Shown here: positions 1-64,000 of the stretch, piece by piece
Position numbering within the stretch: position 1 is the stretch's first letter
How the letters are laid out: each line of letters starts with the position of its first letter
NCBI RefSeq assembly: GCF_015291745.1
Contig: NZ_CP030059.1
Location: forward strand, 4,615,501-4,679,500
Source: Bradyrhizobium sp. CCBAU 53351
GTDB taxonomy: Bacteria; Pseudomonadota; Alphaproteobacteria; Rhizobiales; Xanthobacteraceae
Reading direction: 5' to 3'
Length of the DNA: 64,000 bases
Program-made: the position numbers and the translations under genes
The notes under the pieces: generated by a model
What the model was told of the DNA's origin: nothing
The model's database searches: none
What the model saw: only the letters and a program-made list of their open reading frames with translations

Positions 1-564
1 TTCTCCGCCCATCCGCTGAAGAATCTCAACGCTGCCGGCGACGCCGGATTCCTCGTCACTGCCGACGCCGACCTCGCCGCCAGGATCCGCCGGCTGCGCA
101 ATCACGGCCTGATCAACCGCAGCGACGTCCAGGAATGGGGCATCGTGTCACGGCTCGACACGGTGCAGGCCGAAGTGCTGCGCATCCGCCTGCGTCATCT
201 GCCCTCGGTGATCGACCGCCGGCGGCGCAACGCCGCGCAATATCGCGCCGAGCTCGAAGGACTTCCTCTGTTCATTCCGCCCTGCCGCAACATCGAGTTC
301 AACACCTTCCATACTTTCGTGGTGCAGACCGACCGCCGCAACGACTTCCAGAAATATCTCGCCGACAAGGGCATCGAGACCGCGATCCATTATCCGGTCC
401 CGATCCACCTGCAGCCGGCCGCGGCGCATCTGGGGCACGGCCGCGGCGCGTTCCCCGTAACCGAGCGGCAGGCGAACCAGATCCTCACGCTTCCCATCAA
501 CCAGTTCCTGTCGGCCGCCGACATCAGTTACATCTGCGCGACCGCCCGGGAGTATTTTGCATGA
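1..564 (+). CDS. DegT/DnrJ/EryC1/StrS-type sugar aminotransferase, C-terminal part
   Basis: The 5' end lies outside the window and 187 residues are visible. The first codons read FSAHPLKNL, which is the SxHxxKN segment carrying the PLP-binding lysine (visible residue 7) in the DegT/DnrJ/EryC1/StrS family. After it come AGDAGFLVT, a LRNHG segment and a C-terminal YPVPIHLQPA motif, all typical of the family. These enzymes transaminate keto-sugars bound to nucleotides. The stop overlaps the next gene by 4 bp (ATGA), so translation is coupled. The context is a carbohydrate-modification locus; the exact sugar cannot be read from the sequence. Confidence 0.9.
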   Translation, partial: FSAHPLKNLNAAGDAGFLVTADADLAARIRRLRNHGLINRSDVQEWGIVSRLDTVQAEVLRIRLRHLPSVIDRRRRNAAQYRAELEGLPLFIPPCRNIEFNTFHTFVVQTDRRNDFQKYLADKGIETAIHYPVPIHLQPAAAHLGHGRGAFPVTERQANQILTLPINQFLSAADISYICATAREYFA

Positions 565-1367
565 CGGATACGGACTTCCTTCAGGCCGATGAGCAGGCGC
601 TGGCGCAGCGCTTCATCGACAACGGCTTCGTCACCACGCCGGCCGACGATCGCGCCGGGCTCGACCGCATCCAGCGGCGCGCCGCCGAGCTCGCGGCGGA
701 CTATCTGAAACTGCCGCACAGCAACGATCCCTACGCGATGCTGGACAGCATCCACACGCGCGTGAGCGTCGACGATCTCAATGGCCTGCGGCTGCATGTC
801 TTCAACGGCCTGAACGCCGAACCATGGTTCCGGCCGACCTATTTCCGCCTCGCGCGCTCGACCATCGAGACCATCGTCGGCAACGAGCTCTGCATGCAGC
901 GCCGCGTCAATCTCAGCATCCAGATGCCTGGCGACGATTCCTCGCTGCTCGCCACCCATTCCGATGTCTGGTCGGGCGACTCGCCGTTCGAGGTCGTGGT
1001 ATGGGTGCCGCTGGTGGACGTCCACCGCACCAAAGCGATGTATCTGCTGCCGCCGTCGCTGAACGGCGACATGCAGGACAAGATGGCGTCCTTGCGCAGC
1101 GCCGAGGAGCTGTACAAGACGATCAAGCCGCACGCGACCTTCATCGAGATTCCCTACGGTCACGTGATGCTGTTCAACCAGACGCTGATGCACGGCAACC
1201 GCGTCAACGAAGAGCGCGGCACGCGGTGGAGCATGAACTGCCGCTTCAAGAGCATCATGTCGCCTTACGCGGACAAGCGCTTCGGCGAGTTCTTCGAACC
1301 GATCCTGCTGCGCCCGGCGACACGGGTCGGCATGCAATACAAGCTACCGGGAGGCTTCCATGGCTGA
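561..1367 (+). CDS. 2OG-Fe(II) oxygenase of sporadic carbohydrate cluster type
   Basis: A 268-residue protein starting at the ATG that overlaps the aminotransferase stop. The same frame is open further upstream, but that part is the aminotransferase read out of frame. The Fe(II) ligands fit H133-x-D135 (THSD) and H211 (LMHGNR), with an arginine shortly after (R222 or R228) to hold 2-oxoglutarate, as in phytanoyl-CoA dioxygenase relatives. Immediately downstream is a LIC12192-family gene, with which the 'sporadic carbohydrate cluster 2OG-Fe(II) oxygenase' family is known to travel. Inferred role: hydroxylation of a sugar or its lipid-linked precursor. Substrate unknown. Confidence 0.8.
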   Translation: MTDTDFLQADEQALAQRFIDNGFVTTPADDRAGLDRIQRRAAELAADYLKLPHSNDPYAMLDSIHTRVSVDDLNGLRLHVFNGLNAEPWFRPTYFRLARSTIETIVGNELCMQRRVNLSIQMPGDDSSLLATHSDVWSGDSPFEVVVWVPLVDVHRTKAMYLLPPSLNGDMQDKMASLRSAEELYKTIKPHATFIEIPYGHVMLFNQTLMHGNRVNEERGTRWSMNCRFKSIMSPYADKRFGEFFEPILLRPATRVGMQYKLPGGFHG

Positions 1368-1752
1368 GCGAGCCGGCCATCGCGGCTATATCGGTGCCCG
1401 GCCGCTGAACGGCAGCCGCACCCCGCAGCACGTCCAGAACATCGTGATCCGCGACTACGCGCGGCGCAAGAACCTGCAGTTTCTGCTCAGCGCCGTCGAG
1501 CACATCATGCCCGGCAGCTACATGGTGCTCGAGGATATCCTAGACGAGCTGCCCCGCCTGAACGGCATGATCCTCTACAGCATCTTCATGCTGCCACCCG
1601 ACGAGGCTCGCCGGCGGGAAATCTACGACCGCGTGCTGCGCGAAGGCTGCGACCTCCACGCCGCCGTCGAGGAGATCACGTTGTCGTCGCGGAAGGACAT
1701 CCAGGCCGTCGAGGACATCCTGCTGGTCAATCAATACGCGACCATCCTGTGA
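1360..1752 (+). CDS. LIC12192-family sporadic carbohydrate cluster protein
   Basis: A 130-residue soluble protein with a GGGAGG ribosome site; its ATG overlaps the oxygenase gene by 8 bp. Near the N-terminus it reads RGYIGARPLNGSR then PQHVQN, and later LNGMILYSIFMLP, which I recognise as the conserved core of the LIC12192 family. That family is known only by its patchy distribution in carbohydrate biosynthesis loci and has no assigned reaction. It contains no cofactor motif I can name. Its coupling to an oxygenase and a methyltransferase suggests an auxiliary or small regulatory/enzymatic role in making one unusual sugar. Confidence 0.8.
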   Translation: MAERAGHRGYIGARPLNGSRTPQHVQNIVIRDYARRKNLQFLLSAVEHIMPGSYMVLEDILDELPRLNGMILYSIFMLPPDEARRREIYDRVLREGCDLHAAVEEITLSSRKDIQAVEDILLVNQYATIL

Positions 1753-1777
1753 CGACGCCGCGAACGGGTTGACGATC

Positions 1778-2443
1778 ATGGCCGAGGTCAACCTGCTCCA
1801 GCCGATGCACGCCTCGACCAGGCGGAACTACGTTCAGCGCGTGGTCGAGCACGACAAGGCGGAATCCGCCGCCGTGGCACGGCAATGGGGCCGCGACTAT
1901 TGGGACGGCGATCGGCGCTACGGCTATGGCGGCTATCGCTATGACGGACGCTGGCGCCCGCTGGCCCAGACCCTGATCGATCGCTACGGCATCAAGCCCG
2001 GCATGAGCGTGCTCGACGTCGGCTGCGGCAAGGGTTATTTGCTCTACGAGTTCACCCAGCTCGTCCCCGACCTCACCATTGCCGGCATCGACATCTCCGA
2101 CTACGGCATCGCCAATGCCAAGGAGGAGGTCCGGCCGCTTCTACAGGTCGGCAGCGCCGTCGAGCTCCCCTACCCCGATCACAGCTTCGATCTCGTGGTG
2201 TCGCTCGGCGTGCTGCACAACCTTCCGCTCGAGGACGTGTTCCGCGCGGTGCCCGAGATCGAACGCGTCGGACGCGGCACCTCGAAATATCTGATGGTGG
2301 AATCCTTCCGCAACGAGCGTGAGAAGGCCAATCTGCTCTACTGGCAGCTCACCTGCCTGAGCTTCCACGGCCCGGAGACTTGGGCGTGGATCTATGACAA
2401 ATGCGGCTATCGGGGCGACCATGGGTTCATCTTCTTCGAATGA
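1778..2443 (+). CDS. class I SAM-dependent methyltransferase
   Basis: 221 residues from ATG 1778; a TTG nine bases upstream is in frame but less likely. Motif I is VLDVGCGKGYLL at residues 79-90, followed by an acidic GIDISDY strand and a V-S-L-G-V-L-H-N segment for motif IV/post-I. The N-terminal part (RDYWDGDRRYGYGGY) is the type seen in methyltransferases of the same sporadic carbohydrate clusters. Its 3' end overlaps the cupin gene by about 23 bp. Predicted to methylate a sugar or sugar precursor; position unknown. Confidence 0.85.
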   Translation: MAEVNLLQPMHASTRRNYVQRVVEHDKAESAAVARQWGRDYWDGDRRYGYGGYRYDGRWRPLAQTLIDRYGIKPGMSVLDVGCGKGYLLYEFTQLVPDLTIAGIDISDYGIANAKEEVRPLLQVGSAVELPYPDHSFDLVVSLGVLHNLPLEDVFRAVPEIERVGRGTSKYLMVESFRNEREKANLLYWQLTCLSFHGPETWAWIYDKCGYRGDHGFIFFE

Positions 2444-3002
2444 GGCGACGGGCCGGCGCCGGCCGGCCTCGCTGCGCGCGCAAAATCCCGAAGTCTATTA
2501 TTCGGACGACGCCATCGTCACGGCGGATGACGCCACGATCGCCGAGCTCAAACGCATCGCCGCCGGCAACCCGCGTCTGCGCAGCCGGCTATGCACGCAC
2601 CCCGACCCCTCGTCCGGCCTGCACGAGATGCTGATCGTGCATCATCGCGAGGCCTATGTGCGGCCCCACAAGCATTTTGGCAAACCCGAATCGTTTCACG
2701 TGATCGAGGGCACCGCACAGGTCGTGATCTTCGAGAACGACGGCCGCATTCGCGACGTACTCGAGATGGCGCCCTACGGCCAGGGCAAGCGCTGCTACTA
2801 CCGGATGCCTGAACAGGTCTTCCACTCAATCCTGATCACATCGGAATGGCTGGTGTTCCACGAAACCACCGCCGGGCCGTTCGATCCCTCCGGCACGGCA
2901 TTTCCCGATTGGGCACCCGACGGCAGTGACGCTGCCGCGGTGCAGGACTACGTCACAAGGATTGGCGCCCTCACCGCGGAACAGCTGGCGAGGCAAGGTT
3001 GA
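2421..3002 (+). CDS. WbuC-family cupin metalloprotein
   Basis: 193 residues using ATG 2421, which lies inside the end of the methyltransferase gene. A cupin metal site is visible as HKH (83-85), E90 and H93, followed by EGTAQVVIFENDG. The C-terminal segment FHETTAGPFDP is characteristic of the WbuC group, found in O-antigen and capsule loci. WbuC proteins are small cupins of undefined chemistry, perhaps sugar epimerase or isomerase-like. An alternative ATG at 2394 in the same frame would add nine residues and overlap more. Confidence 0.8.
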   Translation: MGSSSSNEATGRRRPASLRAQNPEVYYSDDAIVTADDATIAELKRIAAGNPRLRSRLCTHPDPSSGLHEMLIVHHREAYVRPHKHFGKPESFHVIEGTAQVVIFENDGRIRDVLEMAPYGQGKRCYYRMPEQVFHSILITSEWLVFHETTAGPFDPSGTAFPDWAPDGSDAAAVQDYVTRIGALTAEQLARQG

Positions 3003-3074
3003 GAGCCGTGACCGCTCCGCTGGTCCCGATCACCTTCACATGACGGCGAGCTCGACTGGTGGAACGGGCTGACG

Positions 3075-4046
3075 ATGCGACCTGGGAAGAAGACAATCAT
3101 TGTCCTGACCAAATTCATGGTCTCCGCCGGCATCATCGTTCTGGTCGTGCGCGACCTGGATCTTTCGTCGCTCGAGGCGGACCTTCTCGCTGTCAAATTG
3201 CACATGCTCGCGCTGGCGATGGCGCTGCTGTTCGCGCAGACGTTCGTCCTATGCAACCGCTGGATTCTGATCCTCCGCGCGATCGGCGTGTCTCTGGATT
3301 GGGTGGCCGGATGGCGCATCGTTCTTGCCAGCGCCTGGTTCAATCAGGTGTTGCCCTCCGGCGGCGAAGCGGTCCGCATATGGATGTTGCGGCGGCATAG
3401 AATAAAGTGGTCGCAGACGTTGAGCAGCATTGTCGCAGATCGGTTCATCGGACTTCTGACCCTCGGCTTCCTCATCTTGCTGGGAATGCCGCTCTTGATT
3501 TCGCGCATCCATGACACCGTCCTGCTGTCCGCCGTCGCAGCGATCGTCGCTGCCGCATATTTCGGCGCAATTGTCCTCATGACGTTGGGCAGGTTGCCGG
3601 GCCGCATGACTGCCGTTCTTCCCGTCCGAATCATGCAGTTTGCGGCGCTTCTCGAAGCGCCGCTACTTGCCAGAGCCGGACGCAAAGCCTTGTTCAGTTC
3701 GGCCATTGTTGTTCACCTTCTGACCGTTACGGCTTCTTATACGCTCGCGATTGGCGTGGACGCCGGGTTGTCCGCACTCGACGCATTCGTCCTCGTGCCG
3801 CTGGTCATCATGGCAGCTGCCGTTCCGCTCTCGATCGGAGGATGGGGCATTCGCGAGGGGGCGATGGTCGGTGCGCTCGGGCTCGTCGGCATCGCATCCG
3901 ACAAGGCGCTCGCGATATCGATCTTGCTCGGGCTCTGCAATCTCGTCGTCGGCTTCATCGGGGGCGCGGTGTGGCTGCTTGCACCGGAGCGTGCGACTTA
4001 CGGCGCCGAACCGGATGACACCGCAACATCGCTCCGCCAGCGGTAA
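3075..4046 (+). CDS. flippase-like integral membrane protein (LPG synthase TM family)
   Basis: 323 residues with about eight hydrophobic segments. The segment FNQVLPSGGEAVRIWMLRR is the conserved core of the lysylphosphatidylglycerol-synthase transmembrane/UPF0104 family, and a GGWGIREGAMVGAL segment near the C-terminus is also typical. It lacks the cytosolic synthase domain of MprF. Such proteins are annotated as flippase-like and occur next to glycosyltransferases. Inferred role: moving or handling a lipid-linked intermediate of this locus. Base composition appears a little lower in GC than in its neighbours, a weak sign of separate origin. Confidence 0.8.
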   Translation: MRPGKKTIIVLTKFMVSAGIIVLVVRDLDLSSLEADLLAVKLHMLALAMALLFAQTFVLCNRWILILRAIGVSLDWVAGWRIVLASAWFNQVLPSGGEAVRIWMLRRHRIKWSQTLSSIVADRFIGLLTLGFLILLGMPLLISRIHDTVLLSAVAAIVAAAYFGAIVLMTLGRLPGRMTAVLPVRIMQFAALLEAPLLARAGRKALFSSAIVVHLLTVTASYTLAIGVDAGLSALDAFVLVPLVIMAAAVPLSIGGWGIREGAMVGALGLVGIASDKALAISILLGLCNLVVGFIGGAVWLLAPERATYGAEPDDTATSLRQR

Positions 4047-4249
4047 TTGCGCGAATCTGTGGGGGACGTGCACCGCACGGAACTGCCGCGGTAACCGGAG
4101 AAGCCGGATGCCATTGATCAAAGACGACCGTGCTGAGGCGCGGAGCTGTTCCGGCGCTGGTGGCGCGGGAGGACAGGGCAAGTTAGGAATTGTGGCGCAG
4201 GCGGCGCCATTATATAGGCTTGAACCAGTTTGAGTCTCGCCCGGGGGCC

Positions 4250-5494
4250 ATGTCCCCCCTGTTCTTCCTGCAAAGAGCCAGACCATTGACCGACCATTGC
4301 CGCCTTTGCCATTCGACCAACCTGCGTCCGGTCATCGACCTCGGACTGATGCCGATTGCGCATCGGCTTCGGCATAGCCGAAACGAGCAGGACGAGCGCT
4401 TCCCGTTCGAGGTGTTGGCCTGCGGCGATTGCGGCCTGCCCCAGATCGTCAAACCGATCGATCCCGAGATTTTGTACCGCCAGTTCAACTACAATTTCAG
4501 CAGCTGGAAGCCGGAGCCGCATCAGGCTGACGAGCTCGACACCATCGCGAAATTCTCCAAGCATCAGTCCGTGTTCGAGATCGGCTGCAATGACGGCCTG
4601 TTCATGGACAAGCTGCGCGAACGCGGCACCAAGGTCATGGTCGGCGTCGAGCCCAATCCGGTGTCGGGCAAGATCGCCCGCGAGCGCGGCATCAAGGTCT
4701 ATGCCGACATGCTCAGTCCGGAGATGGCCCACGACGCAGTCGCTCAGTCCGGAAAGTTCGACCTCGTCATATCGCGTCAGGTGCTGGAGCACATCGTCGA
4801 TTTCGAGAACTTCTTCGACTGCGTCAAGATCGCGCTCAGCGACGACGGGCTGTTGTTCATCGACGTGCCCGATTTCGCCCCCGGCTCGGCGGCGGGAGAC
4901 CTCTCCGTCCTCTGGGAGGAGCATGTCAGCTATTTCACCGAACCGACCCTGCTCGCACTGCTGGCGCGCCACGGCTTCGAGGCGGTGTCCGTGAAAAAAT
5001 ACAATTTCAGCGGCGGCAGCCTTGCGATCGCAGCCCGCCGTGCCGCGGGCACGGTGACGGTGCCGCCTGCGCCGTCCGGCGTCGGCGAGAAATTCGGCCA
5101 ACGCGCGAGAGAGTATGGCGCACGTCTCCGCCCGGTTCTCGCCAAAGCCCGCGCCAACGGCGCGGAGGTCGCCATCTACGGCGCCGGCTGCCGTGCCTGC
5201 ACTTTCACGAACGCGCACGAGCTGGCGGATCTCGTCGACCTCTCGGTCGACGATCAGAAGGAGCGTCAAGGGCTGTTCCTGCCCGGCACCGGCATTCCGA
5301 TTCGCTCACCGGAGGATCTCGCCGGCAAGTCGGGGCCACTCGTCTGTCTTCTCGCCGTGAACGAGGAAAACGAAGCCAAGGTCAGCAAGCGGCTGCGCGA
5401 AAATGTGAAGCGTCCGCTGCAGATCGTTTCGATCTTCGCGCCCTCCGACATCTGGAGTGAGCTCGATCGTCTCGAGGCGGCGCTAAGGTCGTAG
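4250..5494 (+). CDS. zinc-containing sugar C-methyltransferase (TylC3/EvaC type)
   Basis: 414 residues from ATG 4250; an in-frame TTG at 4190 would add a basic tail without support. The order of domains matches NDP-sugar C-methyltransferases: an N-terminal zinc knuckle (CRLC at 17-20 and CGDC at 58-61), a SAM-binding domain (VFEIGCNDGLFM at 108-119) and a C-terminal Rossmann-like domain (VAIYGAGCRA then VDLSVDDQ). The family C-methylates keto-deoxysugars. It supports a branched or methylated deoxysugar as product. It sits two bases before the next methyltransferase gene and probably shares its transcript. Confidence 0.85.
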   Translation: MSPLFFLQRARPLTDHCRLCHSTNLRPVIDLGLMPIAHRLRHSRNEQDERFPFEVLACGDCGLPQIVKPIDPEILYRQFNYNFSSWKPEPHQADELDTIAKFSKHQSVFEIGCNDGLFMDKLRERGTKVMVGVEPNPVSGKIARERGIKVYADMLSPEMAHDAVAQSGKFDLVISRQVLEHIVDFENFFDCVKIALSDDGLLFIDVPDFAPGSAAGDLSVLWEEHVSYFTEPTLLALLARHGFEAVSVKKYNFSGGSLAIAARRAAGTVTVPPAPSGVGEKFGQRAREYGARLRPVLAKARANGAEVAIYGAGCRACTFTNAHELADLVDLSVDDQKERQGLFLPGTGIPIRSPEDLAGKSGPLVCLLAVNEENEAKVSKRLRENVKRPLQIVSIFAPSDIWSELDRLEAALRS

Positions 5495-5495
5495 C

Positions 5496-6701
5496 ATGGC
5501 TGAGGACAAGCTCTTCAACTATTACGAACGTCAGGACGTCTTGCCGACGTTCGGGAATTTCAAGTCCTCCACCGAGCTCGAAGCCTACGCGAGCCAGCGG
5601 CGCGAACTGTTCTCGGACAAGCTGGCGTTGCCGCCGCGGCTGTTCCGCAATGCCGAGGTGCTCGAGTTCGGCCCCGATTCCGGCGAGAATGCGCTGGTGT
5701 TTGCCGGCTGGGGCGCGAACATGACGCTCGCCGAGCCGAACCGGCATGCCCACCCCAAGATCGAGGCCTACTTCGCGCATTTCGGCCTGACCGAGCGTCT
5801 CCGCGAGCTCGCCCTGGCGGATGTCGAAGGCTTCCGCAGCGATCGCCGCTTCGACATCATCGATGCCGAAGGCTTCATCTACACCGTGCAGCCGAGCGAA
5901 AAATGGCTCGGCATCTTCCACCGCCTGCTCAATCCCGACGGTTACGCCGTCGTGTCCTATTACGAGCGCTACGGCGGCTTCTTCGAGCTCGCGCTCAAGG
6001 CGATCCATGCGGCCGGCAAGGCATTGACCGGTCGCCCCGCGCTGGAGACGGCGAAGATGCTGTTCGACGCGAAGTGGAACAGCATCCCGCACACCCGCAG
6101 CTTCGAATCCTGGCTGATGGACGTGCTGGAAAATCCGTTCGTCAGGTATCGCTACTTCCTCGACGCGGCCGCCCTGTGCGCGGCGGCGCATGAACAAGGT
6201 TTCGACATCCATTCGGCATGGCCCGCCTACCGCGACAGCCTGGACATCTACTGGCACAAGAAGGTCCTGTCCGGTGACGAGAAGCTGCATCGCGCGAGGC
6301 GCCATCTCGACCGCAGCCGCCTGAGTTTCCTCGGCGGGCGAAAGCTGTATCTGGTCGGCACGTCCGATGCCGTGCAGGCAATCTCCGCGTCGATCGAGGC
6401 GCTGGTGCTCGACGTCGATGGGATGATCGACGATCCCTTCGGCGAGAGCCTGCCGCGCGTGGTCGCGGGCCTCGCGTCCCTGCGCGAGACGATCCGCACC
6501 GCAGACGTACTCGCCGACGACGCTGCGGACATCGAAGCCATCACGGCAACGCTCGACAGTTTCCATCGCATCTTTGGCGCGATCGGGCGACGCGATGCGT
6601 CCGCGGTCACCGCCCTCACCCAGTCGGATCCGGCGTTCATCAACACATGGGGACAGCCGGCGCATTTTCTCGTCGTCCGGAAGCGTCTCGAGGGATCGTA
6701 G
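5496..6701 (+). CDS. SAM-dependent methyltransferase with long C-terminal extension
   Basis: 401 residues. Motif I is VLEFGPDSGENAL (55-67) followed by an acidic AEPNRH. The methyltransferase fold seems to cover about residues 40-200; the remaining ~200 residues contain a predicted helical part (residues near 290-370) that I cannot assign. It follows the C-methyltransferase by one base and precedes the oxidoreductase by three, so the three genes form one transcription unit. The acceptor could be a sugar or a peptide-like group; not determinable. Confidence 0.7.
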   Translation: MAEDKLFNYYERQDVLPTFGNFKSSTELEAYASQRRELFSDKLALPPRLFRNAEVLEFGPDSGENALVFAGWGANMTLAEPNRHAHPKIEAYFAHFGLTERLRELALADVEGFRSDRRFDIIDAEGFIYTVQPSEKWLGIFHRLLNPDGYAVVSYYERYGGFFELALKAIHAAGKALTGRPALETAKMLFDAKWNSIPHTRSFESWLMDVLENPFVRYRYFLDAAALCAAAHEQGFDIHSAWPAYRDSLDIYWHKKVLSGDEKLHRARRHLDRSRLSFLGGRKLYLVGTSDAVQAISASIEALVLDVDGMIDDPFGESLPRVVAGLASLRETIRTADVLADDAADIEAITATLDSFHRIFGAIGRRDASAVTALTQSDPAFINTWGQPAHFLVVRKRLEGS

Positions 6702-6704
6702 CCA

Positions 6705-7739
6705 GTGAAGCCAGGCATTGGCATCATCGGAACGGGCATGGTCGGCCAGATGTGCCACCTCGCCAATTTCGCTGCCAATCCCGCTTGCCGCGTCGTCGCG
6801 ATCGCCGATCTTCGGCCGGACCTCGCTGCCGCCGCAGCGCAGAAGTTCGGCATCCCCAAGGTTTACGGCACGCACCGGGAGCTGCTCGCCGACAGCGCGG
6901 TGTCCGCCGTCGTCGTCGTGACCAAGCGTCGTGCCACGGGCCCGATCGTGCTGGAGGCGTTGAACAGCGGCCGGCACGTGCTGTCGGAGAAGCCGATGGC
7001 CTACACGACGGCCCAGGCCATTTCGCTGGTCGAAGCCGCGCGGCGGCAACACCTCGTCTACGGCATCGGCTACATGAAGCGTCACGATGCCGGTGTGGCA
7101 CGGGCGCGGCAAGTGCTGGCACGCCTGCGTAGCGACCAGTCACTCGGACGCATCGTCCGGGCCACAGGCTGGTGCTTCGGCGGCGACACCGGCCGGTCGC
7201 AGGACAATTTCGTGATGACCGGCGAAGCGCGGCCGGACGGGCTCGAGCTCTGGCAGGATGGCCCCGACTGGATGCCGAGCACGATGCGTCCCGGCTACGA
7301 CAATTTTCTGAACGTCTTCAGCCATGTCATCAATCTCTCGCGCGACCTGCTCGGATCGTCGCCGACGGTCGGCGAAAGCACGATCGAGACTTCGGGAGCC
7401 GCGCGCATCACGCTCGACTTCGACGGCATTGCCTGCGCGCTGGATCTCGTGAACGGCTCTGAAGGAGCCTGGCGCGAGGGACTGACGATCAATTTCGAGC
7501 GCGGCGCGGTGACCTTGGAGTTGCCCCCACCCTTTGCCGAGCAAGAGGCAGAGGTCATTATCGACCATGATGGTCAAAGCACGCGCTTGACGGGTGAAAC
7601 GAGCTGGGCATTTCGGCGCCAGGCCGACGCCTTCGTTTCCGATGTCGCCGCGCTGAGCACACCGCTCGCTTCCGGCGAGGATTCGGTGATCGATATCGCG
7701 CTCGCGGAAACAGTCTGGAAGCGGCTGGCTAGCGGCTAG
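6705..7739 (+). CDS. Gfo/Idh/MocA-family NAD(P)-dependent oxidoreductase
   Basis: 344 residues with a GTG start three bases after the preceding stop. The N-terminal Rossmann motif GIIGTGMVG and the SEKPMAY motif (EKP at 95-97) define the family. These enzymes oxidise or reduce sugar hydroxyl/keto groups; here it probably supplies or uses a keto-sugar for the aminotransferase. The 3' end overlaps by 11 bp with the convergent membrane-protein gene on the other strand. Confidence 0.88.
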   Translation: MKPGIGIIGTGMVGQMCHLANFAANPACRVVAIADLRPDLAAAAAQKFGIPKVYGTHRELLADSAVSAVVVVTKRRATGPIVLEALNSGRHVLSEKPMAYTTAQAISLVEAARRQHLVYGIGYMKRHDAGVARARQVLARLRSDQSLGRIVRATGWCFGGDTGRSQDNFVMTGEARPDGLELWQDGPDWMPSTMRPGYDNFLNVFSHVINLSRDLLGSSPTVGESTIETSGAARITLDFDGIACALDLVNGSEGAWREGLTINFERGAVTLELPPPFAEQEAEVIIDHDGQSTRLTGETSWAFRRQADAFVSDVAALSTPLASGEDSVIDIALAETVWKRLASG

Positions 7740-9396
7740 GCTCAGCACTCTTGCTTGCACCATCGAGCGGCAGGATGCCGGGGATCGGACCCACCTTGAT
7801 CGTGACCTGCGCAAGTCGAGACAGGAACTCTGCAACATCGCAGCGCGCCAGCAACCGGCATGCATAGTACTTCCGCACCAAAGCCTGGTTTGGCGCGGCG
7901 CCAGGGCCCGGTTGGAACGAGATCGTCGCCTGCGGCCCCGACGGATCGAAATGATGGAATGCACTTCCTGGTGCCGTCCGCGCCTCCTCCATTTTCCGCA
8001 GGATGTCGGGCCGCTCGGCACGCAGTGCAAATCCGAAGAATGGCTGATTGCCCCAGGCAAGGCGCAGCATGCCGGTGACCTCGGCAAGGCCGAACAGCAT
8101 GTGCCGGGACTTGGAGTCGAAAAAGCCGTCGTCGAGCGCATAAACCGTCGCCGCCGGCTGGACCCTGGCGGCAAGGTCGCGCGCCAGCGCCTCCTGCTTC
8201 AGCGCTCTCGCCTGCATGAAGAGGTAGCCGCTCCACAGCATGCTGATCGACGTGATCAGGCCCAATCCGAACAGGAGCGCGAACGCGGCGGTGGGACCGG
8301 TCAAACGTTCGAGCAGCCGCTTCAATGCAAGGAGCGTCAGCGCAAACGGCACACCGAACATCAGCAGATGACGGCTTTCGTAGAAATGAGTGGACAACGG
8401 CCGGAGGCCGGCGATCAGATAGGGAGACGACAACGCCAGGAACAGAACCACGGCGAGCACCAGCGGCAAGACGGTCGCTATTGCGGACGTGGCCCGCTTC
8501 GGGTCGGGACGCAGCAGCAGGACGATGGCGACGAGCACCGCCGCTGGAATGAAGAAGGCAGGGACCTCCGTCGCCACGCTGAACGCATGCTCCCCGACGT
8601 CCCAATAGCCGGCGGCGAAAAACGCACCCCATCCGCCTGCCATTTCGCCAAACGTCGGCAGATGGGCGTCATAGTGCTGGGTGTACACGCCGATCCGCTT
8701 GAACCAGATATTGAGCACGCCCCAATAGATCAGAGGAAGCACCGCCAATTCCGGATAGCGCAGGGCGCAGCGCCAGCAAGCGAGCCATGTGCGGCGCACG
8801 AAGCCGTCCGCCGCGCTCCCCTCCCGCCATATCGCGACGAACAGGCCGAGCACAACGAAGGCATAGAGCACGATCGTCGAGTTGAGTGCGAAGCTCAGCA
8901 GGAACACGAGCGCACAGGCCACGCGAAGCAGCACCCGCCGCAGGCCGTGAGCGCCGAAGGCCAGCGTCAACAGCCATGCACCGATGAACAGCAGCCCGAA
9001 GCTGAAGACATAGACCGCGTTCGCCTTGCCCGCCCAAAGCTGATAGCCGGGATAAGTCCAGACGATCAGCGCGAAACCGACCGCCTCGGCGCGGTCGAGC
9101 AGGCCGAGGCGCGTCGCGGTCAGTGCGAGCGATATGGCGCCAAACACAATTCCGGCGAGCGCCAGCGATACCATCACGACAACCGGGGCGCCCGTCCAGT
9201 TCGCGAACGTGTCGTAGCTGTAGAAGATCGGGTGACCGGCGCCATTCAGCAGGAAGTCGATGTCGATGAAATAGTCCGGACGGGGCTTGAGCACCAGCCA
9301 GTCGTCCATGAAGAGACCGTCGTTCAGGAGCATCGGCGCATGCGCAGCCAGCAACACGATGAGGAGGACGACGATCGCACGCAGCAATGGGGACAT
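7729..9396 (-). CDS. polytopic membrane protein, possibly GT-C-type glycosyltransferase
   Basis: 555 residues with roughly ten to twelve hydrophobic segments and a soluble C-terminal part. An acidic pair soon after the first membrane helix (NDGLFMDDWL) resembles the position of the catalytic aspartates in GT-C enzymes that use polyprenyl-phosphate sugars. No closer family is recognisable to me. It lies convergent to the sugar oxidoreductase and divergent from the small membrane protein at 9539. Role inferred only from topology and context. Confidence 0.6.
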   Translation of the reverse strand: MSPLLRAIVVLLIVLLAAHAPMLLNDGLFMDDWLVLKPRPDYFIDIDFLLNGAGHPIFYSYDTFANWTGAPVVVMVSLALAGIVFGAISLALTATRLGLLDRAEAVGFALIVWTYPGYQLWAGKANAVYVFSFGLLFIGAWLLTLAFGAHGLRRVLLRVACALVFLLSFALNSTIVLYAFVVLGLFVAIWREGSAADGFVRRTWLACWRCALRYPELAVLPLIYWGVLNIWFKRIGVYTQHYDAHLPTFGEMAGGWGAFFAAGYWDVGEHAFSVATEVPAFFIPAAVLVAIVLLLRPDPKRATSAIATVLPLVLAVVLFLALSSPYLIAGLRPLSTHFYESRHLLMFGVPFALTLLALKRLLERLTGPTAAFALLFGLGLITSISMLWSGYLFMQARALKQEALARDLAARVQPAATVYALDDGFFDSKSRHMLFGLAEVTGMLRLAWGNQPFFGFALRAERPDILRKMEEARTAPGSAFHHFDPSGPQATISFQPGPGAAPNQALVRKYYACRLLARCDVAEFLSRLAQVTIKVGPIPGILPLDGASKSAEPSR

Positions 9397-9538
9397 CTCG
9401 GACGGAGGAAGGGCGCGGGCTTAGGATTCGCACGGCCAACTGACGTCCGCAAGGGCGGGATGACGGGCTCCCTTGACCGAAAAAATACGACCTCCTATAG
9501 ACTTTTGCTGTGGCTAGGCCTGAGAGGCATCCGGGACG
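9397..9538. promoter_or_regulatory. divergent intergenic region
   Basis: A 142-bp gap between two divergent start codons must carry both promoters. It is less GC-rich around 9478-9505 (an AT-rich run before the plus-strand gene). I do not see a clear operator. Confidence 0.35.
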
Positions 9539-10045
9539 ATGAACATGCTACCGGGCCCGGCGCAAGCCGCAGCGATTGGTCTCAGTGTCGCGTTGCCGTT
9601 GCTGTTGCTGTGCTACGCGCGCATTGCCGCCACCGGCGGATCCGGCCGCCGCTTCCGGCTCGGCTGCCTCAGCGTCATGGTCCTCTACGCAATCGCCTGC
9701 ATCGCGCTCCCCGGCGAGCGCCATCTCGCCGACATGCTCGGCGGCCTGTTTCTGTTGGCGACGGCGATGATGCTTTGGTACATCCTGTTCAGCCTGCTGG
9801 CCTGGGGCTTTACGCTGACGCTGCTCACCGCGCTCGTCCAGGCCGGGCATCCCCTCACTCTGGAGCAATGGGCCGTCGCCTACATGCAGGGCGGAGATCT
9901 CGGCACCTTCACGCACAACCGCCTGAAATTGCTGGTCCGCGCGGGGATGGTGATCACGGCAGACAGCAAGCTGGCTCCGACGGCCAAGGGGTTGGCTGTC
10001 GCGCGTCTCGTCAAACTCGTTCGTCTGTCGACCGGGCTTGGGTGA
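9539..10045 (+). CDS. small membrane protein of unknown function
   Basis: 168 residues starting at ATG 9539. Four hydrophobic segments cover about residues 8-105; the remaining ~60 residues are soluble and read like a compact helical domain (GGDLGTFTHNRLKLL...). No family recognised. It is followed after six bases by a gene with the same architecture (membrane part then soluble tail), so the two are probably co-transcribed and may act together or be ancient paralogues. Located between the polysaccharide genes and the GT2 gene. Confidence 0.55.
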   Translation: MNMLPGPAQAAAIGLSVALPLLLLCYARIAATGGSGRRFRLGCLSVMVLYAIACIALPGERHLADMLGGLFLLATAMMLWYILFSLLAWGFTLTLLTALVQAGHPLTLEQWAVAYMQGGDLGTFTHNRLKLLVRAGMVITADSKLAPTAKGLAVARLVKLVRLSTGLG

Positions 10046-10051
10046 GCGGCT

Positions 10052-10561
10052 GTGATGTCCTTCGCTATCGGCCTCGCCGCCGCCGTCGCCTTCGCCCTGC
10101 TGGCGCCTGTCCTGCAACTCATGGCCCGCGCTCGCGGATGGACGATTGGACCCGTGGTCCTGCTCGCGATCGCTGCGATCGTCACCCATGGTCTCGGCGT
10201 GACGCTCGGAATTTTCGTCGTTGCGCAATTTCAGTATTGGGACGCCGCGTCGATTTTCGGGTTTTGCGTCATGGCGTACGTCTTCGCTTTTGGCGCAGTG
10301 TACAAGTCGGTTTCCTTGGACATTCTCCTCGGCGTCGTCGACCGGCCCGAGCGGCGAGCTCCGCTTTCGGAGATCGTTGAACAGCAGGTTCCAGATCTGT
10401 TCCAGGGACGAATTCGGAACCTGGTCGATGGCGGCTTGGTCGAGCGCACCGGTTCACACTTCGCGGCGACGACAGCGGGCCGGACGATGGCGCGCCGCGT
10501 CGGGCAGCTGCGCCGGGCCTTCGGCATTGGCGACACCAGCCTCTATGATTTTCCCGACTAG
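10052..10561 (+). CDS. small membrane protein with winged-helix-like tail
   Basis: 169 residues. Three to four hydrophobic segments occupy about the first 90 residues; the tail (near residues 100-160) contains a pattern like a winged helix, with NLVDGGLVERTGSHFAAT resembling the recognition helix to wing transition. Function unknown. It lies six bases after the preceding small membrane-protein gene and about 145 bases before the GT2 gene. It could instead be a purely structural membrane protein. Confidence 0.55.
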   Translation: MMSFAIGLAAAVAFALLAPVLQLMARARGWTIGPVVLLAIAAIVTHGLGVTLGIFVVAQFQYWDAASIFGFCVMAYVFAFGAVYKSVSLDILLGVVDRPERRAPLSEIVEQQVPDLFQGRIRNLVDGGLVERTGSHFAATTAGRTMARRVGQLRRAFGIGDTSLYDFPD

Positions 10562-10706
10562 TTGCGCGGAACACACAGATATCCCCGGTTTCGTGCCGGT
10601 TGTGCGGATCCGATCTGCGGACGCCTTGTTGTTCGCTCGGCCCGGATGACCTACAGTTGCACCAGGGTTCCACCAGTCAGGAGTGGCCGGCAACGGGCGG
10701 CATAGG

Positions 10707-11468
10707 ATGACACCTTCCAGGGCAGCGAAGAGGCTTACGATCGTCATCCCTGCTCTGAACGAGCAGGACAAGATCGCCGACACCATTGGCGGGGTGCTGC
10801 CGCTTGCCCGCGAGCTGCTCGACGACTTCGAAATTTTCCTGATCGACGACGGCAGCACCGATGCCACCGGCGCGATCATGGACGAGTTCGCGGCCGGCGA
10901 ACCGCGCATCATCGTGCAACACAACGCCGAGCGGCGCGGCGTCGGAGCCGGCTTCGAATACGCGCTCTCGCGCGCGAAATTCGATGCCATCACGCTCATT
11001 CCCGGCGATCATGCCTTCCAGAACGAAGGCGTTGCCCGCATGTTCAAGGCGGCGGGCGCCGCCGACCTCGTCATCACCTATCGCGACAACCAGTCGGACC
11101 GCTCCGTCAACCGCTCGCTGCAGTCGCATTCGCTGCGGTTCATCCTGAATTACCTGTTCGGCTTCTGGCTGTCCGACTACCACAGCATGATCGTCTACCC
11201 CGTGAAATGGCTGCGCCAGATCGCGGTGAAGGCCGACGGCTACGGTTATCAGATCTGTGCGTTGGTCTCGCTGCTCCAGCTCGGCCTCACCTACGTGCAG
11301 GTGCCTGTCAGCCTGAACGCGGAGCTGAAGGGGTCATCCCGTGCCCTGCGGCTGCGCACCTATTTCGAGCTCGGCGGCACCATCGTCTCGCTGCTGCGCC
11401 GCGTTCCCATCCGGAACGTCGATCTCAGCCAGGTTTCCAGCGACGCAGAGCGTGTTCAGGCGCGCTAG
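10707..11468 (+). CDS. family 2 glycosyltransferase (DPM1-like)
   Basis: 253 residues from ATG 10707; a GTG at 10683 is in frame. The GT-A fold signatures are clear: IVIPALNEQDKI at the N-terminus, FLIDDGSTDATG, GVGAGFEYAL and an IPGDHAF segment in place of the usual DxD region. The protein lacks C-terminal membrane anchors, as in soluble polyprenyl-phosphate mannose synthases. Inferred role: loading a sugar onto undecaprenyl phosphate or extending a glycan. It is the last gene before the tRNA. Confidence 0.85.
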   Translation: MTPSRAAKRLTIVIPALNEQDKIADTIGGVLPLARELLDDFEIFLIDDGSTDATGAIMDEFAAGEPRIIVQHNAERRGVGAGFEYALSRAKFDAITLIPGDHAFQNEGVARMFKAAGAADLVITYRDNQSDRSVNRSLQSHSLRFILNYLFGFWLSDYHSMIVYPVKWLRQIAVKADGYGYQICALVSLLQLGLTYVQVPVSLNAELKGSSRALRLRTYFELGGTIVSLLRRVPIRNVDLSQVSSDAERVQAR

Positions 11469-11581
11469 GCAAGGCCTCTTGGGGCTTGGCACTGGACAGC
11501 GGGCGTCGCAGGCCGGCGCATGGCGATTCGCCTCAGGGACGTCCCTATCCCCCCAGCACTGATCTAAGTCGTTGATTTAGC

Positions 11582-11657
11582 TGGCAGGAGTGGCAGGGCT
11601 CGAACCTGCGACCCCCGGTTTTGGAGACCGGTGCTCTACCAATTGAGCTACACTCCT
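11582..11657 (-). tRNA. tRNA-Trp (anticodon CCA)
   Basis: Read on the minus strand, a full cloverleaf is present with acceptor arms AGGAGTG/CACTCCT, a D arm with AGCTCAATTGGTAGAGC, an anticodon loop CTCCAAA between CCGGT and ACCGG, a T arm with GGTTCGAGCC and an encoded CCA end. The anticodon CCA specifies tryptophan. Length is 76 nt including CCA. Its 3' end faces the carbohydrate locus. Confidence 0.97.
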
Positions 11658-11808
11658 ACAGACCCTGCGTCGCCGCTTCGGATCAGGCCGCTTTCAAGCA
11701 CAGGGGGCGGCCGGATTGCAAGGGTGAACCGCGCCGGCTTCGCTTGTTTGTGCTGGGGTTTCTGGGCCACAGTCGCTTTCCGACAATGAAAAACAATTGG
11801 GAGCGCCC

Positions 11809-13044
11809 ATGACCGCCACAGCGACCGCTTCAGCCGGCCCACAGGCCTCGATCGGGCCCCACACCCCGCCCCTGCCGGAGGGCCGCCCGGAGACGCTCGG
11901 GCTGTCGAGGCCGCGCCTGCAGGCCATGTCGGACGCCTTTAAGCGCGAGATCGACAAGGGAACCGTTCCCGGGGTCACCGTGCTGGTGGCGCGTCGCGGC
12001 CAGGTCGGCTGGTTCGAGGCGCTCGGCCGGCAGAGCCCGGCGGCGGCAGTCTCGATGGCCCGTGATTCGATCTTCCGGATCTTCTCGATGACCAAGCCGA
12101 TCGTGTCGGTCGCAATCATGGCGCTGGTCGAGGACGGCCACCTGCTGCTCGGCGATCCCGTCGCAAAGTTCATCCCGGAATTTGGCGGTCAGCAGGTCGG
12201 CATCGTCAAGGACGGCAAGCTGGAGCTGGTGCCGCCGGCGCGGCCGATGAGCGTGCAGGACCTGCTCCGCCACACCTCGGGCCTGACCTACGAGCACCAG
12301 GGCGACGGCCCCGTGCACAAGCTCTATCAGGAGTCCCGCGTCCGCAGCCGCAAGATCAGCAACGCCGAGCATGCCGCGCTGGTGGCGAGCTTCCCGCTGG
12401 TCTGCCAGCCCGGCGCGGAATTCAACTACAGCCGCTCCACCGACATCCTCGGTCGCATCATCGAAATCGTCAGCGGCAAGTCGCTCGGCGCATTCCTGAG
12501 CGAGCGCGTGCTTGCCCCGCTGCAGATGACCGAGACCGGCTTCTCGACCTCCGAGGCCAATGCGGGCCGGCTCGCCGGGCCGTTCGCAGCCGATCCCTGG
12601 ACCGGCGACAAGGTCGCGCTGTTCAACATGCTCGAGCAGCCGGTGATGGAGTCCGGCGGCGGCGGCCTGGTCTCGACCACGATGGACTATGCCCGCTTCT
12701 GCCTGATGCTGCGCAACGGCGGCACGCTCGACGGTGTCAGGATCATCGGCCGCAAGACGCTGGAGCTGATGGCGTCTGATCACCTCGGGCCGCACGTTCA
12801 GACTAACGGCACCCTGCTCTCGCCCGGCCACGGTTTTGGTCTCGGCTTCGCCGTGCGCCGCGAGGCCGGCATCGCGCCCTTCCCCGGTAGCGTCGGCAAC
12901 TATTTCTGGAGCGGCATCGCCGGCACCTTCTTCTGGATCGACCCGAAGGAGGATTTGTTCGCGGTGTTCATGAGCCAGGCGCCGGGCCAGCGCGACTACA
13001 CGCGGACGCTGGTGAGGGATCTGGTCTACGCGGCGGTGGAGTGA
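11809..13044 (+). CDS. serine hydrolase, beta-lactamase (class C) fold
   Basis: 411 residues from ATG 11809 with a TGGGAG ribosome site. The active-site motif SxxK is S93-M-T-K96, the second motif is Y207-S-R (normally YxN) and a HGFGLGF segment takes the place of KTG, a pattern seen in EstB-type esterases rather than true beta-lactamases. There is no clear export signal, so it is probably cytoplasmic. Likely an esterase acting on small acyl esters. Monocistronic by position, followed by a palindromic repeat. Confidence 0.88.
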   Translation: MTATATASAGPQASIGPHTPPLPEGRPETLGLSRPRLQAMSDAFKREIDKGTVPGVTVLVARRGQVGWFEALGRQSPAAAVSMARDSIFRIFSMTKPIVSVAIMALVEDGHLLLGDPVAKFIPEFGGQQVGIVKDGKLELVPPARPMSVQDLLRHTSGLTYEHQGDGPVHKLYQESRVRSRKISNAEHAALVASFPLVCQPGAEFNYSRSTDILGRIIEIVSGKSLGAFLSERVLAPLQMTETGFSTSEANAGRLAGPFAADPWTGDKVALFNMLEQPVMESGGGGLVSTTMDYARFCLMLRNGGTLDGVRIIGRKTLELMASDHLGPHVQTNGTLLSPGHGFGLGFAVRREAGIAPFPGSVGNYFWSGIAGTFFWIDPKEDLFAVFMSQAPGQRDYTRTLVRDLVYAAVE

Positions 13045-13086
13045 GACTCTACGCTTACGCGCAACGCTGCATCTCCACGCTCACTG

Positions 13087-13190
13087 TCATGCCCCCGGCT
13101 TGACCGGGGCATCCAGTACGCCGCGGCGGATGTTCGTTCACACAATTACGGCCGCGGAGTACTGGATCGCCCGCCTTCGCGGGCGATGAC
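13087..13190. repeat. nested palindromic intergenic repeat
   Basis: About 104 bp with nested inverted arms: GTCAT/ATGAC at the ends, ATCCAGTAC (13111-13119) with GTACTGGAT (13159-13167), and CCGCGGC with GGCCGCGG inside. It lies between convergent genes. This type of long imperfect palindrome is, to my recollection, dispersed in Bradyrhizobium genomes. Confidence 0.75.
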
Positions 13191-13235
13191 ACCGATGTTG
13201 GAGCGACGTCGTCGCCCTCTCCCGCTTTAAGACTC

Positions 13236-14003
13236 TCAGCTGATCGTCGCGCCGCCGTCGATCACCATGGTCTGGCCGGTCATGAAGTCGCCGGCCTTCG
13301 ATCCCAGGAAAACCGCCGCGCCCGCGATCTCGTCGGGGATGCCGATGCGCAGCAGCGGCGAGCGCGCGGTCGAGGCTTTCAGGTTCTCCGGATTGTCCCA
13401 CAGCGCCTTGGCAAAGTCGGTCTTGATCAGGCCGGGCGCGATGCAGTTCACGCGGATGTTGTGCTTGCCGTATTCGCAGGCGAGGTTGCGCGCAAGCTGC
13501 ATGTCGGCGGCTTTCGAGATCGCGTAGGCGCCGAGGATGGTCGAGCCTTTCAATCCGCCGATCGAGGAGACGATGATGACGGAGCCGTCCTTGCGCTCGA
13601 TCATCTGCGGCACCACCATCGAGATCAGCCAGTTGTTGGCGACGATGTTGTTGTCGAGGATCTTCCTGAACTGATCGTCGGAGATGCCGGCGAGCGGACC
13701 GTAATACGGGTTCGAGGCGGCATTGCAGACCAGCACGTCGATCTTGCCGAAAGCGCGGTTGCTCTCATCGACGAGGTTTTGCAGATTCTCCTTCGACGAG
13801 ATGTTGGCGGCAATCGCGACGGCAGTGCCCTTGCCGAACTTGTCGTTGATGCCCTTTGCCACCTGCTCGCAGACGTCGGCTTTGCGCGAGGAGATCACGA
13901 CCTTGGCGCCGTGCTCGGCCATGCGTTCGGCAATGGCCAGCCCGATGCCGCGCGTCGATCCCGTGATAACGGCGACTTTCCCCTTCATGTCGAACAAGGT
14001 CAT
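13236..14003 (-). CDS. SDR-family oxidoreductase
   Basis: 255 residues with the start at 14003 preceded by a GGGAGG ribosome site; the frame is open ten codons further up but without support. Cofactor motif TGSTRGIG near residue 14, the NAASN variant of the NNAG motif, and the catalytic SS...YAISK tetrad are present, ending in MTGQTMVIDGG. A classical NAD(P)-dependent alcohol dehydrogenase, here near acyl-CoA metabolism genes and thus perhaps a 3-hydroxyacyl-type enzyme. Probably transcribed with the phosphatase gene upstream on the same strand. Confidence 0.9.
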   Translation of the reverse strand: MTLFDMKGKVAVITGSTRGIGLAIAERMAEHGAKVVISSRKADVCEQVAKGINDKFGKGTAVAIAANISSKENLQNLVDESNRAFGKIDVLVCNAASNPYYGPLAGISDDQFRKILDNNIVANNWLISMVVPQMIERKDGSVIIVSSIGGLKGSTILGAYAISKAADMQLARNLACEYGKHNIRVNCIAPGLIKTDFAKALWDNPENLKASTARSPLLRIGIPDEIAGAAVFLGSKAGDFMTGQTMVIDGGATIS

Positions 14004-14084
14004 GTGTTCCTCCCAGATTGATGTTCTTGTCACATCGAGATTTCGGGTTCGATGCTTCGCATCGCCCCGGAATGACAGCTTGGC

Positions 14085-14783
14085 TTACGCCAGCTTCTTG
14101 ACTTCCGGCCCCGCCGGCTGATGCATCGCCGCGTGCGCGTCATCGGCGATCCAGGGCTGCTGGTTCACCATCGGAAGCCGCCAGACCGTGCGCTCGGGAC
14201 TTGCGAAATGATCGAGCCGGGTCACGGAGCAATTGTCGATGTCGAACGACAGTCCCCGCTCCGGCTGACCGTCGAGCGCGAGCCCCAGCGCCGCCTTGAT
14301 GGTGCCGCCATGGGCGACCGCGATGATGTCCTGCCCGGCCGCCTCGTTGTTGATGCGTTCGACGGTGCGGCGCGTGCGGTTGTAGAGATCCATGAAGCTT
14401 TCGCCGCCGGGCGCGGGCTCGTTGATGTCCGCGAACCAGCTGGCGCCGACGGGACGGCTGGCGATGAACTCGACCCGGTTCATGCCCTGCCAGCGGCCGA
14501 GATTCTGTTCGGCAAGGTCCGCCTCCCATTTCATCGACGCAGGCCGCGGGAAGCCCGCCTCCCAGATCGCTTCGGCGGTCTGGTGCGTACGCTTCAGATT
14601 GCTCGAATACCACACCGCCTTGCGTGGCAGCACCTTGGCAACAGCGTTGAACACATAGGTGTCGCTGGTGTCGCAGGCGATGTCGCTCTGTCCGTAGATG
14701 TTGCCGCCGTCATTGCGCACCGGCGCGTGGCGGACCCACCACCATCGCGTGACGACCACATTGGGCTTGTCTGCATCCGCCAT
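14085..14783 (-). CDS. histidine phosphatase family protein
   Basis: 232 residues. The catalytic RHx motif is VRHAPV (R18, H19) and the second histidine lies in VAHGGT, with the acid residue expected before it in PGGESF. This is the phosphoglycerate-mutase-like superfamily, acting on small phosphoesters. It is 81 bases upstream of the SDR on the same strand and divergent from another SDR. Because an acyl-CoA kinase-like gene lies nearby, a dephosphorylating role in the same pathway is conceivable but is only a guess. Confidence 0.88.
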   Translation of the reverse strand: MADADKPNVVVTRWWWVRHAPVRNDGGNIYGQSDIACDTSDTYVFNAVAKVLPRKAVWYSSNLKRTHQTAEAIWEAGFPRPASMKWEADLAEQNLGRWQGMNRVEFIASRPVGASWFADINEPAPGGESFMDLYNRTRRTVERINNEAAGQDIIAVAHGGTIKAALGLALDGQPERGLSFDIDNCSVTRLDHFASPERTVWRLPMVNQQPWIADDAHAAMHQPAGPEVKKLA

Positions 14784-14830
14784 CGAAACCCTTCCATCCC
14801 GTTTGATGTCGCTGTACGTCAGGTGTGAAC

Positions 14831-14871
14831 GTGTCTCAAGACACTTTACCGTTTGAAATCTTGTTTGAAAT
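14831..14871. promoter_or_regulatory. candidate operator: 14-bp palindrome plus direct repeat
   Basis: Between the divergent phosphatase and SDR genes lies GTGTCT-CA-AGACAC (14831-14844), arms of six perfect bases. Seven bases further is a direct repeat of TTTGAAAT (14852-14859 and 14864-14871). The GTTTGA core also occurs in the palindrome upstream of tetR at 20.6 kb. Probably regulator binding sites; unproven. Confidence 0.4.
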
Positions 14872-14917
14872 TCCGTCGCGCGGCAAGCGTCGCGCGAGGC
14901 ACCACAGGGAGAAGCGC

Positions 14918-15703
14918 ATGGGCCGCCTGCAAGGCAAATCCGTCATCATCACCGGCGCCGGCAGCGGCATCGGTCGTGCCGCCGCACTGCTGTTCACCCG
15001 GGAGGGCGCCAAGCTCATCGCGGTCGATCGCAGCGAGGCGGTGAAGGAGACCGTCGACGAGATCAAGAAGGCCGGCGGCGTCGCGGAAGCCATGATCGCC
15101 GACGCGGGTTCCGAGACTGACGTCATCGCCGTCATCGACAAGGCGGTGAAGGCCCACGGCCGGCTCGACGTGATCTGGGCCAATGCCGGCGTCTCCGGCG
15201 GGCTCATCCCACTCGGCGAGCAGACCGTGGAGCATTGGCAGGAGGTGTTGCGCGTCAATCTGATCGGGCCGTTCCTCGCCGTGAAGCATGCGATGCCGCA
15301 CATGGTGAAGCAGAAGTCCGGCGCGATCGTGCTGACCGCATCCGTCGCGGGCCTCAAGGCCGGCGCCAGCGGACATCCGTATGCGGCGAGCAAGGCGGGC
15401 GTGATCAGCCTGGTGCAGACCACGGCGTATTCGCTCACCGGCACCGGCGTGCGCATCAACGCGGTGTGCCCGGGCCTGATCGAGACCGGCATGACCAAGC
15501 CGATCTTCGACCGCGCCAAGGAGCGCGGCACGCAGGGCAAGATCGGCCAGCTCAACCCGCTTCAGCGCCCCGGCCAACCGCACGAACTCGCGGCGATGGG
15601 CTTGTTTTTGGCGAGCGATGAGGCGTCGTATGTCAACGGTCAGGCATTCCCGGTGGACGGCGGGCTGACGGCGTCGATGCCGTATACGGGCAAGCCGGTT
15701 TGA
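14918..15703 (+). CDS. SDR-family oxidoreductase
   Basis: 261 residues from ATG 14918 with an AGGGAG ribosome site; an in-frame upstream ATG at 14825 would place the operator region inside the coding sequence and is unlikely. TGAGSGIG near residue 12, NAG in IWANAGVSGG, catalytic TASVAG...YAASK and the C-terminal YVNGQAFPVDGG are complete. A typical NAD(P)-dependent dehydrogenase with no substrate indicated. Its paralogue at 13236 lies on the other strand of the divergent pair. Confidence 0.9.
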   Translation: MGRLQGKSVIITGAGSGIGRAAALLFTREGAKLIAVDRSEAVKETVDEIKKAGGVAEAMIADAGSETDVIAVIDKAVKAHGRLDVIWANAGVSGGLIPLGEQTVEHWQEVLRVNLIGPFLAVKHAMPHMVKQKSGAIVLTASVAGLKAGASGHPYAASKAGVISLVQTTAYSLTGTGVRINAVCPGLIETGMTKPIFDRAKERGTQGKIGQLNPLQRPGQPHELAAMGLFLASDEASYVNGQAFPVDGGLTASMPYTGKPV

Positions 15704-15712
15704 CCCTGCCGT

Positions 15713-15764
15713 GTCCCGGACGCGACGCAGCGCGCAAGCGTTGCGGCGCAGAGTCGGGACCCAG
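15713..15764 (+). repeat. copy A of an inverted repeat pair flanking the ArgE-like gene
   Basis: 52 bp beginning GTCCCGGACGCG and ending GTCGGGACCCAG. Its reverse complement matches 17879-17929 with only a handful of differences. The element is itself partly palindromic (GTCCCG...CGGGAC). Confidence 0.75.
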
Positions 15765-16491
15765 CAGGCTGCACGGCCCGCTGCCACCTGGGCCCCTGCT
15801 CTGCAGCGCATCGTCGAAGGGACGCTGCGCTGCGTCCGGGGCGCGAGAGCGGTGGTGAATGACTGACATGGGACGACTGACATGGGATCGCGTCCTCGCG
15901 GCGCATCTCGCCCGAGCTTTGCTTCGTTGCCTTGCCCTCGATCGAACAAGGGCGCAGGGAAGGCCGGGAGCCGGTTGGCTCCCGTGGACCGCCATGCCAA
16001 AAGCAGACTGCGTGTGCTGCTGCATAGCGGAGAACAGGGCAACCGGAGACATCCCGGCCTTCCCTGCGCAGTGGTTGGAACGGCTTATGTCGCGCTCTCC
16101 TCGGGAGCGTTGCACTATTGCCCCGTCGCCTTGCGGATGGCTGATGTGTGGCCCGGTCGGGCCGCACTTCACCACAAGACTTGACGCCAGACTGCGGGCG
16201 CCAGGACCACACGATTTTGCCGTACGCTGATCACACCGGTCGTGTGCGCGACGGCTCTGCTCACGGTTGCCCGCCCTGCAAGAGCCCTTCGCGCCGGTAT
16301 CATCAGCGCCCACCGCCGCCCGGCCCGCGTTCGTGACGATCGCGATACGCCCCTTGTGCTTGGGCCGGGTTGCCGCGATGGATACGCCATTCCCGAATTT
16401 CGGTAAAGCGGAATATTTTTGCCAGCGCGGATTGACCGATGGCTCGGGTGTTTTGCCCGACGGGCAACGCAAGGGATTGTGGTTCTCCCTC

Positions 16492-16597
16492 GTCATTCCG
16501 GCGCGCGACGAAGGCGCGAGCCCGGAATCCATTTTCGCAGCGTGTGATGTGGGCCGATGAATTCCTGGCTCGATGCTGCGCATCGCCCCGGAATGAC
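16492..16597. repeat. palindromic intergenic repeat
   Basis: Ends are GTCATTCCGG and CCGGAATGAC, perfect inverted arms of ten bases about 106 bp apart, with GCGCGCGACGAAGGCGCG-like internal hairpins. Same family as 20632-20723. Confidence 0.7.
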
Positions 16598-16687
16598 GGT
16601 GTGCGATGTTGATTTGCCCCGTCGGGCCTCACGTTGGTATGGTTCCTGCAGGCAACCTCAGCCTCCATCCTCTGAAGAAACGTGCCA

Positions 16688-17860
16688 ATGCCAAGCTCAA
16701 GACCCGACCGTATTCGCAAACTCCTCGCCGATCTCGTCGGCTTCGACACCGTCAGTGACCGCACCAACTTGCCGCTGATCGCCCATATCGAGAACTACCT
16801 CGCCGCGTTCGGCGTCAAGAGCGAGCGCTTCGTCGACACGACCGGGCAAAAGGCCTCGCTGTGGGTCACGATCGGCCCCGACGGCCGCCCCGGCTTCGTG
16901 CTGTCGGGCCATACCGACGTCGTGCCCGTCGTAGGCCAGGACTGGAGCCACGATCCGTTCAGGCTGATCGAACGCGACGGCAAGCTCTATGGCCGCGGCA
17001 CCACCGACATGAAAGGGTTTGTCGCGGTATGCCTTGCCATGGTGCCTGAGATGGTGGAGGCGAAGCTTGCAACGCCGATTCACCTCGCGATCTCCTATGA
17101 CGAGGAGATCGGCTGTGTCGGCGTACGGCCGATGCTCGGCGAGGTCGCCAAGAAGAAGGTTCGGCCGCTCGGCGCCTTCATCGGCGAGCCGACCGAGATG
17201 AAGGTGATCATCGGCCACAAGGGCAAGCACGGCGTGCGCGCGACCTTTCGCGGGCTCGCCCGCCATTCGTCGATCGCGCCCGACGGCGTCAACGCGATCG
17301 AATATGCGGCCGAGCTGATCGTCGAGATCCGCCGCCGCGCCGTAGCGCTCGCGGCCGCGCGCGCAACGAACAGTCTCTACGACGTACCGCACTCGACGCT
17401 GCTCACCAGCATCGTGCATGGCGGCGCGGCGCTGAACATCGTGCCCGACACCTGCACGGTGGATTTCGAATGCCGCGGCATCGGCATCACCGAGTCACGC
17501 GAGGTCACCGATGCGATCGTCGCCTGGGCGAAAGCCGAGCTCGAGCCGGCGATGAAGGAGAGAAGCCCGGAGTGCGGCATCGACTTCGAGGAGATCCTCG
17601 ATTATCCCGCGCTCGACACGGCGGCCGATGCCGCCATCGTCACGCTCGCCAAGAGCCTCGCCGGCCGCAACGACCACGCCAAGGTCGCCTTCGGCACCGA
17701 GGCGAGCCTGTTCGCCAGCATGGCCGACATCCCGTCGGTGGTGATCGGCCCCGGCGCGATCTCCCAGGCGCATACGCCAGACGAGTTCGTGGAGATGGCC
17801 GAATTGGAGAAGTGCGCGGGATTCGTGGAGAGGCTGATCGCGCATTGCGCGAAGGGGTAG
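16688..17860 (+). CDS. argE: ArgE-like M20 metallodeacylase (acetylornithine deacetylase family)
   Basis: 390 residues from ATG 16688 (a GTG two codons earlier is possible). Metal ligands follow the M20 pattern: SGHTDVVPV (H75, D77), RGTTDMKG (D108 bridging), YDEEIGC (catalytic and metal Glu 139-140), GEPTEM and FGTEAS near the C-terminus. Length and motif wording fit acetylornithine deacetylase, releasing acetate from N-acetylornithine. However no arginine genes are near and it is flanked by inverted repeats, so a related N-acyl amino-acid substrate is possible. Confidence 0.85.
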   Translation: MPSSRPDRIRKLLADLVGFDTVSDRTNLPLIAHIENYLAAFGVKSERFVDTTGQKASLWVTIGPDGRPGFVLSGHTDVVPVVGQDWSHDPFRLIERDGKLYGRGTTDMKGFVAVCLAMVPEMVEAKLATPIHLAISYDEEIGCVGVRPMLGEVAKKKVRPLGAFIGEPTEMKVIIGHKGKHGVRATFRGLARHSSIAPDGVNAIEYAAELIVEIRRRAVALAAARATNSLYDVPHSTLLTSIVHGGAALNIVPDTCTVDFECRGIGITESREVTDAIVAWAKAELEPAMKERSPECGIDFEEILDYPALDTAADAAIVTLAKSLAGRNDHAKVAFGTEASLFASMADIPSVVIGPGAISQAHTPDEFVEMAELEKCAGFVERLIAHCAKG

Positions 17861-17878
17861 TCGCAGTTCAGCAGCTGG

Positions 17879-17929
17879 CTGGGTCCCGGCTCTGCGCAGC
17901 AACGCTACGCGTTGCAGCGCGTCCGGGAC
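17879..17929 (-). repeat. copy B of the inverted repeat pair
   Basis: 51 bp beginning CTGGGTCCCGGC and ending GCGTCCGGGAC, the reverse complement of the element at 15713-15764 apart from a few substitutions. It lies between convergent genes. Confidence 0.75.
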
Positions 17930-17978
17930 ACGAGAGGCGTGCGCCGAGAAAGAGCGCGGCCGCAGGCCGCGCCTTCAA

Positions 17979-19037
17979 CTACACCGCGCCCGCCTTCTGC
18001 GCGTACTCCCACGATGCCTTCGACAGCGGCACGGTGCGCTTGGCGGATTCCAGCGCCTTGGCGTTGGCGGCGGTGCCGTCGCGGACGCGGCCGGCGATGC
18101 CTTGCGTGATGCCGGCGAGACGGAACAGATTGTAGGAGAAGTACCAGTTGAGATCCGGCACTGTCATCTTGGTGACATTGCAATAGATCTGCGCCGCCTC
18201 TTCCAGGCTCGGGATGTTGAGCGCCTTGAGATCGGCGCCCTCGAGGCCCGGCATGATCCACTGCATCAAGAGATAGGTGAAGTCGGCCATGGGATCGCCG
18301 AGCGTCGACAGCTCCCAGTCGAGGACGGCCTGCACGCGCGGTTCCGTTGCGTGGAAAATCATGTTGTCGAGGCGATAGTCGCCGTGCACGATCGAGACGC
18401 GCGCCTGTTCCGGTACGGTCTTCGGCAGCCATTCGGCGACCTTCTCGAACTCGGGAATGTGCTGGGTCTCGGATGCGCGATACTGCTTGGTCCAGCGGTC
18501 GATCTGGCGCGCGAAATAATTGCCGGGCTTGCCGAACTCGCCGAGGCCGATCGTAACAGGGTCGTACATGTGGAGCTTCGCCAGCGTCTCGATCTTGCTG
18601 GTGAAGATCTTGCGGCGCGACTCGGCATCCTGGCTCGGCAGCGTCGGGTCCCAGAACACCCGCCCCTCCTCCATCGACATGATGTAGAAGGCAGCGCCAA
18701 TGACGCCATCGTCCTGGCAGAGCGCATAGGCGCGCGCGACCGGAAAGCCCTGTTTTCCAAGGGCCGCAATGACGCGGTATTCGCGGTCGACCGCGTGCGC
18801 CGACGGCAGCAATTTGCCGAACGGCTTTCTGCGCATCACGTAGGAACGGTTCGGCGTGTTCAGCCGATAGGTCGGATTGGACTGGCCGCCCTTGAATTGC
18901 AGCACGACCAGCGGCCCCTCAAAACCTTCGACGTGCTCGCGCATCCAGGCTTCGAGGCGCAGCTCGTCGAAACGATGCCGCTCCTCGACCGGCTTGGTGC
19001 CCGAAAACTCTTCGTCTTTCCTGACGCCGTCGGCCAT
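17979..19037 (-). CDS. APH-family kinase, ACAD10/11 (LvaA) type
   Basis: 352 residues. Kinase signatures are HGDYRLDN (218-225, catalytic Asp) and DWELSTLGDP (240-249, metal site), the exact style of the aminoglycoside-phosphotransferase-like domain of ACAD10/ACAD11 and of bacterial LvaA. Those enzymes phosphorylate the hydroxyl of 4-hydroxyacyl-CoA so that a partner dehydrogenase can remove it. Here the partner is the next gene upstream on the same strand, 149 bases away. In animals the two domains are fused; here they are separate. Confidence 0.85.
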   Translation of the reverse strand: MADGVRKDEEFSGTKPVEERHRFDELRLEAWMREHVEGFEGPLVVLQFKGGQSNPTYRLNTPNRSYVMRRKPFGKLLPSAHAVDREYRVIAALGKQGFPVARAYALCQDDGVIGAAFYIMSMEEGRVFWDPTLPSQDAESRRKIFTSKIETLAKLHMYDPVTIGLGEFGKPGNYFARQIDRWTKQYRASETQHIPEFEKVAEWLPKTVPEQARVSIVHGDYRLDNMIFHATEPRVQAVLDWELSTLGDPMADFTYLLMQWIMPGLEGADLKALNIPSLEEAAQIYCNVTKMTVPDLNWYFSYNLFRLAGITQGIAGRVRDGTAANAKALESAKRTVPLSKASWEYAQKAGAV

Positions 19038-19093
19038 GACGCTCCCTCTTCAGTCCTGACCTTTTTCAGGTCGAGCATGATCCTAATCGGTAA

Positions 19094-19118
19094 CCGCTGA
19101 CGCACTTGCGTCAAGCGG
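19094..19118. other. hairpin in the leader of the kinase gene
   Basis: CCGCTGACGC-actt-GCGTC(A)AGCGG forms a ten-base-pair stem with one bulge, about 60-80 bases before the kinase start. It could be an mRNA structure or a protein site; no U-run follows it. Confidence 0.35.
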
Positions 19119-19158
19119 TCATTGCGAATGGGACCATGCCCTGTCGTTTCTTCAAGTC

Positions 19159-19180
19159 GGGAGCGCCGCCTGGCGCTCCC
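19159..19180 (-). terminator. stem-loop after the acyl-CoA dehydrogenase gene
   Basis: GGGAGCGCC-gcct-GGCGCTCCC is a perfect nine-base-pair, GC-rich stem with a four-base loop, seven bases past the dehydrogenase stop on the minus strand. The U-tract is weak, so it may only stabilise or partly terminate the message before the kinase gene. Confidence 0.5.
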
Positions 19181-19186
19181 TCTTAA

Positions 19187-20422
19187 TCAATGACTGGGAG
19201 AGTTGGCATACTTCCGAACCTCAAGCCTGGCAATGGCGCGATTGTGCACCTCGTCCGGACCGTCGGCGAGACGGAGCGTGCGGATGTGGGCGTAGTCCTT
19301 GGCAAGACCCGCCTCGTCCGACACCCCGGCGCCGCCGAAGGCCTGGATCGCCTCGTCGATGATCTTGAGCGCCATGTTGGGGGCTGCGACCTTGATCATC
19401 GCGATCTCGGCCTGCGCGGTCTTGTTGCCGACCTTGTCCATCATGTCGGCGGCCTTGAGGCACAGAAGACGCGTCATCTCAATGTTGGTGCGGGCTTCGC
19501 CGATGCGCTGCTCCCATACCGAGTGCTCGACGATCTTCTTGCCGAAGGCGGTGCGCGAGGTGAGCCGCTTCACCATCTTCTCCAGCGCCTCCTCGGCCTT
19601 GCCGATGGTGCGCATGCAGTGATGGATACGGCCCGGGCCGAGGCGGCCCTGCGCGATCTCGAAGCCGCGGCCTTCGCCGAGCAGGATGTTCTCCTTCGGG
19701 ACCCGGACGTTGTCGAGCAGCACCTGGGCGTGGCCGTGCGGGGCGTCGTCGAAGCCGAACACGGGGAGCATCTTCTCGACCTTGATGCCTGGCGTGTCGA
19801 GCGGAACCAGGATCTGCGACTGCTGCTGGTGCTTGGCCGCCTTGAAATCGGTCTTGCCCATCAGGATCGCGATCTTGCAACGGGGGTCGCCGACGCCGGA
19901 CGACCACCATTTGCGGCCGTTGATGACGTAATGGTCACCGTCCTTCTCGATACGCGTCTCGATGTTGGTGGCGTCGGACGAGGCGACCGCCGGTTCCGTC
20001 ATCAGGAAGGCCGAGCGGATCTCGCCGTCCATCAGCGGGCGCAGCCATTTGCGCTTCTGCTCCTTGGTGCCGTAGCGGATGAACACTTCCATGTTGCCGG
20101 TGTCGGGCGCGGAACAGTTGAACACTTCCGAGGCCCAGGTGATGCGGCCCATCTCTTCCGACAGCAGCGCGTATTCCAGATTGGTCAGTCCCGCGCCGCG
20201 GAATTCGTCGTCCTCATGCTCGCTCGGCGGCATGAACATGTTCCAGAGGCCTTCGGCCTTCGCCTTCTTCTTGAGGTCCTCCAGGATCGGAATCACCTTC
20301 CAGCGCTCGCCGGCGTGATCCTGCTGGTCGTAGATCGGCACCGCCGGGCGCACGTGCTTGGCCATGAAGGACCGCACGCGGTCGAGCCATTCCTTCTGCT
20401 TGGGGGACAGATCGAAATCCAT
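19187..20422 (-). CDS. acyl-CoA dehydrogenase, ACAD10/11 (LvaC) type
   Basis: 411 residues from ATG 20422; the open frame runs 58 codons further up through non-coding DNA. The protein has the three-part fold of the family with FAD-binding [13 protein letters not shown] and KWWSSG segments and [10 protein letters not shown]. At the place of the usual catalytic glutamate (EGT in MCAD) it reads [10 protein letters not shown], as I recall for ACAD10/11. With the kinase downstream it probably converts a phosphorylated 4-hydroxyacyl-CoA toward the 3-hydroxy or enoyl form. Divergent from tetR. Confidence 0.87.
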
Positions 20423-20579
20423 GGGACGCTCCTCGTCTCTCTTTTGCAAACCTGTTTTGTGCCGGACTGTCCTCCCGCATTGCGCAGCCCGCAAGCGAGA
20501 CTTCGCGCGCCTTGCGAGGCTTTCCGAGCCGGCCGCGAATTGCGAACGAGTCTCGAATGCGGATTGACATCTCCGACCT

Positions 20580-20608
20580 TCAAACGATAGTTTCATACAA
20601 CTGTTTGA
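20580..20608. promoter_or_regulatory. candidate TetR operator
   Basis: Imperfect 29-bp palindrome with outer arms TCAAAC (20580-20585) and GTTTGA (20603-20608); 11 of 14 positions pair symmetrically. It overlaps the likely -10 box of the plus-strand promoter, which suits repression by the adjacent TetR protein. Confidence 0.5.
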
Positions 20609-20631
20609 ATTGCAACTCCCTCGCCCACGAC

Positions 20632-20723
20632 GTCATTCCAGGGCCGCCCGCAGGGCTCAACCCGGAATCTCGAAATGTGGCGCGAGATTCCGGCTCGGCG
20701 CTTCGCGTCGTCCCCGGAATGAC
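20632..20723. repeat. palindromic intergenic repeat
   Basis: Ends GTCATTCC/GGAATGAC with an internal perfect hairpin GGAATCTCG (20664-20672)/CGAGATTCC (20683-20691). Same family as 16492-16597. It separates the operator from the tetR start and will form a strong structure in the tetR leader. Confidence 0.75.
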
Positions 20724-20735
20724 GGGAAAAGAGCC

Positions 20736-21398
20736 ATGGCCAGCGATCATACGAGGTCTGCCATTCTGACCGCCGCCGAACGGCTCTATGCCGATCGCGG
20801 CTTCAGCGACGTGACGCTACGCGACATCGTCGCCGAGGCGGGCGTGAACCTCGCCGCAGTCAACTATCATTTCGGCTCGAAGGACGAGCTGATCGCGGAA
20901 TTATTCGTCACGCGCTCGATCGCCACCAACCGGGAGCGCCTGCGCGAATTGAAGGCGGCGGAAGAGCAAGGCGGCGGCCGCGCGCCGATCGAGGTGATCC
21001 TGCGCGCCCTCGTCGGGCCGACGCTGCGCGGCTGCCTCGGGCCTGAGAACCAGCGCTCGACCGCGGCGCGCTTCATGATCCGCGCCTCGATCGAATCCGT
21101 GCCGCCGATCCGCCGCATCAAGAACCGCGAGATCGACCATTTGCGGAAATTCGCAGGCGCCATGCGCCGCGCCCTGCCCGACCGCAGCGACGTCGACATC
21201 TACTGGGGCCTCAACTTCGCGCTCGCGATGGCGCACCACACCATCCGCGAGAGCGAGCGGCTGACAAAACTGTCGGAAGGAAAATGCGACCTCGACGACG
21301 TCGAGGATGTCGTCGCGCGCGTGGTCAGCGTGGCAACAACGGCGCTGACGGCGGGCAAGGCGGAGACGAAGCCGGCGGCGAAGGTCGCGGCGCGCTGA
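20736..21398 (+). CDS. TetR-family transcriptional regulator
   Basis: 220 residues from ATG 20736. The N-terminal helix-turn-helix is clear: AAERLYADRGFSDVTLRDIV, then VNLAAVNYHFGSKDELIAEL. The C-terminal ligand domain is variable and ends in an Ala/Lys-rich tail. Divergent from the acyl-CoA dehydrogenase gene and next to a palindrome, so it probably represses the fatty-acid-type pathway and responds to an acyl-CoA; this is inference from position. Confidence 0.9.
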   Translation: MASDHTRSAILTAAERLYADRGFSDVTLRDIVAEAGVNLAAVNYHFGSKDELIAELFVTRSIATNRERLRELKAAEEQGGGRAPIEVILRALVGPTLRGCLGPENQRSTAARFMIRASIESVPPIRRIKNREIDHLRKFAGAMRRALPDRSDVDIYWGLNFALAMAHHTIRESERLTKLSEGKCDLDDVEDVVARVVSVATTALTAGKAETKPAAKVAAR

Positions 21399-21400
21399 CC

Positions 21401-21793
21401 TTACATCATCGCGATGCAGTCGATCTCGACGTCGAACGGGCCGAACCATTCCGGCGTGCAGACGAAGATCCGCGCCGGCGGATCATCAGGGAAATAGCGG
21501 GCATAGACCGCGTTGAACGCGGCGAAGTGTCTGGTCGAGGTGCAGTAGACGTTGCACTTCATGACGTTGTCGAGCGAGGCACCGGCCGCCGCGAGGCACA
21601 GCTTCATCTGCTCCATGATGATCTCGCTCTGCCGCTCGATGGCCATCCCGCCGATCTCGCCTGTCTCGGGGTCGAACGGCGGCAGGCCGGCGACGAAGAT
21701 CATGTTTCCGGCGCGCGTCACCGGCGAGGTCGGCGCTTTCACGCGATCGAGAAAGGTCGAGATCGGCTCGACACGGAGCGCTTCGCGTTTCAT
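21401..21793 (-). CDS. RidA-family protein (YjgF/YER057c/UK114)
   Basis: 130 residues, the normal family length. Conserved features visible are the N-terminal APTSPVTRAGNMIFVAG, the PARIFV segment carrying the arginine that binds the carboxylate of imine substrates, and FDVEIDCIA with the acidic residue. RidA proteins deaminate reactive enamines/imines. The C-terminus is two bases from the convergent tetR stop. This may be a subfamily member not acting on 2-aminoacrylate. Confidence 0.88.
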   Translation of the reverse strand: MKREALRVEPISTFLDRVKAPTSPVTRAGNMIFVAGLPPFDPETGEIGGMAIERQSEIIMEQMKLCLAAAGASLDNVMKCNVYCTSTRHFAAFNAVYARYFPDDPPARIFVCTPEWFGPFDVEIDCIAMM

Positions 21794-21891
21794 GGCCGGC
21801 CACCTTCGATTCGAGCGAGAGTGACGGCTGACTACACTATTCGTCAGCCGACATGCTTCGCTTCCGATCGAAGTGTGGTGGAGCGGCGGTG

Positions 21892-22107
21892 TCAGGCCCG
21901 CTGCGGCATCTCCTCGGCCTCTTCCTTGGCGAGCAGCAGCAGCATCTCGATACCCATCTCGCCTTCCTGCGGCGAGCGGATGAACTTGATCTCGTCGGCA
22001 CTCTGCCGCAGCGCGGCGACGATGGCGACGGCCTGATTGGCGGTGGCCGCCTCGGTCGCTAGAATGGACTTCTGGTTCTTCGCCTGGAACCCGATCGTGT
22101 AGGACAT
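21892..22107 (-). CDS. small conserved-looking hypothetical protein
   Basis: 71 residues: an N-terminal beta-type stretch (SYTIGFQAK), a helix rich in alanine (ATANQAVAIVAALRQSADEIKF) and an acidic Glu-rich end. No family recognised. It has codon use like its neighbours and lies in a 476-bp gap between ridA and the CoA-transferase gene, so it is probably real but unassigned. Confidence 0.5.
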   Translation of the reverse strand: MSYTIGFQAKNQKSILATEAATANQAVAIVAALRQSADEIKFIRSPQEGEMGIEMLLLLAKEEAEEMPQRA

Positions 22108-22271
22108 TCTATTCCCTCCCCGAACTCAAGTGGAGAGATCGAATCAGAGTCGCGCGCAAAGCGGAAGCCTGTGCGACTACGGACCGGACTTATCTGGGGA
22201 TGGCCCGCAAGCCTCAGGCAAGGCCGAGCGTCGCTCCCCTTTTCGCGTTACGGGAGAAGGGGAGAAAAGCG

Positions 22272-23501
22272 CTAGATGATCCCCTGCTTTTTCAATTCCT
22301 CGATCTTCCCGGCATCATAGCCGAGCTTGCCGCCCAGCACTTCCTGCGTGTGCTCGCCGAGCAGCGGCGGGGCGCGGTATTCGGTGATGGGGGTGCCCGA
22401 GAGGGTCAGCGCGTTGCGGATCAGGGAGAGCTCGGGCTCGAACTTGTGCTGCGTCTTGACCCGCATGCCGCGCGACTGCACGTGCGGATCGGAAAACACC
22501 TGCTCGAAATTGTTGATGGGACCCGAGGGCACGCCGGCCTCCTCCAGCTTCTCCAGCCAGTAGGCCACCGGCTGCTTCAGGAACAGGCCGGCGAAGATCG
22601 CCATGATCTCCTTGCCGTGCACGACACGGTCGTTGTTCTTGACGAAGCGCGGATCGTTCGCGAGCTCCGGCTCGCCGAGCACGGCGCAGGTCTTTCGGAA
22701 CTGGCCGTCATTGCCGACCACCAGCATCAATTCGCCGTCGGTGCAGCGGAACACGCCGGCCGGCATGCCGCCATTGCCCCAGGTGCCGCGGCGCGGCGGG
22801 GTCTTGCCGTTGACGAGGTAGATCTGCAGCCAGTGTGACAGCGACGCGATCACGGTGTCGAACAGGCAGACGTCGATGTGCTGGCCCTGCCCGTCATTGG
22901 CGTCACGGTGATAGAGCGCGGAGAGAATGCCGATCGAGGTGTTCATGCCGGTCATGTAGTCGACGATGGAGGGGCCGACCTTCATCGGGCCCTCGCCCGG
23001 CTCGCCGTCCATGTGGCCGGTGACGCTCATCAGCCCGCCCATCGCCTGCAGGATGGCGTCATAGCCGGCGCGCGGCGCGTAAGGTCCGGTCTGGCCGAAG
23101 CCGGTCACCGAGCAATAGATGATGCCGGGGTTGATCGCCTTGATGGTCTCGTAGTCGAGGCCGTAGCGCTTGAGATCGCCGACCTTGTAATTCTCCATGA
23201 AGACGTCGACGTCTTTGGCGAGCTCGCGGATGATCGCCTGCCCTTCGGGCTTGGCGATGTTGACGGTCACCGACTTCTTGTTGCGGTTGGCGCAGAGGTA
23301 GAAGGAATTGTTGTTGTTGGCCTTTCCTTCCGGGTCGGTCAGGTAGGGCGGCCCGAAAGCGCGCGCGTCGTCGCCGGTGCCCGGCCGCTCGATCTTGATC
23401 ACCTCCGCACCGAGATCGCCCAGCATCTGGGCCGACAGGGGCCCGGCAAGGACGCGCGTGAGGTCAAGGATCTTGATGCCTGAGAGCGGCAGGGCCGACA
23501 T
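22272..23501 (-). CDS. family III CoA-transferase (CaiB/BaiF)
   Basis: 409 residues; the start at 23501 follows a GGAGGAAG ribosome site. The N-terminus GIKILDLTRVLAGPLSAQMLG, the RNKKSVTVN segment and the catalytic aspartate at D181 (SIVDYMTGM, aligned with Asp169 of formyl-CoA transferase) identify the family. It moves CoA between carboxylic acids such as succinyl-CoA and the pathway acid. Likely feeds the nearby acyl-CoA dehydrogenase/kinase pathway, although it is in its own transcript. Confidence 0.9.
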   Translation of the reverse strand: MSALPLSGIKILDLTRVLAGPLSAQMLGDLGAEVIKIERPGTGDDARAFGPPYLTDPEGKANNNNSFYLCANRNKKSVTVNIAKPEGQAIIRELAKDVDVFMENYKVGDLKRYGLDYETIKAINPGIIYCSVTGFGQTGPYAPRAGYDAILQAMGGLMSVTGHMDGEPGEGPMKVGPSIVDYMTGMNTSIGILSALYHRDANDGQGQHIDVCLFDTVIASLSHWLQIYLVNGKTPPRRGTWGNGGMPAGVFRCTDGELMLVVGNDGQFRKTCAVLGEPELANDPRFVKNNDRVVHGKEIMAIFAGLFLKQPVAYWLEKLEEAGVPSGPINNFEQVFSDPHVQSRGMRVKTQHKFEPELSLIRNALTLSGTPITEYRAPPLLGEHTQEVLGGKLGYDAGKIEELKKQGII

Positions 23502-23666
23502 GTAAGCTTCCTCCGGGGAACTGGATCTTGGTGCGGCGGCTCGAAGCGGCCGTATCCCTTGCGGATACACCATTTTGGCGCGCTGAGCCCTGCACTGGCG
23601 GCATACGGCTATCTCATGCCGGGTACGGGAGCATTCCATCAGCACTTTCCGCGCCACGATATTGGC

Positions 23667-24866
23667 TCAGGTTATGGCCGCAACCACCCGCGGCCGGCGC
23701 CGTGCGAGCAGCACCAGGATCAGCACCGTCGCGCAGGAGAATACCAGCGTGAGACCGAGCGCGCCGCGGCTGCCGAATTCGGTCAGCAGGCCGACGAGGA
23801 GCGGCGGCGAGATCGCGGACGCCAGATTGAGCGGCAGCGCGATCATCGACATCGCCTTGGCGAACTCGGCCTGGTCGTAGAACACGAGGGGAATGGTGGC
23901 CCGCGCCACGGCCATCGCGCCGCTGCCGGCGCCGTAGAGCAGGATGAAGGCCGCGACCGCCCAGGTCGCGCCCTCGCTCAGCATCAAGAGCAGCATGGCC
24001 ATTGGCAGCGCCGCGCCGGCCACGAGCCCGGTCGTGATCCCGTCCCACCGCCCGCCACCGAGAAGATCCAGCCCGCGGGCGCTGACCTGGATCACGCCCA
24101 GCATCGAGCCGAACAGAAGTGCCTGCGCCGGCGCCAGCCCTTCCGTCCGCAACAATTCGATCATGATGGCACTGATGCCGAAATTGACGAAGGCGTTCAG
24201 CGTGATCGCGGCGACGACGAGGCCGAAGGTGCTCCTGGGAATCGCGGACGGCAGCGACGACTTGACCGGCTCGCCGGCACCATCCCCCACGACCTTCCGG
24301 CGCGGTGCGAGTGCGTAGAGCGGCAGGCTGACGACGAGCATCATCGCGGCATAGACGAGGCACGTCCCGCGCCAGCCGAGGTGACCGCTCAGGAACGAGG
24401 TCGTCGGCCAGAAGATGCTGCTGGACAGGCCCGTCACCAGCATCAGGGCGCCGATCGCATTCTTGGCCTGCCGCCCAGCGATCTCGTTCAGCATGATATA
24501 GGCGCCGGTCGACAGCGTGGCGCTGCCGGCAACGCCGAGCACGATCCAGGCGGCGAAATAGAGCATCGGCTCGCGCGCGAGGGACAGCAGCACGAAGCCC
24601 GGTGCGGTGACGACCGTGCCGACCATCATGACGATCCGCGCGCCATGCCGTGCGAACGATTTGGCGAGCCAGGGCGCGCACAGGCCCATCGCGACATAGA
24701 GAACGGATGTCCCGGCGAAAACCGCCGGCAGGCTCATGCCGAGATCGGCGGCGAGATCGCGCCCGACGATGGCAGGAAGCCCGATCGTGCCCCATCCGAT
24801 CAGCTGCGTGATGGCGAGCACCAGCAGGACGCCGATCAGCCTGCTGTCAGATTTCAAGAAACGCAT
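23667..24866 (-). CDS. MFS transporter
   Basis: 399 residues from ATG 24866; a GTG 15 codons upstream (24911) is the alternative. Twelve hydrophobic segments are discernible, with APWLAKSFARHG as a version of the loop 2-3 motif of the major facilitator superfamily. It lies between the CoA-transferase and a beta-keto acid cleavage enzyme gene, all on the minus strand. Substrate unknown; an organic acid would suit the neighbours. Confidence 0.8.
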   Translation of the reverse strand: MRFLKSDSRLIGVLLVLAITQLIGWGTIGLPAIVGRDLAADLGMSLPAVFAGTSVLYVAMGLCAPWLAKSFARHGARIVMMVGTVVTAPGFVLLSLAREPMLYFAAWIVLGVAGSATLSTGAYIMLNEIAGRQAKNAIGALMLVTGLSSSIFWPTTSFLSGHLGWRGTCLVYAAMMLVVSLPLYALAPRRKVVGDGAGEPVKSSLPSAIPRSTFGLVVAAITLNAFVNFGISAIMIELLRTEGLAPAQALLFGSMLGVIQVSARGLDLLGGGRWDGITTGLVAGAALPMAMLLLMLSEGATWAVAAFILLYGAGSGAMAVARATIPLVFYDQAEFAKAMSMIALPLNLASAISPPLLVGLLTEFGSRGALGLTLVFSCATVLILVLLARRRPRVVAAIT

Positions 24867-25002
24867 TCCAAACGTTCGCCTGCCCGGCAGGCGCGATCGC
24901 GCCCGTGACACCTCTCTTAGCCCGAGAGTCAGGACGCGGGAACGCCGGCCGCCGAATGGCAGAAGGCAGCCGGGAGCATGTCAGGCGGAGGAGCGCCGTC
25001 CC

Positions 25003-25830
25003 TTACGCCGCGATGCCGAGCAAGGATCGCGCCTCGGCCGCGGTTGCGACGCGCCGGCCGTGGCGCGTGACGGCCTCACAAGCGATGGTCACGAGCTCGG
25101 CGTTGCTGGCGGCGAGGCGCGTCTTGTCGACCCTGATATTGTCCTCGAGCCCGGTCCGAACCGCGTCGGCGCCCAGTGCCAGCGCCCAGCCCATGACCTC
25201 GGCCTGATGACGTCCGATCCCGGCCGCGGTCCATGTCGCTTTCGGAATCAGCCGCTTCAGCTCCTGGAGGAGAATGTCGAGGACATGCTCATCCGCCGGC
25301 ATCGCGTTCTTGACGCCCATGACGAACTGCACATGCGGACGCGGATCGATCAGCCCCGCCTCGATCAGGCGGCGCGCACCATGCAGATGCGACAGGTCGA
25401 AGATCTCGATCTCCGGCAAGACGCCATTCGCCTTCATGCCGGTCGCGAGAGTCTCGACCAGAGCGGCGCTGTTCTCGTAGACGATCGTCGGAAAGTTCAC
25501 CGAGCCGGTGGATAGCGATGCCATGTCCGGCTTGAGGTAAAGCGAGGATCCACGTGCCGAAGGATCGCGGCCGCGCCCGCCAGTCGAAAACTGGACGATC
25601 ATGCCAGGACAATGCTTCCTGATCCCCTCCTGCACCAGGGCAAAACGCTCGGGATCCGAGGACGGCGTCTCGTCGTCGTTGCGAACATGGATGTGGGCAA
25701 GCGTGGCCCCGGCCTCGAAGGCTTGGTGCGTCGATTCGACCTGCTCGGACGGCAGGATGGGCACCGCCGGATTGTCCTTCTTGCGCGGAACGGAGCCGGT
25801 GATGGCAACAGCAACGACGACGGGGTTCAT
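25003..25830 (-). CDS. beta-keto acid cleavage enzyme (BKACE, DUF849)
   Basis: 275 residues, normal for the family. Zinc ligands H46 and H48 are seen in AHIHVRN and the metal-site glutamate in GLEDN (about residue 229), with substrate loop FSTGGRGRD. BKACE proteins, typified by Kce of lysine fermentation, condense a beta-keto acid with acetyl-CoA to give acetoacetate and a new acyl-CoA. The gene sits between two MFS genes, suggesting uptake and breakdown of one keto acid. Confidence 0.9.
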   Translation of the reverse strand: MNPVVVAVAITGSVPRKKDNPAVPILPSEQVESTHQAFEAGATLAHIHVRNDDETPSSDPERFALVQEGIRKHCPGMIVQFSTGGRGRDPSARGSSLYLKPDMASLSTGSVNFPTIVYENSAALVETLATGMKANGVLPEIEIFDLSHLHGARRLIEAGLIDPRPHVQFVMGVKNAMPADEHVLDILLQELKRLIPKATWTAAGIGRHQAEVMGWALALGADAVRTGLEDNIRVDKTRLAASNAELVTIACEAVTRHGRRVATAAEARSLLGIAA

Positions 25831-25949
25831 CCCTGGACCTCATGATGATCGCGCTCGCGCGCACAAAGTCGAATAGATCGTTAAGTAGCGCATGAAGCCC
25901 TGCCGCTGCAAACATCATGGCTCGCAGCGGCTGCCTCGTCACTTCGCCA

Positions 25950-27347
25950 TCAGGTCGGAATTGCGGCCGCACCGCTCGCCGCTTCCGCGCGCTGCCGCTC
26001 ATAGTCCGCCCGCGGCATCGGAACGGCCTTGGGATTGCCGAGATCGTCGATGCTGATCCGATAGGTTTCCCGCGCCGAGACCGCCGCCAGCGCGGCGATC
26101 ACCGTGATGCCGAAGGCGATCGCGCCCACCGTCAAGGGGATATTGGCCGAGCCGGGAGGCGCCACGGTGGCGAACAGGGCCGGAAGCAACGCGGTGATGG
26201 TGGTCCCGATGTTCTGCGAGATCGCCATCGCCGACACCCGCGTGCGCGTCGGAAACAGCTCCGGATAGAAGCTCGGGAAGATCGCGTTGTAGCCCTGATA
26301 GACGACGCCCCACATCAGCAGCGAGAGCGTGATCGCAAGCGGCACGTTCCTGATGCTGATGGCGTAGAGATAGCCGATGGCAAGCAGGCCCGAGAGCAAC
26401 GCGCCCACGATGATCGGAGGCTTGCGACCGACCTTGTCGGAGAGATGGCCGACGAAGGGAATGACGAACACGGCCAACATGTTTCCGAGCACCGGGATCC
26501 AGAGATAGACGTCCTTGGCGAAGCCGATGCCATAGGCCGGCTGCACCGCGTAGGCTGCGCCGAAGATGGTCGCCACCACCGGAATGACGTTCATCAGTGC
26601 CATGCAGATGACCCTCAGCATGTCCCGCCAGCTCAGCTTGATGGCCTGGACGATGGGCGCGCGCGGCGTTTCGCCCCGCTCGCCCTCGCGGGCAAAGGCA
26701 GGGGTCTCATCGACTTCGCGGCGAATGACATAGCCAGCGACGATGACGAAGAAGCTGAGCAGGAAGGGAATCCGCCAACCCCAGCTGTTGAAGGCATCGG
26801 TGGGCATATAGGCGGCCAGCGGCAGGAAGACGGCTGCTGCGAGAATCTGTCCTGCCTGCACCCCCTGAAGCGCGAAGCTTGCATAGAAGCCGCGCCGGCC
26901 AAACGGCGCGTGCTCCAGGATCATCGAGCTCGCGCCGGAGATTTCACCGGCGACGGCAAATCCCTGCACCAGGCGCAGGATGACGAGGAGGATCGGCGCC
27001 AGCATGCCGACTTGCTGATAGGTGGGCAGAAGACCAACGGCCATGGTCGAGATACCCATCAGGAACATGCAGACGATGAGCACCGTCTTGCGGCCATGTG
27101 TGTCGCCCCAATGACCTAACACGAAGGCACCGATCGGCCGGGCCACGTAACCGACGCCATAAGTCGCCAGCGACGCGACGATCGCGACGGTGGGATTGTC
27201 CGACGGGAAGAAGATTTGCGGGAAGATCAGCGACGCCGCGGTCGCGTAGATGAAGAAGTCATAATATTCGAGGGCTGATCCGATCCAGCCGCTGGCAGCA
27301 GCCTTCCTGGACTGACTCATATCGTGGGTCGCGCGAGCTGTTGTCAT
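25950..27347 (-). CDS. MFS transporter of metabolite:H+ symporter (MHS) type
   Basis: 465 residues with a GGGAGGAAA ribosome site. Typical MHS sequence: ALEYYDFFIYATAASL in the first helix, GHWGDTHGRKTVL in the loop after helix 2, and RLVQGFAVAGEISGAS in helix 4. Relatives carry shikimate, alpha-ketoglutarate, proline/betaine or aromatic acids. The upstream region has several palindromes (27.49-27.54 kb), so expression is probably controlled. Likely the importer for the BKACE substrate. Confidence 0.88.
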   Translation of the reverse strand: MTTARATHDMSQSRKAAASGWIGSALEYYDFFIYATAASLIFPQIFFPSDNPTVAIVASLATYGVGYVARPIGAFVLGHWGDTHGRKTVLIVCMFLMGISTMAVGLLPTYQQVGMLAPILLVILRLVQGFAVAGEISGASSMILEHAPFGRRGFYASFALQGVQAGQILAAAVFLPLAAYMPTDAFNSWGWRIPFLLSFFVIVAGYVIRREVDETPAFAREGERGETPRAPIVQAIKLSWRDMLRVICMALMNVIPVVATIFGAAYAVQPAYGIGFAKDVYLWIPVLGNMLAVFVIPFVGHLSDKVGRKPPIIVGALLSGLLAIGYLYAISIRNVPLAITLSLLMWGVVYQGYNAIFPSFYPELFPTRTRVSAMAISQNIGTTITALLPALFATVAPPGSANIPLTVGAIAFGITVIAALAAVSARETYRISIDDLGNPKAVPMPRADYERQRAEAASGAAAIPT

Positions 27348-27488
27348 CTCGAAGATTTCCTCCCGGGTTTGCTGATGTCCCGTTGGCGGGCTTCACTGGA
27401 AATTGGGCAGCATTCTCCCGGCGCTCCGCGGGACTTTCGCGAGCGCTTGTCACTGCCGATGGATGTCTGATTGGTTGCGACAATAGGC

Positions 27489-27542
27489 TATCGCCCGGGT
27501 AACACAATTACCCTGTTATGCGATAAACCTAACATGATGTTA
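27489..27542. promoter_or_regulatory. cluster of palindromes upstream of the MHS transporter
   Basis: Within 54 bp are GGGTAA-cacaa-TTACCC (27497-27513), the flanking arms TATCGC (27489-27494) and GCGATA (27520-27525), and a perfect 13-bp TAACATGATGTTA (27530-27542). The segment lies 140-195 bp upstream of the transporter start. No regulator gene is adjacent, so the binding protein is unknown. Confidence 0.5.
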
Positions 27543-27612
27543 TCTAGGTCGGAGCGCTGCCCCGCGCCGCGGTCGCGCTCGCCGAATGGCAGCCCGGCAT
27601 GTCGCCGCGAGA

Positions 27613-28377
27613 TCATTCCGGCGGATTGAACGTCCGCACGAAATACACAGGCTCGCTATCCTTCTTCAGGCGATAGAGCTGCGCCGGGCGGTTGGCGCCG
27701 CGCCTCATCCTGGCCACCGGCTCGATCATGTCGGCTGACAGGATGCGGGTCCGGAAGGCGCTCTTCTCGAGCGGGCGATCGAGCACGATCTCGTAGACCC
27801 GCTGCAGATCCGGAAGGGTGAATTCCGCCGGCATCAGATAGGCCGGAAGCGAGGTGTATTCCACCTTGTTGCGCAGGCGCTGGATTGCGGTTACCAGGAT
27901 CTCGCCGTGATCGAAGGCAAGCTTGTCCTTGAGCCTGCCCCCGCGAATTGGAAACCAGCGCGCATCCGGCGCAAGCACGCCTGCCGCCTCCGGGATCAGC
28001 GCGAAATAGGCGTGCGTCGCCGACCAGCCGCGCGGATCGCGCGTCGCGCTCCCCCAGCTTCCGAGCTGCTCGAGATAGGGGCTGGTGACCCCGGCCTTCT
28101 CCCTCAGCTTCCGGGCCGCGCAGGCCGCGAGGTCGCTGTCCTTGGCGACATCGACGAAGCCGCCCGGCAAGGCCCAGGCCGACGGAAACGGCTCGCCCTC
28201 GTCCGCCGGTCGCTGCACCAGCAACACCTGAAGACTGTCATCCAGGATCGCGAAGATCACGACGTCCACCGTCGTCAGGGGACGCGGAAAGTCCAATTGC
28301 CGCGCCTTTCCAAGGTCCTTGCCAACGCCTTTGCCAAAATCCTTGCCAAGACCCTTGCCGAGCGCCTCGCCTGCCAT
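27613..28377 (-). CDS. NrtR-like Nudix-domain transcriptional regulator
   Basis: 254 residues from ATG 28377. After a lysine/glycine-rich start (GKGLGKDFGKGVGKDLGK) comes a Nudix domain (about 35-165) and a C-terminal winged-helix-like domain (about 175-250), the arrangement of NrtR regulators of NAD metabolism. The Nudix box reads GGFVDVAK...RKLREKAGV: the first Glu and most of the REUxEE glutamates are replaced, so hydrolysis is unlikely and ligand sensing more likely. Divergent from the SPFH gene over a palindromic promoter. The frame stays open for about 390 codons upstream by chance. Confidence 0.75.
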   Translation of the reverse strand: MAGEALGKGLGKDFGKGVGKDLGKARQLDFPRPLTTVDVVIFAILDDSLQVLLVQRPADEGEPFPSAWALPGGFVDVAKDSDLAACAARKLREKAGVTSPYLEQLGSWGSATRDPRGWSATHAYFALIPEAAGVLAPDARWFPIRGGRLKDKLAFDHGEILVTAIQRLRNKVEYTSLPAYLMPAEFTLPDLQRVYEIVLDRPLEKSAFRTRILSADMIEPVARMRRGANRPAQLYRLKKDSEPVYFVRTFNPPE

Positions 28378-28399
28378 CGCCAAACTCCGCTGCCAGGAC

Positions 28400-28440
28400 T
28401 TGACACTAGCATAGTTAGTTGTACAGTCCAACTTACTTAG
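28400..28440. promoter_or_regulatory. promoter and candidate operator between nudix and SPFH genes
   Basis: TTGACA (28400-28405), 16 bp, TACAGT (28422-28427) fit a plus-strand sigma-70-type promoter. Overlapping it is an imperfect palindrome with arms CATAGTTAGTTG (28410-28421) and CAACTTACTTAG (28429-28440), 9 of 12 positions symmetric. Position over the -10 box suggests repression by the divergent NrtR-like protein. Confidence 0.5.
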
Positions 28441-28479
28441 TTGCTCAGACACACTTATAACGCTCACCGGAGACAGGCC

Positions 28480-29526
28480 ATGTTCGGCGTCAGATACATC
28501 AAGGCTCAGCCTACCACCTATCTGATGAAGTACCGCGGCGGTGCTATCGTCGCCGAGGGCCCCGGTCTTTCCACGCTGTATTACGCGCCGGCGACCATGC
28601 TGGTCGCCGTGCCGATCGGCAGCCGCGACGCCTCCTTCATCTTCGAGCAGACCGCGCGCGACTTCCAGACGCTGACCGTCCAGGGTCAGGTGACTCATCG
28701 CATCAGCGACCCGACGAAGGCGGCCTCGATGCTCGACTTCACCCTGAAGGCGGACGGCAAGACCTATGAGAGCGACGATCCGGAAAAGCTGCCGGAACGC
28801 ATCCTCGGCACAGTCGAGGTCCTCGCCCAGCAAGCGGTGAAGGAACTGACGCTGAGGGACGCGTTGCAGGCGTCCGACCGCATCGCCGACATCATCGCGG
28901 GCGGATTGAGGCAGCGCGCCGATATCGCCTCCCTCGGGCTCGAAATCCTCGGCGTGTCGGTTCGCGGCATCAAGCCGACACCGGACACCGCGAAGGCACT
29001 CGAGGCGCAGGCCCGCGAAGCGATCCTCAAGACCGCGGATGAGGCCATCTTCGCCCGGCGCAACTTCGCCGTCGAGCAGGAGCGCGCCATCCGCGAGAGC
29101 GAACTCGACACCGAGATCGCGGTCGAGCAGAAGAAGCGGTCGATCCGCGAGACCCAGATGGACGCCGAGGCGAGCGTGGCCGCCAAGCGCAACGAGCTGC
29201 GCGAGGCCGGCATGGCGGCGGATATCGTGCTGGAAGGCAAGCGCAAGGATTTCGTCGGCCTCAACGCCGAGAACACCAGGACGCTGGCCGACGCCGAAGC
29301 CTATCGCGTCGGTGCCTTGATGAAGATCTTCGAGGGTGTCGACACCCGCGTGATCCAGGCGCTCGCCGCCGCCGGCATGCAACCGGGTCAGCTGATCGCG
29401 CAAGCCTTCTCCGGCATCGCCGAGAAGGCCGAGAAGATCGGCCAGCTCAACGTCTCTCCGGACCTGCTCAGCCAGTTGATGGAGAAGCCGCAGCCGATGG
29501 AGGCCGCCAATGCCCGCCGCCAATGA
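28480..29526 (+). CDS. SPFH/band-7 domain protein
   Basis: 348 residues from ATG 28480 with a CGGAGACA ribosome site. Residues about 20-190 form an SPFH (stomatin/prohibitin/flotillin) domain, including FQTLTVQGQVTHRISDP; residues about 190-280 are a charged coiled coil (many E/K/R heptads), followed by an Ala/Gly-rich C-terminus resembling flotillin ends. No N-terminal membrane helix is visible, so membrane attachment, if any, is peripheral. The 3' end overlaps the NAD-kinase-like gene by 17 bp. Confidence 0.85.
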   Translation: MFGVRYIKAQPTTYLMKYRGGAIVAEGPGLSTLYYAPATMLVAVPIGSRDASFIFEQTARDFQTLTVQGQVTHRISDPTKAASMLDFTLKADGKTYESDDPEKLPERILGTVEVLAQQAVKELTLRDALQASDRIADIIAGGLRQRADIASLGLEILGVSVRGIKPTPDTAKALEAQAREAILKTADEAIFARRNFAVEQERAIRESELDTEIAVEQKKRSIRETQMDAEASVAAKRNELREAGMAADIVLEGKRKDFVGLNAENTRTLADAEAYRVGALMKIFEGVDTRVIQALAAAGMQPGQLIAQAFSGIAEKAEKIGQLNVSPDLLSQLMEKPQPMEAANARRQ

Positions 29527-30445
29527 CCGCAAGGTCGTGCTGGTGACGCGCAAGACCAGGCTGGAGGACCTGATCGCGCGCCACCTGACGGCGGCGCAGG
29601 CGCGCTTCTATGTTGAGCATCTCGGCGCCGACTTCTCCGACTATGAGCGGGAGCACGAAGTCTATCGGGCGCAGCATCGCACCACGCTGCAGGTGCTGGA
29701 GCAATGGGGGCGCTATCAGATCATCGATCGCAGCTTCCTGCCGAATTTCATCTTCGGGCCCGACGACATCGTGGCCGCGCTCGGCCAGGACGGCCTCGTC
29801 GCCAACACGATGAAATATCTCAACGACCATCCGCTGATCGGGCTCAACCCCGACCCCGCGCGCCACGACGGCATTCTGCTTCCTTTCGCGCCGCGCGACC
29901 TCGCGAAGCTCCTGCCGGAGGTGGCCGCCGACAAGCGCGGCAGCCAGGCCGTGACGATGGCGGAAGCACGGCTCGGTGACGGCCAGGTGCTCTACGCCGT
30001 CAACGACCTCTTCATCGGCGCCCGTACGCATGTCTCGGCGATCTACGAGCTCACGGCCGGCGGTGCCATGGAGCGGCAGTCTTCCAGCGGCCTGATTGTT
30101 TCCACCGGGCTCGGATCGACCGCCTGGTTCAAGAGCATCGTCACCGGCTCGCTTGCCATTGCCGGCAGCTTTGGCCAGCCTCCCCTGCTCAGCGGCTACG
30201 AGGCGCTGCCCTGGGACGCGGCCGAGCTGCGCTTCGCGGTACGCGAGCCCTTCCCCAGCCGCCATTCCAAGACCAATCTCGTCTGCGGCCGGCTCGCTCC
30301 CGCAGAGCAATTGCGCATCCGTTCCTTGATGCCGGAAAACGGCGTGATCTTCAGTGACGGCGTCGAACCCGACCGCCTCGATTTCAATGCCGGCGCCGAG
30401 GTTGCAATCGGAATTGCCGGGCGGCGCGGCCGATTGATCGTGTGA
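29510..30445 (+). CDS. divergent NAD kinase (NADK) family protein
   Basis: 311 residues. Recognisable NADK segments in order are LGQDGLVANT (92-100; the family has GGDGT), PLIGLNPDP, NDLFIGARTHVSAIYEL (Asn165-Asp166, NAD contact), SSGLIVSTGLGSTAW (192-206; canonical SDGLIVATPTGSTAY) and FSDGVEPDRLDF near the end. The GGDG glycine and the TPTGSTAY threonine-proline are altered, so it may bind NAD(H) without normal kinase activity or use another substrate. Translationally coupled to SPFH. Confidence 0.75.
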   Translation: MPAANDRKVVLVTRKTRLEDLIARHLTAAQARFYVEHLGADFSDYEREHEVYRAQHRTTLQVLEQWGRYQIIDRSFLPNFIFGPDDIVAALGQDGLVANTMKYLNDHPLIGLNPDPARHDGILLPFAPRDLAKLLPEVAADKRGSQAVTMAEARLGDGQVLYAVNDLFIGARTHVSAIYELTAGGAMERQSSSGLIVSTGLGSTAWFKSIVTGSLAIAGSFGQPPLLSGYEALPWDAAELRFAVREPFPSRHSKTNLVCGRLAPAEQLRIRSLMPENGVIFSDGVEPDRLDFNAGAEVAIGIAGRRGRLIV

Positions 30446-30448
30446 TGG

Positions 30449-30652
30449 CTAACTGCCCAGCGCATTCTCGCCGGCTTCGCGGCCGGGCACGCTGACATGG
30501 ACCTCATGCCCCTCACGAAGCGCGAGGGATGCGGCCGCGACCGCCGATTCAAAGGCAGCCTCCTTGGTGGCATATTTGCTCCTGACGTCGCCGTCGTGCA
30601 GCACGCCCCATTCGTCCTGCACCGGCACGATGGCATATTGAGCGAGGCCCAT
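30449..30652 (-). CDS. small hypothetical protein, DUF2188-like shape
   Basis: 67 residues: QYAIVPVQDEWGVLHDGDVR, a TKEAAFESAVAAASLALREG helix and a HVSVP strand. The beta-beta-alpha-beta pattern resembles DUF2188-type small proteins but I cannot confirm the family. It lies convergent with and three bases from the NADK-like gene. Confidence 0.5.
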   Translation of the reverse strand: MGLAQYAIVPVQDEWGVLHDGDVRSKYATKEAAFESAVAAASLALREGHEVHVSVPGREAGENALGS

Positions 30653-30704
30653 TGTCCAACTCCTGGGTTTCAGAATCCATCTGCCGGATAACGCGCCCGC
30701 GCGT

Positions 30705-32042
30705 CTAACGTTGCGTCAGTTGCGGATGCGCGGCGGTGACGCGCCACACCGTGTTGCCGCTGTCGTCGGCGACCAGCAGCGCGCCTGATTTGTCGATGGC
30801 AACGCCGACGGGCCTGCCGCGTGCCTTGTTGTCGCTGTTGAGGAAGCCGGTCACCACGTCCTGCGCCGGTCCACTCGGCTTGCCGTCCGTGAACGGCACG
30901 AACACTACCTTGTAGCCGTTCAGCACCTGCCTGTTCCAGCTGCCGTGCTCGCCGACGAAGGCGCCGCCGCGATAGGCCGCCGGCAGAGCGGAGCCGGTGT
31001 TGAAGGCCATCCCGAGCGGTGCGACATGCGAGCTCAGGGCGTAATCGGGCGCGATCGCCTTGGCGACGAGATCCGGCCGCTGCGGCTTGACGCGGGGATC
31101 GACGTGCTGGCCGTAATAGCTGTAGGGCCAGCCATAGAAGCCGCCGTCCTTCACCGAGGTCATGTAGTCGGGGACGAGATCGGGACCGAGCTCGTCGCGC
31201 TCGTTCACGACCGTCCACAGCGCGCCGGTCTGCGGCTCGAAGCTGAGCCCGTTCGGATTGCGCAGACCGCTTGCGAAGATACGCCAGCGCCCGCTGGCAC
31301 GGTCGACCTCGAGGATGGCGGCGCGATTGTGCTCGGCCTCCATGCCGTTCTCGGTGATGTTGCTGTTGGAGCCGACGCCGGCATAGAGTTTCGAGCCGTC
31401 GGGGCTGGCGACCAGGCTCTTGGTCCAGTGATGGTTGATCGGCCCGCCCGGCAGCGGCGTCAGCACCGTGCCCGGCGCGGTGATCTTGGTGTCGCCTTCC
31501 TTATAGGGATATCTGACGATCGCATCGGCATTGGCGACATAAAGCTCGTTGCCGACCAGCGCGATCCCGAACGGCGAGTTGAGCTGCTCGAGGAAGACGC
31601 TTTGCGTATCCGGCACGCCGTCGCCATTGCTGTCGCGCAGCAGTGTGATGCGGTTGCCCGGCCCGGTGTCGTTGCCGCCCGAGGTCGCCCAGGACTCGAT
31701 ATATCCCATGACGATCTCCTTGGGTCGCTTGATCCCGGCCCCCTTCGGCGCCTTGGATTCCGCCACCAGCACGTCACCATTGGGCAGTACATAGAGGAAA
31801 CGCGGATGCTGCAGGCCGGTCGCGAAGGCCTTGATCTGCAAGCCCTCCGCCACGGAAGGCGTCTCGTCCTTCTTCCAGCCGACGATGCGCGCGATGTGCA
31901 TGGGCGGCAGCAGGTATTGCTGGATGTCGGGCAGCTTAGGGTTGGCGCCGATTTGCGCCTTGGGATCGCCGCTGCCGTCATCGCAACCAGCCAGGAGCAG
32001 CAGCGAGGAGCACAGCAGCGCGCGGGCAAGCTTCGATCTCAT
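30705..32042 (-). CDS. sorbosone dehydrogenase-like PQQ-type beta-propeller lipoprotein
   Basis: 445 residues from ATG 32042. The N-terminus is a lipoprotein signal with lipobox LLAGC (Cys20). The body has the repeated blades of the soluble glucose/L-sorbosone dehydrogenase family, with [20 protein letters not shown] and [21 protein letters not shown]. Such periplasmic proteins use PQQ to oxidise sugars or aldehydes, although many members are uncharacterised. The start overlaps the DUF2231 gene stop by 4 bp (ATGA), so the two are coupled and perhaps form a periplasmic dehydrogenase plus membrane electron partner. Confidence 0.85.
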
Positions 32043-32491
32043 CGCGCAACTCCTACGCCGTGGCGGTAGACCAGGGCCCAGCCGAGCCAGCCGGTGATGG
32101 GCAGGATCAGGACGGTGAGCACCGACAGAACGAGCCCCGTCGGCCACACCGAGGTCCAGGCATCGCGGGTGTGGATCAGTGCGTTGACGATGGCGAGGAT
32201 CAGCGCCAGCGCGTTTCCGATCAGATGCGGCCAGGCCGGCGTCTGCGCCCGCACCAGGCGGTTGCCGAGGAAATCGGTCAGGCCCGCGATCGCCGCCAGC
32301 ACGCCGAAGACGACGCCGACGAGCAGAAGCCATGCGGAAAAATCCGCCCACATGATCTCGGCGCTGGCGACATAGGCGATGTCGGTCAGGAGCGCGCCGA
32401 CGAAGCACGCGATCGGGATCGGCACGAGCATTGGATGAATGGGATGACCCGCGATCTGCGCGGTGGTGCGCACGCGCACGTCTTGCTGCAC
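32039..32491 (-). CDS. DUF2231 membrane protein
   Basis: 150 residues with a GTG start and four membrane segments. [16 protein letters not shown] at residues 15-30 is the hallmark of DUF2231; its histidines could ligate heme, as in other small cytochrome b-like proteins. It is translationally coupled to the sorbosone-dehydrogenase-like lipoprotein, a pairing I regard as common, and may pass electrons to the quinone pool. Confidence 0.85.
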
Positions 32492-32554
32492 GGTCGGCCT
32501 CGTGTGAGTTTCGGTCCTGCCCGACCGGCCAACTCGTGCGCGGGGTGATGGTTC

Positions 32555-32860
32555 CTAGCTGCGCGGCAGGCCCAGCCGTTGCCGGACCTCATCATCCTCG
32601 ATCACCTGATCCAGGCGCGAATCCTTGCCGGCTTCGAGATCTTCCGCGATCGTCTCGAGCACCCGAAATGCGTCCCCGGCGCTCGGTGCCGTCGCGATGT
32701 GCGCGATCGACCGGCCGTTGACGGTGAGATCGGCCTCGCCCCAGGGCGTGGTGTCAATCTCCAGGCGGTCGCCGCCGGCATTTGCGATGAAGTGCTGGAC
32801 GGTGGATTTGGAGGTCGGCAGAGAAAGGTCTGGCGTCCAGTCGATCGGCTTGTCGGTCAT
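32555..32860 (-). CDS. hypothetical protein
   Basis: 101 residues from ATG 32860; the frame is open 37 codons more upstream without a site. Acidic, soluble, with [19 protein letters not shown] followed by a helical C-terminus. No family recognised. Located 60 bases upstream of the DUF2231 gene on the same strand. Confidence 0.5.
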
Positions 32861-33020
32861 GTCGTGGTCGTCCCGAAGTTGCGACCGATGGATAGACCAT
32901 CCGGCGCGCGGGACATTGACCTGGATCAGGCCTGCTGCGTTGATGGTTGTAGCGGGTGAAGAGGTCACCATCGCGAATCGGCACGCTGGAATCCCAGCCC
33001 AAAAGTGCTATATTATTGAT

Positions 33021-33263
33021 GTGGATAAGGTAACCGCCTCCTCGACCGCAGAGCACATCCGGGCACTCGCCCGGACGTTCCACGTGTCCTATTCCGAGGG
33101 CCCAAACGACCGCTTGGCACATCATATCTCGCGCCTGGCCGGGGATCCCGTCGAGTTGGACGAGATCGAATTGTTGCTCATCGGGTTAGTGCGAGCCGAA
33201 CGAATTACGCGCCCGGAAATGATCCAGCTGCAGGCTGCCTATTTGCGTGAAGTCAGGCCGTGA
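33021..33263 (+). CDS. small partner (probable antitoxin) of Fic protein
   Basis: 80 residues if the GTG at 33021 is used; an in-frame ATG at 32943 would give 106. The stop overlaps the fic GTG by 4 bp. Like VbhA-type antitoxins it is short and helical, and carries YSEG close to the expected [S/T]xxxE[G/N] inhibitory motif, but the serine is at -3 rather than -4 from the glutamate. A TATATT box ends only about six bases before the GTG, which could mean a leaderless message. Its antitoxin role is inferred from position. Confidence 0.55.
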   Translation: MDKVTASSTAEHIRALARTFHVSYSEGPNDRLAHHISRLAGDPVELDEIELLLIGLVRAERITRPEMIQLQAAYLREVRP

Positions 33264-33991
33264 CCTTCGATCCGTTCGGCGACTTCGAAGCGCACGGATA
33301 TCTACGCAACCTTGCTCAAGAGAAAGATCCAGCGATCGTAAAGAGGCTCGAACATGCTTCCTTCACGACCGGCATCGATGAAGCATTCACGGCGCTTCAG
33401 AAAAAGCAGGCGCTCACCTACGCGGACGTGCTCAGTACCCACAAGACGTTGTTCGAGGCCATGTACCCGTGGGCTGGTCAGGATCGCGCCACGACGGCAC
33501 CGGATATCGCCGTGAGCCGGGACGGCGTTTTGTTCGCCCATCCGAAGTCTATTCAGAAGGCAATCGACCATGCGCTGAAACTGGGCAACGATCCCAAAAC
33601 CATGCGCGAGAAGCCGGGCGAAGTCATGGGCTATTTGGCCCACGGCCATCCGTTCCTCGACGGCAATGGCCGCACGATCATGGTCGTCTACTCCATACTG
33701 GCGCAACGCGCCGGCTTCAGCATCGACTGGGCTGCGACCGATAAGACCGAATACCTGCAAGCGCTCACCAGGGAACTCGACGATCCCGGCAAGGGCATCC
33801 TCGACACATATCTCGAGCCTTACATCCGCCCGGCTGTTAGCGATCTCAAAGAGCACATCAACGCTGCCAAGGGACTCGATGGCGGCAGGGGCGAGACGGA
33901 CACCGTTCGCGGGAGCAACGACGATCCGGCTGTCCAAGCAGAATACGAGCAGCAACGGCTCAAGCGCGATGAGCAAAGCAAAGGCGCTTGA
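33260..33991 (+). CDS. Fic/DOC-family protein (AMP-transferase toxin)
   Basis: 243 residues with a GTG start. The active-site motif HPFLDGNGRT (H130 catalytic) is complete and preceded by a beta-hairpin flap region, so the enzyme should be competent to transfer AMP or another nucleotide moiety to a protein target. The last ~40 residues are charged and poorly structured. There is no inhibitory helix within Fic itself, so class I control by the upstream small protein is expected. It lies 80 bases from a tRNA-Gly attachment remnant. Confidence 0.88.
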   Translation: MTFDPFGDFEAHGYLRNLAQEKDPAIVKRLEHASFTTGIDEAFTALQKKQALTYADVLSTHKTLFEAMYPWAGQDRATTAPDIAVSRDGVLFAHPKSIQKAIDHALKLGNDPKTMREKPGEVMGYLAHGHPFLDGNGRTIMVVYSILAQRAGFSIDWAATDKTEYLQALTRELDDPGKGILDTYLEPYIRPAVSDLKEHINAAKGLDGGRGETDTVRGSNDDPAVQAEYEQQRLKRDEQSKGA

Positions 33992-34071
33992 TAAGAGGAA
34001 TCCTGAAGCCAACGAAGGATACTTCGCACGGCTCAACCAGATCGCCGACCATCACCCTCTTAGGGAATGGC

Positions 34072-34115
34072 TGGAGCGGGTGAAGGGAATCGAACCCTCG
34101 TATTCAGCTTGGAAG
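34072..34115 (-). mobile_element. attachment-site remnant: 3' 44 bp of tRNA-Gly
   Basis: On the minus strand the 44 bases run from the anticodon loop (CTTCCAA, anticodon UCC) through GAGGGTTCGATTCCC to CACCCGCTCCA. Upstream of the loop the match to a tRNA stops abruptly, so no cloverleaf exists. This is what a tyrosine recombinase leaves at the far end of an island inserted in a tRNA 3' end. By orientation the island lies at higher coordinates and the intact tRNA-Gly beyond the window. Confidence 0.8.
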
Positions 34116-34191
34116 TCTCGAAATACCGCAGTGTTTTCAAAGGTCATTCTGACATTTTCAGTGTTTTTGGCTCATTGAGATCACTACAGAA

Positions 34192-34299
34192 TTACTCGTT
34201 GTCAGAATGGCGGCTGCGAGCCTCGTCCGGCTTGAACTCATCAGGCAAGGGCTCGCTCAGCGATGTTCCCCCATCAAGCCGATCGCAAAGCTGGTCGGT
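34192..34299 (-). pseudogene. possible C-terminal gene remnant at the island end
   Basis: A 35-codon open stretch ending in a stop reads CDRLDGGTSLSEPLP...DEARSRHSDNE, which looks like the genuine tail of a protein; immediately upstream the frame is closed by a stop. Family unknown. Coding potential is judged by eye only. Confidence 0.3.
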
Positions 34300-34341
34300 T
34301 TACGTTGCCGCTGAATGACGGGATTACCGTCCGTTCCCGAG

Positions 34342-35235
34342 CTAGGATTTGTAGCGAAGCGCTGCGATGAGTGCGGACAGTGCGGGCGGCGTCTGTCGCC
34401 GACTGGGGTGATAGAGATAATAGCCGGGGAAGGTCGGGCACCACCTCTCCAGAATCCGCTTGAGCCGCCCGGCCTTGACATCAGGCGCCACCTCATCGTC
34501 GAAGACATAGGCGAGCCCTTGGCCGGCCAGCGCGGCCTCGCGGATCAGGTCGCCATTGTTGAACGAGAGCGGACCTTCGACGCGAACCTGGAACGGTCGT
34601 CCTTTGTCCTCGAAATCCCAGGCGTAAACCCAATCCGACTTGACGCGCCGGTAGTTGATGCAGCGATGGCCCGCGAGTTCGCGGGGCGTTCGGGGCACCT
34701 TATGGTCCACGAAATACGACGGCGCACCGACGACGGCCATCCGGATGTCCGGCCCGATCCGAACCGCGATCATGTCTTTCTCGACGATGTCGCCGAAGCG
34801 GATGCCGGCGTCGATGCGTTCCGCGACAATATCAATCAGACTGTCGTCGACGATCATCTCCACCCTGATATCGGGATGCGACGCCAGGAAGCGTGGCAGC
34901 CTGGGCATCACGACCTTTGAGACGGCATGCCTCGTCGCGGTGACGCGAACGGTCCCGGACGCCTTGCCGCGCATAGCGCCGAGCGCATCTACTCCGGAGG
35001 CGATGTCCTCCAGTGCCGGGCGTAACGAACGAAGCATCGTCTCGCCCGCTTCGGTCGTCGAGACCGAGCGCGTGGTCCGCGACAGCAACCGCACGCCGAG
35101 CCGCTCTTCGAGCGATTTCATGGCGTGACTCAACGCCGACTGCGACATGCCGAGCTCAGCCGCCGCTCGGGTAAAACTGCCCTGCTTCGCGACCACCGCA
35201 AAGGCGGCAAGGTCATAAAGATCGTCTCGCTTCAT
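34342..35235 (-). CDS. LysR-family transcriptional regulator
   Basis: 297 residues. The N-terminal winged helix is standard: AFAVVAKQGSFTRAAAELGMSQSALSHAMKSLEERLGVRLLSRTTRSV; the effector domain follows from about residue 90. It is divergent from the iorA-like gene with a perfect 19-bp palindrome touching its start codon, so it very likely controls the oxidoreductase operon and itself. Confidence 0.92.
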   Translation of the reverse strand: MKRDDLYDLAAFAVVAKQGSFTRAAAELGMSQSALSHAMKSLEERLGVRLLSRTTRSVSTTEAGETMLRSLRPALEDIASGVDALGAMRGKASGTVRVTATRHAVSKVVMPRLPRFLASHPDIRVEMIVDDSLIDIVAERIDAGIRFGDIVEKDMIAVRIGPDIRMAVVGAPSYFVDHKVPRTPRELAGHRCINYRRVKSDWVYAWDFEDKGRPFQVRVEGPLSFNNGDLIREAALAGQGLAYVFDDEVAPDVKAGRLKRILERWCPTFPGYYLYHPSRRQTPPALSALIAALRYKS

Positions 35236-35254
35236 TTATGTACCGGTTACATAA
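35236..35254. promoter_or_regulatory. LysR operator candidate
   Basis: TTATGTA-CCGGT-TACATAA, perfect seven-base arms, directly in front of the lysR ATG in the lysR/ior divergent region. The T-N11-A form expected for LysR boxes is contained in it. Confidence 0.6.
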
Positions 35255-35355
35255 GCCCTAGTTAATTATAGCGGCTAATCGATAGTGGCGGCCAGTGCTA
35301 TCTGGTCGTCAGCGTCCCGGTATCACCCGACAGACAGCCCGCAAGGAGCAGACGG

Positions 35356-35826
35356 ATGAAACTTATTGTGAACAACCGCGAGTTCGCGATCGATGCCGAT
35401 CCCGCGATGCCCCTGCTCTGGGCGCTGCGCGACGTCATCGGGCTGACAGGCACGAAGTTCGGCTGCGGCGCTGCCCAGTGCGGCGCTTGCACCGTGCATC
35501 TGGATGGCCAGCCGGTCCGTTCCTGCATCACGCCGATTTCCGAGGCTGAGGGCAAGAAGCTCACCACCATCGAAGCCGCGACCGACGGCTCCGACCGCGT
35601 GGGAGCCGCCGTGCATGCGGCATGGCTCAAACACGACGTGGCACAGTGCGGCTACTGCCAGAGCGGCCAGATCATGAGCGCGATCGCATTCCTCAAGTCG
35701 CAGCCCCGCGGCAAGGCGCCGACAACAGCCGAAATCGACGCCGCCATGGACGGCAACATCTGCCGCTGTGGGACCTATGCCCGCATCCGCGCTGCTGTAG
35801 CCGACGCCGCCCGCACGATTGCCTGA
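35356..35826 (+). CDS. (2Fe-2S) subunit of molybdenum hydroxylase, IorA-like
   Basis: 156 residues with an AAGGAG ribosome site. Two iron-sulfur clusters are predicted from cysteines 37, 42, 45, 57 (plant-ferredoxin type) and 98, 101, 136, 138 (CGYC...CRC). Length and wording (LLWALRDVIGLTGTKFGCG) match isoquinoline 1-oxidoreductase alpha. It passes electrons from the Mo centre of the subunit encoded 10 bases downstream. Substrate likely a heteroaromatic or aldehyde. Confidence 0.9.
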   Translation: MKLIVNNREFAIDADPAMPLLWALRDVIGLTGTKFGCGAAQCGACTVHLDGQPVRSCITPISEAEGKKLTTIEAATDGSDRVGAAVHAAWLKHDVAQCGYCQSGQIMSAIAFLKSQPRGKAPTTAEIDAAMDGNICRCGTYARIRAAVADAARTIA

Positions 35827-35836
35827 AGGAGCCGCC

Positions 35837-38086
35837 ATGTTACCCAACATCGACTACCGCGATCTGCCGCGTGCCGCGCAGCGCCTGATGGCGCGCAATC
35901 AAAATGACGAAGCGGTCACGCTGCCGCGCCGCAGTTTTCTGAAACTGGCCGGTGCAGGTGGCCTGGCACTCGGCGCTTTTCCTCATTTGGTCATGGCGCA
36001 GGCTGCCGGCCAAACGGCGAGCGCGCTTAAACCGACCGAACAGCCATCAGCCTTCGTGCAAATCGCTGCCAATGGCGAGGTGACTGTCACGATCAACCGG
36101 CTGGAGTTCGGACAGGGCGTGCAGACTGCATTGCCGATGATCCTAGCTGAAGAGCTTGACGCCGACTGGAGCCTGGTGCGCAGCCGGCATGGCTCGAACG
36201 ACGGTGCCTATATCGACCCGAAATTCGGCATTCACATCACCGGCGGTTCCAATTCGATCAAGAACAGTTTTACGCAGTATCGCGAGCTCGGCGCGCGGGC
36301 ACGGGCAATGTTGCTCGGTGCCGCGGCAGCGCGCTGGAAGGTGGACGTCGCCACCCTGCGCACGCAGTCCGGCACGGTGCTCGGTCCCGATGGCCGCAAG
36401 CTCGGCTACGGCGAACTGGCCGAGGCGGCGATGGCACTGCCGGTGCCCGAGAAGGTGACGCTGAAGGATCCGAAGGACTTCCGCATCATCGGCCGCCCGA
36501 CGCCGCGTCTCGACGCGCGTGCCAAGAGCAGCGGGCAACAGAATTTTGGTATCGACGTTCGCCTGCCCGGTCAGTTGACCGCCGTGGTCGCGCGCCCGCC
36601 GGTATTCGGCGCGCGCTTGGCCTCCGTTGACGACGCCGCCGCGCGCGCCATCAACGGCGTGAAGGCGGTGCTGCGCGTGCCGCTGGACGGTGGCGCCGAA
36701 GGTGTGGCCATCGTGGCCGACGGATATTGGCAGGCTACGCAGGGCCGCGAGGTGCTCAAGCTGCAATGGGATACTTCCGCCGTCGAGAAGGTGGATAGCG
36801 ACAAGCAACTCGCCCAGTACCGCGAGCTAGCCGCGCGGCCGGGTCCGCGCAAGTTCGATGCCGACATGGCGCCGCTCGGCACCGCACCCCGGCAACTGGA
36901 AGCCGAGTTCGTGTTTCCGTATCTCGCCCATGCGGCGATGGAGCCGCTGAACTGCACCGTTCAGCTTTCCGAGGGCCGCGCCGAGGTGTGGACCGGCAGC
37001 CAGTGCCCCGGTCTCGACGGCGCCGCCGTCGCGCGCGTGCTCGGCCTCAAGCCGGAGCAGGTGGCGGTACATGTGCAGATGGCGGGCGGCGGCTTCGGCC
37101 GGCGTTTCGCCGCCAGCAGCGACTTTGTGGTCGAGGCCTGCGAGATCGCCAAGGCGGCGCGTGCAGCCGGCCTGAACGCCCCGGTGCGCACGCTTTGGAG
37201 CCGTGAAGACGACATGCGGGGCGGCTATTACCGCCCGATGCATTTGCACCGCGCGCGCATCGGCTTCGATGAACGCGGCAAGGTGCTGGCCTGGGATCAC
37301 GTTATTGTCGGCCAGTCCATCACGACGGGCACGGTATTCGCAGGTTTCCAGATCAAGGACGGCATCGACGCCACCGCGACCGAAGGCATGCGCGATCCCT
37401 ATCCGCTGCCGATGCGCCTGACCGTGCATCACCCAAAACTCAACGTACCGGTGTTGTGGTGGCGCAGCGTCGGTTCTACCCATACCGCCTTTGTGATGGA
37501 GACCTTGATCGACGAGATCGCGCGGAGCACGAAACAAGATCCCGTGGTCTACCGAATGGATTTGTTCGGCGACAAGCACCCGCGCCATCGCGCAGCGCTC
37601 CAGATGGCCGTCGACAAGAGCGGCTACGGCAAGACGCAGTTGCCCGCCGGTCGCGCCTTTGGCGTCGCGGTCCACGAGTCCTTCCAGACCGTCGTGGCCT
37701 ATGTGGTGGAAGCCTCGGTGGTGAATGGCCGCCCGATGCTACATCGCGTCACCGCCGGCGTTCACTGCAATCTCGCCGTCAACCCACGCACCGTGGAGGC
37801 CCAGTTGCAGGGCGCGGCGATCATGGGCCTGTCGACGTGCCTGCCGGGTTCGGCGATCACACTCAAGGACGGCGTCGTCGAACAGGGCAATTTCGGCGAA
37901 TACTCGGTGGCGCGAATCACTGACATCCCCGCGTTCGACGTTCATATCGTGCCCAGCGCCGAGGCGCCCACCGGCATGGGCGAACCTGGCTTGCCGCCGC
38001 TGGCGCCAGCATTCGCCAATGCCATCGCTCAACTCACCGGCAAGCCGCTGCGCCAACTGCCGTTCAACATCAAAAGCAAGAGCTAA
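35837..38086 (+). CDS. molybdopterin-binding subunit of xanthine dehydrogenase family, IorB-like
   Basis: 749 residues from ATG 35837. A twin-arginine signal RRSFLKLAG starts at residue 31, unusually deep behind a 30-residue leader, pointing to export of the folded complex with IorA. Mo-pterin segments include EFGQGVQTALPM and GGGFGRRF; the catalytic glutamate is in GMGEPGLPPLAP near the C-terminus. Single-chain IorB-type enzymes hydroxylate N-heterocycles or oxidise aldehydes and hand electrons to a cytochrome. Confidence 0.9.
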   Translation: MLPNIDYRDLPRAAQRLMARNQNDEAVTLPRRSFLKLAGAGGLALGAFPHLVMAQAAGQTASALKPTEQPSAFVQIAANGEVTVTINRLEFGQGVQTALPMILAEELDADWSLVRSRHGSNDGAYIDPKFGIHITGGSNSIKNSFTQYRELGARARAMLLGAAAARWKVDVATLRTQSGTVLGPDGRKLGYGELAEAAMALPVPEKVTLKDPKDFRIIGRPTPRLDARAKSSGQQNFGIDVRLPGQLTAVVARPPVFGARLASVDDAAARAINGVKAVLRVPLDGGAEGVAIVADGYWQATQGREVLKLQWDTSAVEKVDSDKQLAQYRELAARPGPRKFDADMAPLGTAPRQLEAEFVFPYLAHAAMEPLNCTVQLSEGRAEVWTGSQCPGLDGAAVARVLGLKPEQVAVHVQMAGGGFGRRFAASSDFVVEACEIAKAARAAGLNAPVRTLWSREDDMRGGYYRPMHLHRARIGFDERGKVLAWDHVIVGQSITTGTVFAGFQIKDGIDATATEGMRDPYPLPMRLTVHHPKLNVPVLWWRSVGSTHTAFVMETLIDEIARSTKQDPVVYRMDLFGDKHPRHRAALQMAVDKSGYGKTQLPAGRAFGVAVHESFQTVVAYVVEASVVNGRPMLHRVTAGVHCNLAVNPRTVEAQLQGAAIMGLSTCLPGSAITLKDGVVEQGNFGEYSVARITDIPAFDVHIVPSAEAPTGMGEPGLPPLAPAFANAIAQLTGKPLRQLPFNIKSKS

Positions 38087-38088
38087 AC

Positions 38089-38925
38089 ATGAGCAAGGTC
38101 TGGTTCATCACGGGTGCAGGCAGCGGCATTGGCGCTGCAACAGCCCGGGCGGCGCTGAATGCCGGCGATCGCGTGGTCGCGACTGGCCGCAATCTCGACA
38201 AGGTCCACAAAGCGCTGAACGATGTCGCCGGCGAACGCCTCGCGTTCGTCCAACTCGACGTCGCCCAAGAGGCTCAGGCGAAGCCGGCGGTCGACTCGGC
38301 GATCAAGGCGTTCGGGCGCATCGACGTTCTCGTCAACAATGCCGGCTACAGCCTGCTCGGCAATTTCGAGGAGTTGGGCACCATCGAGATCGAAAGCCTG
38401 ATGGCGACCAATTTCTACGGCGTGATGCACGTGATGCGCGCGGTCCTTCCGGTCATGCGGCAGCAGCGATCCGGCCGGATCATCAACGTCAGTTCGCTCG
38501 CGGGCATCGTCGGTTTCAAGCATTGCGGGGCCTACAGCGCCGCGAAATTCGCCGTCGAAGGCCTGTCGGCATCAGTGGCCCATGAGGTCGAGCCGTTCGG
38601 CGTCAGGATCGTGACAGTCGAACCGGGTTTCTTCCGAACCGATCTCCTCGATGCCAACAACGCCAAATATGCCGACAGCACCATCAAAGACTACGCAGGC
38701 GAAGGCAAAGCCGAAGCCATGTGGTCAGGCTATCACGGCGCCCAGCAGGGTGATCCCGCTAAACTCGCTGATGTCCTTGTGAAGATCGCCGGAATGGACA
38801 ATCCGCCGAAGCAGTTCGCGGCCGGCAGCGACGCGCTTGCCGTGGTCAAGCCGGCGCTCGAAGCACGCCTTGAGGAACTACGTGCATACGAGAACCTGTC
38901 AAAGTCGACAGATGGCTCCTTCTGA
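38089..38925 (+). CDS. SDR-family oxidoreductase
   Basis: 278 residues, two bases after the iorB-like stop, so in the same operon. TGAGSGIG at residues 8-15, NNAGYS, and SSLAG...YSAAK are complete. The longer C-terminus and EPGFFRTDL segment resemble the classical SDRs that act on lipophilic or aromatic alcohols. It may process the product or precursor of the molybdenum hydroxylase. Confidence 0.88.
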   Translation: MSKVWFITGAGSGIGAATARAALNAGDRVVATGRNLDKVHKALNDVAGERLAFVQLDVAQEAQAKPAVDSAIKAFGRIDVLVNNAGYSLLGNFEELGTIEIESLMATNFYGVMHVMRAVLPVMRQQRSGRIINVSSLAGIVGFKHCGAYSAAKFAVEGLSASVAHEVEPFGVRIVTVEPGFFRTDLLDANNAKYADSTIKDYAGEGKAEAMWSGYHGAQQGDPAKLADVLVKIAGMDNPPKQFAAGSDALAVVKPALEARLEELRAYENLSKSTDGSF

Positions 38926-38956
38926 AATCAAGGAAAGAGTCAATACGGCCATGCCT

Positions 38957-39100
38957 CTATGGAAATCCGTGAAGTAACGGCGGCAGCGCCTGTATCAGCA
39001 ACACGGTGCTTCCGCCGAATACGGTGGCACCCACGACAAGCAGGGACACGACCCGCTGCCAAAGCTTCTCGTTGCTGGCAATATCATTCGAATTTGGCAT
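38957..39100 (-). CDS. small membrane protein
   Basis: 47 residues: a polar start (MPNSNDIASNEKLWQR) and one hydrophobic helix (VVSLLVVGATVFGGSTVLLI) ending LLHGFP. A longer frame starting 49 codons upstream includes a Cys/His-rich stretch but has poorer coding character. Could be chance; kept because the helix is well formed. Confidence 0.35.
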   Translation of the reverse strand: MPNSNDIASNEKLWQRVVSLLVVGATVFGGSTVLLIQALPPLLHGFP

Positions 39101-39517
39101 ATGCGTGCACCCGCATTCTTCGTGCGACGAACACGTCATAGACTGAGTCGCAGGGGCACTGAGCGGCGAAATTTGCCGGAAAATTAACGCCTGATTCACC
39201 GACTCGGACGCCCTGCCCCGATGGGTGTGGGTGGCGGTTTGAACCACCTGCGATTCGGTCCTGATCAGGCAGTCCCATGTAGGCGCTACCGCACGGCATC
39301 CAGGAAAACAGGGATCAGTACATATCCCTATTCCGAGGTCGGCTTACAAGCCACCCGCATCAGCTCACGGCCGAACCGACATTACCGACAATGCGTGGGA
39401 GGTGCTCGCTCGGGAGAGACGTCCATCGCCGGACGTGAGCCACATTTGAAGCACCAAACCACCAGATGTGAGCGACGAGTTCCGCCGATTTGACGGGATG
39501 TTTTCGTCGACGTGGCT
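39101..39517. other. 417-bp stretch without a recognisable gene
   Basis: No intact gene or repeat family seen. One frame reads TDITDNAWEVLARE before a stop near 39.45 kb and might be a relic. A small hairpin ACGTCC-atcgcc-GGACGT lies at 39419-39436. Confidence 0.4.
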
Positions 39518-40420
39518 TCAAGCTGTCTCAACAGAGATCACGCCCAACATTTCCACCGCTTTCGCAACGGCCGTATGATCCTGACCGGGCCCGAGCACAC
39601 GCGCGGCCTCTTGCCAAATCTCCGCGCAGCGGATTGAGATCGGCGCATAGACCCGATGCTCATTGACGATCGCCATCGCGGCGTTGACGTCCTTGACCAT
39701 CAGGTCGAGACTGAAGCCGGAGTTGAACGCTCCGGAGAGCACAAATTGATGCAGTTTCTTCTGCGACGAGTTGCTCATCCCTGTCGATACATTCAGGATA
39801 TCGACGACCCTGGCCGGTTCAAGGCCCGCTTGCCGACCGATCAGCACAGCCTCAACGGTCGCGAGTAGAGTAGTAGCCGAAACGAGATTGTTTAGCGCCT
39901 TCATAGCGTGACCGCTGCCAAGCGCGCCCGTAATCAAGATCGTCGATCCCATCTGCTTCAGCACCGGCTCGGCTCGCGCGATGTCGGTAGCCGAGCCACC
40001 GACCATGATCGACAGCTCGCCGGTTCGCGCACGTGGCACCCCGCCGGACACCGGTGCATCGATCATGCAGCAGCCCGCATCAGCCGCCTGAAGACCAAGG
40101 AGTTTTGTCTGCTGCGGCGCTCCAGAGCTCATTTCGATGATGAGAAGGTCCTTTCGGCAATGCTCCAGAACGCCGTCCGCGCCGGTTAGCACCGCCTCGA
40201 CCTCGCGGCTGGTCGGAAGCATCGTGATGACGATATCCGAGGCGGCGGCAAGCTTTGCCACTGAGTGCGCCGCGACTCCCCCAACCTGCCCAGCGAACCG
40301 CTCCGCATGCCCGACATCGATATCGAAGAGAAAGAGCCGGTGCCCGGGTGCAAGACGTGCCGCCATGGGCCAGCCCATGGCACCAAGGCCGATGAATCCG
40401 ATGGTTGGCGATGTCATCAT
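39518..40420 (-). CDS. NAD(P)-dependent beta-hydroxyacid dehydrogenase (HIBADH family)
   Basis: 300 residues; start ATG 40420 overlaps the upstream gene stop (ATGA). IGFIGLGAMGWPMA is the Rossmann motif with family signature, DAPVSGGVPRARTGELSIMVGG the substrate loop, and GSGHAMKALNN carries the catalytic lysine. Relatives oxidise 3-hydroxyisobutyrate or reduce tartronate semialdehyde. Coupled to a carboxymuconolactone-decarboxylase-like protein. Confidence 0.9.
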   Translation of the reverse strand: MMTSPTIGFIGLGAMGWPMAARLAPGHRLFLFDIDVGHAERFAGQVGGVAAHSVAKLAAASDIVITMLPTSREVEAVLTGADGVLEHCRKDLLIIEMSSGAPQQTKLLGLQAADAGCCMIDAPVSGGVPRARTGELSIMVGGSATDIARAEPVLKQMGSTILITGALGSGHAMKALNNLVSATTLLATVEAVLIGRQAGLEPARVVDILNVSTGMSNSSQKKLHQFVLSGAFNSGFSLDLMVKDVNAAMAIVNEHRVYAPISIRCAEIWQEAARVLGPGQDHTAVAKAVEMLGVISVETA

Positions 40421-40848
40421 GGCACCTTCGCTTCTGCTTCAGGGGTCTTGGCCGGAATCATGCCCATTTCGGTCAGGACTTCGTTCGCCGCCCTGAAGGC
40501 ATCAAGTCCTGCAGGGATTCCGCAGTAGACGGTTGCGTGGAGAAGAGCCTCCTTGATCTCATCGACCGTCAAGCCGTTGTTGATCGCGCCCCTGACGTGG
40601 AGCTTGATCTCGGCGGCGCGGTTGAGAGCTGTCAGCATCGCAAGATTCAAGAGGCTGCGCGTCCGGCGATCGAGGCCGGACCTGCCCCAAGCGTATCCCC
40701 AGCACCACTCCGTCGTAATCCGCTGGAACGCCATGGTGAAATCGTTGGCATTAGCCAGCGATTTATCGACGTATTCGGCCCCAAGCACCTCCCTCCTGAG
40801 CTTCAATCCTTCGTTGAAAATGTCTTCGAGCGCTTGATGCGTAGCCAT
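40417..40848 (-). CDS. carboxymuconolactone decarboxylase family protein
   Basis: 143 residues with a near-perfect AAAGGAGGT ribosome site; the frame is open 59 codons upstream by chance. LNLAMLTALNR, ELK-like EIKLHVRGAINNG and EALLHATVYCGIPAG match PcaC-type CMD proteins, though function may differ (decarboxylase or AhpD-like). Co-transcribed with the dehydrogenase and divergent from gntR. Confidence 0.85.
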   Translation of the reverse strand: MATHQALEDIFNEGLKLRREVLGAEYVDKSLANANDFTMAFQRITTEWCWGYAWGRSGLDRRTRSLLNLAMLTALNRAAEIKLHVRGAINNGLTVDEIKEALLHATVYCGIPAGLDAFRAANEVLTEMGMIPAKTPEAEAKVP

Positions 40849-40867
40849 CAACGACCTCCTTTCCAGA

Positions 40868-40880
40868 TTGTCATACAGAA
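40868..40880. promoter_or_regulatory. candidate GntR half-palindrome
   Basis: TTGTCATACAGAA upstream of both the CMD gene and gntR nearly fits the FadR-subfamily pattern TNGTNNNACNA (one mismatch). The core TCATACA recurs at 42568-42574 in the SDR/ABC divergent region. Confidence 0.4.
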
Positions 40881-40958
40881 TGGCAATCATCCAAATGAGT
40901 TGCAAGCCGGATTTGCGTTGGCTAAGGTGATTTTCACGCGAGTCTAAGAGGTTGACGG

Positions 40959-41735
40959 ATGGATCGGCCGACCAGGCGCTATGCAGATCAAACGAAGGTA
41001 GCGGCGAGCCCGCAACAGGCGTCACTGCACGTCGCCGCGCCCCCCACTCTTCGGCACCAGATCGTCGAACGACTTAAGGAGGCGATCGAGCTTGGGCAGT
41101 TCCCGCCGGGCGCGCGGCTGATCGACCGTGAGCTTTGCGAGCGCATGGGAGTATCCCGCACCTCCATTCGCGAGGCGCTGCGTGAACTGGAAGCGGCCGG
41201 GCTCATCACCACTTTGCCCAACAAGGGCTCGATCGTTTCAGTCGTGACGCCCGAAATGGCGCGCTCGATCTACGAGATTCGCGCCGTCCTCGAGGGACTG
41301 GCCGCCCGGCTATTTGCTCGCCGGGCCAGCGTGGACCAGATCGCCGCTCTCAAGAAGGCCGTCGACGACCTCGCTTTGATGTACACGAACTATACGCCGC
41401 AAAGCATGATGCGCGCGAAGACCGAGTTCTATGGCATTCTGCTGGAAGGATCCGGCAACCCTATTGTCGCGGATATGCTCCGCATCATCCACACCCGTGT
41501 CTCTCAGCTTCGCGCCACGTCGCATTCCAATCCCTCGCGCGCCAAGCAATCGATCGCCGAGATTCGTGAGATCGTGGCGGCGCTCGAAGCCCGCAACGAC
41601 GAAGCGGCCTGGTACAAATGCGTGAGGCATATCGAGAATGCTGCAGAAGCGGCCCTCTCGGTGCTGGCGACGCCACAGCCCTCGAAATCGAGGCCGGGAA
41701 AAACCGCGGCCAAACGGAAACCCCGTAAATCGTAG
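40959..41735 (+). CDS. GntR-family regulator, FadR (FCD) subfamily
   Basis: 258 residues. Winged helix: LRHQIVERLKEAIELGQFPPGARL, then ERMGVSRTSIREALRELEAAGLI; the helical FCD effector domain covers about 95-235 and the tail is basic (GKTAAKRKPRKS). Ligands of the subfamily are carboxylates. It sits between two divergently read groups and probably controls the HIBADH/CMD pair and the SDR/ABC import genes. Confidence 0.92.
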   Translation: MDRPTRRYADQTKVAASPQQASLHVAAPPTLRHQIVERLKEAIELGQFPPGARLIDRELCERMGVSRTSIREALRELEAAGLITTLPNKGSIVSVVTPEMARSIYEIRAVLEGLAARLFARRASVDQIAALKKAVDDLALMYTNYTPQSMMRAKTEFYGILLEGSGNPIVADMLRIIHTRVSQLRATSHSNPSRAKQSIAEIREIVAALEARNDEAAWYKCVRHIENAAEAALSVLATPQPSKSRPGKTAAKRKPRKS

Positions 41736-41774
41736 AGGTTGCCGCGCGCTAGCCGCCGCGATGCAAGCCTTGAA

Positions 41775-42527
41775 TTACCCTGCGCTTACGGAAATGCCTC
41801 CATCCACATGGAGGACTTCTCCGGTGATGAAATTTGCCTCCGGCGACAAAAGAAAGCACATCGCCTGCGCGACGTCCTGCTCGGTGCAGAGCCTGCGCAG
41901 CGGTGTCTTGGCCTTGCGCAACTCATAGCCCTGCTCATCGACGATCGCGCGCGCGCCGGGCGTCGGCACCGCGCCCGGGGCCACCGCATTGACCCGAACG
42001 CCTTGCGGTCCGAGTTCGACAGCCAGCGCGCGGGTCAGGGCGACAATGCCTCCCTTCACGGCCGCGTAGATGGCGGTGTTTGCATAACCCTGATCGGCCG
42101 CGGGCGAAGCGAGGTTGATGATCGAGGCCGGACGTGCCGCATCACGGTGGCGCAAAAGTGCCTGCGCGCCCCAAACCGGGGCCTTCAATCCGATCGCCAA
42201 CATGCCATCCATGGTTTCGGCCGACACCTGTTCGATCGGCTCGTAGCGGATCCACATCGCATTGTTGATCACGGCATCGATACGCCCGTAGCGATGCGCA
42301 AGCTCCGCCGAAGCCGCCGCGAAGCCTGCTTCGGTCGCAAGGTCGGCGGCCAGCGGCACGGCCTTTCCACCCTTGTCTCCAATTCGGCGCGCGACGATTT
42401 GGGCATTGTCGCCTGCGACATCGGCAATTCCGACCGTCGCTCCGGTGCCCGCAAGCATTTCGGCTGCCGCCTGCCCGATGCCGCGACCGGCGCCGGTCAC
42501 CAGGATGATTTGGTCAGACACGCTCAT
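41775..42527 (-). CDS. SDR-family oxidoreductase
   Basis: 250 residues; start at 42527 after GAAGGGAT. TGAGRGIG near residue 11, NNAMW in place of NNAG, and LASPAADQGY...YAAVK as the Ser-Tyr-Lys site, ending GEVLHVDGGISV. Divergent from the ABC substrate-binding gene and convergent with gntR. Probably acts on the substrate taken up by that importer. Confidence 0.88.
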   Translation of the reverse strand: MSVSDQIILVTGAGRGIGQAAAEMLAGTGATVGIADVAGDNAQIVARRIGDKGGKAVPLAADLATEAGFAAASAELAHRYGRIDAVINNAMWIRYEPIEQVSAETMDGMLAIGLKAPVWGAQALLRHRDAARPASIINLASPAADQGYANTAIYAAVKGGIVALTRALAVELGPQGVRVNAVAPGAVPTPGARAIVDEQGYELRKAKTPLRRLCTEQDVAQAMCFLLSPEANFITGEVLHVDGGISVSAG

Positions 42528-42626
42528 GGATATCCCTTCGCCTTCTCGATAAGGTATTGACTGTCTATCATACAATATGTTCAAAACTGGAAACAATCCT
42601 GATCAAACAAGCGCGGGGAGGAAAGA
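42528..42626. promoter_or_regulatory. divergent promoter region of SDR and ABC importer
   Basis: 99 bp, AT-richer than its surroundings, with TATCATACAATATG at 42566-42579 sharing the TCATACA core with the gntR upstream region. Confidence 0.45.
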
Positions 42627-43853
42627 ATGGGATTTGCCAGGCTGAAACTCATGGCGGCGGGGCTGGCGTTTGGTGGGCTGTTTTCCAGCGCAAATGCTCA
42701 GACCCCTCCCCCCATCCGGATCGGCGTCATGGCGAAATTCGCGCAGATCAACGGCGCCGCCATCCTCAACGGCGCCACGCTGGCGACCGAAGAAATCAAC
42801 GCCGCCGGGGGCGTCAAGGGACGCAAGGTCGAGCTGACCACCTATGACGATCAGGGCTCGGCCAGCGACGCCGTTCTGGCGTTTCAGCGCGCCGTCAAGC
42901 AGGACAAAGTCCAGGCGATCGTCGGCACCTTTCTCAGTGAGATCGCGATCGCACTCACCCCCTGGGCCGCCCGCCTCAAGGTGCCCTACATCATCACGGG
43001 TGCCGGCGCGGATCAGGTCGGTCTGCTCGTGAAGCAGAATTATCCGGCCTACAAGTATGTTTTTCGCTCGATCCTTCCGGCGAGTTCAACCGCGCGCGGC
43101 GTCTGCGAGTCGATGGGCGATATCGGCGTCAAACAGCTCGGCTATGCAAGCGCCGTTCTCATGACCGAGGATGCGGCCTGGACCAGGAGCTACGATGAGT
43201 TCCTGAAAACATGCCTGCCGTCGGTCGGTCTGAAGATCGTGGATGCGATCAAGGTCGCGACCGACACCAGCGACTTCACACCGATCTTCCAGAAGATCGA
43301 AGGCGCCAAGCCCAATGTCATTGTGACAGGCGTCGGAATCATCGGCAACAAGCCGGTCGTGCAGTGGCACAATCAGCAAGTTCCTCTGTTGATGATGGGA
43401 TATAACGCGCAAGCCGGCGCCAGCGCGTTCTGGAAGGAAACCAGCGGCGCAACGAATGGCGTCGTTACGTTCACCGCCGCATCGGAAGATTCCCCGCTTA
43501 CGCCAAAGACGGTGCCCTTCGCGAAGGCTTATCTCGCGCGCTTCAACACCACGGCGGCGGCACACTCCTTCGCCACCTATGATGCGATCTATCTTCTCAA
43601 GGACGCGATCGAGCGCAGCGGCACCACGGATGCCGACCCGCTCACCGACGCGCTGGAAAAAGCCGACTATGTGGGCGCCAGCGGCCGCATCGTCTTCCAG
43701 GGGCCTGATGATCCCCTCACCCACGACATGAAATACGGCAACGGCTTCGTCACCGGCGTCAGCATTCAGTGGCAGGAAGGCAAGCAGGTCACGATCTGGC
43801 CACCGAATGCCGCCACCGGCAAGGTGGCGAGCTCGCCTTTCGCATCGAAGTAG
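42627..43853 (+). CDS. ABC transporter substrate-binding protein, branched-chain amino-acid (HAAT) type
   Basis: 408 residues with a GGGGAGGAAA ribosome site. A Sec signal peptide ends near ANAQ (about residue 26). The mature part has the Leu/Ile/Val-binding fold: RIGVMAKFAQINGAAILNG, AAGGVKGRKVEL, and ITGAGADQVG. HAAT proteins with this catabolic surrounding usually bind aromatic or aliphatic acids rather than amino acids. First gene of an operon running to about 49.2 kb. Confidence 0.9.
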   Translation: MGFARLKLMAAGLAFGGLFSSANAQTPPPIRIGVMAKFAQINGAAILNGATLATEEINAAGGVKGRKVELTTYDDQGSASDAVLAFQRAVKQDKVQAIVGTFLSEIAIALTPWAARLKVPYIITGAGADQVGLLVKQNYPAYKYVFRSILPASSTARGVCESMGDIGVKQLGYASAVLMTEDAAWTRSYDEFLKTCLPSVGLKIVDAIKVATDTSDFTPIFQKIEGAKPNVIVTGVGIIGNKPVVQWHNQQVPLLMMGYNAQAGASAFWKETSGATNGVVTFTAASEDSPLTPKTVPFAKAYLARFNTTAAAHSFATYDAIYLLKDAIERSGTTDADPLTDALEKADYVGASGRIVFQGPDDPLTHDMKYGNGFVTGVSIQWQEGKQVTIWPPNAATGKVASSPFASK

Positions 43854-43915
43854 TTTTCATCACAGGAACTGTGCGGCCGGTCGATGATCGGCCGCACCGA
43901 GAGGTCGTTCGTCGC

Positions 43916-44788
43916 ATGTTGGTTCAACTGCTCATCAGCGGATTTCTCATCAGCGCCATCTATGCGCTGGCGACAACCGGCTTTACGTTGCTGTATGGCG
44001 TCAGCGGAATTCTCAACCTCGCACACGGCACCACGCTGGCAACGGCCGGCATCGTCGCCTGGTATGTGGCCGGCCTGACCTCGTTCGGACCCATTCAGAT
44101 CATCGTCGCCGGGGTAATGGCGGGTATCGTTGTCGGTCTGCTGACCTACGCGCTAATCGTGCGGCCGATCCAGCGCCTGAATGGGCTTTCCGAGGCCGAT
44201 GAGCACGTCTTCATGCTCGTCGGCACGCTGCTGTGGACCATCATTCTGCAGGAAATACTTGCCAATGTCTTCGGCGATGTCCCGGTGAGCGTCCCGCAGA
44301 TCGTGAGCGGTGTCGTCAATGTTTTCGGCGTCAGGACGCCGATATCGAGCCTGCTGGTTGCGGCAATCTCGTGGGGTATTCTCGGGGCCCTGTGGCTCTA
44401 TGTCGGCTTCACCAAGTCGGGCCGCTCGCTGCTGGCCGCCTCGGTCAATCCCCGCGGCCTCGTGCTGTGCGGCTTCAATCTAACCTCGATCCATCAGGTC
44501 GTCTGGATCATCTACGGTCTGTTGGCAGGCGTCGCGGGCGTCCTGATTGCCATGGTCCATGGCGTATCGCCAAGCGGCGGCCTCGAGCTCACGGCGACCG
44601 CGTTCTCCATCGTCATTCTCGGCGGTCTCGGCAGCGTGACCGGGTCGCTGATTGCAGCAAACATCATCGGCTTTATCGAGACGGCGACCGCCTATCTCGT
44701 CGGTCCGTCGCTACGGAGCCTGCCTTCGCTCATCATCCTGGTCGCGGTGCTCTATTTCCGCCCCCAGGGACTTTTCGGGCGCCGGTGA
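43916..44788 (+). CDS. ABC permease, LivH type
   Basis: 290 residues from ATG 43916. About eight membrane helices, with ALATTGFTLLYGVSGILNLAHGT at the N-terminus and the EAA-like loop in LVLCGFNL. Pairs with the LivM-type permease encoded four bases downstream. Confidence 0.9.
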   Translation: MLVQLLISGFLISAIYALATTGFTLLYGVSGILNLAHGTTLATAGIVAWYVAGLTSFGPIQIIVAGVMAGIVVGLLTYALIVRPIQRLNGLSEADEHVFMLVGTLLWTIILQEILANVFGDVPVSVPQIVSGVVNVFGVRTPISSLLVAAISWGILGALWLYVGFTKSGRSLLAASVNPRGLVLCGFNLTSIHQVVWIIYGLLAGVAGVLIAMVHGVSPSGGLELTATAFSIVILGGLGSVTGSLIAANIIGFIETATAYLVGPSLRSLPSLIILVAVLYFRPQGLFGRR

Positions 44789-44792
44789 CGCC

Positions 44793-45752
44793 ATGGATCA
44801 TCTGGCAGTGCCGGCCACTTCGAACGTGAGACGTTTTTCATCGCCAGCAACCATTCTGGCATGGCTCGCCGTGCCGTGCCTGATCGCACTTCCCTTCCTC
44901 GGGCTCTCCGAATACGCGATCGGCATTTTCACGTTGGGACTGTTCTTCGCGGTTTATGCGATGGGATGGGACCTGCTGTTCGGCTACGCCGGAGAGCCGA
45001 ATTTCGGCGCGACATTTCTGATCGGTGTCGGCGCCTATACCGCTGCGATGCTCAACAGCAACGGTCTCGCGTCGCCCTGGATCTGCGTCATCGCCGGTTC
45101 GCTGATGTCCGTCATCGCCGGGGTGCTTCTTGCACTGCCGGCTCTGCGGCTGCGCGGCCCCTATTTCGGCCTCGTGACGCTCGTGGCCGTGCTCATCCTG
45201 CGACAGTTGATCATCCTGTTCTCGCATCAGACCGGTGGCGAGATCGGGATAGCCGTGCCTGACGTGCTGACGTTGAGCGCCGTTGCAAATTACGAGATCG
45301 CACTCGCATGCGCCATCGTCAGCGCCGTCATGATCATCACGGTTGCCCGGTCGCCGTTCGGCCTGATCCTTCAGGCGATCGGCCAGGATCCGCTCAATGC
45401 CCAGGCCATGGGGTTCAGCATCGTCAAGTACAAGCTCGCCGCCTTCTGCTACAGCGCGTTCTTTTCCGGTTTAGCCGGCGCTCTGATGACGTTCTATATG
45501 GGAACCGCATCGCTCAACGTCTTCGTCGATGCGTCGGTTGGGGTCCAGATCATCATCGCCGCCATCATCGGCGGCCGCCGAACCATTATCGGGCCCGCTA
45601 TCGGCGGCGTCTTTCTCATCGTGCTCGGCGAATATATGCGCCCGTTCGGCCGGTTGAGCGAACTGGTCGTCGCGGTCATCGCACTGCTCGTGCTGCTGTT
45701 CCTCCCCAACGGCCTGCTCGGCCTGTTGAAGTTGAAGAGAAGCGCACGCTGA
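44793..45752 (+). CDS. ABC permease, LivM type
   Basis: 319 residues from ATG 44793. Membrane segments with MGWDLLFGYAGEPNFGATFLIG, ALPALRLRGPYFGLVTLV and AIGQDPLNAQAMGF (cytoplasmic coupling loop) are diagnostic of LivM. The stop overlaps the ATPase ATG (TGATG), giving tight coupling. Confidence 0.9.
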   Translation: MDHLAVPATSNVRRFSSPATILAWLAVPCLIALPFLGLSEYAIGIFTLGLFFAVYAMGWDLLFGYAGEPNFGATFLIGVGAYTAAMLNSNGLASPWICVIAGSLMSVIAGVLLALPALRLRGPYFGLVTLVAVLILRQLIILFSHQTGGEIGIAVPDVLTLSAVANYEIALACAIVSAVMIITVARSPFGLILQAIGQDPLNAQAMGFSIVKYKLAAFCYSAFFSGLAGALMTFYMGTASLNVFVDASVGVQIIIAAIIGGRRTIIGPAIGGVFLIVLGEYMRPFGRLSELVVAVIALLVLLFLPNGLLGLLKLKRSAR

Positions 45753-47203
45753 TGCTGCTAAAGGCCACGGACCTGCACAAGCGTTTTGGCGGCCTCCAGG
45801 CCGTCAGCGGCGTCGATCTTACAGTCGGCGAGCGCGAGATCGTCGGCCTGATCGGACCAAATGGATCAGGCAAATCCACGCTTCTCAGCCTGCTCATGGG
45901 CATCCATCGGATCGACGGCGGAACGGTGCGGATCGGCGATACGGACATCACCGGATGGCCCCCGCACCGGATTGCCCGATCGGGAATGAGCATGATGTTC
46001 CAGCATTCCCGGCCGCTGCTCCAGCAAACCGTGCTGGAGAACGTCCTGCTCGCGCTGCTTCCCGACAGCATGCTCAACTTTCGCTTTTCCGAGACGCTGC
46101 GCGGCCGCGCGCGGGCTATCCTGGGTCAGGTTCATCTGACTGACGTGGCGGACCGGTTACCCGGAGAGTTGGCCTTTGCCGACCTTCGCAGACTGGAGCT
46201 CGCCAAGACCCTCGCCGCGCAACCCAGACTGATGCTGCTCGACGAGCCGTTTGCGGGCCTCAGCGCCACGGAGGTGCGCGAGTTCTCCACCTTGATCCGC
46301 ACGATGCGCGACGAAGGCCGCTCCGTCATTCTGGTCGATCACAATGTGAAGGGCGTGCATGCGCTGGTCGATCGCATGGTGGCCATGAGCAGTGGCGCCA
46401 AGATCGCCGACGACCGCCCCGATCGCGTCCTCGCTGATGAGCAGGTCCGCAGGGTCTATCTTGGCTCCGGCGCGACCGGCGCGGCAGTCGCTGCTTCGCA
46501 GACCAGTTCCGCGCCCATCCTCGAGGTCGCCGACCTGACCGTTCGATACGGCAAGGCCAGCGCGCTCGACAAGGTGTCCCTGACCGCCCGGCAGGGTGAA
46601 GTGACCGCGATCGTTGGCCTCAATGGCGCCGGCAAATCCACGCTATTCCATGCGGTCTGCCGGCTCGTTCGGAGCACGGGGACCGTCAGCTTCGACGGGC
46701 ACGCCATCGCCGACAACACGGCCCAGATCGCCAGATCCGGTGTCGTCCTGTGCCCCGAAAAGCGCGAGCTGTTCGGCGACATGACGGTGTTCGAGAACTT
46801 GCGGATCGGCGGCAGCCATTTGCCGACGGCGGATTTCCGCCAAAGGATCGATTTCGTCGAAACGCTGTTTCCCCGCCTCGCCGAGCGCCGCAAGCAGAAT
46901 GCGCGGACGCTGTCGGGCGGTGAGCAGCAGCAATTGGCCATCGGCCGGGCGCTGATGATGAAGCCGAAGCTGCTTTTGATCGATGAACCGACGCTCGGGC
47001 TTGCCCCCGTCGTCCTGGATCTGATCTCGGAGACGATCGAGAAGCTGCGCACCTCCGGGGAATTGTCCCTGTTCATCGCGGAGCAAAACATCACCTTCGC
47101 GCTCCGGCATGCCAATTCGATTCACCTGCTCGAACAAGGACAGATCGTCTGGTCGGGCCCCACACACCGGTTTGTCGACGAGGTCGGCCACAAGGTGCTG
47201 TAA
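45752..47203 (+). CDS. fused ABC ATPase, LivG-LivF
   Basis: 483 residues holding two nucleotide-binding domains that are normally separate. Half 1 (1-~245): Walker A GPNGSGKST, Walker B LMLLDEPFAGLS, but the signature is LAFADLRRLELAK with no GG/GxQ glycine. Half 2 (~255-483): Walker A GLNGAGKST, signature LSGGEQQQLAIG, Walker B LLLIDEPTLGLAP. A short Ala/Ser/Gln linker joins them. The missing glycine predicts one weak and one strong ATP site. The frame is open upstream of 45752 inside livM by chance. Confidence 0.9.
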   Translation: MLLKATDLHKRFGGLQAVSGVDLTVGEREIVGLIGPNGSGKSTLLSLLMGIHRIDGGTVRIGDTDITGWPPHRIARSGMSMMFQHSRPLLQQTVLENVLLALLPDSMLNFRFSETLRGRARAILGQVHLTDVADRLPGELAFADLRRLELAKTLAAQPRLMLLDEPFAGLSATEVREFSTLIRTMRDEGRSVILVDHNVKGVHALVDRMVAMSSGAKIADDRPDRVLADEQVRRVYLGSGATGAAVAASQTSSAPILEVADLTVRYGKASALDKVSLTARQGEVTAIVGLNGAGKSTLFHAVCRLVRSTGTVSFDGHAIADNTAQIARSGVVLCPEKRELFGDMTVFENLRIGGSHLPTADFRQRIDFVETLFPRLAERRKQNARTLSGGEQQQLAIGRALMMKPKLLLIDEPTLGLAPVVLDLISETIEKLRTSGELSLFIAEQNITFALRHANSIHLLEQGQIVWSGPTHRFVDEVGHKVL

Positions 47204-47222
47204 CGCGTCGGAGGAATGACTG

Positions 47223-48413
47223 ATGAGGATGGAGACCACAACAACCACCCAGGCGCGGGGCAAGACATTCGCCATTCACGGCTTCTGCGAGCCTCGATTT
47301 GCAGGTGTACGAGAGGCGTTCATCGAGAACTACCTGCGTGAAGACGAGATCGGCTCCGCGTTCAGCGTCGTGGAAGATGGCAAGACGGTCGTCGATCTCT
47401 GGGGCGGCTGGAAGGATGCCGGCTGCACGAAACCCTGGGAGCGCGGCACCATCGTCTGTATGATGTCGGTGGTGAAAGGCCTCGGCGGCATTGCCTTCAA
47501 CATGCTGATCGATCGTGGCCTTGTCGATCCCGATGCTCCCGTTGCCAAATACTGGCCCGAATTTGCCCAGAACGGCAAGGCGACTCTCCCGGTTCGCTTC
47601 GTGCTCGATCACCGGGCGGGGCTGCCCGTCGTCACCGCGCCGCTTCCTCGCGGCGCCATGTTCGACCGTGAAGCCATGACGACGGCGCTCGCCGCGCAAG
47701 CGCCGCTATGGGAGCCCGGAACCCAGGCTGGATATCACATTCACACCCAGGGCTTCCTTCTCAGCGAAATCTGCCGGCGCGTAACCGGCAAGACGATGGC
47801 CGGCTTCTTCCGCGACGAGATCGCATTGCCGCTCAAAGTGGATTATCAGATCGGTGGTTTAAACGAAGTCGATCAGATGCGGTGTGCGGAACTTCAGCCC
47901 GTGCTTGAGGGCACGCTGTTCGCCGTCAAGGACCGGGAGCCGGATACCTTGCTCGGCAAGGCCTTCGCGCAGAATCCGGACGAACCCTGGCCGGTGACGC
48001 TCAATTCGAAGGCGTGGCGCGAGGCCGAGATCTCCAGCGCCAACGGCCACGGAAACGCGCGCGCCGTTGCGCGGATCTATGGGACGGTCGCAAGGGGCGG
48101 AGAACTCGACGGTGTTCGCCTGCTGTCGCCAGCGGGAATCGAGCGCATGCGCACCGAACAGCACAACATGACCGAGGTCATGCAACAACGCCCGTACCAC
48201 CAGGGTCTTGGCATCCTGCTCAACACGGCGGAGGCGGTGTGGATGGGACCTAACCCGAAGGCATTCGGTCATCACGGGATTGGCGGATCACTTGGAATGG
48301 CCGATCCCGAGGCGAAACTGGGCATCTCCTACAGCGTCAATCGGATGCACGCGCGAGGAGACAATGGCCCGCGTGCGCGCCGGTTGATCGAAGCCGTTTA
48401 CACATCGCTATAA
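47223..48413 (+). CDS. serine hydrolase, beta-lactamase (class C)/EstB type
   Basis: 396 residues with a CGGAGGAAT ribosome site. SxxK is S82-V-V-K85; Tyr in AGYHIHTQG replaces YxN, and HHGIGGS supplies the third motif. No export signal, so cytoplasmic. As part of the importer operon it may hydrolyse an imported ester or lactone. A different protein from the hydrolase at 11.8 kb. Confidence 0.87.
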   Translation: MRMETTTTTQARGKTFAIHGFCEPRFAGVREAFIENYLREDEIGSAFSVVEDGKTVVDLWGGWKDAGCTKPWERGTIVCMMSVVKGLGGIAFNMLIDRGLVDPDAPVAKYWPEFAQNGKATLPVRFVLDHRAGLPVVTAPLPRGAMFDREAMTTALAAQAPLWEPGTQAGYHIHTQGFLLSEICRRVTGKTMAGFFRDEIALPLKVDYQIGGLNEVDQMRCAELQPVLEGTLFAVKDREPDTLLGKAFAQNPDEPWPVTLNSKAWREAEISSANGHGNARAVARIYGTVARGGELDGVRLLSPAGIERMRTEQHNMTEVMQQRPYHQGLGILLNTAEAVWMGPNPKAFGHHGIGGSLGMADPEAKLGISYSVNRMHARGDNGPRARRLIEAVYTSL

Positions 48414-48425
48414 GGGAGTTCTGGC

Positions 48426-49202
48426 ATGGATCGCACAACAAGCGCAGACGTAGCCGTGATAACCGGCGGCGCCGGCGGCATTGGCGCCGCCACGGCAGCG
48501 ATCCTGCGCGAAGACGGCTGGCGCGTGGTTATTGCCGACCTCGATCTCGACCGCGCGCAGGCCGAAGCCAGTCGCATCGGCGCGTCCGCTTGCGCCATCG
48601 ACATCGCTGACAAGCAATCGGTTGACGAGGCAGCGGCTTGGGTCGAACGCGAGATTGGTCCCTGCGGCGCCCTCGTCGCCTGCGCGGCACATCTGGAAAA
48701 TCCACACCGGCCAGAGGCTCAGGACATCGCGGAGTTTGACCGGATCGTCGCGACCAACATTCGTGGCACATTCGTCACCCTAACCGCCTTCGGCGCGAGC
48801 ATGCTGCGACGCGGGCGAGGTTCGATCGTCACCATCGGCTCCATCACGGCGCTCAATTCATCCCCTCTGGTGGCCTACGGGCCGTCCAAGTCGGCCATTC
48901 TGGCGATGACGCGCGATTTCGCTGGTGCTTGGGGACGAAAGGGAATCCGCGTCAATTGCGTGTGCCCGGGGCCGACGCGGACGCCTGCTGTCGAAGCAAG
49001 CTACGCCAGAGGTGAACGCGATCCCGGTATCATGACTGCACAGACGGCGTTGGGCCACCTCGTCGACCCCCGCGATGTCGGACATGCCGTCGCGTTCCTG
49101 CTGTCGGAAAGAGCCCGCTCGATTACCGGGACTGTTCTTCCGGTGGATGCCGGTACGCTCGTAAGCCAGTTGTGGTCGCTGTACGGCGGCCTGCCCGCTT
49201 AG
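48426..49202 (+). CDS. SDR-family oxidoreductase
   Basis: 258 residues, 12 bases after the hydrolase. TGGAGGIG near residue 14, CAAHL at the NNAG position, and IGSITALNSSPLVAYGPSK with the Ser-Tyr-Lys site, then SITGTVLPVDAG. Fits oxidation of the alcohol released by the preceding hydrolase. Last gene of the importer operon. Confidence 0.87.
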   Translation: MDRTTSADVAVITGGAGGIGAATAAILREDGWRVVIADLDLDRAQAEASRIGASACAIDIADKQSVDEAAAWVEREIGPCGALVACAAHLENPHRPEAQDIAEFDRIVATNIRGTFVTLTAFGASMLRRGRGSIVTIGSITALNSSPLVAYGPSKSAILAMTRDFAGAWGRKGIRVNCVCPGPTRTPAVEASYARGERDPGIMTAQTALGHLVDPRDVGHAVAFLLSERARSITGTVLPVDAGTLVSQLWSLYGGLPA

Positions 49203-49352
49203 AGCGCCGGCAACTCGATATCGAGAGCAATGTTCGCGAAAACAGCCTGACCGGCTGACGTCTGGGATCACGCATTCGTGCACATCGCTGCGCCGCTGGC
49301 AGCCAGCAGCGCCGGTCACTGGCTTGGATTGCACGGCTCGCGGGGAGCACTA

Positions 49353-51332
49353 TCAGAACGCCACCTTGACGCCGCCATTGACTCCGAAGTCATTGCCGTC
49401 CGCCCGTGCGAAAGTGCTGACCACATTGACCGTTGCGCTGACCTTGTCGGTGATGACGGCCGCGACACCGGCGGCAATCTTGCCGTATGTCTGGTTGCGG
49501 TTATCGATCGGGGTAAGGACCGGCAACAGCGGTGTCGTGACCTGCGTCGTGATAAGCGTGCGGCCGGAGCCGATGAAGTCATGCTCGGCCGTCAGGTTCA
49601 CGAACGGGCTATACAGGCCCTTTCCGATCAGCAAGGGAGCGCGCAACTGGACACCCGCACTGCCCGTCAGGTTGTCGAGCTTCTGCTTGTCGACGATGTT
49701 GGTCAGCAGAATATCGCCGGTTTCGGTATAGCCCGCGATTTGCGCATTAATGTAGGAAAATCCCGCGATCGGTCCGACCCGCAGTATGCCGGTGTCAAAC
49801 AGGTAGCCGGCCTTGCCTGCCAGTGTGAACGTATCGGCATTGGTCGAGCCACGGATGGTGTCGATGATGCCCTGGCGATCGGTTGCAAAGTTCTGGCGTC
49901 CGTAGGCGGCGAGACCGTCGGCAAACCAGTTGGCGGCGGTATAGGACGCATAGCCGCCGAGCTGGAAAGCATCGATCTTGTAGTGGGCGTTCTGTACCGC
50001 AAGGTTCACGTTCGGCTGCGCATAGCCGAACACGGCGCCGACGCGCAGATTCGGGTTGATCCTGTACTCGACCCCGATGCTGCCGCCGGGCGATCGGTAG
50101 TCGTAGCTCGACAGGAACGCCTGTGCTTCACGGTTGCCACCGGCGTAGCTGGTCTCGCCATATACCGACCATGGACTGGCAGCGACCTGCTGCAGCGGAC
50201 GGGCCTTGGCTGGCACTTCCCGATAGGCCGCCATCGCGTTCATCGCGTTGCCCATTCCATACGGTGCAAACGACCGGTAGCCATCCAGCCTGCCGAATAC
50301 CGCATTCGCGAAGCTGTTGGCGCTTGCCAAGGCGACGTCGGCTTGCGGCGCGACGGTCAGCGGCGCATCCATCTGGTTTGCCATGTAGCGGGCGATCAGC
50401 GCGAAGCCTGCACTGGTCGGATGAATGGCGTCCCAATAAAAATAGCTATTCTGGACGGCCGTCGAGGCGGCGAGGCAGCCCGGAGTGCCCAAGGCGACCA
50501 GACAACCGCTGGCGCTGGCAAAGCCATATTGACCGGGATTGGCCACGATCCTGGCCTGCAGGGTCTCGTAATCGAACAGGAAGATGCGCGTCCCTGCCCT
50601 CGCCGCAGGCGCCAGCAATTGCTGGACCTGCTGGTAGTAGGTGTGCGCCCACGCAGCGCGTTGGGCAGGCGTTGTCGCAGGATCGCCGAATGGCGCCGGG
50701 AAATAGAAGGGATTGCCGGGGCTGACCCAGGCGATGTTATGCGCGCCCAGCGCGATCAGTTGTTGCACGCCGGTGGCCGCATTGCCCGCTGACGTGGTTG
50801 CCAGCGCCTGGATCTGCGCGATGCTGTTGGCGCTGCCGAATTGAGCCTGATCGTTTCCGCCGATCGACAACGCGACGAGATCGCGCGAACCGAACCTGCG
50901 GCCGCTGGCAACAAAGGCCGCTACTTCCTGGCTAAAGCCGGGAAGACCGGGAATGACGTTGGTGTTGCCGGTCTGCGCGCCGCCGATCGCATAGTTGGTG
51001 AGCGGCGCAAGGTTATAGGTCGACTGCAGTGAGTCGACGAAGTTGGTGCCTTGGCTGAACCGGCATGTCGGATTGGTCGGCGGGCCCGCTGGACAGGGAA
51101 AGCCGAGCAGGCGAAACGCGCCGCCCGGCGCCGAGCCCGTATCGGCGTAACTGTCGCCGAAGCCGGTGATGCCGGTGAATGGCGTTGATTGCGCCAACAG
51201 TGGTGCCGGAGCCCCCACGAGACCGATTGCCGCGACCGCAAAACGCAGCGCGCGTCGCCACTGCGAACCGCCGCGGGCGGCCGATATGGGCCCCTGCGAA
51301 ATAAATCTGTGCAAGCGGTTACGCTTCCCCAT
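49353..51332 (-). CDS. autotransporter GDSL/SGNH esterase (EstA-like)
   Basis: 659 residues. A long basic signal peptide ends near LLAQ (48). The passenger is an SGNH hydrolase: GDSY (59-62, catalytic Ser61), GGND (158-161) and DAIHPT (Asp301, His304). From about residue 390 a translocator beta-barrel follows and ends NGGVKVAF with the terminal Phe needed for outer-membrane assembly. It should display a lipase/esterase on the cell surface. Divergent from marR across a tandem palindrome. Confidence 0.92.
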   Translation of the reverse strand: MGKRNRLHRFISQGPISAARGGSQWRRALRFAVAAIGLVGAPAPLLAQSTPFTGITGFGDSYADTGSAPGGAFRLLGFPCPAGPPTNPTCRFSQGTNFVDSLQSTYNLAPLTNYAIGGAQTGNTNVIPGLPGFSQEVAAFVASGRRFGSRDLVALSIGGNDQAQFGSANSIAQIQALATTSAGNAATGVQQLIALGAHNIAWVSPGNPFYFPAPFGDPATTPAQRAAWAHTYYQQVQQLLAPAARAGTRIFLFDYETLQARIVANPGQYGFASASGCLVALGTPGCLAASTAVQNSYFYWDAIHPTSAGFALIARYMANQMDAPLTVAPQADVALASANSFANAVFGRLDGYRSFAPYGMGNAMNAMAAYREVPAKARPLQQVAASPWSVYGETSYAGGNREAQAFLSSYDYRSPGGSIGVEYRINPNLRVGAVFGYAQPNVNLAVQNAHYKIDAFQLGGYASYTAANWFADGLAAYGRQNFATDRQGIIDTIRGSTNADTFTLAGKAGYLFDTGILRVGPIAGFSYINAQIAGYTETGDILLTNIVDKQKLDNLTGSAGVQLRAPLLIGKGLYSPFVNLTAEHDFIGSGRTLITTQVTTPLLPVLTPIDNRNQTYGKIAAGVAAVITDKVSATVNVVSTFARADGNDFGVNGGVKVAF

Positions 51333-51386
51333 GGCGCCGTCCTCCCCCTAAAGCCCCGCGTATCCGCGTCTTTTGTGGGAGATATT

Positions 51387-51417
51387 GTTCTTATTATGAA
51401 CTGTTCTTGTCAAGAAC
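51387..51417. promoter_or_regulatory. tandem MarR operator candidate
   Basis: Two 15-bp sites with the same plan GTTC-N7-GAAC: GTTCTTATTATGAAC (51387-51401) and GTTCTTGTCAAGAAC (51403-51417), one base apart; the second extends to the perfect TGTTCTTGTCAAGAACA (51402-51418). They lie in the gap between the esterase and marR starts, which makes both genes likely targets of the MarR protein. Confidence 0.65.
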
Positions 51418-51487
51418 AATTCGACAAATGAATTGCACTGCGCAATCCGGCAGGCGAAGAAGGACACCCGATCGGATCGATGAGAGA

Positions 51488-52027
51488 ATGAGCTTGGCGG
51501 ATCAACTGTTTCGAGCGCCGCGCGCGGCGCCCCCTTCCCGGAAGACTGCGGCCGCTGAGAGAAAAAGGCGGCCATTGAAACAGCCGACCGAAGCGGGCGC
51601 GTCGGTCAGTCTGGAGCGACTCACGAGTCTCGCCGGCTATTTGATCCGGCAAGCACAAGTGTGGGTCTTCCAGGATTTCAATGCGACGCTGGCGCCCCTG
51701 GATATTCACCCCGCACAGTACTCGATCCTAACGGTGATAAGAGAAAACCCCGGACTTTCGCAGATGGCGCTGTCGCAGGCGCTTGGCATCGTGCGGTCCG
51801 GCGTGGTGCCATTGCTTGATGGCCTCGAGTCAAGAAAGCTCCTGAAGCGAACCGCCCACGTCTCGGATCGGCGCTCGCACGCGCTGCACTTGACCGCGGA
51901 AGGCAACGCACTGCTCGCACGAGCCGATGCTTTGGTGCAGCAACACGAGGATCGCCTGATCCAAAAGGTCGGTGCGCGTGGTCACAAGCAGCTCATCGAT
52001 ATACTCAAGGTGTTCGGGCGCAACTGA
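51488..52027 (+). CDS. MarR-family transcriptional regulator
   Basis: 179 residues from ATG 51488; earlier in-frame ATGs at 51407 and 51428 fall inside or beside the operator. Winged-helix core: HPAQYSILTVIRENPGLSQMALSQALGIVRSGVVPLLDGLESRKLL, then wing VSDRRSHALHLT. A basic N-terminal extension of about 35 residues is present. Predicted repressor of the surface esterase and of itself. Its 3' end is duplicated at 53.25 kb. Confidence 0.88.
   Translation: MSLADQLFRAPRAAPPSRKTAAAERKRRPLKQPTEAGASVSLERLTSLAGYLIRQAQVWVFQDFNATLAPLDIHPAQYSILTVIRENPGLSQMALSQALGIVRSGVVPLLDGLESRKLLKRTAHVSDRRSHALHLTAEGNALLARADALVQQHEDRLIQKVGARGHKQLIDILKVFGRN
51894..52020 (+). repeat. direct repeat copy 1 (3' end of marR)
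   Basis: The last ~127 bases of marR, from CCGCGGAAGGCAACG to GTTCGGGCG, recur with roughly 15-20% differences by eye at 53254-53380 in the same orientation. Confidence 0.8.
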
Positions 52028-52064
52028 GATTTGGCGAAACACAACTTATGCAGCCATTGCATCA

Positions 52065-52170
52065 ATGAATCGAAACCAGCTCAATGATCTCGCAACCTTC
52101 AAAATCGCGGCTGACGAAGGTAGATTCAAGCGGGCAGCGGCGCAGTCTGCTACGATAGGGCTGCTTACTG
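52065..52170 (+). pseudogene. truncated 5' end of a LysR-family gene
   Basis: ATG 52065 opens MNRNQLNDLATF then DEGRFKRAAAQ, matching the start of a LysR winged helix (compare MARDNIGDLTTF...RSFTKAAAQ at 57719). The match ends after about 30 codons and the frame stops at 52187 within the convergent SMP-30 gene. A relic. Confidence 0.7.
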
Positions 52171-52180
52171 AAGTTCGTGG

Positions 52181-53212
52181 TCATTGATGCGAAAAGGGTG
52201 TGGCGGCCTTCGCAAACCCGAAGGTGCGGAATACTGTGGCCCCATGCGTTCCATCACCGTCGGTTGCAACCAGATAGATCTCGTTTGTGCCAGGCTTAAA
52301 CGCCATGCTGGTCGTAAGGAGAAAGCGACCCTTGTCCCTCCCTGGTATGAGGATCTGGCCAATAGGCAATCCGTTCCGATTGAAGACGAGGACGCGGCCT
52401 TGATGGAACATGGCAGCGTAGACATTGCCGTCGGCATCCACCCGCAAACCATCAGGTGACGGCCCGGTGAAGTGATAGGCGGTCGCTGTGCCCAAGGGCG
52501 CTACCGTCGTGGCGTTCGCAAGCGTTACGCGGTGCAGCACATTCCGGGCGTATTCGGTGACCCAGAGGGTCTTTCCATCCGGCGACAACGCAACGCCGTT
52601 CGCGGCAGCAAGATTTGGCAAGATCGGCGAGATCCGCCCGTCAGGGGAAGCGTAATAGACACCCCCGCTAGGTTGGGTGGATGTACCCTTGAGGTCCGCG
52701 AAGTAGAACCCGCCCGCGCTATCGAAGACCAGATCATCCGGGAGGTAGCCGGCGCTCGGCGGGATGACCTCGGCACGACCGCGGCCATCGGGCTCGAATG
52801 AGACAATGCTCCCGGATGTCATGTTTCCAACACCGGCAAGGAACAGACGGCCGTCCTTGTGAACGGCAAGTCCTGTCGGAGCGATGGCGTTCGGATCAAC
52901 TACGGTCGTTACGGCCTTGTCCGGCGCGACCTTTAAAACCCGGCCGGTGAACATGTCCACGAACAGCAAGTTGCCCGCTTTGTCGAAGACTGCGCCTTCC
53001 AGAAAAAGTCGCTGATCGGTCAGTTCCAGCCACGGCTCCGACGTGACCGTCTGTAAACCGATTTCCGAGGGCGGTATCGGCACGGGAGTTCGGCTCGCGG
53101 TGGTGTAGGCGAGCGCACGAGAACCTTCGCGATCAGTGGCCTGGGCGTGTGCGACGCCGAGCACGAGAAGGGAAAGGACGGCGGCCGTGACGCACCATTT
53201 ATGACGCTTCAT
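52181..53212 (-). CDS. SMP-30/gluconolactonase-like beta-propeller protein, secreted
   Basis: 343 residues. Sec signal peptide ends near AHAQ (about residue 24). The body is a six-bladed propeller with repeats such as APTGLAVHKDGRLFLAG and NGVALSPDGKTLWVTEY, and metal ligands of the SMP-30 type (Glu in LEGAVFD, Asn in AANGVALS, Asp in SPDGLRV). Periplasmic lactonase or related hydrolase. The gene lies exactly between the two copies of the marR 3' repeat. Confidence 0.85.
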   Translation of the reverse strand: MKRHKWCVTAAVLSLLVLGVAHAQATDREGSRALAYTTASRTPVPIPPSEIGLQTVTSEPWLELTDQRLFLEGAVFDKAGNLLFVDMFTGRVLKVAPDKAVTTVVDPNAIAPTGLAVHKDGRLFLAGVGNMTSGSIVSFEPDGRGRAEVIPPSAGYLPDDLVFDSAGGFYFADLKGTSTQPSGGVYYASPDGRISPILPNLAAANGVALSPDGKTLWVTEYARNVLHRVTLANATTVAPLGTATAYHFTGPSPDGLRVDADGNVYAAMFHQGRVLVFNRNGLPIGQILIPGRDKGRFLLTTSMAFKPGTNEIYLVATDGDGTHGATVFRTFGFAKAATPFSHQ

Positions 53213-54542
<1,330 letters not shown>

Positions 54543-54740
54543 TTAGCTAGTTGTTCGCATGACGCAGATATGGTCCGACAAACGCACTTTGATTAGACGT
54601 TCAATCTTGCATGCAGTGATGCGTGATATTCACAAGTGGATATGTTGCAGTTGGGACGAGGCAGCGAGGCCGCGGATACCAAAAAGCGCGGTATGCCTGT
54701 CCGAAATCTCGACGAGCGGGCCTCGACCACCGCCGCTGCG

Positions 54741-55430
54741 CTACGCCGCCCTGATTCTGTCCCACGCCTTTCTAGGTCGAAGCCAATTCGTCGCGTAGTA
54801 GATCGCGACAACGTAGAGCCCTGCGATCGTCATGCAGTGGATAAAGAAGGCCGCCACCGACTCCTCGAAATTCCACCAGTCGAGCGTCATCTGCATCGAC
54901 AGTTTCGTGCCGACGCCTAGCTCGAAGGAGCTCCAGACTCCGTGGGCGGCGACGACCACGGCGATTGCGCGAAGCATGACGGTTCGTATCGCGCTCGCTC
55001 CGGAGACGCCTAACAAGCTGCGAGCCACGCCCATGATCATCGACCAGCGAAGGCCGAGATGAATGGCAACGATGACGAGTGACCAGTAAGCCGCTAGTGT
55101 ATGGATCTGCCGCGCCTTGAAACCGCCGTCGAGCGGCATGAAGCCGGAAAGGCTTCTGGAAATCAACACGCTGGTGATGAGCAGAACCAGCATGGTAATC
55201 AGTAGCAGCACTGTGACGCCGGTGTTGATCAGCCCGCGTACCTCTCGCGTCCCAGCGATCCTACTGTACCAACGGCGATTGAAGACGTTGTGAACGATGA
55301 CCAGCAAAAACATAGCGGCGCCGACCAATTCGTGAATGGCGTTGTCCAGCCAGTAGTAGGCAAGACCGATCAGCAATAGACCAGCAGCCATAAAGGCAAT
55401 CATTAGCCGCAGTACGAATACAAATGCCAA
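54741..55430 (-). CDS. cytochrome b561-like membrane protein (DUF4405)
   Basis: 229 residues with five or six membrane helices. Potential heme histidines sit in conserved places: AIHELVG, IVHNVFNRRW, QIHTLAAYW and AIHLGLRWS. Such DUF4405 proteins resemble the cytochrome b subunits of formate dehydrogenases and NrfD-type modules. It follows a cytochrome P460 gene by 26 bases in the same direction, so the pair likely forms a membrane-to-periplasm electron path. Confidence 0.8.
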   Translation of the reverse strand: MAFVFVLRLMIAFMAAGLLLIGLAYYWLDNAIHELVGAAMFLLVIVHNVFNRRWYSRIAGTREVRGLINTGVTVLLLITMLVLLITSVLISRSLSGFMPLDGGFKARQIHTLAAYWSLVIVAIHLGLRWSMIMGVARSLLGVSGASAIRTVMLRAIAVVVAAHGVWSSFELGVGTKLSMQMTLDWWNFEESVAAFFIHCMTIAGLYVVAIYYATNWLRPRKAWDRIRAA

Positions 55431-55456
55431 AACTTGGCCCTCTCAGCGCTAAGGGC

Positions 55457-55942
55457 CTATTCGATCGGCGTTCCAGAGAAATCGGGAATGCGGTTGGACG
55501 TAAACAGGTATTCGTTGTTCTCGCGCCCCTGATGGCAGGACTGGCAGCGGCCGGTGTTCTCACTCACGTTGACCGACCTATCAGGCCAGAACCACTGAAA
55601 CTGCCAGTCGCCGGTGCGGCGACGTTCGTCATAGTCCGCGGCCCATCCGTCGCCCTTCTCCATGACGAAGTAACGGTAGAGCTTACCATCCCGGTAGTCG
55701 ACCAACACAAAATGCGTCCCGCGCGGGACCGGTTGACCATTCTTTACGGCTTCAATCGCCTCCCGGGTGGTCATGATGTGCTCGGTGACATTGCCGCGCC
55801 TCACGGTGGTGTAGTGCACCAACTGTTCGAGGTTCTCGGGAAACTTCACCCGATTTGTCTCGGCACGCACCTGCCAACCGACTAGAAGTACGATCCCGGC
55901 CGCCAAAGCGACCAGCGTGCTGCGCCTTGCAACTCTTTTCAT
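55457..55942 (-). CDS. cytochrome P460-family protein
   Basis: 161 residues from ATG 55942 (a TTG two codons upstream is also open). An N-terminal signal/anchor ends near VRAE (28). A single heme-binding motif CQSCH lies at 133-137 close to the C-terminus, and the VHYTTVRRGNVTEHIM and TGDWQFQWFWPD segments match cytochrome P460, which oxidises hydroxylamine or detoxifies NO-related species in methanotrophs and ammonia oxidisers. Its role here is unknown; coupled to a DUF4405 cytochrome b. Confidence 0.8.
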   Translation of the reverse strand: MKRVARRSTLVALAAGIVLLVGWQVRAETNRVKFPENLEQLVHYTTVRRGNVTEHIMTTREAIEAVKNGQPVPRGTHFVLVDYRDGKLYRYFVMEKGDGWAADYDERRRTGDWQFQWFWPDRSVNVSENTGRCQSCHQGRENNEYLFTSNRIPDFSGTPIE

Positions 55943-55955
55943 GAACAAGCTCGCT

Positions 55956-55970
55956 CAATTTCGAAAATTG
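55956..55970. promoter_or_regulatory. short palindrome before the cytochrome P460 gene
   Basis: CAATTT-CGA-AAATTG, six-base perfect arms, 14 bases upstream of the ATG on the minus strand. Could be an operator; could be chance. Confidence 0.3.
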
Positions 55971-56188
55971 CAGATCAAAGTGGATCAGTTGCGGCGCTCT
56001 AACGCATCGTCTTCGCAAGGCTGTCCGTCAATTCAGCGCGACGATGTTTCTGCCGCCCATTGCAAGACAATCGACGACGTCGACACCTGCGGGAACGACA
56101 GTGGAGATGCCCGCGGCTGAACGAGGGGGACCTGGCGGGAAAGGGTTCTTACGCGCCCTTCCCTGCCGCCACTACGCACGACGTCCCG

Positions 56189-57292
56189 TCAGGCCGACGC
56201 CAGATGCTGGCCGAAGAACTCGGCCAGTTTCGAAACGGCCGGTCCAACGAACTGAGGCTTGTCGTAGAGATCGACATGTGTCGCGCCGTCGACCACGAAC
56301 AGCTCCTTCGGCTCCTTGGCCTTACCGTAGACCCGATCGCTCCAGAATTTCGTCTCGGCCTTGGAGCCCGCGATAACCAGCAAGGGCCGGGGTGAGATCG
56401 TCTCAATCATCTCGAACGGGTAGAACGCCATCTGCTGGGGCAGGCTGGACAACATATAGCGGTTCACCGAGTTGGGATGCTGCCCTCGTGCCGTACGGTA
56501 ATATTCGTAGCCTTCCCTGTACATCACAGGGGTCGCCGCCGTGAAGTCAGCCGGCGAATTGGCCACGATGGGCACCAGGCGTACGGGCTCTCCGCGCGCC
56601 TCCCGGCTGCGCTGTTCGCCGGCATCCTTGAGCCGCTTGATCCGTTCCTCATAAGAAATCGAACCCGAAAGACCCTCCCGGCGGCCTTCGCCGATATCGA
56701 ACGTGCTGACGGCCGCGACGGCTCTGACACGATGTTCATGCTGGGCGTGGTTCAGGGCGTAGCTGCCGCCGATACAGATGCCCAGAGAGCCAATCCGCGT
56801 CGGATCGACCTGCGGATACTGAGCGAGGAAGTCGATGGCGCAACTGATGTCGTCCACGCGCTGCCCCGGCACCTCCATGAGGCGCGGTTCGCCGCCGCTT
56901 TCACCTTGGTAGGACGCATCATAGGCCAAACCGATAAAACCCGCCTCGGCGAGACGCTGGGCGTAGAGGCCGGAGGATTGTTCTTTGACGGCACCGAACG
57001 GATGGGTCACCACGATCGCAGCATACTTCTTTGTGCTGTCGAAGTTTGCGGGCTTGAACAGATTAGCGACGATGTTTGTCCCCATGTTCCTCGCAGGATA
57101 GATGACGCGTTCGATCGTAACGCCTTTCTCGTTGGGATAGTTGACCACTGCCGGTCCCTTCACGACGGTGGCTTGAGCCGACACAGAACTGGTTCCAACC
57201 AGCGCTGAGCTGGCCACGACAGCGCCCGACAGCAAGAATGCAGAGGTCCCGAGGAACTGGCGCCGCTTCGCGTCGACGATCCTATTATCCAT
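56189..57292 (-). CDS. Tat-exported alpha/beta hydrolase (dienelactone hydrolase-like)
   Basis: 367 residues. Twin-arginine signal RRQFLG at 10-15 with cleavage near VSAQ (40). The nucleophile elbow is GICIGG with cysteine at 173, as in dienelactone hydrolase, and the triad is completed by Asp in a VIAGSKAE-type strand and His in DGATHVDLY. YcjY-like fold. Divergent from the LysR gene at 57719, its probable regulator. Confidence 0.85.
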   Translation of the reverse strand: MDNRIVDAKRRQFLGTSAFLLSGAVVASSALVGTSSVSAQATVVKGPAVVNYPNEKGVTIERVIYPARNMGTNIVANLFKPANFDSTKKYAAIVVTHPFGAVKEQSSGLYAQRLAEAGFIGLAYDASYQGESGGEPRLMEVPGQRVDDISCAIDFLAQYPQVDPTRIGSLGICIGGSYALNHAQHEHRVRAVAAVSTFDIGEGRREGLSGSISYEERIKRLKDAGEQRSREARGEPVRLVPIVANSPADFTAATPVMYREGYEYYRTARGQHPNSVNRYMLSSLPQQMAFYPFEMIETISPRPLLVIAGSKAETKFWSDRVYGKAKEPKELFVVDGATHVDLYDKPQFVGPAVSKLAEFFGQHLASA

Positions 57293-57718
57293 CGCATAGT
57301 CCTTTTGCGTAATAGAGACTGGCAGGGCGGTGTGTCACCTGGCCCGCGCAGCATTTTCTCGGAGCTGGAAAACGTTGTGGCAAATGTGCCACTTCCCATC
57401 CTTCAGACCGTTCGGATGCTCAAGCGCGTCCCACGCTCAAGCGACGTCTCGGAGCAAGTCTAGTGAAACTTGGACACCGCGATTAGCCGGCTAGATTGGC
57501 ATGCAGTACTGAACAGGATTCATAAATGCAGGAGCAATATCTGCGAGTGACGGGGTTTCTCCCCATCGCAGGGGAGCGCAGTTTCATAAGAGAGGCCGCC
57601 CCAGCCTGCCTGTAAGCGTCATCCTTCCACGCCGCCAGCTTCCAAGGCCCATCTAGCGCAACTGGATTGGTCGTACTAGGTTACGCAATTAGCCTCCACT
57701 ACTGAACAGGATTCAATA
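57293..57718. pseudogene. 426-bp gap with a decayed copy of the lysR 5' region
   Basis: At about 57480-57635 the sequence repeats the promoter and first ~100 coding bases of the lysR gene at 57719: ACTGAACAGGATTCA occurs at 57508-57522 and again at 57701-57715, followed by related coding sequence (GAGCGCAGTTTCA in both). The first copy has stops and deletions. The rest carries the promoters of the hydrolase and lysR. Confidence 0.7.
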
Positions 57719-58624
57719 ATGGCGCGAGACAACATCGGCGACTTGACGACGTTTCTCGCTGTCGCACGCGAGCGCAGTTTCACGAAAGCGGCAGCCCAAC
57801 TCCGCCTGTCGCCGTCATCCCTTAGCCACACGATCCGGGGCATGGAAGAACGACTCGGTGTTCGGCTTTTGACGCGGACGACACGGAGCGTCTCACTTAC
57901 AGACGCTGGCGAGCGCCTGGTCCAGACAGTCGGCCCCCATTTCGAAGAAATCGATGCCGCGCTGTCGGCGCTGACCGAACTCAGGGATAAACCTGCAGGC
58001 AGCGTCCGCATCACGGCTGGTGAACACGCTGCCGTCGCGGTCATTTGGCCTGCCGTCGAAATGCTCCTGCCGGACTATCCCGACATCCAGGTAGAGATCG
58101 TTATCGATCACGGCTTCACGGACATCGTTGCTGAACGTTTCGACGCCGGCGTGAGGCTCGGCGAAGAGGTCGACAAGGACATGATCGCGGTGCCTATCGG
58201 TCCCGAAATGCGGATGGCTGTGATCGGGACACCATCCTATTTTAGCCGGCACCCTAAACCGTTGACCCCGCAGGATCTGACCGCCCACCGCTGCATTAAC
58301 ATTCGCCTGCCAACCTTCGGCGGCTTTCATGCCTGGGAATTCGAGAAAGACGGACGCGAGCTTCGAGTGCGTGTGGATGGACCTCTTGCGTTCAATGGAT
58401 CTCGATTGGCGTTGATGGCGGCCCGCAGCGGCGCAGGATTGGCCTACCTCTTTGAAGACCATGTCCGGGAGGACATCACCAACGGGAGCCTGATACGCGT
58501 CCTGTCCGATTGGTGTCCGCCGTTTTCCGGTTATCATCTCTATTATCCAAGCCGCAGGCAGCTCTCGCCTGCCTTCGCCGTTTTGGCGGATGCTTTGCGG
58601 AACCGATCAACCGTAGGAAGTTAG
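57719..58624 (+). CDS. LysR-family transcriptional regulator
   Basis: 301 residues. The helix-turn-helix LAVARERSFTKAAAQLRLSPSSLSHTI, then RLGVRLLTRTTRSVSLT is standard, with a type 2 periplasmic-binding-like effector domain from about residue 90. Same subgroup as the regulator at 34342. Divergent from the dienelactone hydrolase-like gene. Two partial relatives of its 5' end occur at 52065 and 57.5 kb. Confidence 0.92.
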   Translation: MARDNIGDLTTFLAVARERSFTKAAAQLRLSPSSLSHTIRGMEERLGVRLLTRTTRSVSLTDAGERLVQTVGPHFEEIDAALSALTELRDKPAGSVRITAGEHAAVAVIWPAVEMLLPDYPDIQVEIVIDHGFTDIVAERFDAGVRLGEEVDKDMIAVPIGPEMRMAVIGTPSYFSRHPKPLTPQDLTAHRCINIRLPTFGGFHAWEFEKDGRELRVRVDGPLAFNGSRLALMAARSGAGLAYLFEDHVREDITNGSLIRVLSDWCPPFSGYHLYYPSRRQLSPAFAVLADALRNRSTVGS

Positions 58625-58703
58625 CTGCACAAGAACTCGGCGGAAGCCACATTGCTCCTGTGCGTGGAGTCCAGATCGCAGATAGTCCGCTCGCTCTCGC
58701 CCT

Positions 58704-59552
58704 TCACGTCTGAGTTTCGAATTGTTGCTGCCATCGCAGCAGATAGGACTGAAGCGAACGGACGAGGAAGGCGAGCACCATACCTACCACCATCATCACG
58801 AAGATAGCGACCATCATCTCGCTGGCGTTGGCACGGGCCTCCGCTTCGATGATGAGCTTGCCGAGCCCGCGTTCCGCGCCGATGAATTCGCCGACGATGA
58901 CCCCGATCAGCGCAAACGAGACCGCCGGCATCAGCGAAGCGAATACCCAGGCCAATGCCGACGGGACCACAACGGTTCGCAGGATGGCCCATTCGCTGGC
59001 GCCGAGCAGACGCGCCGCCGCAATCTGATCGCGGTCGACCGCCCGCGTGCCCTCGAAAGTATTGAAGAAGACCACGAAGAAAACCACGATCCAGGCCGTC
59101 GCGATCTTCGACATGTCGCCGAGCCCGAACATCAGGATGATCAGGGGCACCATGGCAATGCGGGGAATTGAGTTCAGCGCGACGATGTAAGGTCCAAAGA
59201 TCCGCGCCAGCAGATCGGACCGGCCGAGGATCAGCCCCGCGGCGATGCCCGAAACAGAACCGGAGATAAATCCCCACCACGTGTTCTTCAGCGTCACCAG
59301 CGTGGCGAACCAGAGATTGTTTTCGTCGGCGCCAAGGCACGCGACAAAGCCGTCTTGCGGCCGCAGGCAACCGAGTTTCAGGAAACTCTGCCAGATCGCC
59401 GACGGCTTGGCGATGAAGTATGGATCGAGGATCTTTGGCACATAGGCCTTGGGCAGCAGCGCCTTGCTCCATTCGAAACCCCACTGCCAGATGACGAGCA
59501 GCGATACCAGGATTGCTAGCTGCCAGAACAGAATGACGGCGCGGCGGGTCAT
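58704..59552 (-). CDS. ABC permease of nitrate/taurine/NMT1 type (SsuC-like)
   Basis: 282 residues with six membrane helices and the coupling loop AARLLGASEWAILRTVVVPSALAW. Start overlaps the ATPase stop (ATGA). Third gene of a three-gene importer in the order binding protein, ATPase, permease. Confidence 0.9.
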   Translation of the reverse strand: MTRRAVILFWQLAILVSLLVIWQWGFEWSKALLPKAYVPKILDPYFIAKPSAIWQSFLKLGCLRPQDGFVACLGADENNLWFATLVTLKNTWWGFISGSVSGIAAGLILGRSDLLARIFGPYIVALNSIPRIAMVPLIILMFGLGDMSKIATAWIVVFFVVFFNTFEGTRAVDRDQIAAARLLGASEWAILRTVVVPSALAWVFASLMPAVSFALIGVIVGEFIGAERGLGKLIIEAEARANASEMMVAIFVMMVVGMVLAFLVRSLQSYLLRWQQQFETQT

Positions 59553-60403
59553 GATGCATCGGCCTTTGTGCGTCGAAACTCTTCGCCGAGGGAATGCCAG
59601 ATGCGCGAATAGAGCCTGCCGAACTCGTCCGTTTCGCGCAATTCCACGGGATCGCGCGGCCGCGGGAAGGAGACGTCGAAATCGTCCTTGATGCGGCCAG
59701 GACGCGCCGACAGCAGAATAATGCGGCTAGCCAGCGTCAGCGCTTCGCCGAGGTCATGGGTGACGAACAGCACCGTCTGGCGTTCACGCTCCCATATCTC
59801 GAGCAAGGTTGCGTGCATCTCGAGCTTGGTATGGGTATCGAGCGCGCCAAAGGGTTCGTCCATCAACAGGATCTCGGGCTCCATGATCAACGTGCGCATC
59901 AGCGCCACGCGCTGGCGCATGCCACCGGACAGGGTTCGCGGAAAACTCTCGCCGAACCCGGTGAGGTCGGCGGTAGCGATCGCCTTGGCGACGCGCGTTT
60001 TGCGCTCCGCTCGGGGCAGGCCCGCGATCTCCAGACCGTAGCCGATATTGGCTTCGACAGTTCGCCAGGGGAAAACCGTGTCGCGCTGGAAGACATAACC
60101 GACCTTGCGGTTCACCTTGCCGGGCTCGACGGTGTCTTGGTCGATCAGAATGCGCCCACCCGAACGCGGCAGCAGCCCGGCCACCATGTTGAGGATAGTG
60201 CTCTTGCCGCAGCCGGACGGACCGAGCAGCGCCACGAACTCGCCCTCTCGAACGTTGAACGAGACGTTATCGACGGCGGTGAATTCACCGCCGCGCGCGC
60301 CGAACCGCTTTACGAGACCGTCGACCGCAATACGAACGGGGCCGCTGGCGGAGGACCCGACCGGCACCATCGAGGACAATGGAGCGGTGCTGACCTCGGT
60401 CAT
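59549..60403 (-). CDS. ABC ATPase of nitrate/taurine/NMT1 type
   Basis: 284 residues from ATG 60403. Walker A GPSGCGKST, Q-loop FQRDTVFPWRTV, signature LSGGMRQRVAL, Walker B ILLMDEPFGALD, H-loop VTHDLGEAL. Four-base overlaps with the genes on both sides show strict coupling. Confidence 0.93.
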   Translation of the reverse strand: MTEVSTAPLSSMVPVGSSASGPVRIAVDGLVKRFGARGGEFTAVDNVSFNVREGEFVALLGPSGCGKSTILNMVAGLLPRSGGRILIDQDTVEPGKVNRKVGYVFQRDTVFPWRTVEANIGYGLEIAGLPRAERKTRVAKAIATADLTGFGESFPRTLSGGMRQRVALMRTLIMEPEILLMDEPFGALDTHTKLEMHATLLEIWERERQTVLFVTHDLGEALTLASRIILLSARPGRIKDDFDVSFPRPRDPVELRETDEFGRLYSRIWHSLGEEFRRTKADAS

Positions 60404-61446
60404 TTGTATTTTGCCTGCGCTGCGTCGAGAAAGCTCATATCGACGATGTCCTGATATTTCGTCTCCGGAATATCCGTGCCCTTGCGATACCAAGGTTTTG
60501 CGCCGCGGTCGTAGGCGGCCTGATCGATCCGCCCGTCATAGGCCCAGGTCGATTTGTCGAAGCCGAGTTCGGCCTTCACCGCGACCGGATCGACCCCTGC
60601 GAAGTATTTCTCCGCGACCAGCGCATAGACCTCATCGAACGGCGCCGTTTTCACCCAGCGCATGGAACGATAGATGGCATTTACAAATGCCTGTACGGTC
60701 GCCTTGTCCTGATCGATGGTGTCCTGCAGCGCGTAGATGACGAGCACCGGCATTGTGCCGCCGAAATCCTTCTCGAAGACACCGGGCTGCGCGGTATCGT
60801 AGATCGCCTTGCCGAAACCTTTGGCCTCGGTTTCGACGATCCAGCTCGGGGGCGCCATGATGGCATCGAACTGCTTGGTCTCGAGCGAGGGGAACATGGT
60901 GTTCGGCCCGCCGCCCGCGACCCAGTTCACCTTGTCGGCGAGCCCGCGGGTCTCGAACACATAGGTGCCGAACACCCAGGTTCCGGACCCGATCGCCGTT
61001 GCCGCGATGATGGGTTTTGCGCCGTCCGGCCGCTTATAGGCCGCGAGCTTTTCGAGCGAGGTAATGCCAGAATCATATAAATCCTTGCGCACGACAATGC
61101 TGGCGTAGGACGCGACCGCTTCGGTCGCCAGCAGGATCTTGCACGGCTTGCCGCGCGCAGTGAGCTGCAACGCGTGGCTGGCATCGCCATGTGCGAACAT
61201 CACCTGCCCGGCCGCCAGCGTCTGACGGCCAAAGGTGCCGGCATTGCCGGTCACCAGCTTCAGCTTGACGCCTTCATCCCTAAAGTAGCCTTTGAGTTCC
61301 GCGACCATGCCGATGGCGTAGACTGGAGAGACCGGCCCAAAGGCGAGCGTGGCAAGCTTGTCTTCAGCGTGCAGGGTCCGGGGCAGAAGCGGCGTTGCGG
61401 CCACGGCCGCTCCCGTCATGATGGCCTGGCGGCGTGTAACGCGCAT
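60400..61446 (-). CDS. ABC substrate-binding protein, NMT1/SsuA type
   Basis: 348 residues. A twin-arginine-like leader VTRRQAIMTGAAVAATPLL ends near LHAE (28). FGPVSPVYAIGMVAELKGYFRDEGV is the family N-terminus, with RKDLYDSG and IGSGTWVFG ligand loops. With a CoA-transferase and an HMG-CoA-lyase-like enzyme upstream, the ligand may be a branched dicarboxylate such as hydroxymethylglutarate. Confidence 0.88.
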   Translation of the reverse strand: MRVTRRQAIMTGAAVAATPLLPRTLHAEDKLATLAFGPVSPVYAIGMVAELKGYFRDEGVKLKLVTGNAGTFGRQTLAAGQVMFAHGDASHALQLTARGKPCKILLATEAVASYASIVVRKDLYDSGITSLEKLAAYKRPDGAKPIIAATAIGSGTWVFGTYVFETRGLADKVNWVAGGGPNTMFPSLETKQFDAIMAPPSWIVETEAKGFGKAIYDTAQPGVFEKDFGGTMPVLVIYALQDTIDQDKATVQAFVNAIYRSMRWVKTAPFDEVYALVAEKYFAGVDPVAVKAELGFDKSTWAYDGRIDQAAYDRGAKPWYRKGTDIPETKYQDIVDMSFLDAAQAKYK

Positions 61447-61494
61447 GCATTCCTCCCGATCGTTTGTCTTCTTTTTAGCGTGGTGACCGCAATT

Positions 61495-62709
61495 TCATCC
61501 CGCCGTCGTGGCGATGACGCCCGATCGCGCAAGCTTCGCAATGTCGGTCGCAGAGAAGCCGATCTCATTCAGGACTTCGTTTGTGTGCTGACCGATCTGC
61601 GGCGGATCGCGCCGGTTCTGCAGCCGCTGACCATCCATGGATACCGGTAGCAAGGGTGTCCTGGCGCTACGACCGTCGGTGAGATGAATGTCGGCGAGCC
61701 CGCCCGAAGCGTTAAGATGCGGATCATCAAAGAGATCGCCTGGCTTGTTCACCGGCGCGTAAGGCAAATCGAGTTTCTCGAGTACGGCGGACAGATCGGC
61801 CCTGGTCCATTGCCTGAATATCTTGGCGATCTCCGGAATGAGCCAGCCGCGCTGGTCGACGCGGTCCTGACCCGTGGCAAAGCGCGGATCGCTGAGCCAG
61901 CTCGTGCGATCGAAGGCGCCGCAAAAGGCCTGCCATTGCTCCTCGCCCACGATGGTGACGAAGAGTTTCGAGCCGTCGCTGGTGTCGAACAGGTCGTAAA
62001 CCGGCCACGGACTGTCCTTGACCGAATAGGGAACCGACGGCTGGCCCGTGACGGTTTCGTACATCATCGCCTGCGCCATCAGGAATACATTGTTCTCGTA
62101 GAGTGCGCTCTGGATGTGGCGGCCACGGCCGGTGCGTTGTCGTTCGGCAAGTGCGGCCTGAATGGCGATCACGCCGAACATGCCGCCCATGATGTCGTTG
62201 ACCGATGCGCCGGCGCGCATCGGTCGATCGGGCAAACCGGTCATATAGGCAAGCCCGCCCATCATCTGCACGACTTCGTCCAGTGCCAGACGGTTCTCAT
62301 AGGGACCCGGCAGGTAGCCCTTCAGCGAGCAATAGATGATGTGAGGCGCAAAGCCTGCGACCGACTCGTAGTCGAACCCGGTACGCTTGAGCAGGCCGGG
62401 CCGAAAATTTTCGATCAGCACGTCGCACTTCTCAATCAGGCGGCGTGCGACCGCCTGGCCTTCCGATGAAGCGGTGTCGATCGCCACGCTGCGCTTGTTG
62501 CGGCAATAGGTACCGAAAAAGCCCGCCGCCGGTCCCTTGAAATAGCGGGTGCGATCGCCCTTGGGCGGCTCCACCTTGACGACGTCGGCGCCGAGGTCGG
62601 CGAGGATGAGCCCACAGGTCGGCCCCATCACCATCTGGCTGAACTCCACGACGCGCAGGCCCGCGAGCGGCCGGATGTCGTCGCGCGCGATCGTGCTCTG
62701 GTCCGTCAT
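61495..62709 (-). CDS. family III CoA-transferase (CaiB/BaiF)
   Basis: 404 residues from ATG 62709. LAGLRVVEFSQMVMGPTCGL at the N-terminus and the catalytic Asp172 in ASVNDIMGG identify it. Family members include succinyl-CoA:hydroxymethylglutarate CoA-transferase, which would make the substrate for the lyase gene located two bases upstream. About 50 bases before the importer genes. Confidence 0.9.
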   Translation of the reverse strand: MTDQSTIARDDIRPLAGLRVVEFSQMVMGPTCGLILADLGADVVKVEPPKGDRTRYFKGPAAGFFGTYCRNKRSVAIDTASSEGQAVARRLIEKCDVLIENFRPGLLKRTGFDYESVAGFAPHIIYCSLKGYLPGPYENRLALDEVVQMMGGLAYMTGLPDRPMRAGASVNDIMGGMFGVIAIQAALAERQRTGRGRHIQSALYENNVFLMAQAMMYETVTGQPSVPYSVKDSPWPVYDLFDTSDGSKLFVTIVGEEQWQAFCGAFDRTSWLSDPRFATGQDRVDQRGWLIPEIAKIFRQWTRADLSAVLEKLDLPYAPVNKPGDLFDDPHLNASGGLADIHLTDGRSARTPLLPVSMDGQRLQNRRDPPQIGQHTNEVLNEIGFSATDIAKLARSGVIATTAG

Positions 62710-62711
62710 GC

Positions 62712-63647
62712 TCACGCAGCCCTCCGCAGCGCCTTTGGAATTCCCGCCTCGTGCAGGTGGCCGGTCAAGTGCTTGGCCGGAATGTGCGGGCTGAGAATGG
62801 CGCGGGTCGCCATCAGCCGGTCGAGGTCGATGCCGGTGGAGAGGCCCATTTCCTCCAGCATGAAAACGAGATCCTCGGTCACGATATTGCCCCGCGCGCC
62901 GGGCGCGAAAGGGCATCCGCCAAGACCCGACACCGCCGCATCGAAGCGGCGGATGCCGGCTTCCAGACCGGCGAAAGCATTGGCGAGGCCCATCCCGAGG
63001 GTATCGTGCAGGTGCAGCCGCAAGCTCATTGTCGGGCCGAGATCGCGGCGCACACCCTCAACAATCTGTTTAATCAAGGGCGGGGTCGCGTATCCTACGG
63101 TGTCGGCCAGTCCGATCTCGTCGGCGCCCGCCTCGGCATAGGCCATAGCCAATCGGCGGACCGCACCCTCGCCGATGCGGCCTTCCATCGAGCAGCCGAA
63201 GGCGGTCGAGATGCCGCCCGAAAGGTGCGGGCGATCGCCGGCCGGCCTGGCGTCGATCGCGGCCCGCACCGCGCGAAAGCCCTCCAGTTGCTGGTCGATG
63301 GTGCGGCGAACATTGGCCTGGTTGTGAGTTTCGCTCGCCGAGATGACGAAATAGATGGCGTCGACGCGGGCGGCGATGGCGCGCTCGGCGCCTTTGAAAT
63401 TCGGCACCAGCGCGCCGATGGTGATGGCTTTGTACGCGAGCGCGTGCGCCATGACCGCGTCGACATCTGAAAATTGCGGAACGACCTTGGGTGGCACGAA
63501 CGAGCCCGCATCGATCTCGCGCACGCCCGCCGCGGCGATGGCGTCGATCAACGCGCATTTTGCCTCGGTCGGCACGAACAGATCGAGGTTCTGCAGTCCG
63601 TCGCGCGGACCGACCTCGCAAATGTGGACGTCGGGCGCATTCGCCAT
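62712..63647 (-). CDS. hydroxymethylglutaryl-CoA lyase-like enzyme
   Basis: 311 residues from ATG 63647. The TIM-barrel lyase motifs are EVGPRDGLQN at the N-terminus (metal Asp), RLHLHDTLGMGLAN (metal histidines) and GLGGCPFAPGARGN with the catalytic cysteine. Splits HMG-CoA to acetyl-CoA and acetoacetate; relatives cleave citramalyl-CoA-type thioesters. First gene of an operon with the CoA-transferase and importer. Confidence 0.9.
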   Translation of the reverse strand: MANAPDVHICEVGPRDGLQNLDLFVPTEAKCALIDAIAAAGVREIDAGSFVPPKVVPQFSDVDAVMAHALAYKAITIGALVPNFKGAERAIAARVDAIYFVISASETHNQANVRRTIDQQLEGFRAVRAAIDARPAGDRPHLSGGISTAFGCSMEGRIGEGAVRRLAMAYAEAGADEIGLADTVGYATPPLIKQIVEGVRRDLGPTMSLRLHLHDTLGMGLANAFAGLEAGIRRFDAAVSGLGGCPFAPGARGNIVTEDLVFMLEEMGLSTGIDLDRLMATRAILSPHIPAKHLTGHLHEAGIPKALRRAA

Positions 63648-63670
63648 GGCCTTCGACCCTCCCCGGGTCA

Positions 63671-63700
63671 GATTGTTATTTATTGCAACAACGAACAATC
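63671..63700. promoter_or_regulatory. inverted repeat between hmgL-like and gntR genes
   Basis: GATTGTT (63671-63677) and AACAATC (63694-63700) are perfect seven-base arms around an AT-rich 16-base centre, ending one base before the gntR ATG. A good position for autoregulation and control of the divergent catabolic operon. Confidence 0.5.
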
Positions 63701-63701
63701 T

Positions 63702-64000
63702 ATGAAACGCTCTGTCAAGTCCAATCGCCACGGTGTCCTTGTGCCGACCCTCGATATTCCAAGAAAGCGCCCGGCCAGGAATGGCGGCGCCAGGGCAACA
63801 TCAAGCCGTGCCGAGCTCACGGCACACCGAATTCTGGCGGTGGCGCGACGGGACGGGATGCAGCCGGGCGACCGGCTGATCGAGCAGCGCCTGGCGGACG
63901 AACTCGATCTGTCGCGCGGGCCAATCCGGCTGGGTCTGAAAGCACTTGCGGTCGCAGGGCTGGCGAAGAGTGAGCCCAATTGTGGCTACGTCCTCGCCAA
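63702..64000 (+). CDS. GntR-family transcriptional regulator, N-terminal part
   Basis: Open from ATG 63702 to the end of the window (99 codons). After a basic start it reads RRDGMQPGDRLIEQRLADELDLSRGPIRLGLKALAVAGL, a GntR winged helix with GYVLA as its end. The ligand domain is outside the window. Divergent from the HMG-CoA-lyase-like operon, which it probably controls. Confidence 0.8.
   Translation, partial: MKRSVKSNRHGVLVPTLDIPRKRPARNGGARATSSRAELTAHRILAVARRDGMQPGDRLIEQRLADELDLSRGPIRLGLKALAVAGLAKSEPNCGYVLA

Follow-up and report, generated by a model that had tools for sequence, protein, structure and literature searches.

An NrtR-type regulator, an SPFH protein and an NADK2-type kinase-like protein encoded together in Bradyrhizobium: a candidate NAD-stress module

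What function might join an NrtR-type regulator, an SPFH protein and a relative of the NAD kinases in one compact locus? These three genes are found in the window, the whole stretch of 64,000 nucleotides that was analysed, and open reading frames and Pfam matches confirm the positions given to them by an initial annotation (Table 1). The nrtR gene is divergent from spfh, whereas spfh and the kinase-like gene are co-directional. The start codon of the latter is located within the 3' end of spfh, and the overlap between them, already claimed in the annotation, is 17 bp. The window neighbours of the trio are metabolic for the most part, and one Fic protein is encoded 2.8 kb away.

We propose with moderate confidence that the locus is a self-contained, NrtR-repressed NAD-stress module that combines an SPFH scaffold with an NADK2-type NAD(H) kinase. 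As the annotation had supposed, there is no description of the trio in the open-access literature searched (the founding NrtR paper lies outside that search). The trio suggests a means of controlling the cell's NAD supply that has yet to be described.

Table 1. Coordinates of the genes and predicted regulatory features of the locus, numbered from the first nucleotide of the window.
Feature	Position	Strand	Description
nrtR	27613-28377	-	254 aa; degenerate Nudix and winged helix; ADP-ribose-sensor-type transcriptional repressor by family
Predicted spfh promoter	28400-28427	+	TTGACA (28400-28405), 16 bp, TACAGT (28422-28427); consensus match only
Putative operator 1	28415-28435	.	TTAGTTGTACAGTCCAACTTA; imperfect palindrome
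Putative operator 2	28437-28457	.	TTAGTTGCTCAGACACACTTA; 22 bp from operator 1, or two helical turns
spfh	28480-29526	+	348 aa; SPFH/Band 7 protein
NADK2-type kinase-like gene	29510-30445	+	311 aa

Recurrence of the SPFH-kinase pair

There are 127 assessable loci for the kinase-like gene, and in 126 of them an SPFH gene is located upstream on the same strand within 1.2 kb. The pairing holds in 118 of 119 loci once the eight plasmid loci picked by SPFH are removed, and in 26 of 27 among the last 28 loci, which shaped no profile. A kinase-like gene without SPFH is found at one locus (L124). NrtR is encoded within 2.5 kb at 108 of 122 loci and is missing over that distance at the other 14, and therefore it is not essential to the SPFH-kinase pair.

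Among 398 proteobacterial genomes, an identical set of 12 carries both the kinase and SPFH. Because the two profiles were built from paired loci, finding the pair again there is partly by construction; the informative point is that the 398 genomes added no unpaired genome. The gene-neighbourhood check proposed with the annotation finds the genes together elsewhere and does not refute it. The distance matrices of the three proteins also correlate (r 0.945-0.961 across 85 loci), and the best of 500 permutations reached 0.281.

Left out of the locus counts were the C-terminal remnants L107-L111, the window duplicates L094 and L096, L003 (the same as L020), L004-L013 (for which the longer L112-L121 were used), and L105 and L106, whose contigs are, judged by length, those of L044 and L038. 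Four weak matches resembling ordinary NAD kinases (G815, G852, G949 and G365, E about 1e-11 to 1e-12) and the fragment G906 were also omitted. There are 47 full-length matches in Bradyrhizobium, 43 of which were not drawn into the locus set through that search.

No fourth conserved gene is evident, in that no flank family is common to more than 2 of 42 representative loci (E<=1e-8; frames of at least 90 residues, with those overlapping the trio removed). Together with the local NrtR-type regulator, this bears out the earlier description of the unit as self-contained. Before that removal, the 30 flank matches listed all looked like shadow frames of the trio.

The regulator and its putative operators

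The regulator matches the Pfam families NrtR_WHD (8e-22) and NUDIX (1.9e-13), both above the Pfam cut-offs, and its match to Shewanella NrtR (PDB 3gz5) has an E value of 1.2e-45. Its score against NCBIfam NF050029 (E 2.9e-67) is 226.7 bits, below the equivalog cut-off of 400, and thus the protein is a family relative, not an NF050029 equivalog. Its Nudix box, previously called broken, is indeed degenerate (RKLREK), but it should not be considered decayed because the corresponding box of Shewanella NrtR is RKLAEK. A second NrtR-like winged helix is encoded in the genome at C1:1921923, inside a 322-residue frame that presumably resembles NadQ, a label taken from a PDB match named 'NADQ transcription factor'.

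In the available part of PMC6800001, ADP-ribose frees the Mycobacterium smegmatis NrtR from DNA and NAD+ improves DNA binding by the Corynebacterium glutamicum homologue, and therefore the effect of the ligand varies among NrtR proteins. The same part of that paper describes NrtR regulons, such as M. smegmatis nrtR/nadABC, which share with our locus a degenerate-Nudix repressor, a divergent NAD-related operon and an intergenic palindromic operator. However, the predicted target here is an SPFH protein plus an NADK2-type kinase, not NAD synthesis.

Two tandem putative operators lie over the predicted spfh promoter, whose -10 element falls within operator 1. This is a repressor-like layout, which supports the signal-released transcription envisaged in the annotation, and from it we infer NrtR binding. 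A palindromic operator is found close to the regulator gene at 76 of 82 divergent loci, and a second site matching at least 13 of 21 positions at 77 of 82; the median spacing of the two is 22 bp. Matches of at least 15/21 are present in just 2 of the 14 divergent loci outside those informing the consensus, and therefore the operator is lineage-specific or weaker in those loci. Betaproteobacterial loci, for example L057 and L064, have a comparable promoter/operator arrangement as judged by eye.

The operator 1 pattern, with up to three mismatches, identifies a sole site in the 8.34-Mb genome, and a control pattern identifies none. Operator 2 is absent from this listing because it has five mismatches to the pattern, and the search would overlook other sites that have diverged as far. 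We also considered whether NrtR controls NAD genes here, as in the known regulons, and rejected this for want of a second operator 1 site at up to three mismatches, a threshold that misses weaker sites.

The kinase-like protein and its possible substrates

The closest solved relative of the kinase-like family by profile is NADK2 (C5orf33), which is matched in the PDB at 3.6e-19 with 71.9 bits, compared with 4.1e-5 for bacterial NAD kinases and 25.8 bits for the best non-NADK2 structure. The annotation was correct that the GGDG and TPTGSTAY motifs are altered: the window protein has GQDG for GGDG, VND for NE/D and STGLGSTAW for STPTGSTAY. These changes do not represent decay, since the kinase resembles NADK2 more than bacterial NAD kinases, STGLGSTAW is of the NADK2 type (human NADK2 has CTGTGSKAW at this place), and the protein retains both the catalytic Asp and the NE/D residues. 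Both proteins share the TGxGSxAW and N-[ED] motifs and carry SSG where NAD kinases have D-G. Unlike NADK2, the protein here is shorter, bacterial, has GQDG instead of GGDG and is encoded next to spfh almost without exception.

The alignment used for residue counts has 92 rows (90 distinct), gathered without the last 28 loci. GQDG is found in 86 rows and GPDG in six, with the Asp and last Gly present in all 92. Likewise, D94, N165, S191-S193, W206 and D283 are invariant, and position 166 is always D or E. In M. tuberculosis Ppnk, D85, N159, E160, T200 and Y202 have been described as vital (PMC8553519). Our alignment pairs these with D94, N165, D/E166, T/S204 and W206, which all 92 rows retain, and NADK2 also has a Trp at the W206 position. 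According to the same paper, the residue that governs NADH specificity is Arg in Gram-negative NAD kinases, and NAD(H) kinases carry Gly or a polar residue there; S191 occupies this position in every row. Judging from these sequence features, the protein is most likely an NADK2-type NAD(H) kinase that would convert NAD+ and NADH to NADP(H). A decayed NAD kinase is disfavoured by the retention of key residues in 92 of 92 rows.

The family belongs to the same superfamily as the bacterial NAD kinases (PpnK/NadK), but it misses the Pfam and NCBIfam NAD kinase cut-offs. The window protein has no match to NAD_kinase (PF01513) up to E 1 and misses its gathering score, and only 3 of 41 relatives match at E<=0.01 (best 0.002). 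An ordinary NAD kinase is encoded elsewhere in the same genome, and hhalign aligns the family to it with an E value of 3.7e-10 over 157 columns. The family is labelled 'sugar kinase' or 'NAD kinase' in the sources that name it.

The GQDG or GPDG motif and the silence of Pfam suggest that activity has possibly been lost or is directed at another substrate. One alternative, unlikely but worth weighing, is that the protein uses a different substrate, NAD-related or lipid in nature (ADP-ribose, for example), and that the unit detoxifies or re-uses ADP-ribose instead of making NADP. NADases or ADP-ribosylation turnover are example sources of this compound. The replacement of GGDG and the ADP-ribose sensing of the regulator family (available part of PMC6800001) are consistent with this idea, as are Pfam-confirmed additions to the locus. 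There are DUF4291, NADAR and ADP-ribosylglycohydrolase genes 3' of the kinase at L121 and the near-identical L122, NADAR and DUF4291 at L075, NADAR between nrtR and spfh at L140, and an ADP-ribosylglycohydrolase directly 3' of the kinase at L072 and on the far side of nrtR at L058. The ADP-ribose additions represent five lineages, and ADP-ribose or NAD genes are found at only 7 of 129 loci, two of them near-identical. The additions also fit the NAD-stress module that we favour. Furthermore, ADP-ribose-processing operons with Nudix repressors have been predicted previously (available part of PMC9503650). Those ADP-ribosylglycohydrolase systems have in common with our locus a one-component Nudix repressor, an ADP-ribose theme and occasional ADP-ribosylglycohydrolase or NADAR genes, but the glycohydrolase is only an occasional extra here, and SPFH and NAD kinase are both absent from that paper's main text. 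The alternative is weakened by the retained NAD-binding residues of NAD kinases and by the fact that the closest solved relative, NADK2, is an NAD kinase.

Perhaps the protein is instead a pseudo-kinase. It would then bind NAD(P)(H) and steer assembly of the SPFH scaffold, serving as a sensor and not an enzyme. The near-obligate pairing with SPFH, the altered GGDG, the scant recognition by Pfam and the presence of a normal NAD kinase in the genome fit this proposal, but the catalytic Asp and NE/D residues retained in 92 of 92 rows would be unneeded by a pure sensor, and we consider it improbable.

Spread, the SPFH scaffold and a proposed mechanism

The pair has been seen in Proteobacteria, a Nitrospirae MAG, a Desulfobulbus MAG, a Treponema and Actinomycetota, and it is partly plasmid-borne. 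In the reading that we favour, the module has spread laterally. There are 71 matches to the kinase among 72,556 plasmid records at E<=1e-4, a few of which are fragments or ordinary NAD kinases, none among 50,697 phage records, and two on virus-labelled contigs.

This patchy, often plasmid-borne occurrence, the NAD link and a kinship with predicted ADP-ribose conflict operons (available part of PMC9503650) raise the idea of an anti-phage unit, wherein ADP-ribose from defence or phage NADases would derepress spfh and the kinase, so that the NAD pool is rescued or changed. However, PADLOC gives only a weak match of NrtR to PDC-S07 (0.0018) for the trio and weak matches to Cas6b (2 of 31) and Csx1 (1 of 31) for SPFH relatives. 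In addition, phage records are devoid of matches, the neighbours in the window are largely metabolic, and no trio member evolves out of step with the others. Phage defence, as put forward in the annotation, therefore has little support; it was rejected as the main reading on the PADLOC and phage-record results, and we regard it as doubtful.

To our knowledge, SPFH proteins are widespread and most bacterial members have no known job. The SPFH protein here matches Band_7 (PF01145) at 6.2e-12 with 46.4 bits (cut-off 23.6), and its nearest solved relatives are stomatin (PDB, 4.3e-5) and QmcA. As in other prokaryotic SPFH proteins (stomatin, QmcA, HflK/C and flotillin), a Band_7 domain is followed by a long charged C-terminal part, which looks helical by eye and ends in a tail with conserved I320, N324, P327, L329 and L330 in the family alignment. 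Unlike those proteins, it has no clear N-terminal hydrophobic anchor by a crude hydropathy test: the 19-residue Kyte-Doolittle mean peaks at 1.2, and the usual threshold is 1.6. This threshold is exceeded in 5 of 31 relatives (maximum 1.94), four times at residues 145-152 within the SPFH domain and once (L007) at residue 30. Nor is an NfeD partner gene conserved in the flanks of the 42 representative loci. Some SPFH subfamilies have such a partner and only 2 of 12 are soluble-looking in the available part of PMC2636767, and therefore a soluble protein here would be unusual. The scaffold apparently has no membrane anchor, which leaves little support for the membrane scaffold envisaged in the annotation.

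The shoulder of the vault protein MVP has an SPFH-like fold. This shoulder binds ADP-ribose and an NAD+ analogue (available part of PMC13174449), but the SPFH profile has no sequence match to MVP up to E 10. A highly speculative extension is a soluble vault- or HflKC-like cage in which the SPFH protein itself binds NAD or ADP-ribose and the NADK2-type kinase is enclosed. This bacterial NAD-processing compartment would be switched on by a dedicated sensor of NAD breakdown, and enzymes that remove ADP-ribose would be optional cargo. In function, such a cage would parallel the NAD/ADP-ribose-binding shoulder of the eukaryotic vault. Very improbable is a membrane-microdomain organiser with the kinase as its recruited client, for which family membership, the stomatin and QmcA kinship and the five relatives above 1.6 speak, but against which stand the 1.2 peak, the position of four of the five stretches and the lack of a conserved fourth gene such as NfeD.

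In the NAD-stress module that we favour, NrtR would repress the spfh-kinase promoter from its two tandem operators and, as in its family, would be released by rising levels of ADP-ribose or a related NAD product. SPFH and the kinase would then be made from their overlapping genes. The SPFH protein may form a ring or cage, and the near-perfect co-occurrence suggests that the kinase is held on this scaffold. Working beside the ordinary NAD kinase of the cell, it would most likely make NADP(H) from NAD+ and NADH, which would divert NAD from breakdown or supply NADPH under stress. If the unit is indeed a source of NADP(H) induced by NAD breakdown, it represents a new type of response to NAD stress. 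The kinase family is a bacterial relative of mitochondrial NADK2, and an SPFH family whose sole recurring partner is an NAD-kinase relative offers a biochemical handle on the scaffold role. Certain lineages add ADP-ribose-removing or NAD-salvage genes to the unit, and the L123 contig carries NAD-salvage-like genes (isochorismatase-fold and NAPRTase-like).

Conservation of the nrtR, spfh and kinase-like genes

The window is located at C1:4615501-4679500 of an 8.34 Mb genome and carries a trio comprising genes for an NrtR-like regulator, an SPFH protein and a kinase-like protein of the NADK2 type (P0003). The kinase-like gene starts inside the end of spfh with a 17 bp overlap. Judging from matched protein ends, Bradyrhizobium loci L014-L056 share this overlap length with one exception (42 of 43), and the same length also occurs in some lineages outside this genus. 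Among the 120 matches listed of 8,000 scored, all organism-named relatives of the kinase-like protein are from Bradyrhizobium.

Features of the trio and its surroundings in the window
Feature	Position	Strand	Remark
BKACE-family beta-keto acid cleavage enzyme gene and adjoining MFS transporter gene	25003-27347		
nrtR	27613-28377	-	intact open frame
NrtR N-terminal low-complexity repeat	28309-28377		GKGLGKDFGKGVGKDLGKA; precedes Nudix domain
operator 1 (putative)	28415-28435		TTAGTTGTACAGTCCAACTTA
operator 2 (putative)	28437-28457		weaker copy, 22 bp after operator 1
spfh	28480-29526	+	intact open frame
kinase-like gene	29510-30445	+	intact open frame
Fic/DOC family protein gene	33260-33991		Pfam 1.4e-10; ~2.8 kb downstream of trio

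The trio is conserved as a unit. Relatives of the kinase-like protein were sought with six peptide patterns in the genome_contigs collection (84,980 species), and the best 80 of 342 were retained. These were combined with further genome samples, eight plasmid records chosen from SPFH matches and two virus-labelled contigs, giving 129 scored loci. The initial annotation had proposed that the NrtR-like regulator, the SPFH protein and the altered NAD-kinase homologue form one NAD-signalled unit, and the test set beforehand was whether these genes occur together in other genomes. They do: an SPFH gene is found no more than 1.2 kb upstream of the kinase-like gene, on the same strand, in 126 of the 129 loci. 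The SPFH side is cut by a contig edge in two others (L122 and L133), and SPFH is absent from one (L124). The association persists without the eight plasmid loci (118 of 119 assessable) and in the latest 28 loci to be added (26 of 27 assessable). In the 126 SPFH-paired loci, nrtR is divergent in 93, co-directional and upstream in 15, and absent within 2.5 kb in 14, while four have less than 900 bp upstream for this scoring. The gene lies beyond 2.5 kb in L097, L123 and L147.

Similarly, among 398 proteobacterial genomes drawn evenly across the phylum, the kinase-like protein (E<=1e-8) and this type of SPFH protein (E<=1e-10) are each found in 12. These are the identical 12 genomes, including that of the window, and the coordinates are side by side. 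As the SPFH profile derives in part from these carriers, the weight of this test lies in the absence of any addition from the remaining 386 genomes. The best few candidates per genome were scored. The three proteins travel together: their pairwise distances across 85 loci are correlated at 0.945, 0.949 and 0.961, compared with permutation maxima of 0.259-0.281 (500 permutations each).

No paper combining SPFH with NAD kinase was found in the open-access literature, a coverage that excludes the founding 2008 NrtR paper, which could list genes of the trio. There is one paper each for 'band 7' with NAD kinase and for NrtR with 'band 7', both unrelated judging by title. The main text of Leyn et al. 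2016 on NrtR regulons (PMC5343134) contains neither SPFH nor 'band', that of the prokaryotic SPFH survey (PMC2636767) lacks 'kinase', and the accessible text of a survey of P. aeruginosa SPFH genes (PMC13086221) has no 'NAD' term. Nudix-repressor ADP-ribose systems are predicted in PMC9503650, whose main text mentions neither SPFH nor NAD kinase.

Two side observations concern the surroundings. The BKACE and MFS genes likely form a small catabolic unit unrelated to the trio. A frame ending at 33263 overlaps the start of the Fic/DOC gene, and could encode its partner.

The kinase-like and SPFH proteins

The kinase-like protein retains the key residues of the NADK2 type. With a profile of 41 members, human NADK2 scores 3.6e-19, and no bacterial or yeast NAD kinase does better than 4.1e-5. 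The alignment to the genome's own NAD kinase has an hhalign E of 3.7e-10, and the paired motifs are GQDG/GGDG, VND/INE and STGLGSTAW/ATPAGSTAY. The vital residues of M. tuberculosis Ppnk, as given in PMC8553519, are D85, N159, E160, T200 and Y202. Their counterparts D94, N165, D or E166, T or S204 and W206 are present in all 92 rows (90 distinct) of our own alignment, and W206 is also the residue type of NADK2. The same paper assigns Arg to the specificity position of Gram-negative NAD-only kinases and Gly or a polar residue to that of NAD(H) kinases. In the trio's family, all 92 rows carry Ser there, which suggests that these proteins could accept NADH as well. The GGDG motif is not retained, with Q in 86 and P in 6 of the 92 rows, and Pfam NAD_kinase does not match P0003. 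Thus, NAD(H) kinase activity stays presumptive.

The window SPFH protein has a clear Band_7 domain, and its closest solved relatives are stomatin and QmcA. Prokaryotic SPFH proteins form 12 subfamilies, two of them soluble, according to PMC2636767. There is no clear anchor in the window protein, whose 19-residue hydropathy maximum is 1.2. Values above 1.6 occur in five of 31 relatives: in L007 the stretch is at residue 30, and in the other four it falls inside the SPFH domain (residues 145-152). By this crude test, a membrane anchor is improbable. The C-terminal tail is conserved and may dock the kinase-like protein, with which the SPFH protein would form a complex.

The vault shoulder is SPFH-like. 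It contains an NAD+ analogue and ADP-ribose, according to a 2026 preprint (PMC13174449), and this is the motive for considering the SPFH protein as a soluble, vault-like cage that binds NAD or ADP-ribose and houses the kinase-like protein. However, the SPFH profile has no sequence match to MVP, and we consider such a cage quite improbable.

NrtR and the predicted spfh promoter

The Nudix box of the regulator is degenerate, like that of Shewanella NrtR. PMC6800001 describes M. smegmatis NrtR as having a less conserved Nudix motif and no hydrolase activity, and as being freed from DNA by ADP-ribose. It also describes a C. glutamicum homologue that binds DNA better with NAD+. In the window, the operator pair covers the predicted spfh promoter (TTGACA-16-TACAGT), which operator 1 overlaps. 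The operator 1 pattern occurs once in the whole genome with up to three mismatches (reversed control pattern, 0), a search blind to sites as weak as operator 2, which has five.

With a consensus drawn from some of the scored loci, 76 of 82 divergent loci have a match of at least 15 of 21 positions upstream of spfh, compared with 1 of 14 others and 0.16% of 1,848 control stretches. In the full set, 78 of 93 divergent loci reach this level, including 2 of the 14 from plasmid records or later sampling. None of the 15 loci with co-directional nrtR does so. Two divergent loci (L135 and L145) have different palindromes, TTAGTG...CACTAA, and thus the operator sequence seems to vary by lineage. We infer that NrtR represses the spfh operon and is released by ADP-ribose, and that the module may have a role in stress.

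Added genes, spread and loss

There is no fourth fixed gene among 1,657 flanking frames compared from 42 representative loci, of which 39 have a relative in one other locus and none in more. Nevertheless, seven of the 129 loci add ADP-ribose or NAD genes. NADAR and ADP-ribosylglycohydrolase belong to families acting on ADP-ribose, and NAD salvage involves NAPRT and nicotinamidases of the isochorismatase fold. Genes for DUF4291, NADAR and ADP-ribosylglycohydrolase lie downstream of the kinase-like gene in L121 (6119-9320) and in L122 (2-2828), which is 97-99% identical and was counted as the same lineage. NADAR occurs with DUF4291 in L075 (7348-8711) and between nrtR and spfh in L140 (10385-10900). 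ADP-ribosylglycohydrolase directly follows the kinase-like gene in L072 (6951-7964) and is on the far side of nrtR in L058 (2609-3520). All of these Pfam calls are above cut-off. On a 257-kb virus-labelled IMG/VR contig (L123, 1619-10153), a single row encodes NrtR-like, isochorismatase-fold, ClpP, DUF3228, SPFH, kinase-like and NAPRTase-like proteins, the last slightly below cut-off (5.2e-4, 20.3 bits), as well as a class II (D/K/N type) tRNA synthetase. These additions are the best outside evidence that NAD and ADP-ribose are the unit's concern. The L123 contig is either a jumbo phage or a mislabelled cell contig.

The module moves between lineages and gets lost. Matches are found in 52 of 195 Bradyrhizobium genomes (47 full-length kinase-like genes and five with the 3' end only). 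They are sparse in other clades: 23 of 297 genomes of the window's order (two being ordinary NAD kinases), 3 of 78 of the class of genome G060, and 16 of 369 of that of G196, including two resembling ordinary NAD kinases and one fragment. The kinase-like protein of Bradyrhizobium locus L014 is 61-64% identical to those of betaproteobacterial loci L057, L061, L064 and L073, but only 52% identical to that of Rhizobium etli. Among 72,556 plasmid records, 71 match at E<=1e-4, the weakest being 3' fragments and two Leptospira NAD kinases. Rhizobium accounts for 42, and others are from Moraxella, Acinetobacter, Proteus, Methylomonas, Treponema and Streptomyces. The kinase-like protein has no match in 50,697 phage records. 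Locus L110 (5951-6083) is a deletion scar: it has the window's neighbourhood on both sides, and everything between an internal point of nrtR and one of the kinase-like gene is gone. The window's flanks are not common to three of the five remnants (L107-L109).

Several minor observations concern partial copies and neighbours. L110 and L111 have a window-like neighbourhood in which nrtR and/or the kinase-like gene are reduced to their ends, as deletion scars of the module. Loci L038 (10825-11061), L044 (11001-11342) and L030 (2610-2855) each have, at a distance of a few kb from their intact module, a second partial copy of the kinase-like 3' end or of nrtR, which suggests repeated insertion or duplication at one place. 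L124:8815-9750 is the only full-length member of the family for which no SPFH gene was found within 19 kb, and it comes after a frame that by eye looks exported. Small plasmids of Pasteurella, Actinobacillus and Mannheimia carry 3' kinase-like fragments, and the module adjoins tetR(H)/tet(H) on Moraxella osloensis pNP7-1 (L101:6967-8881).
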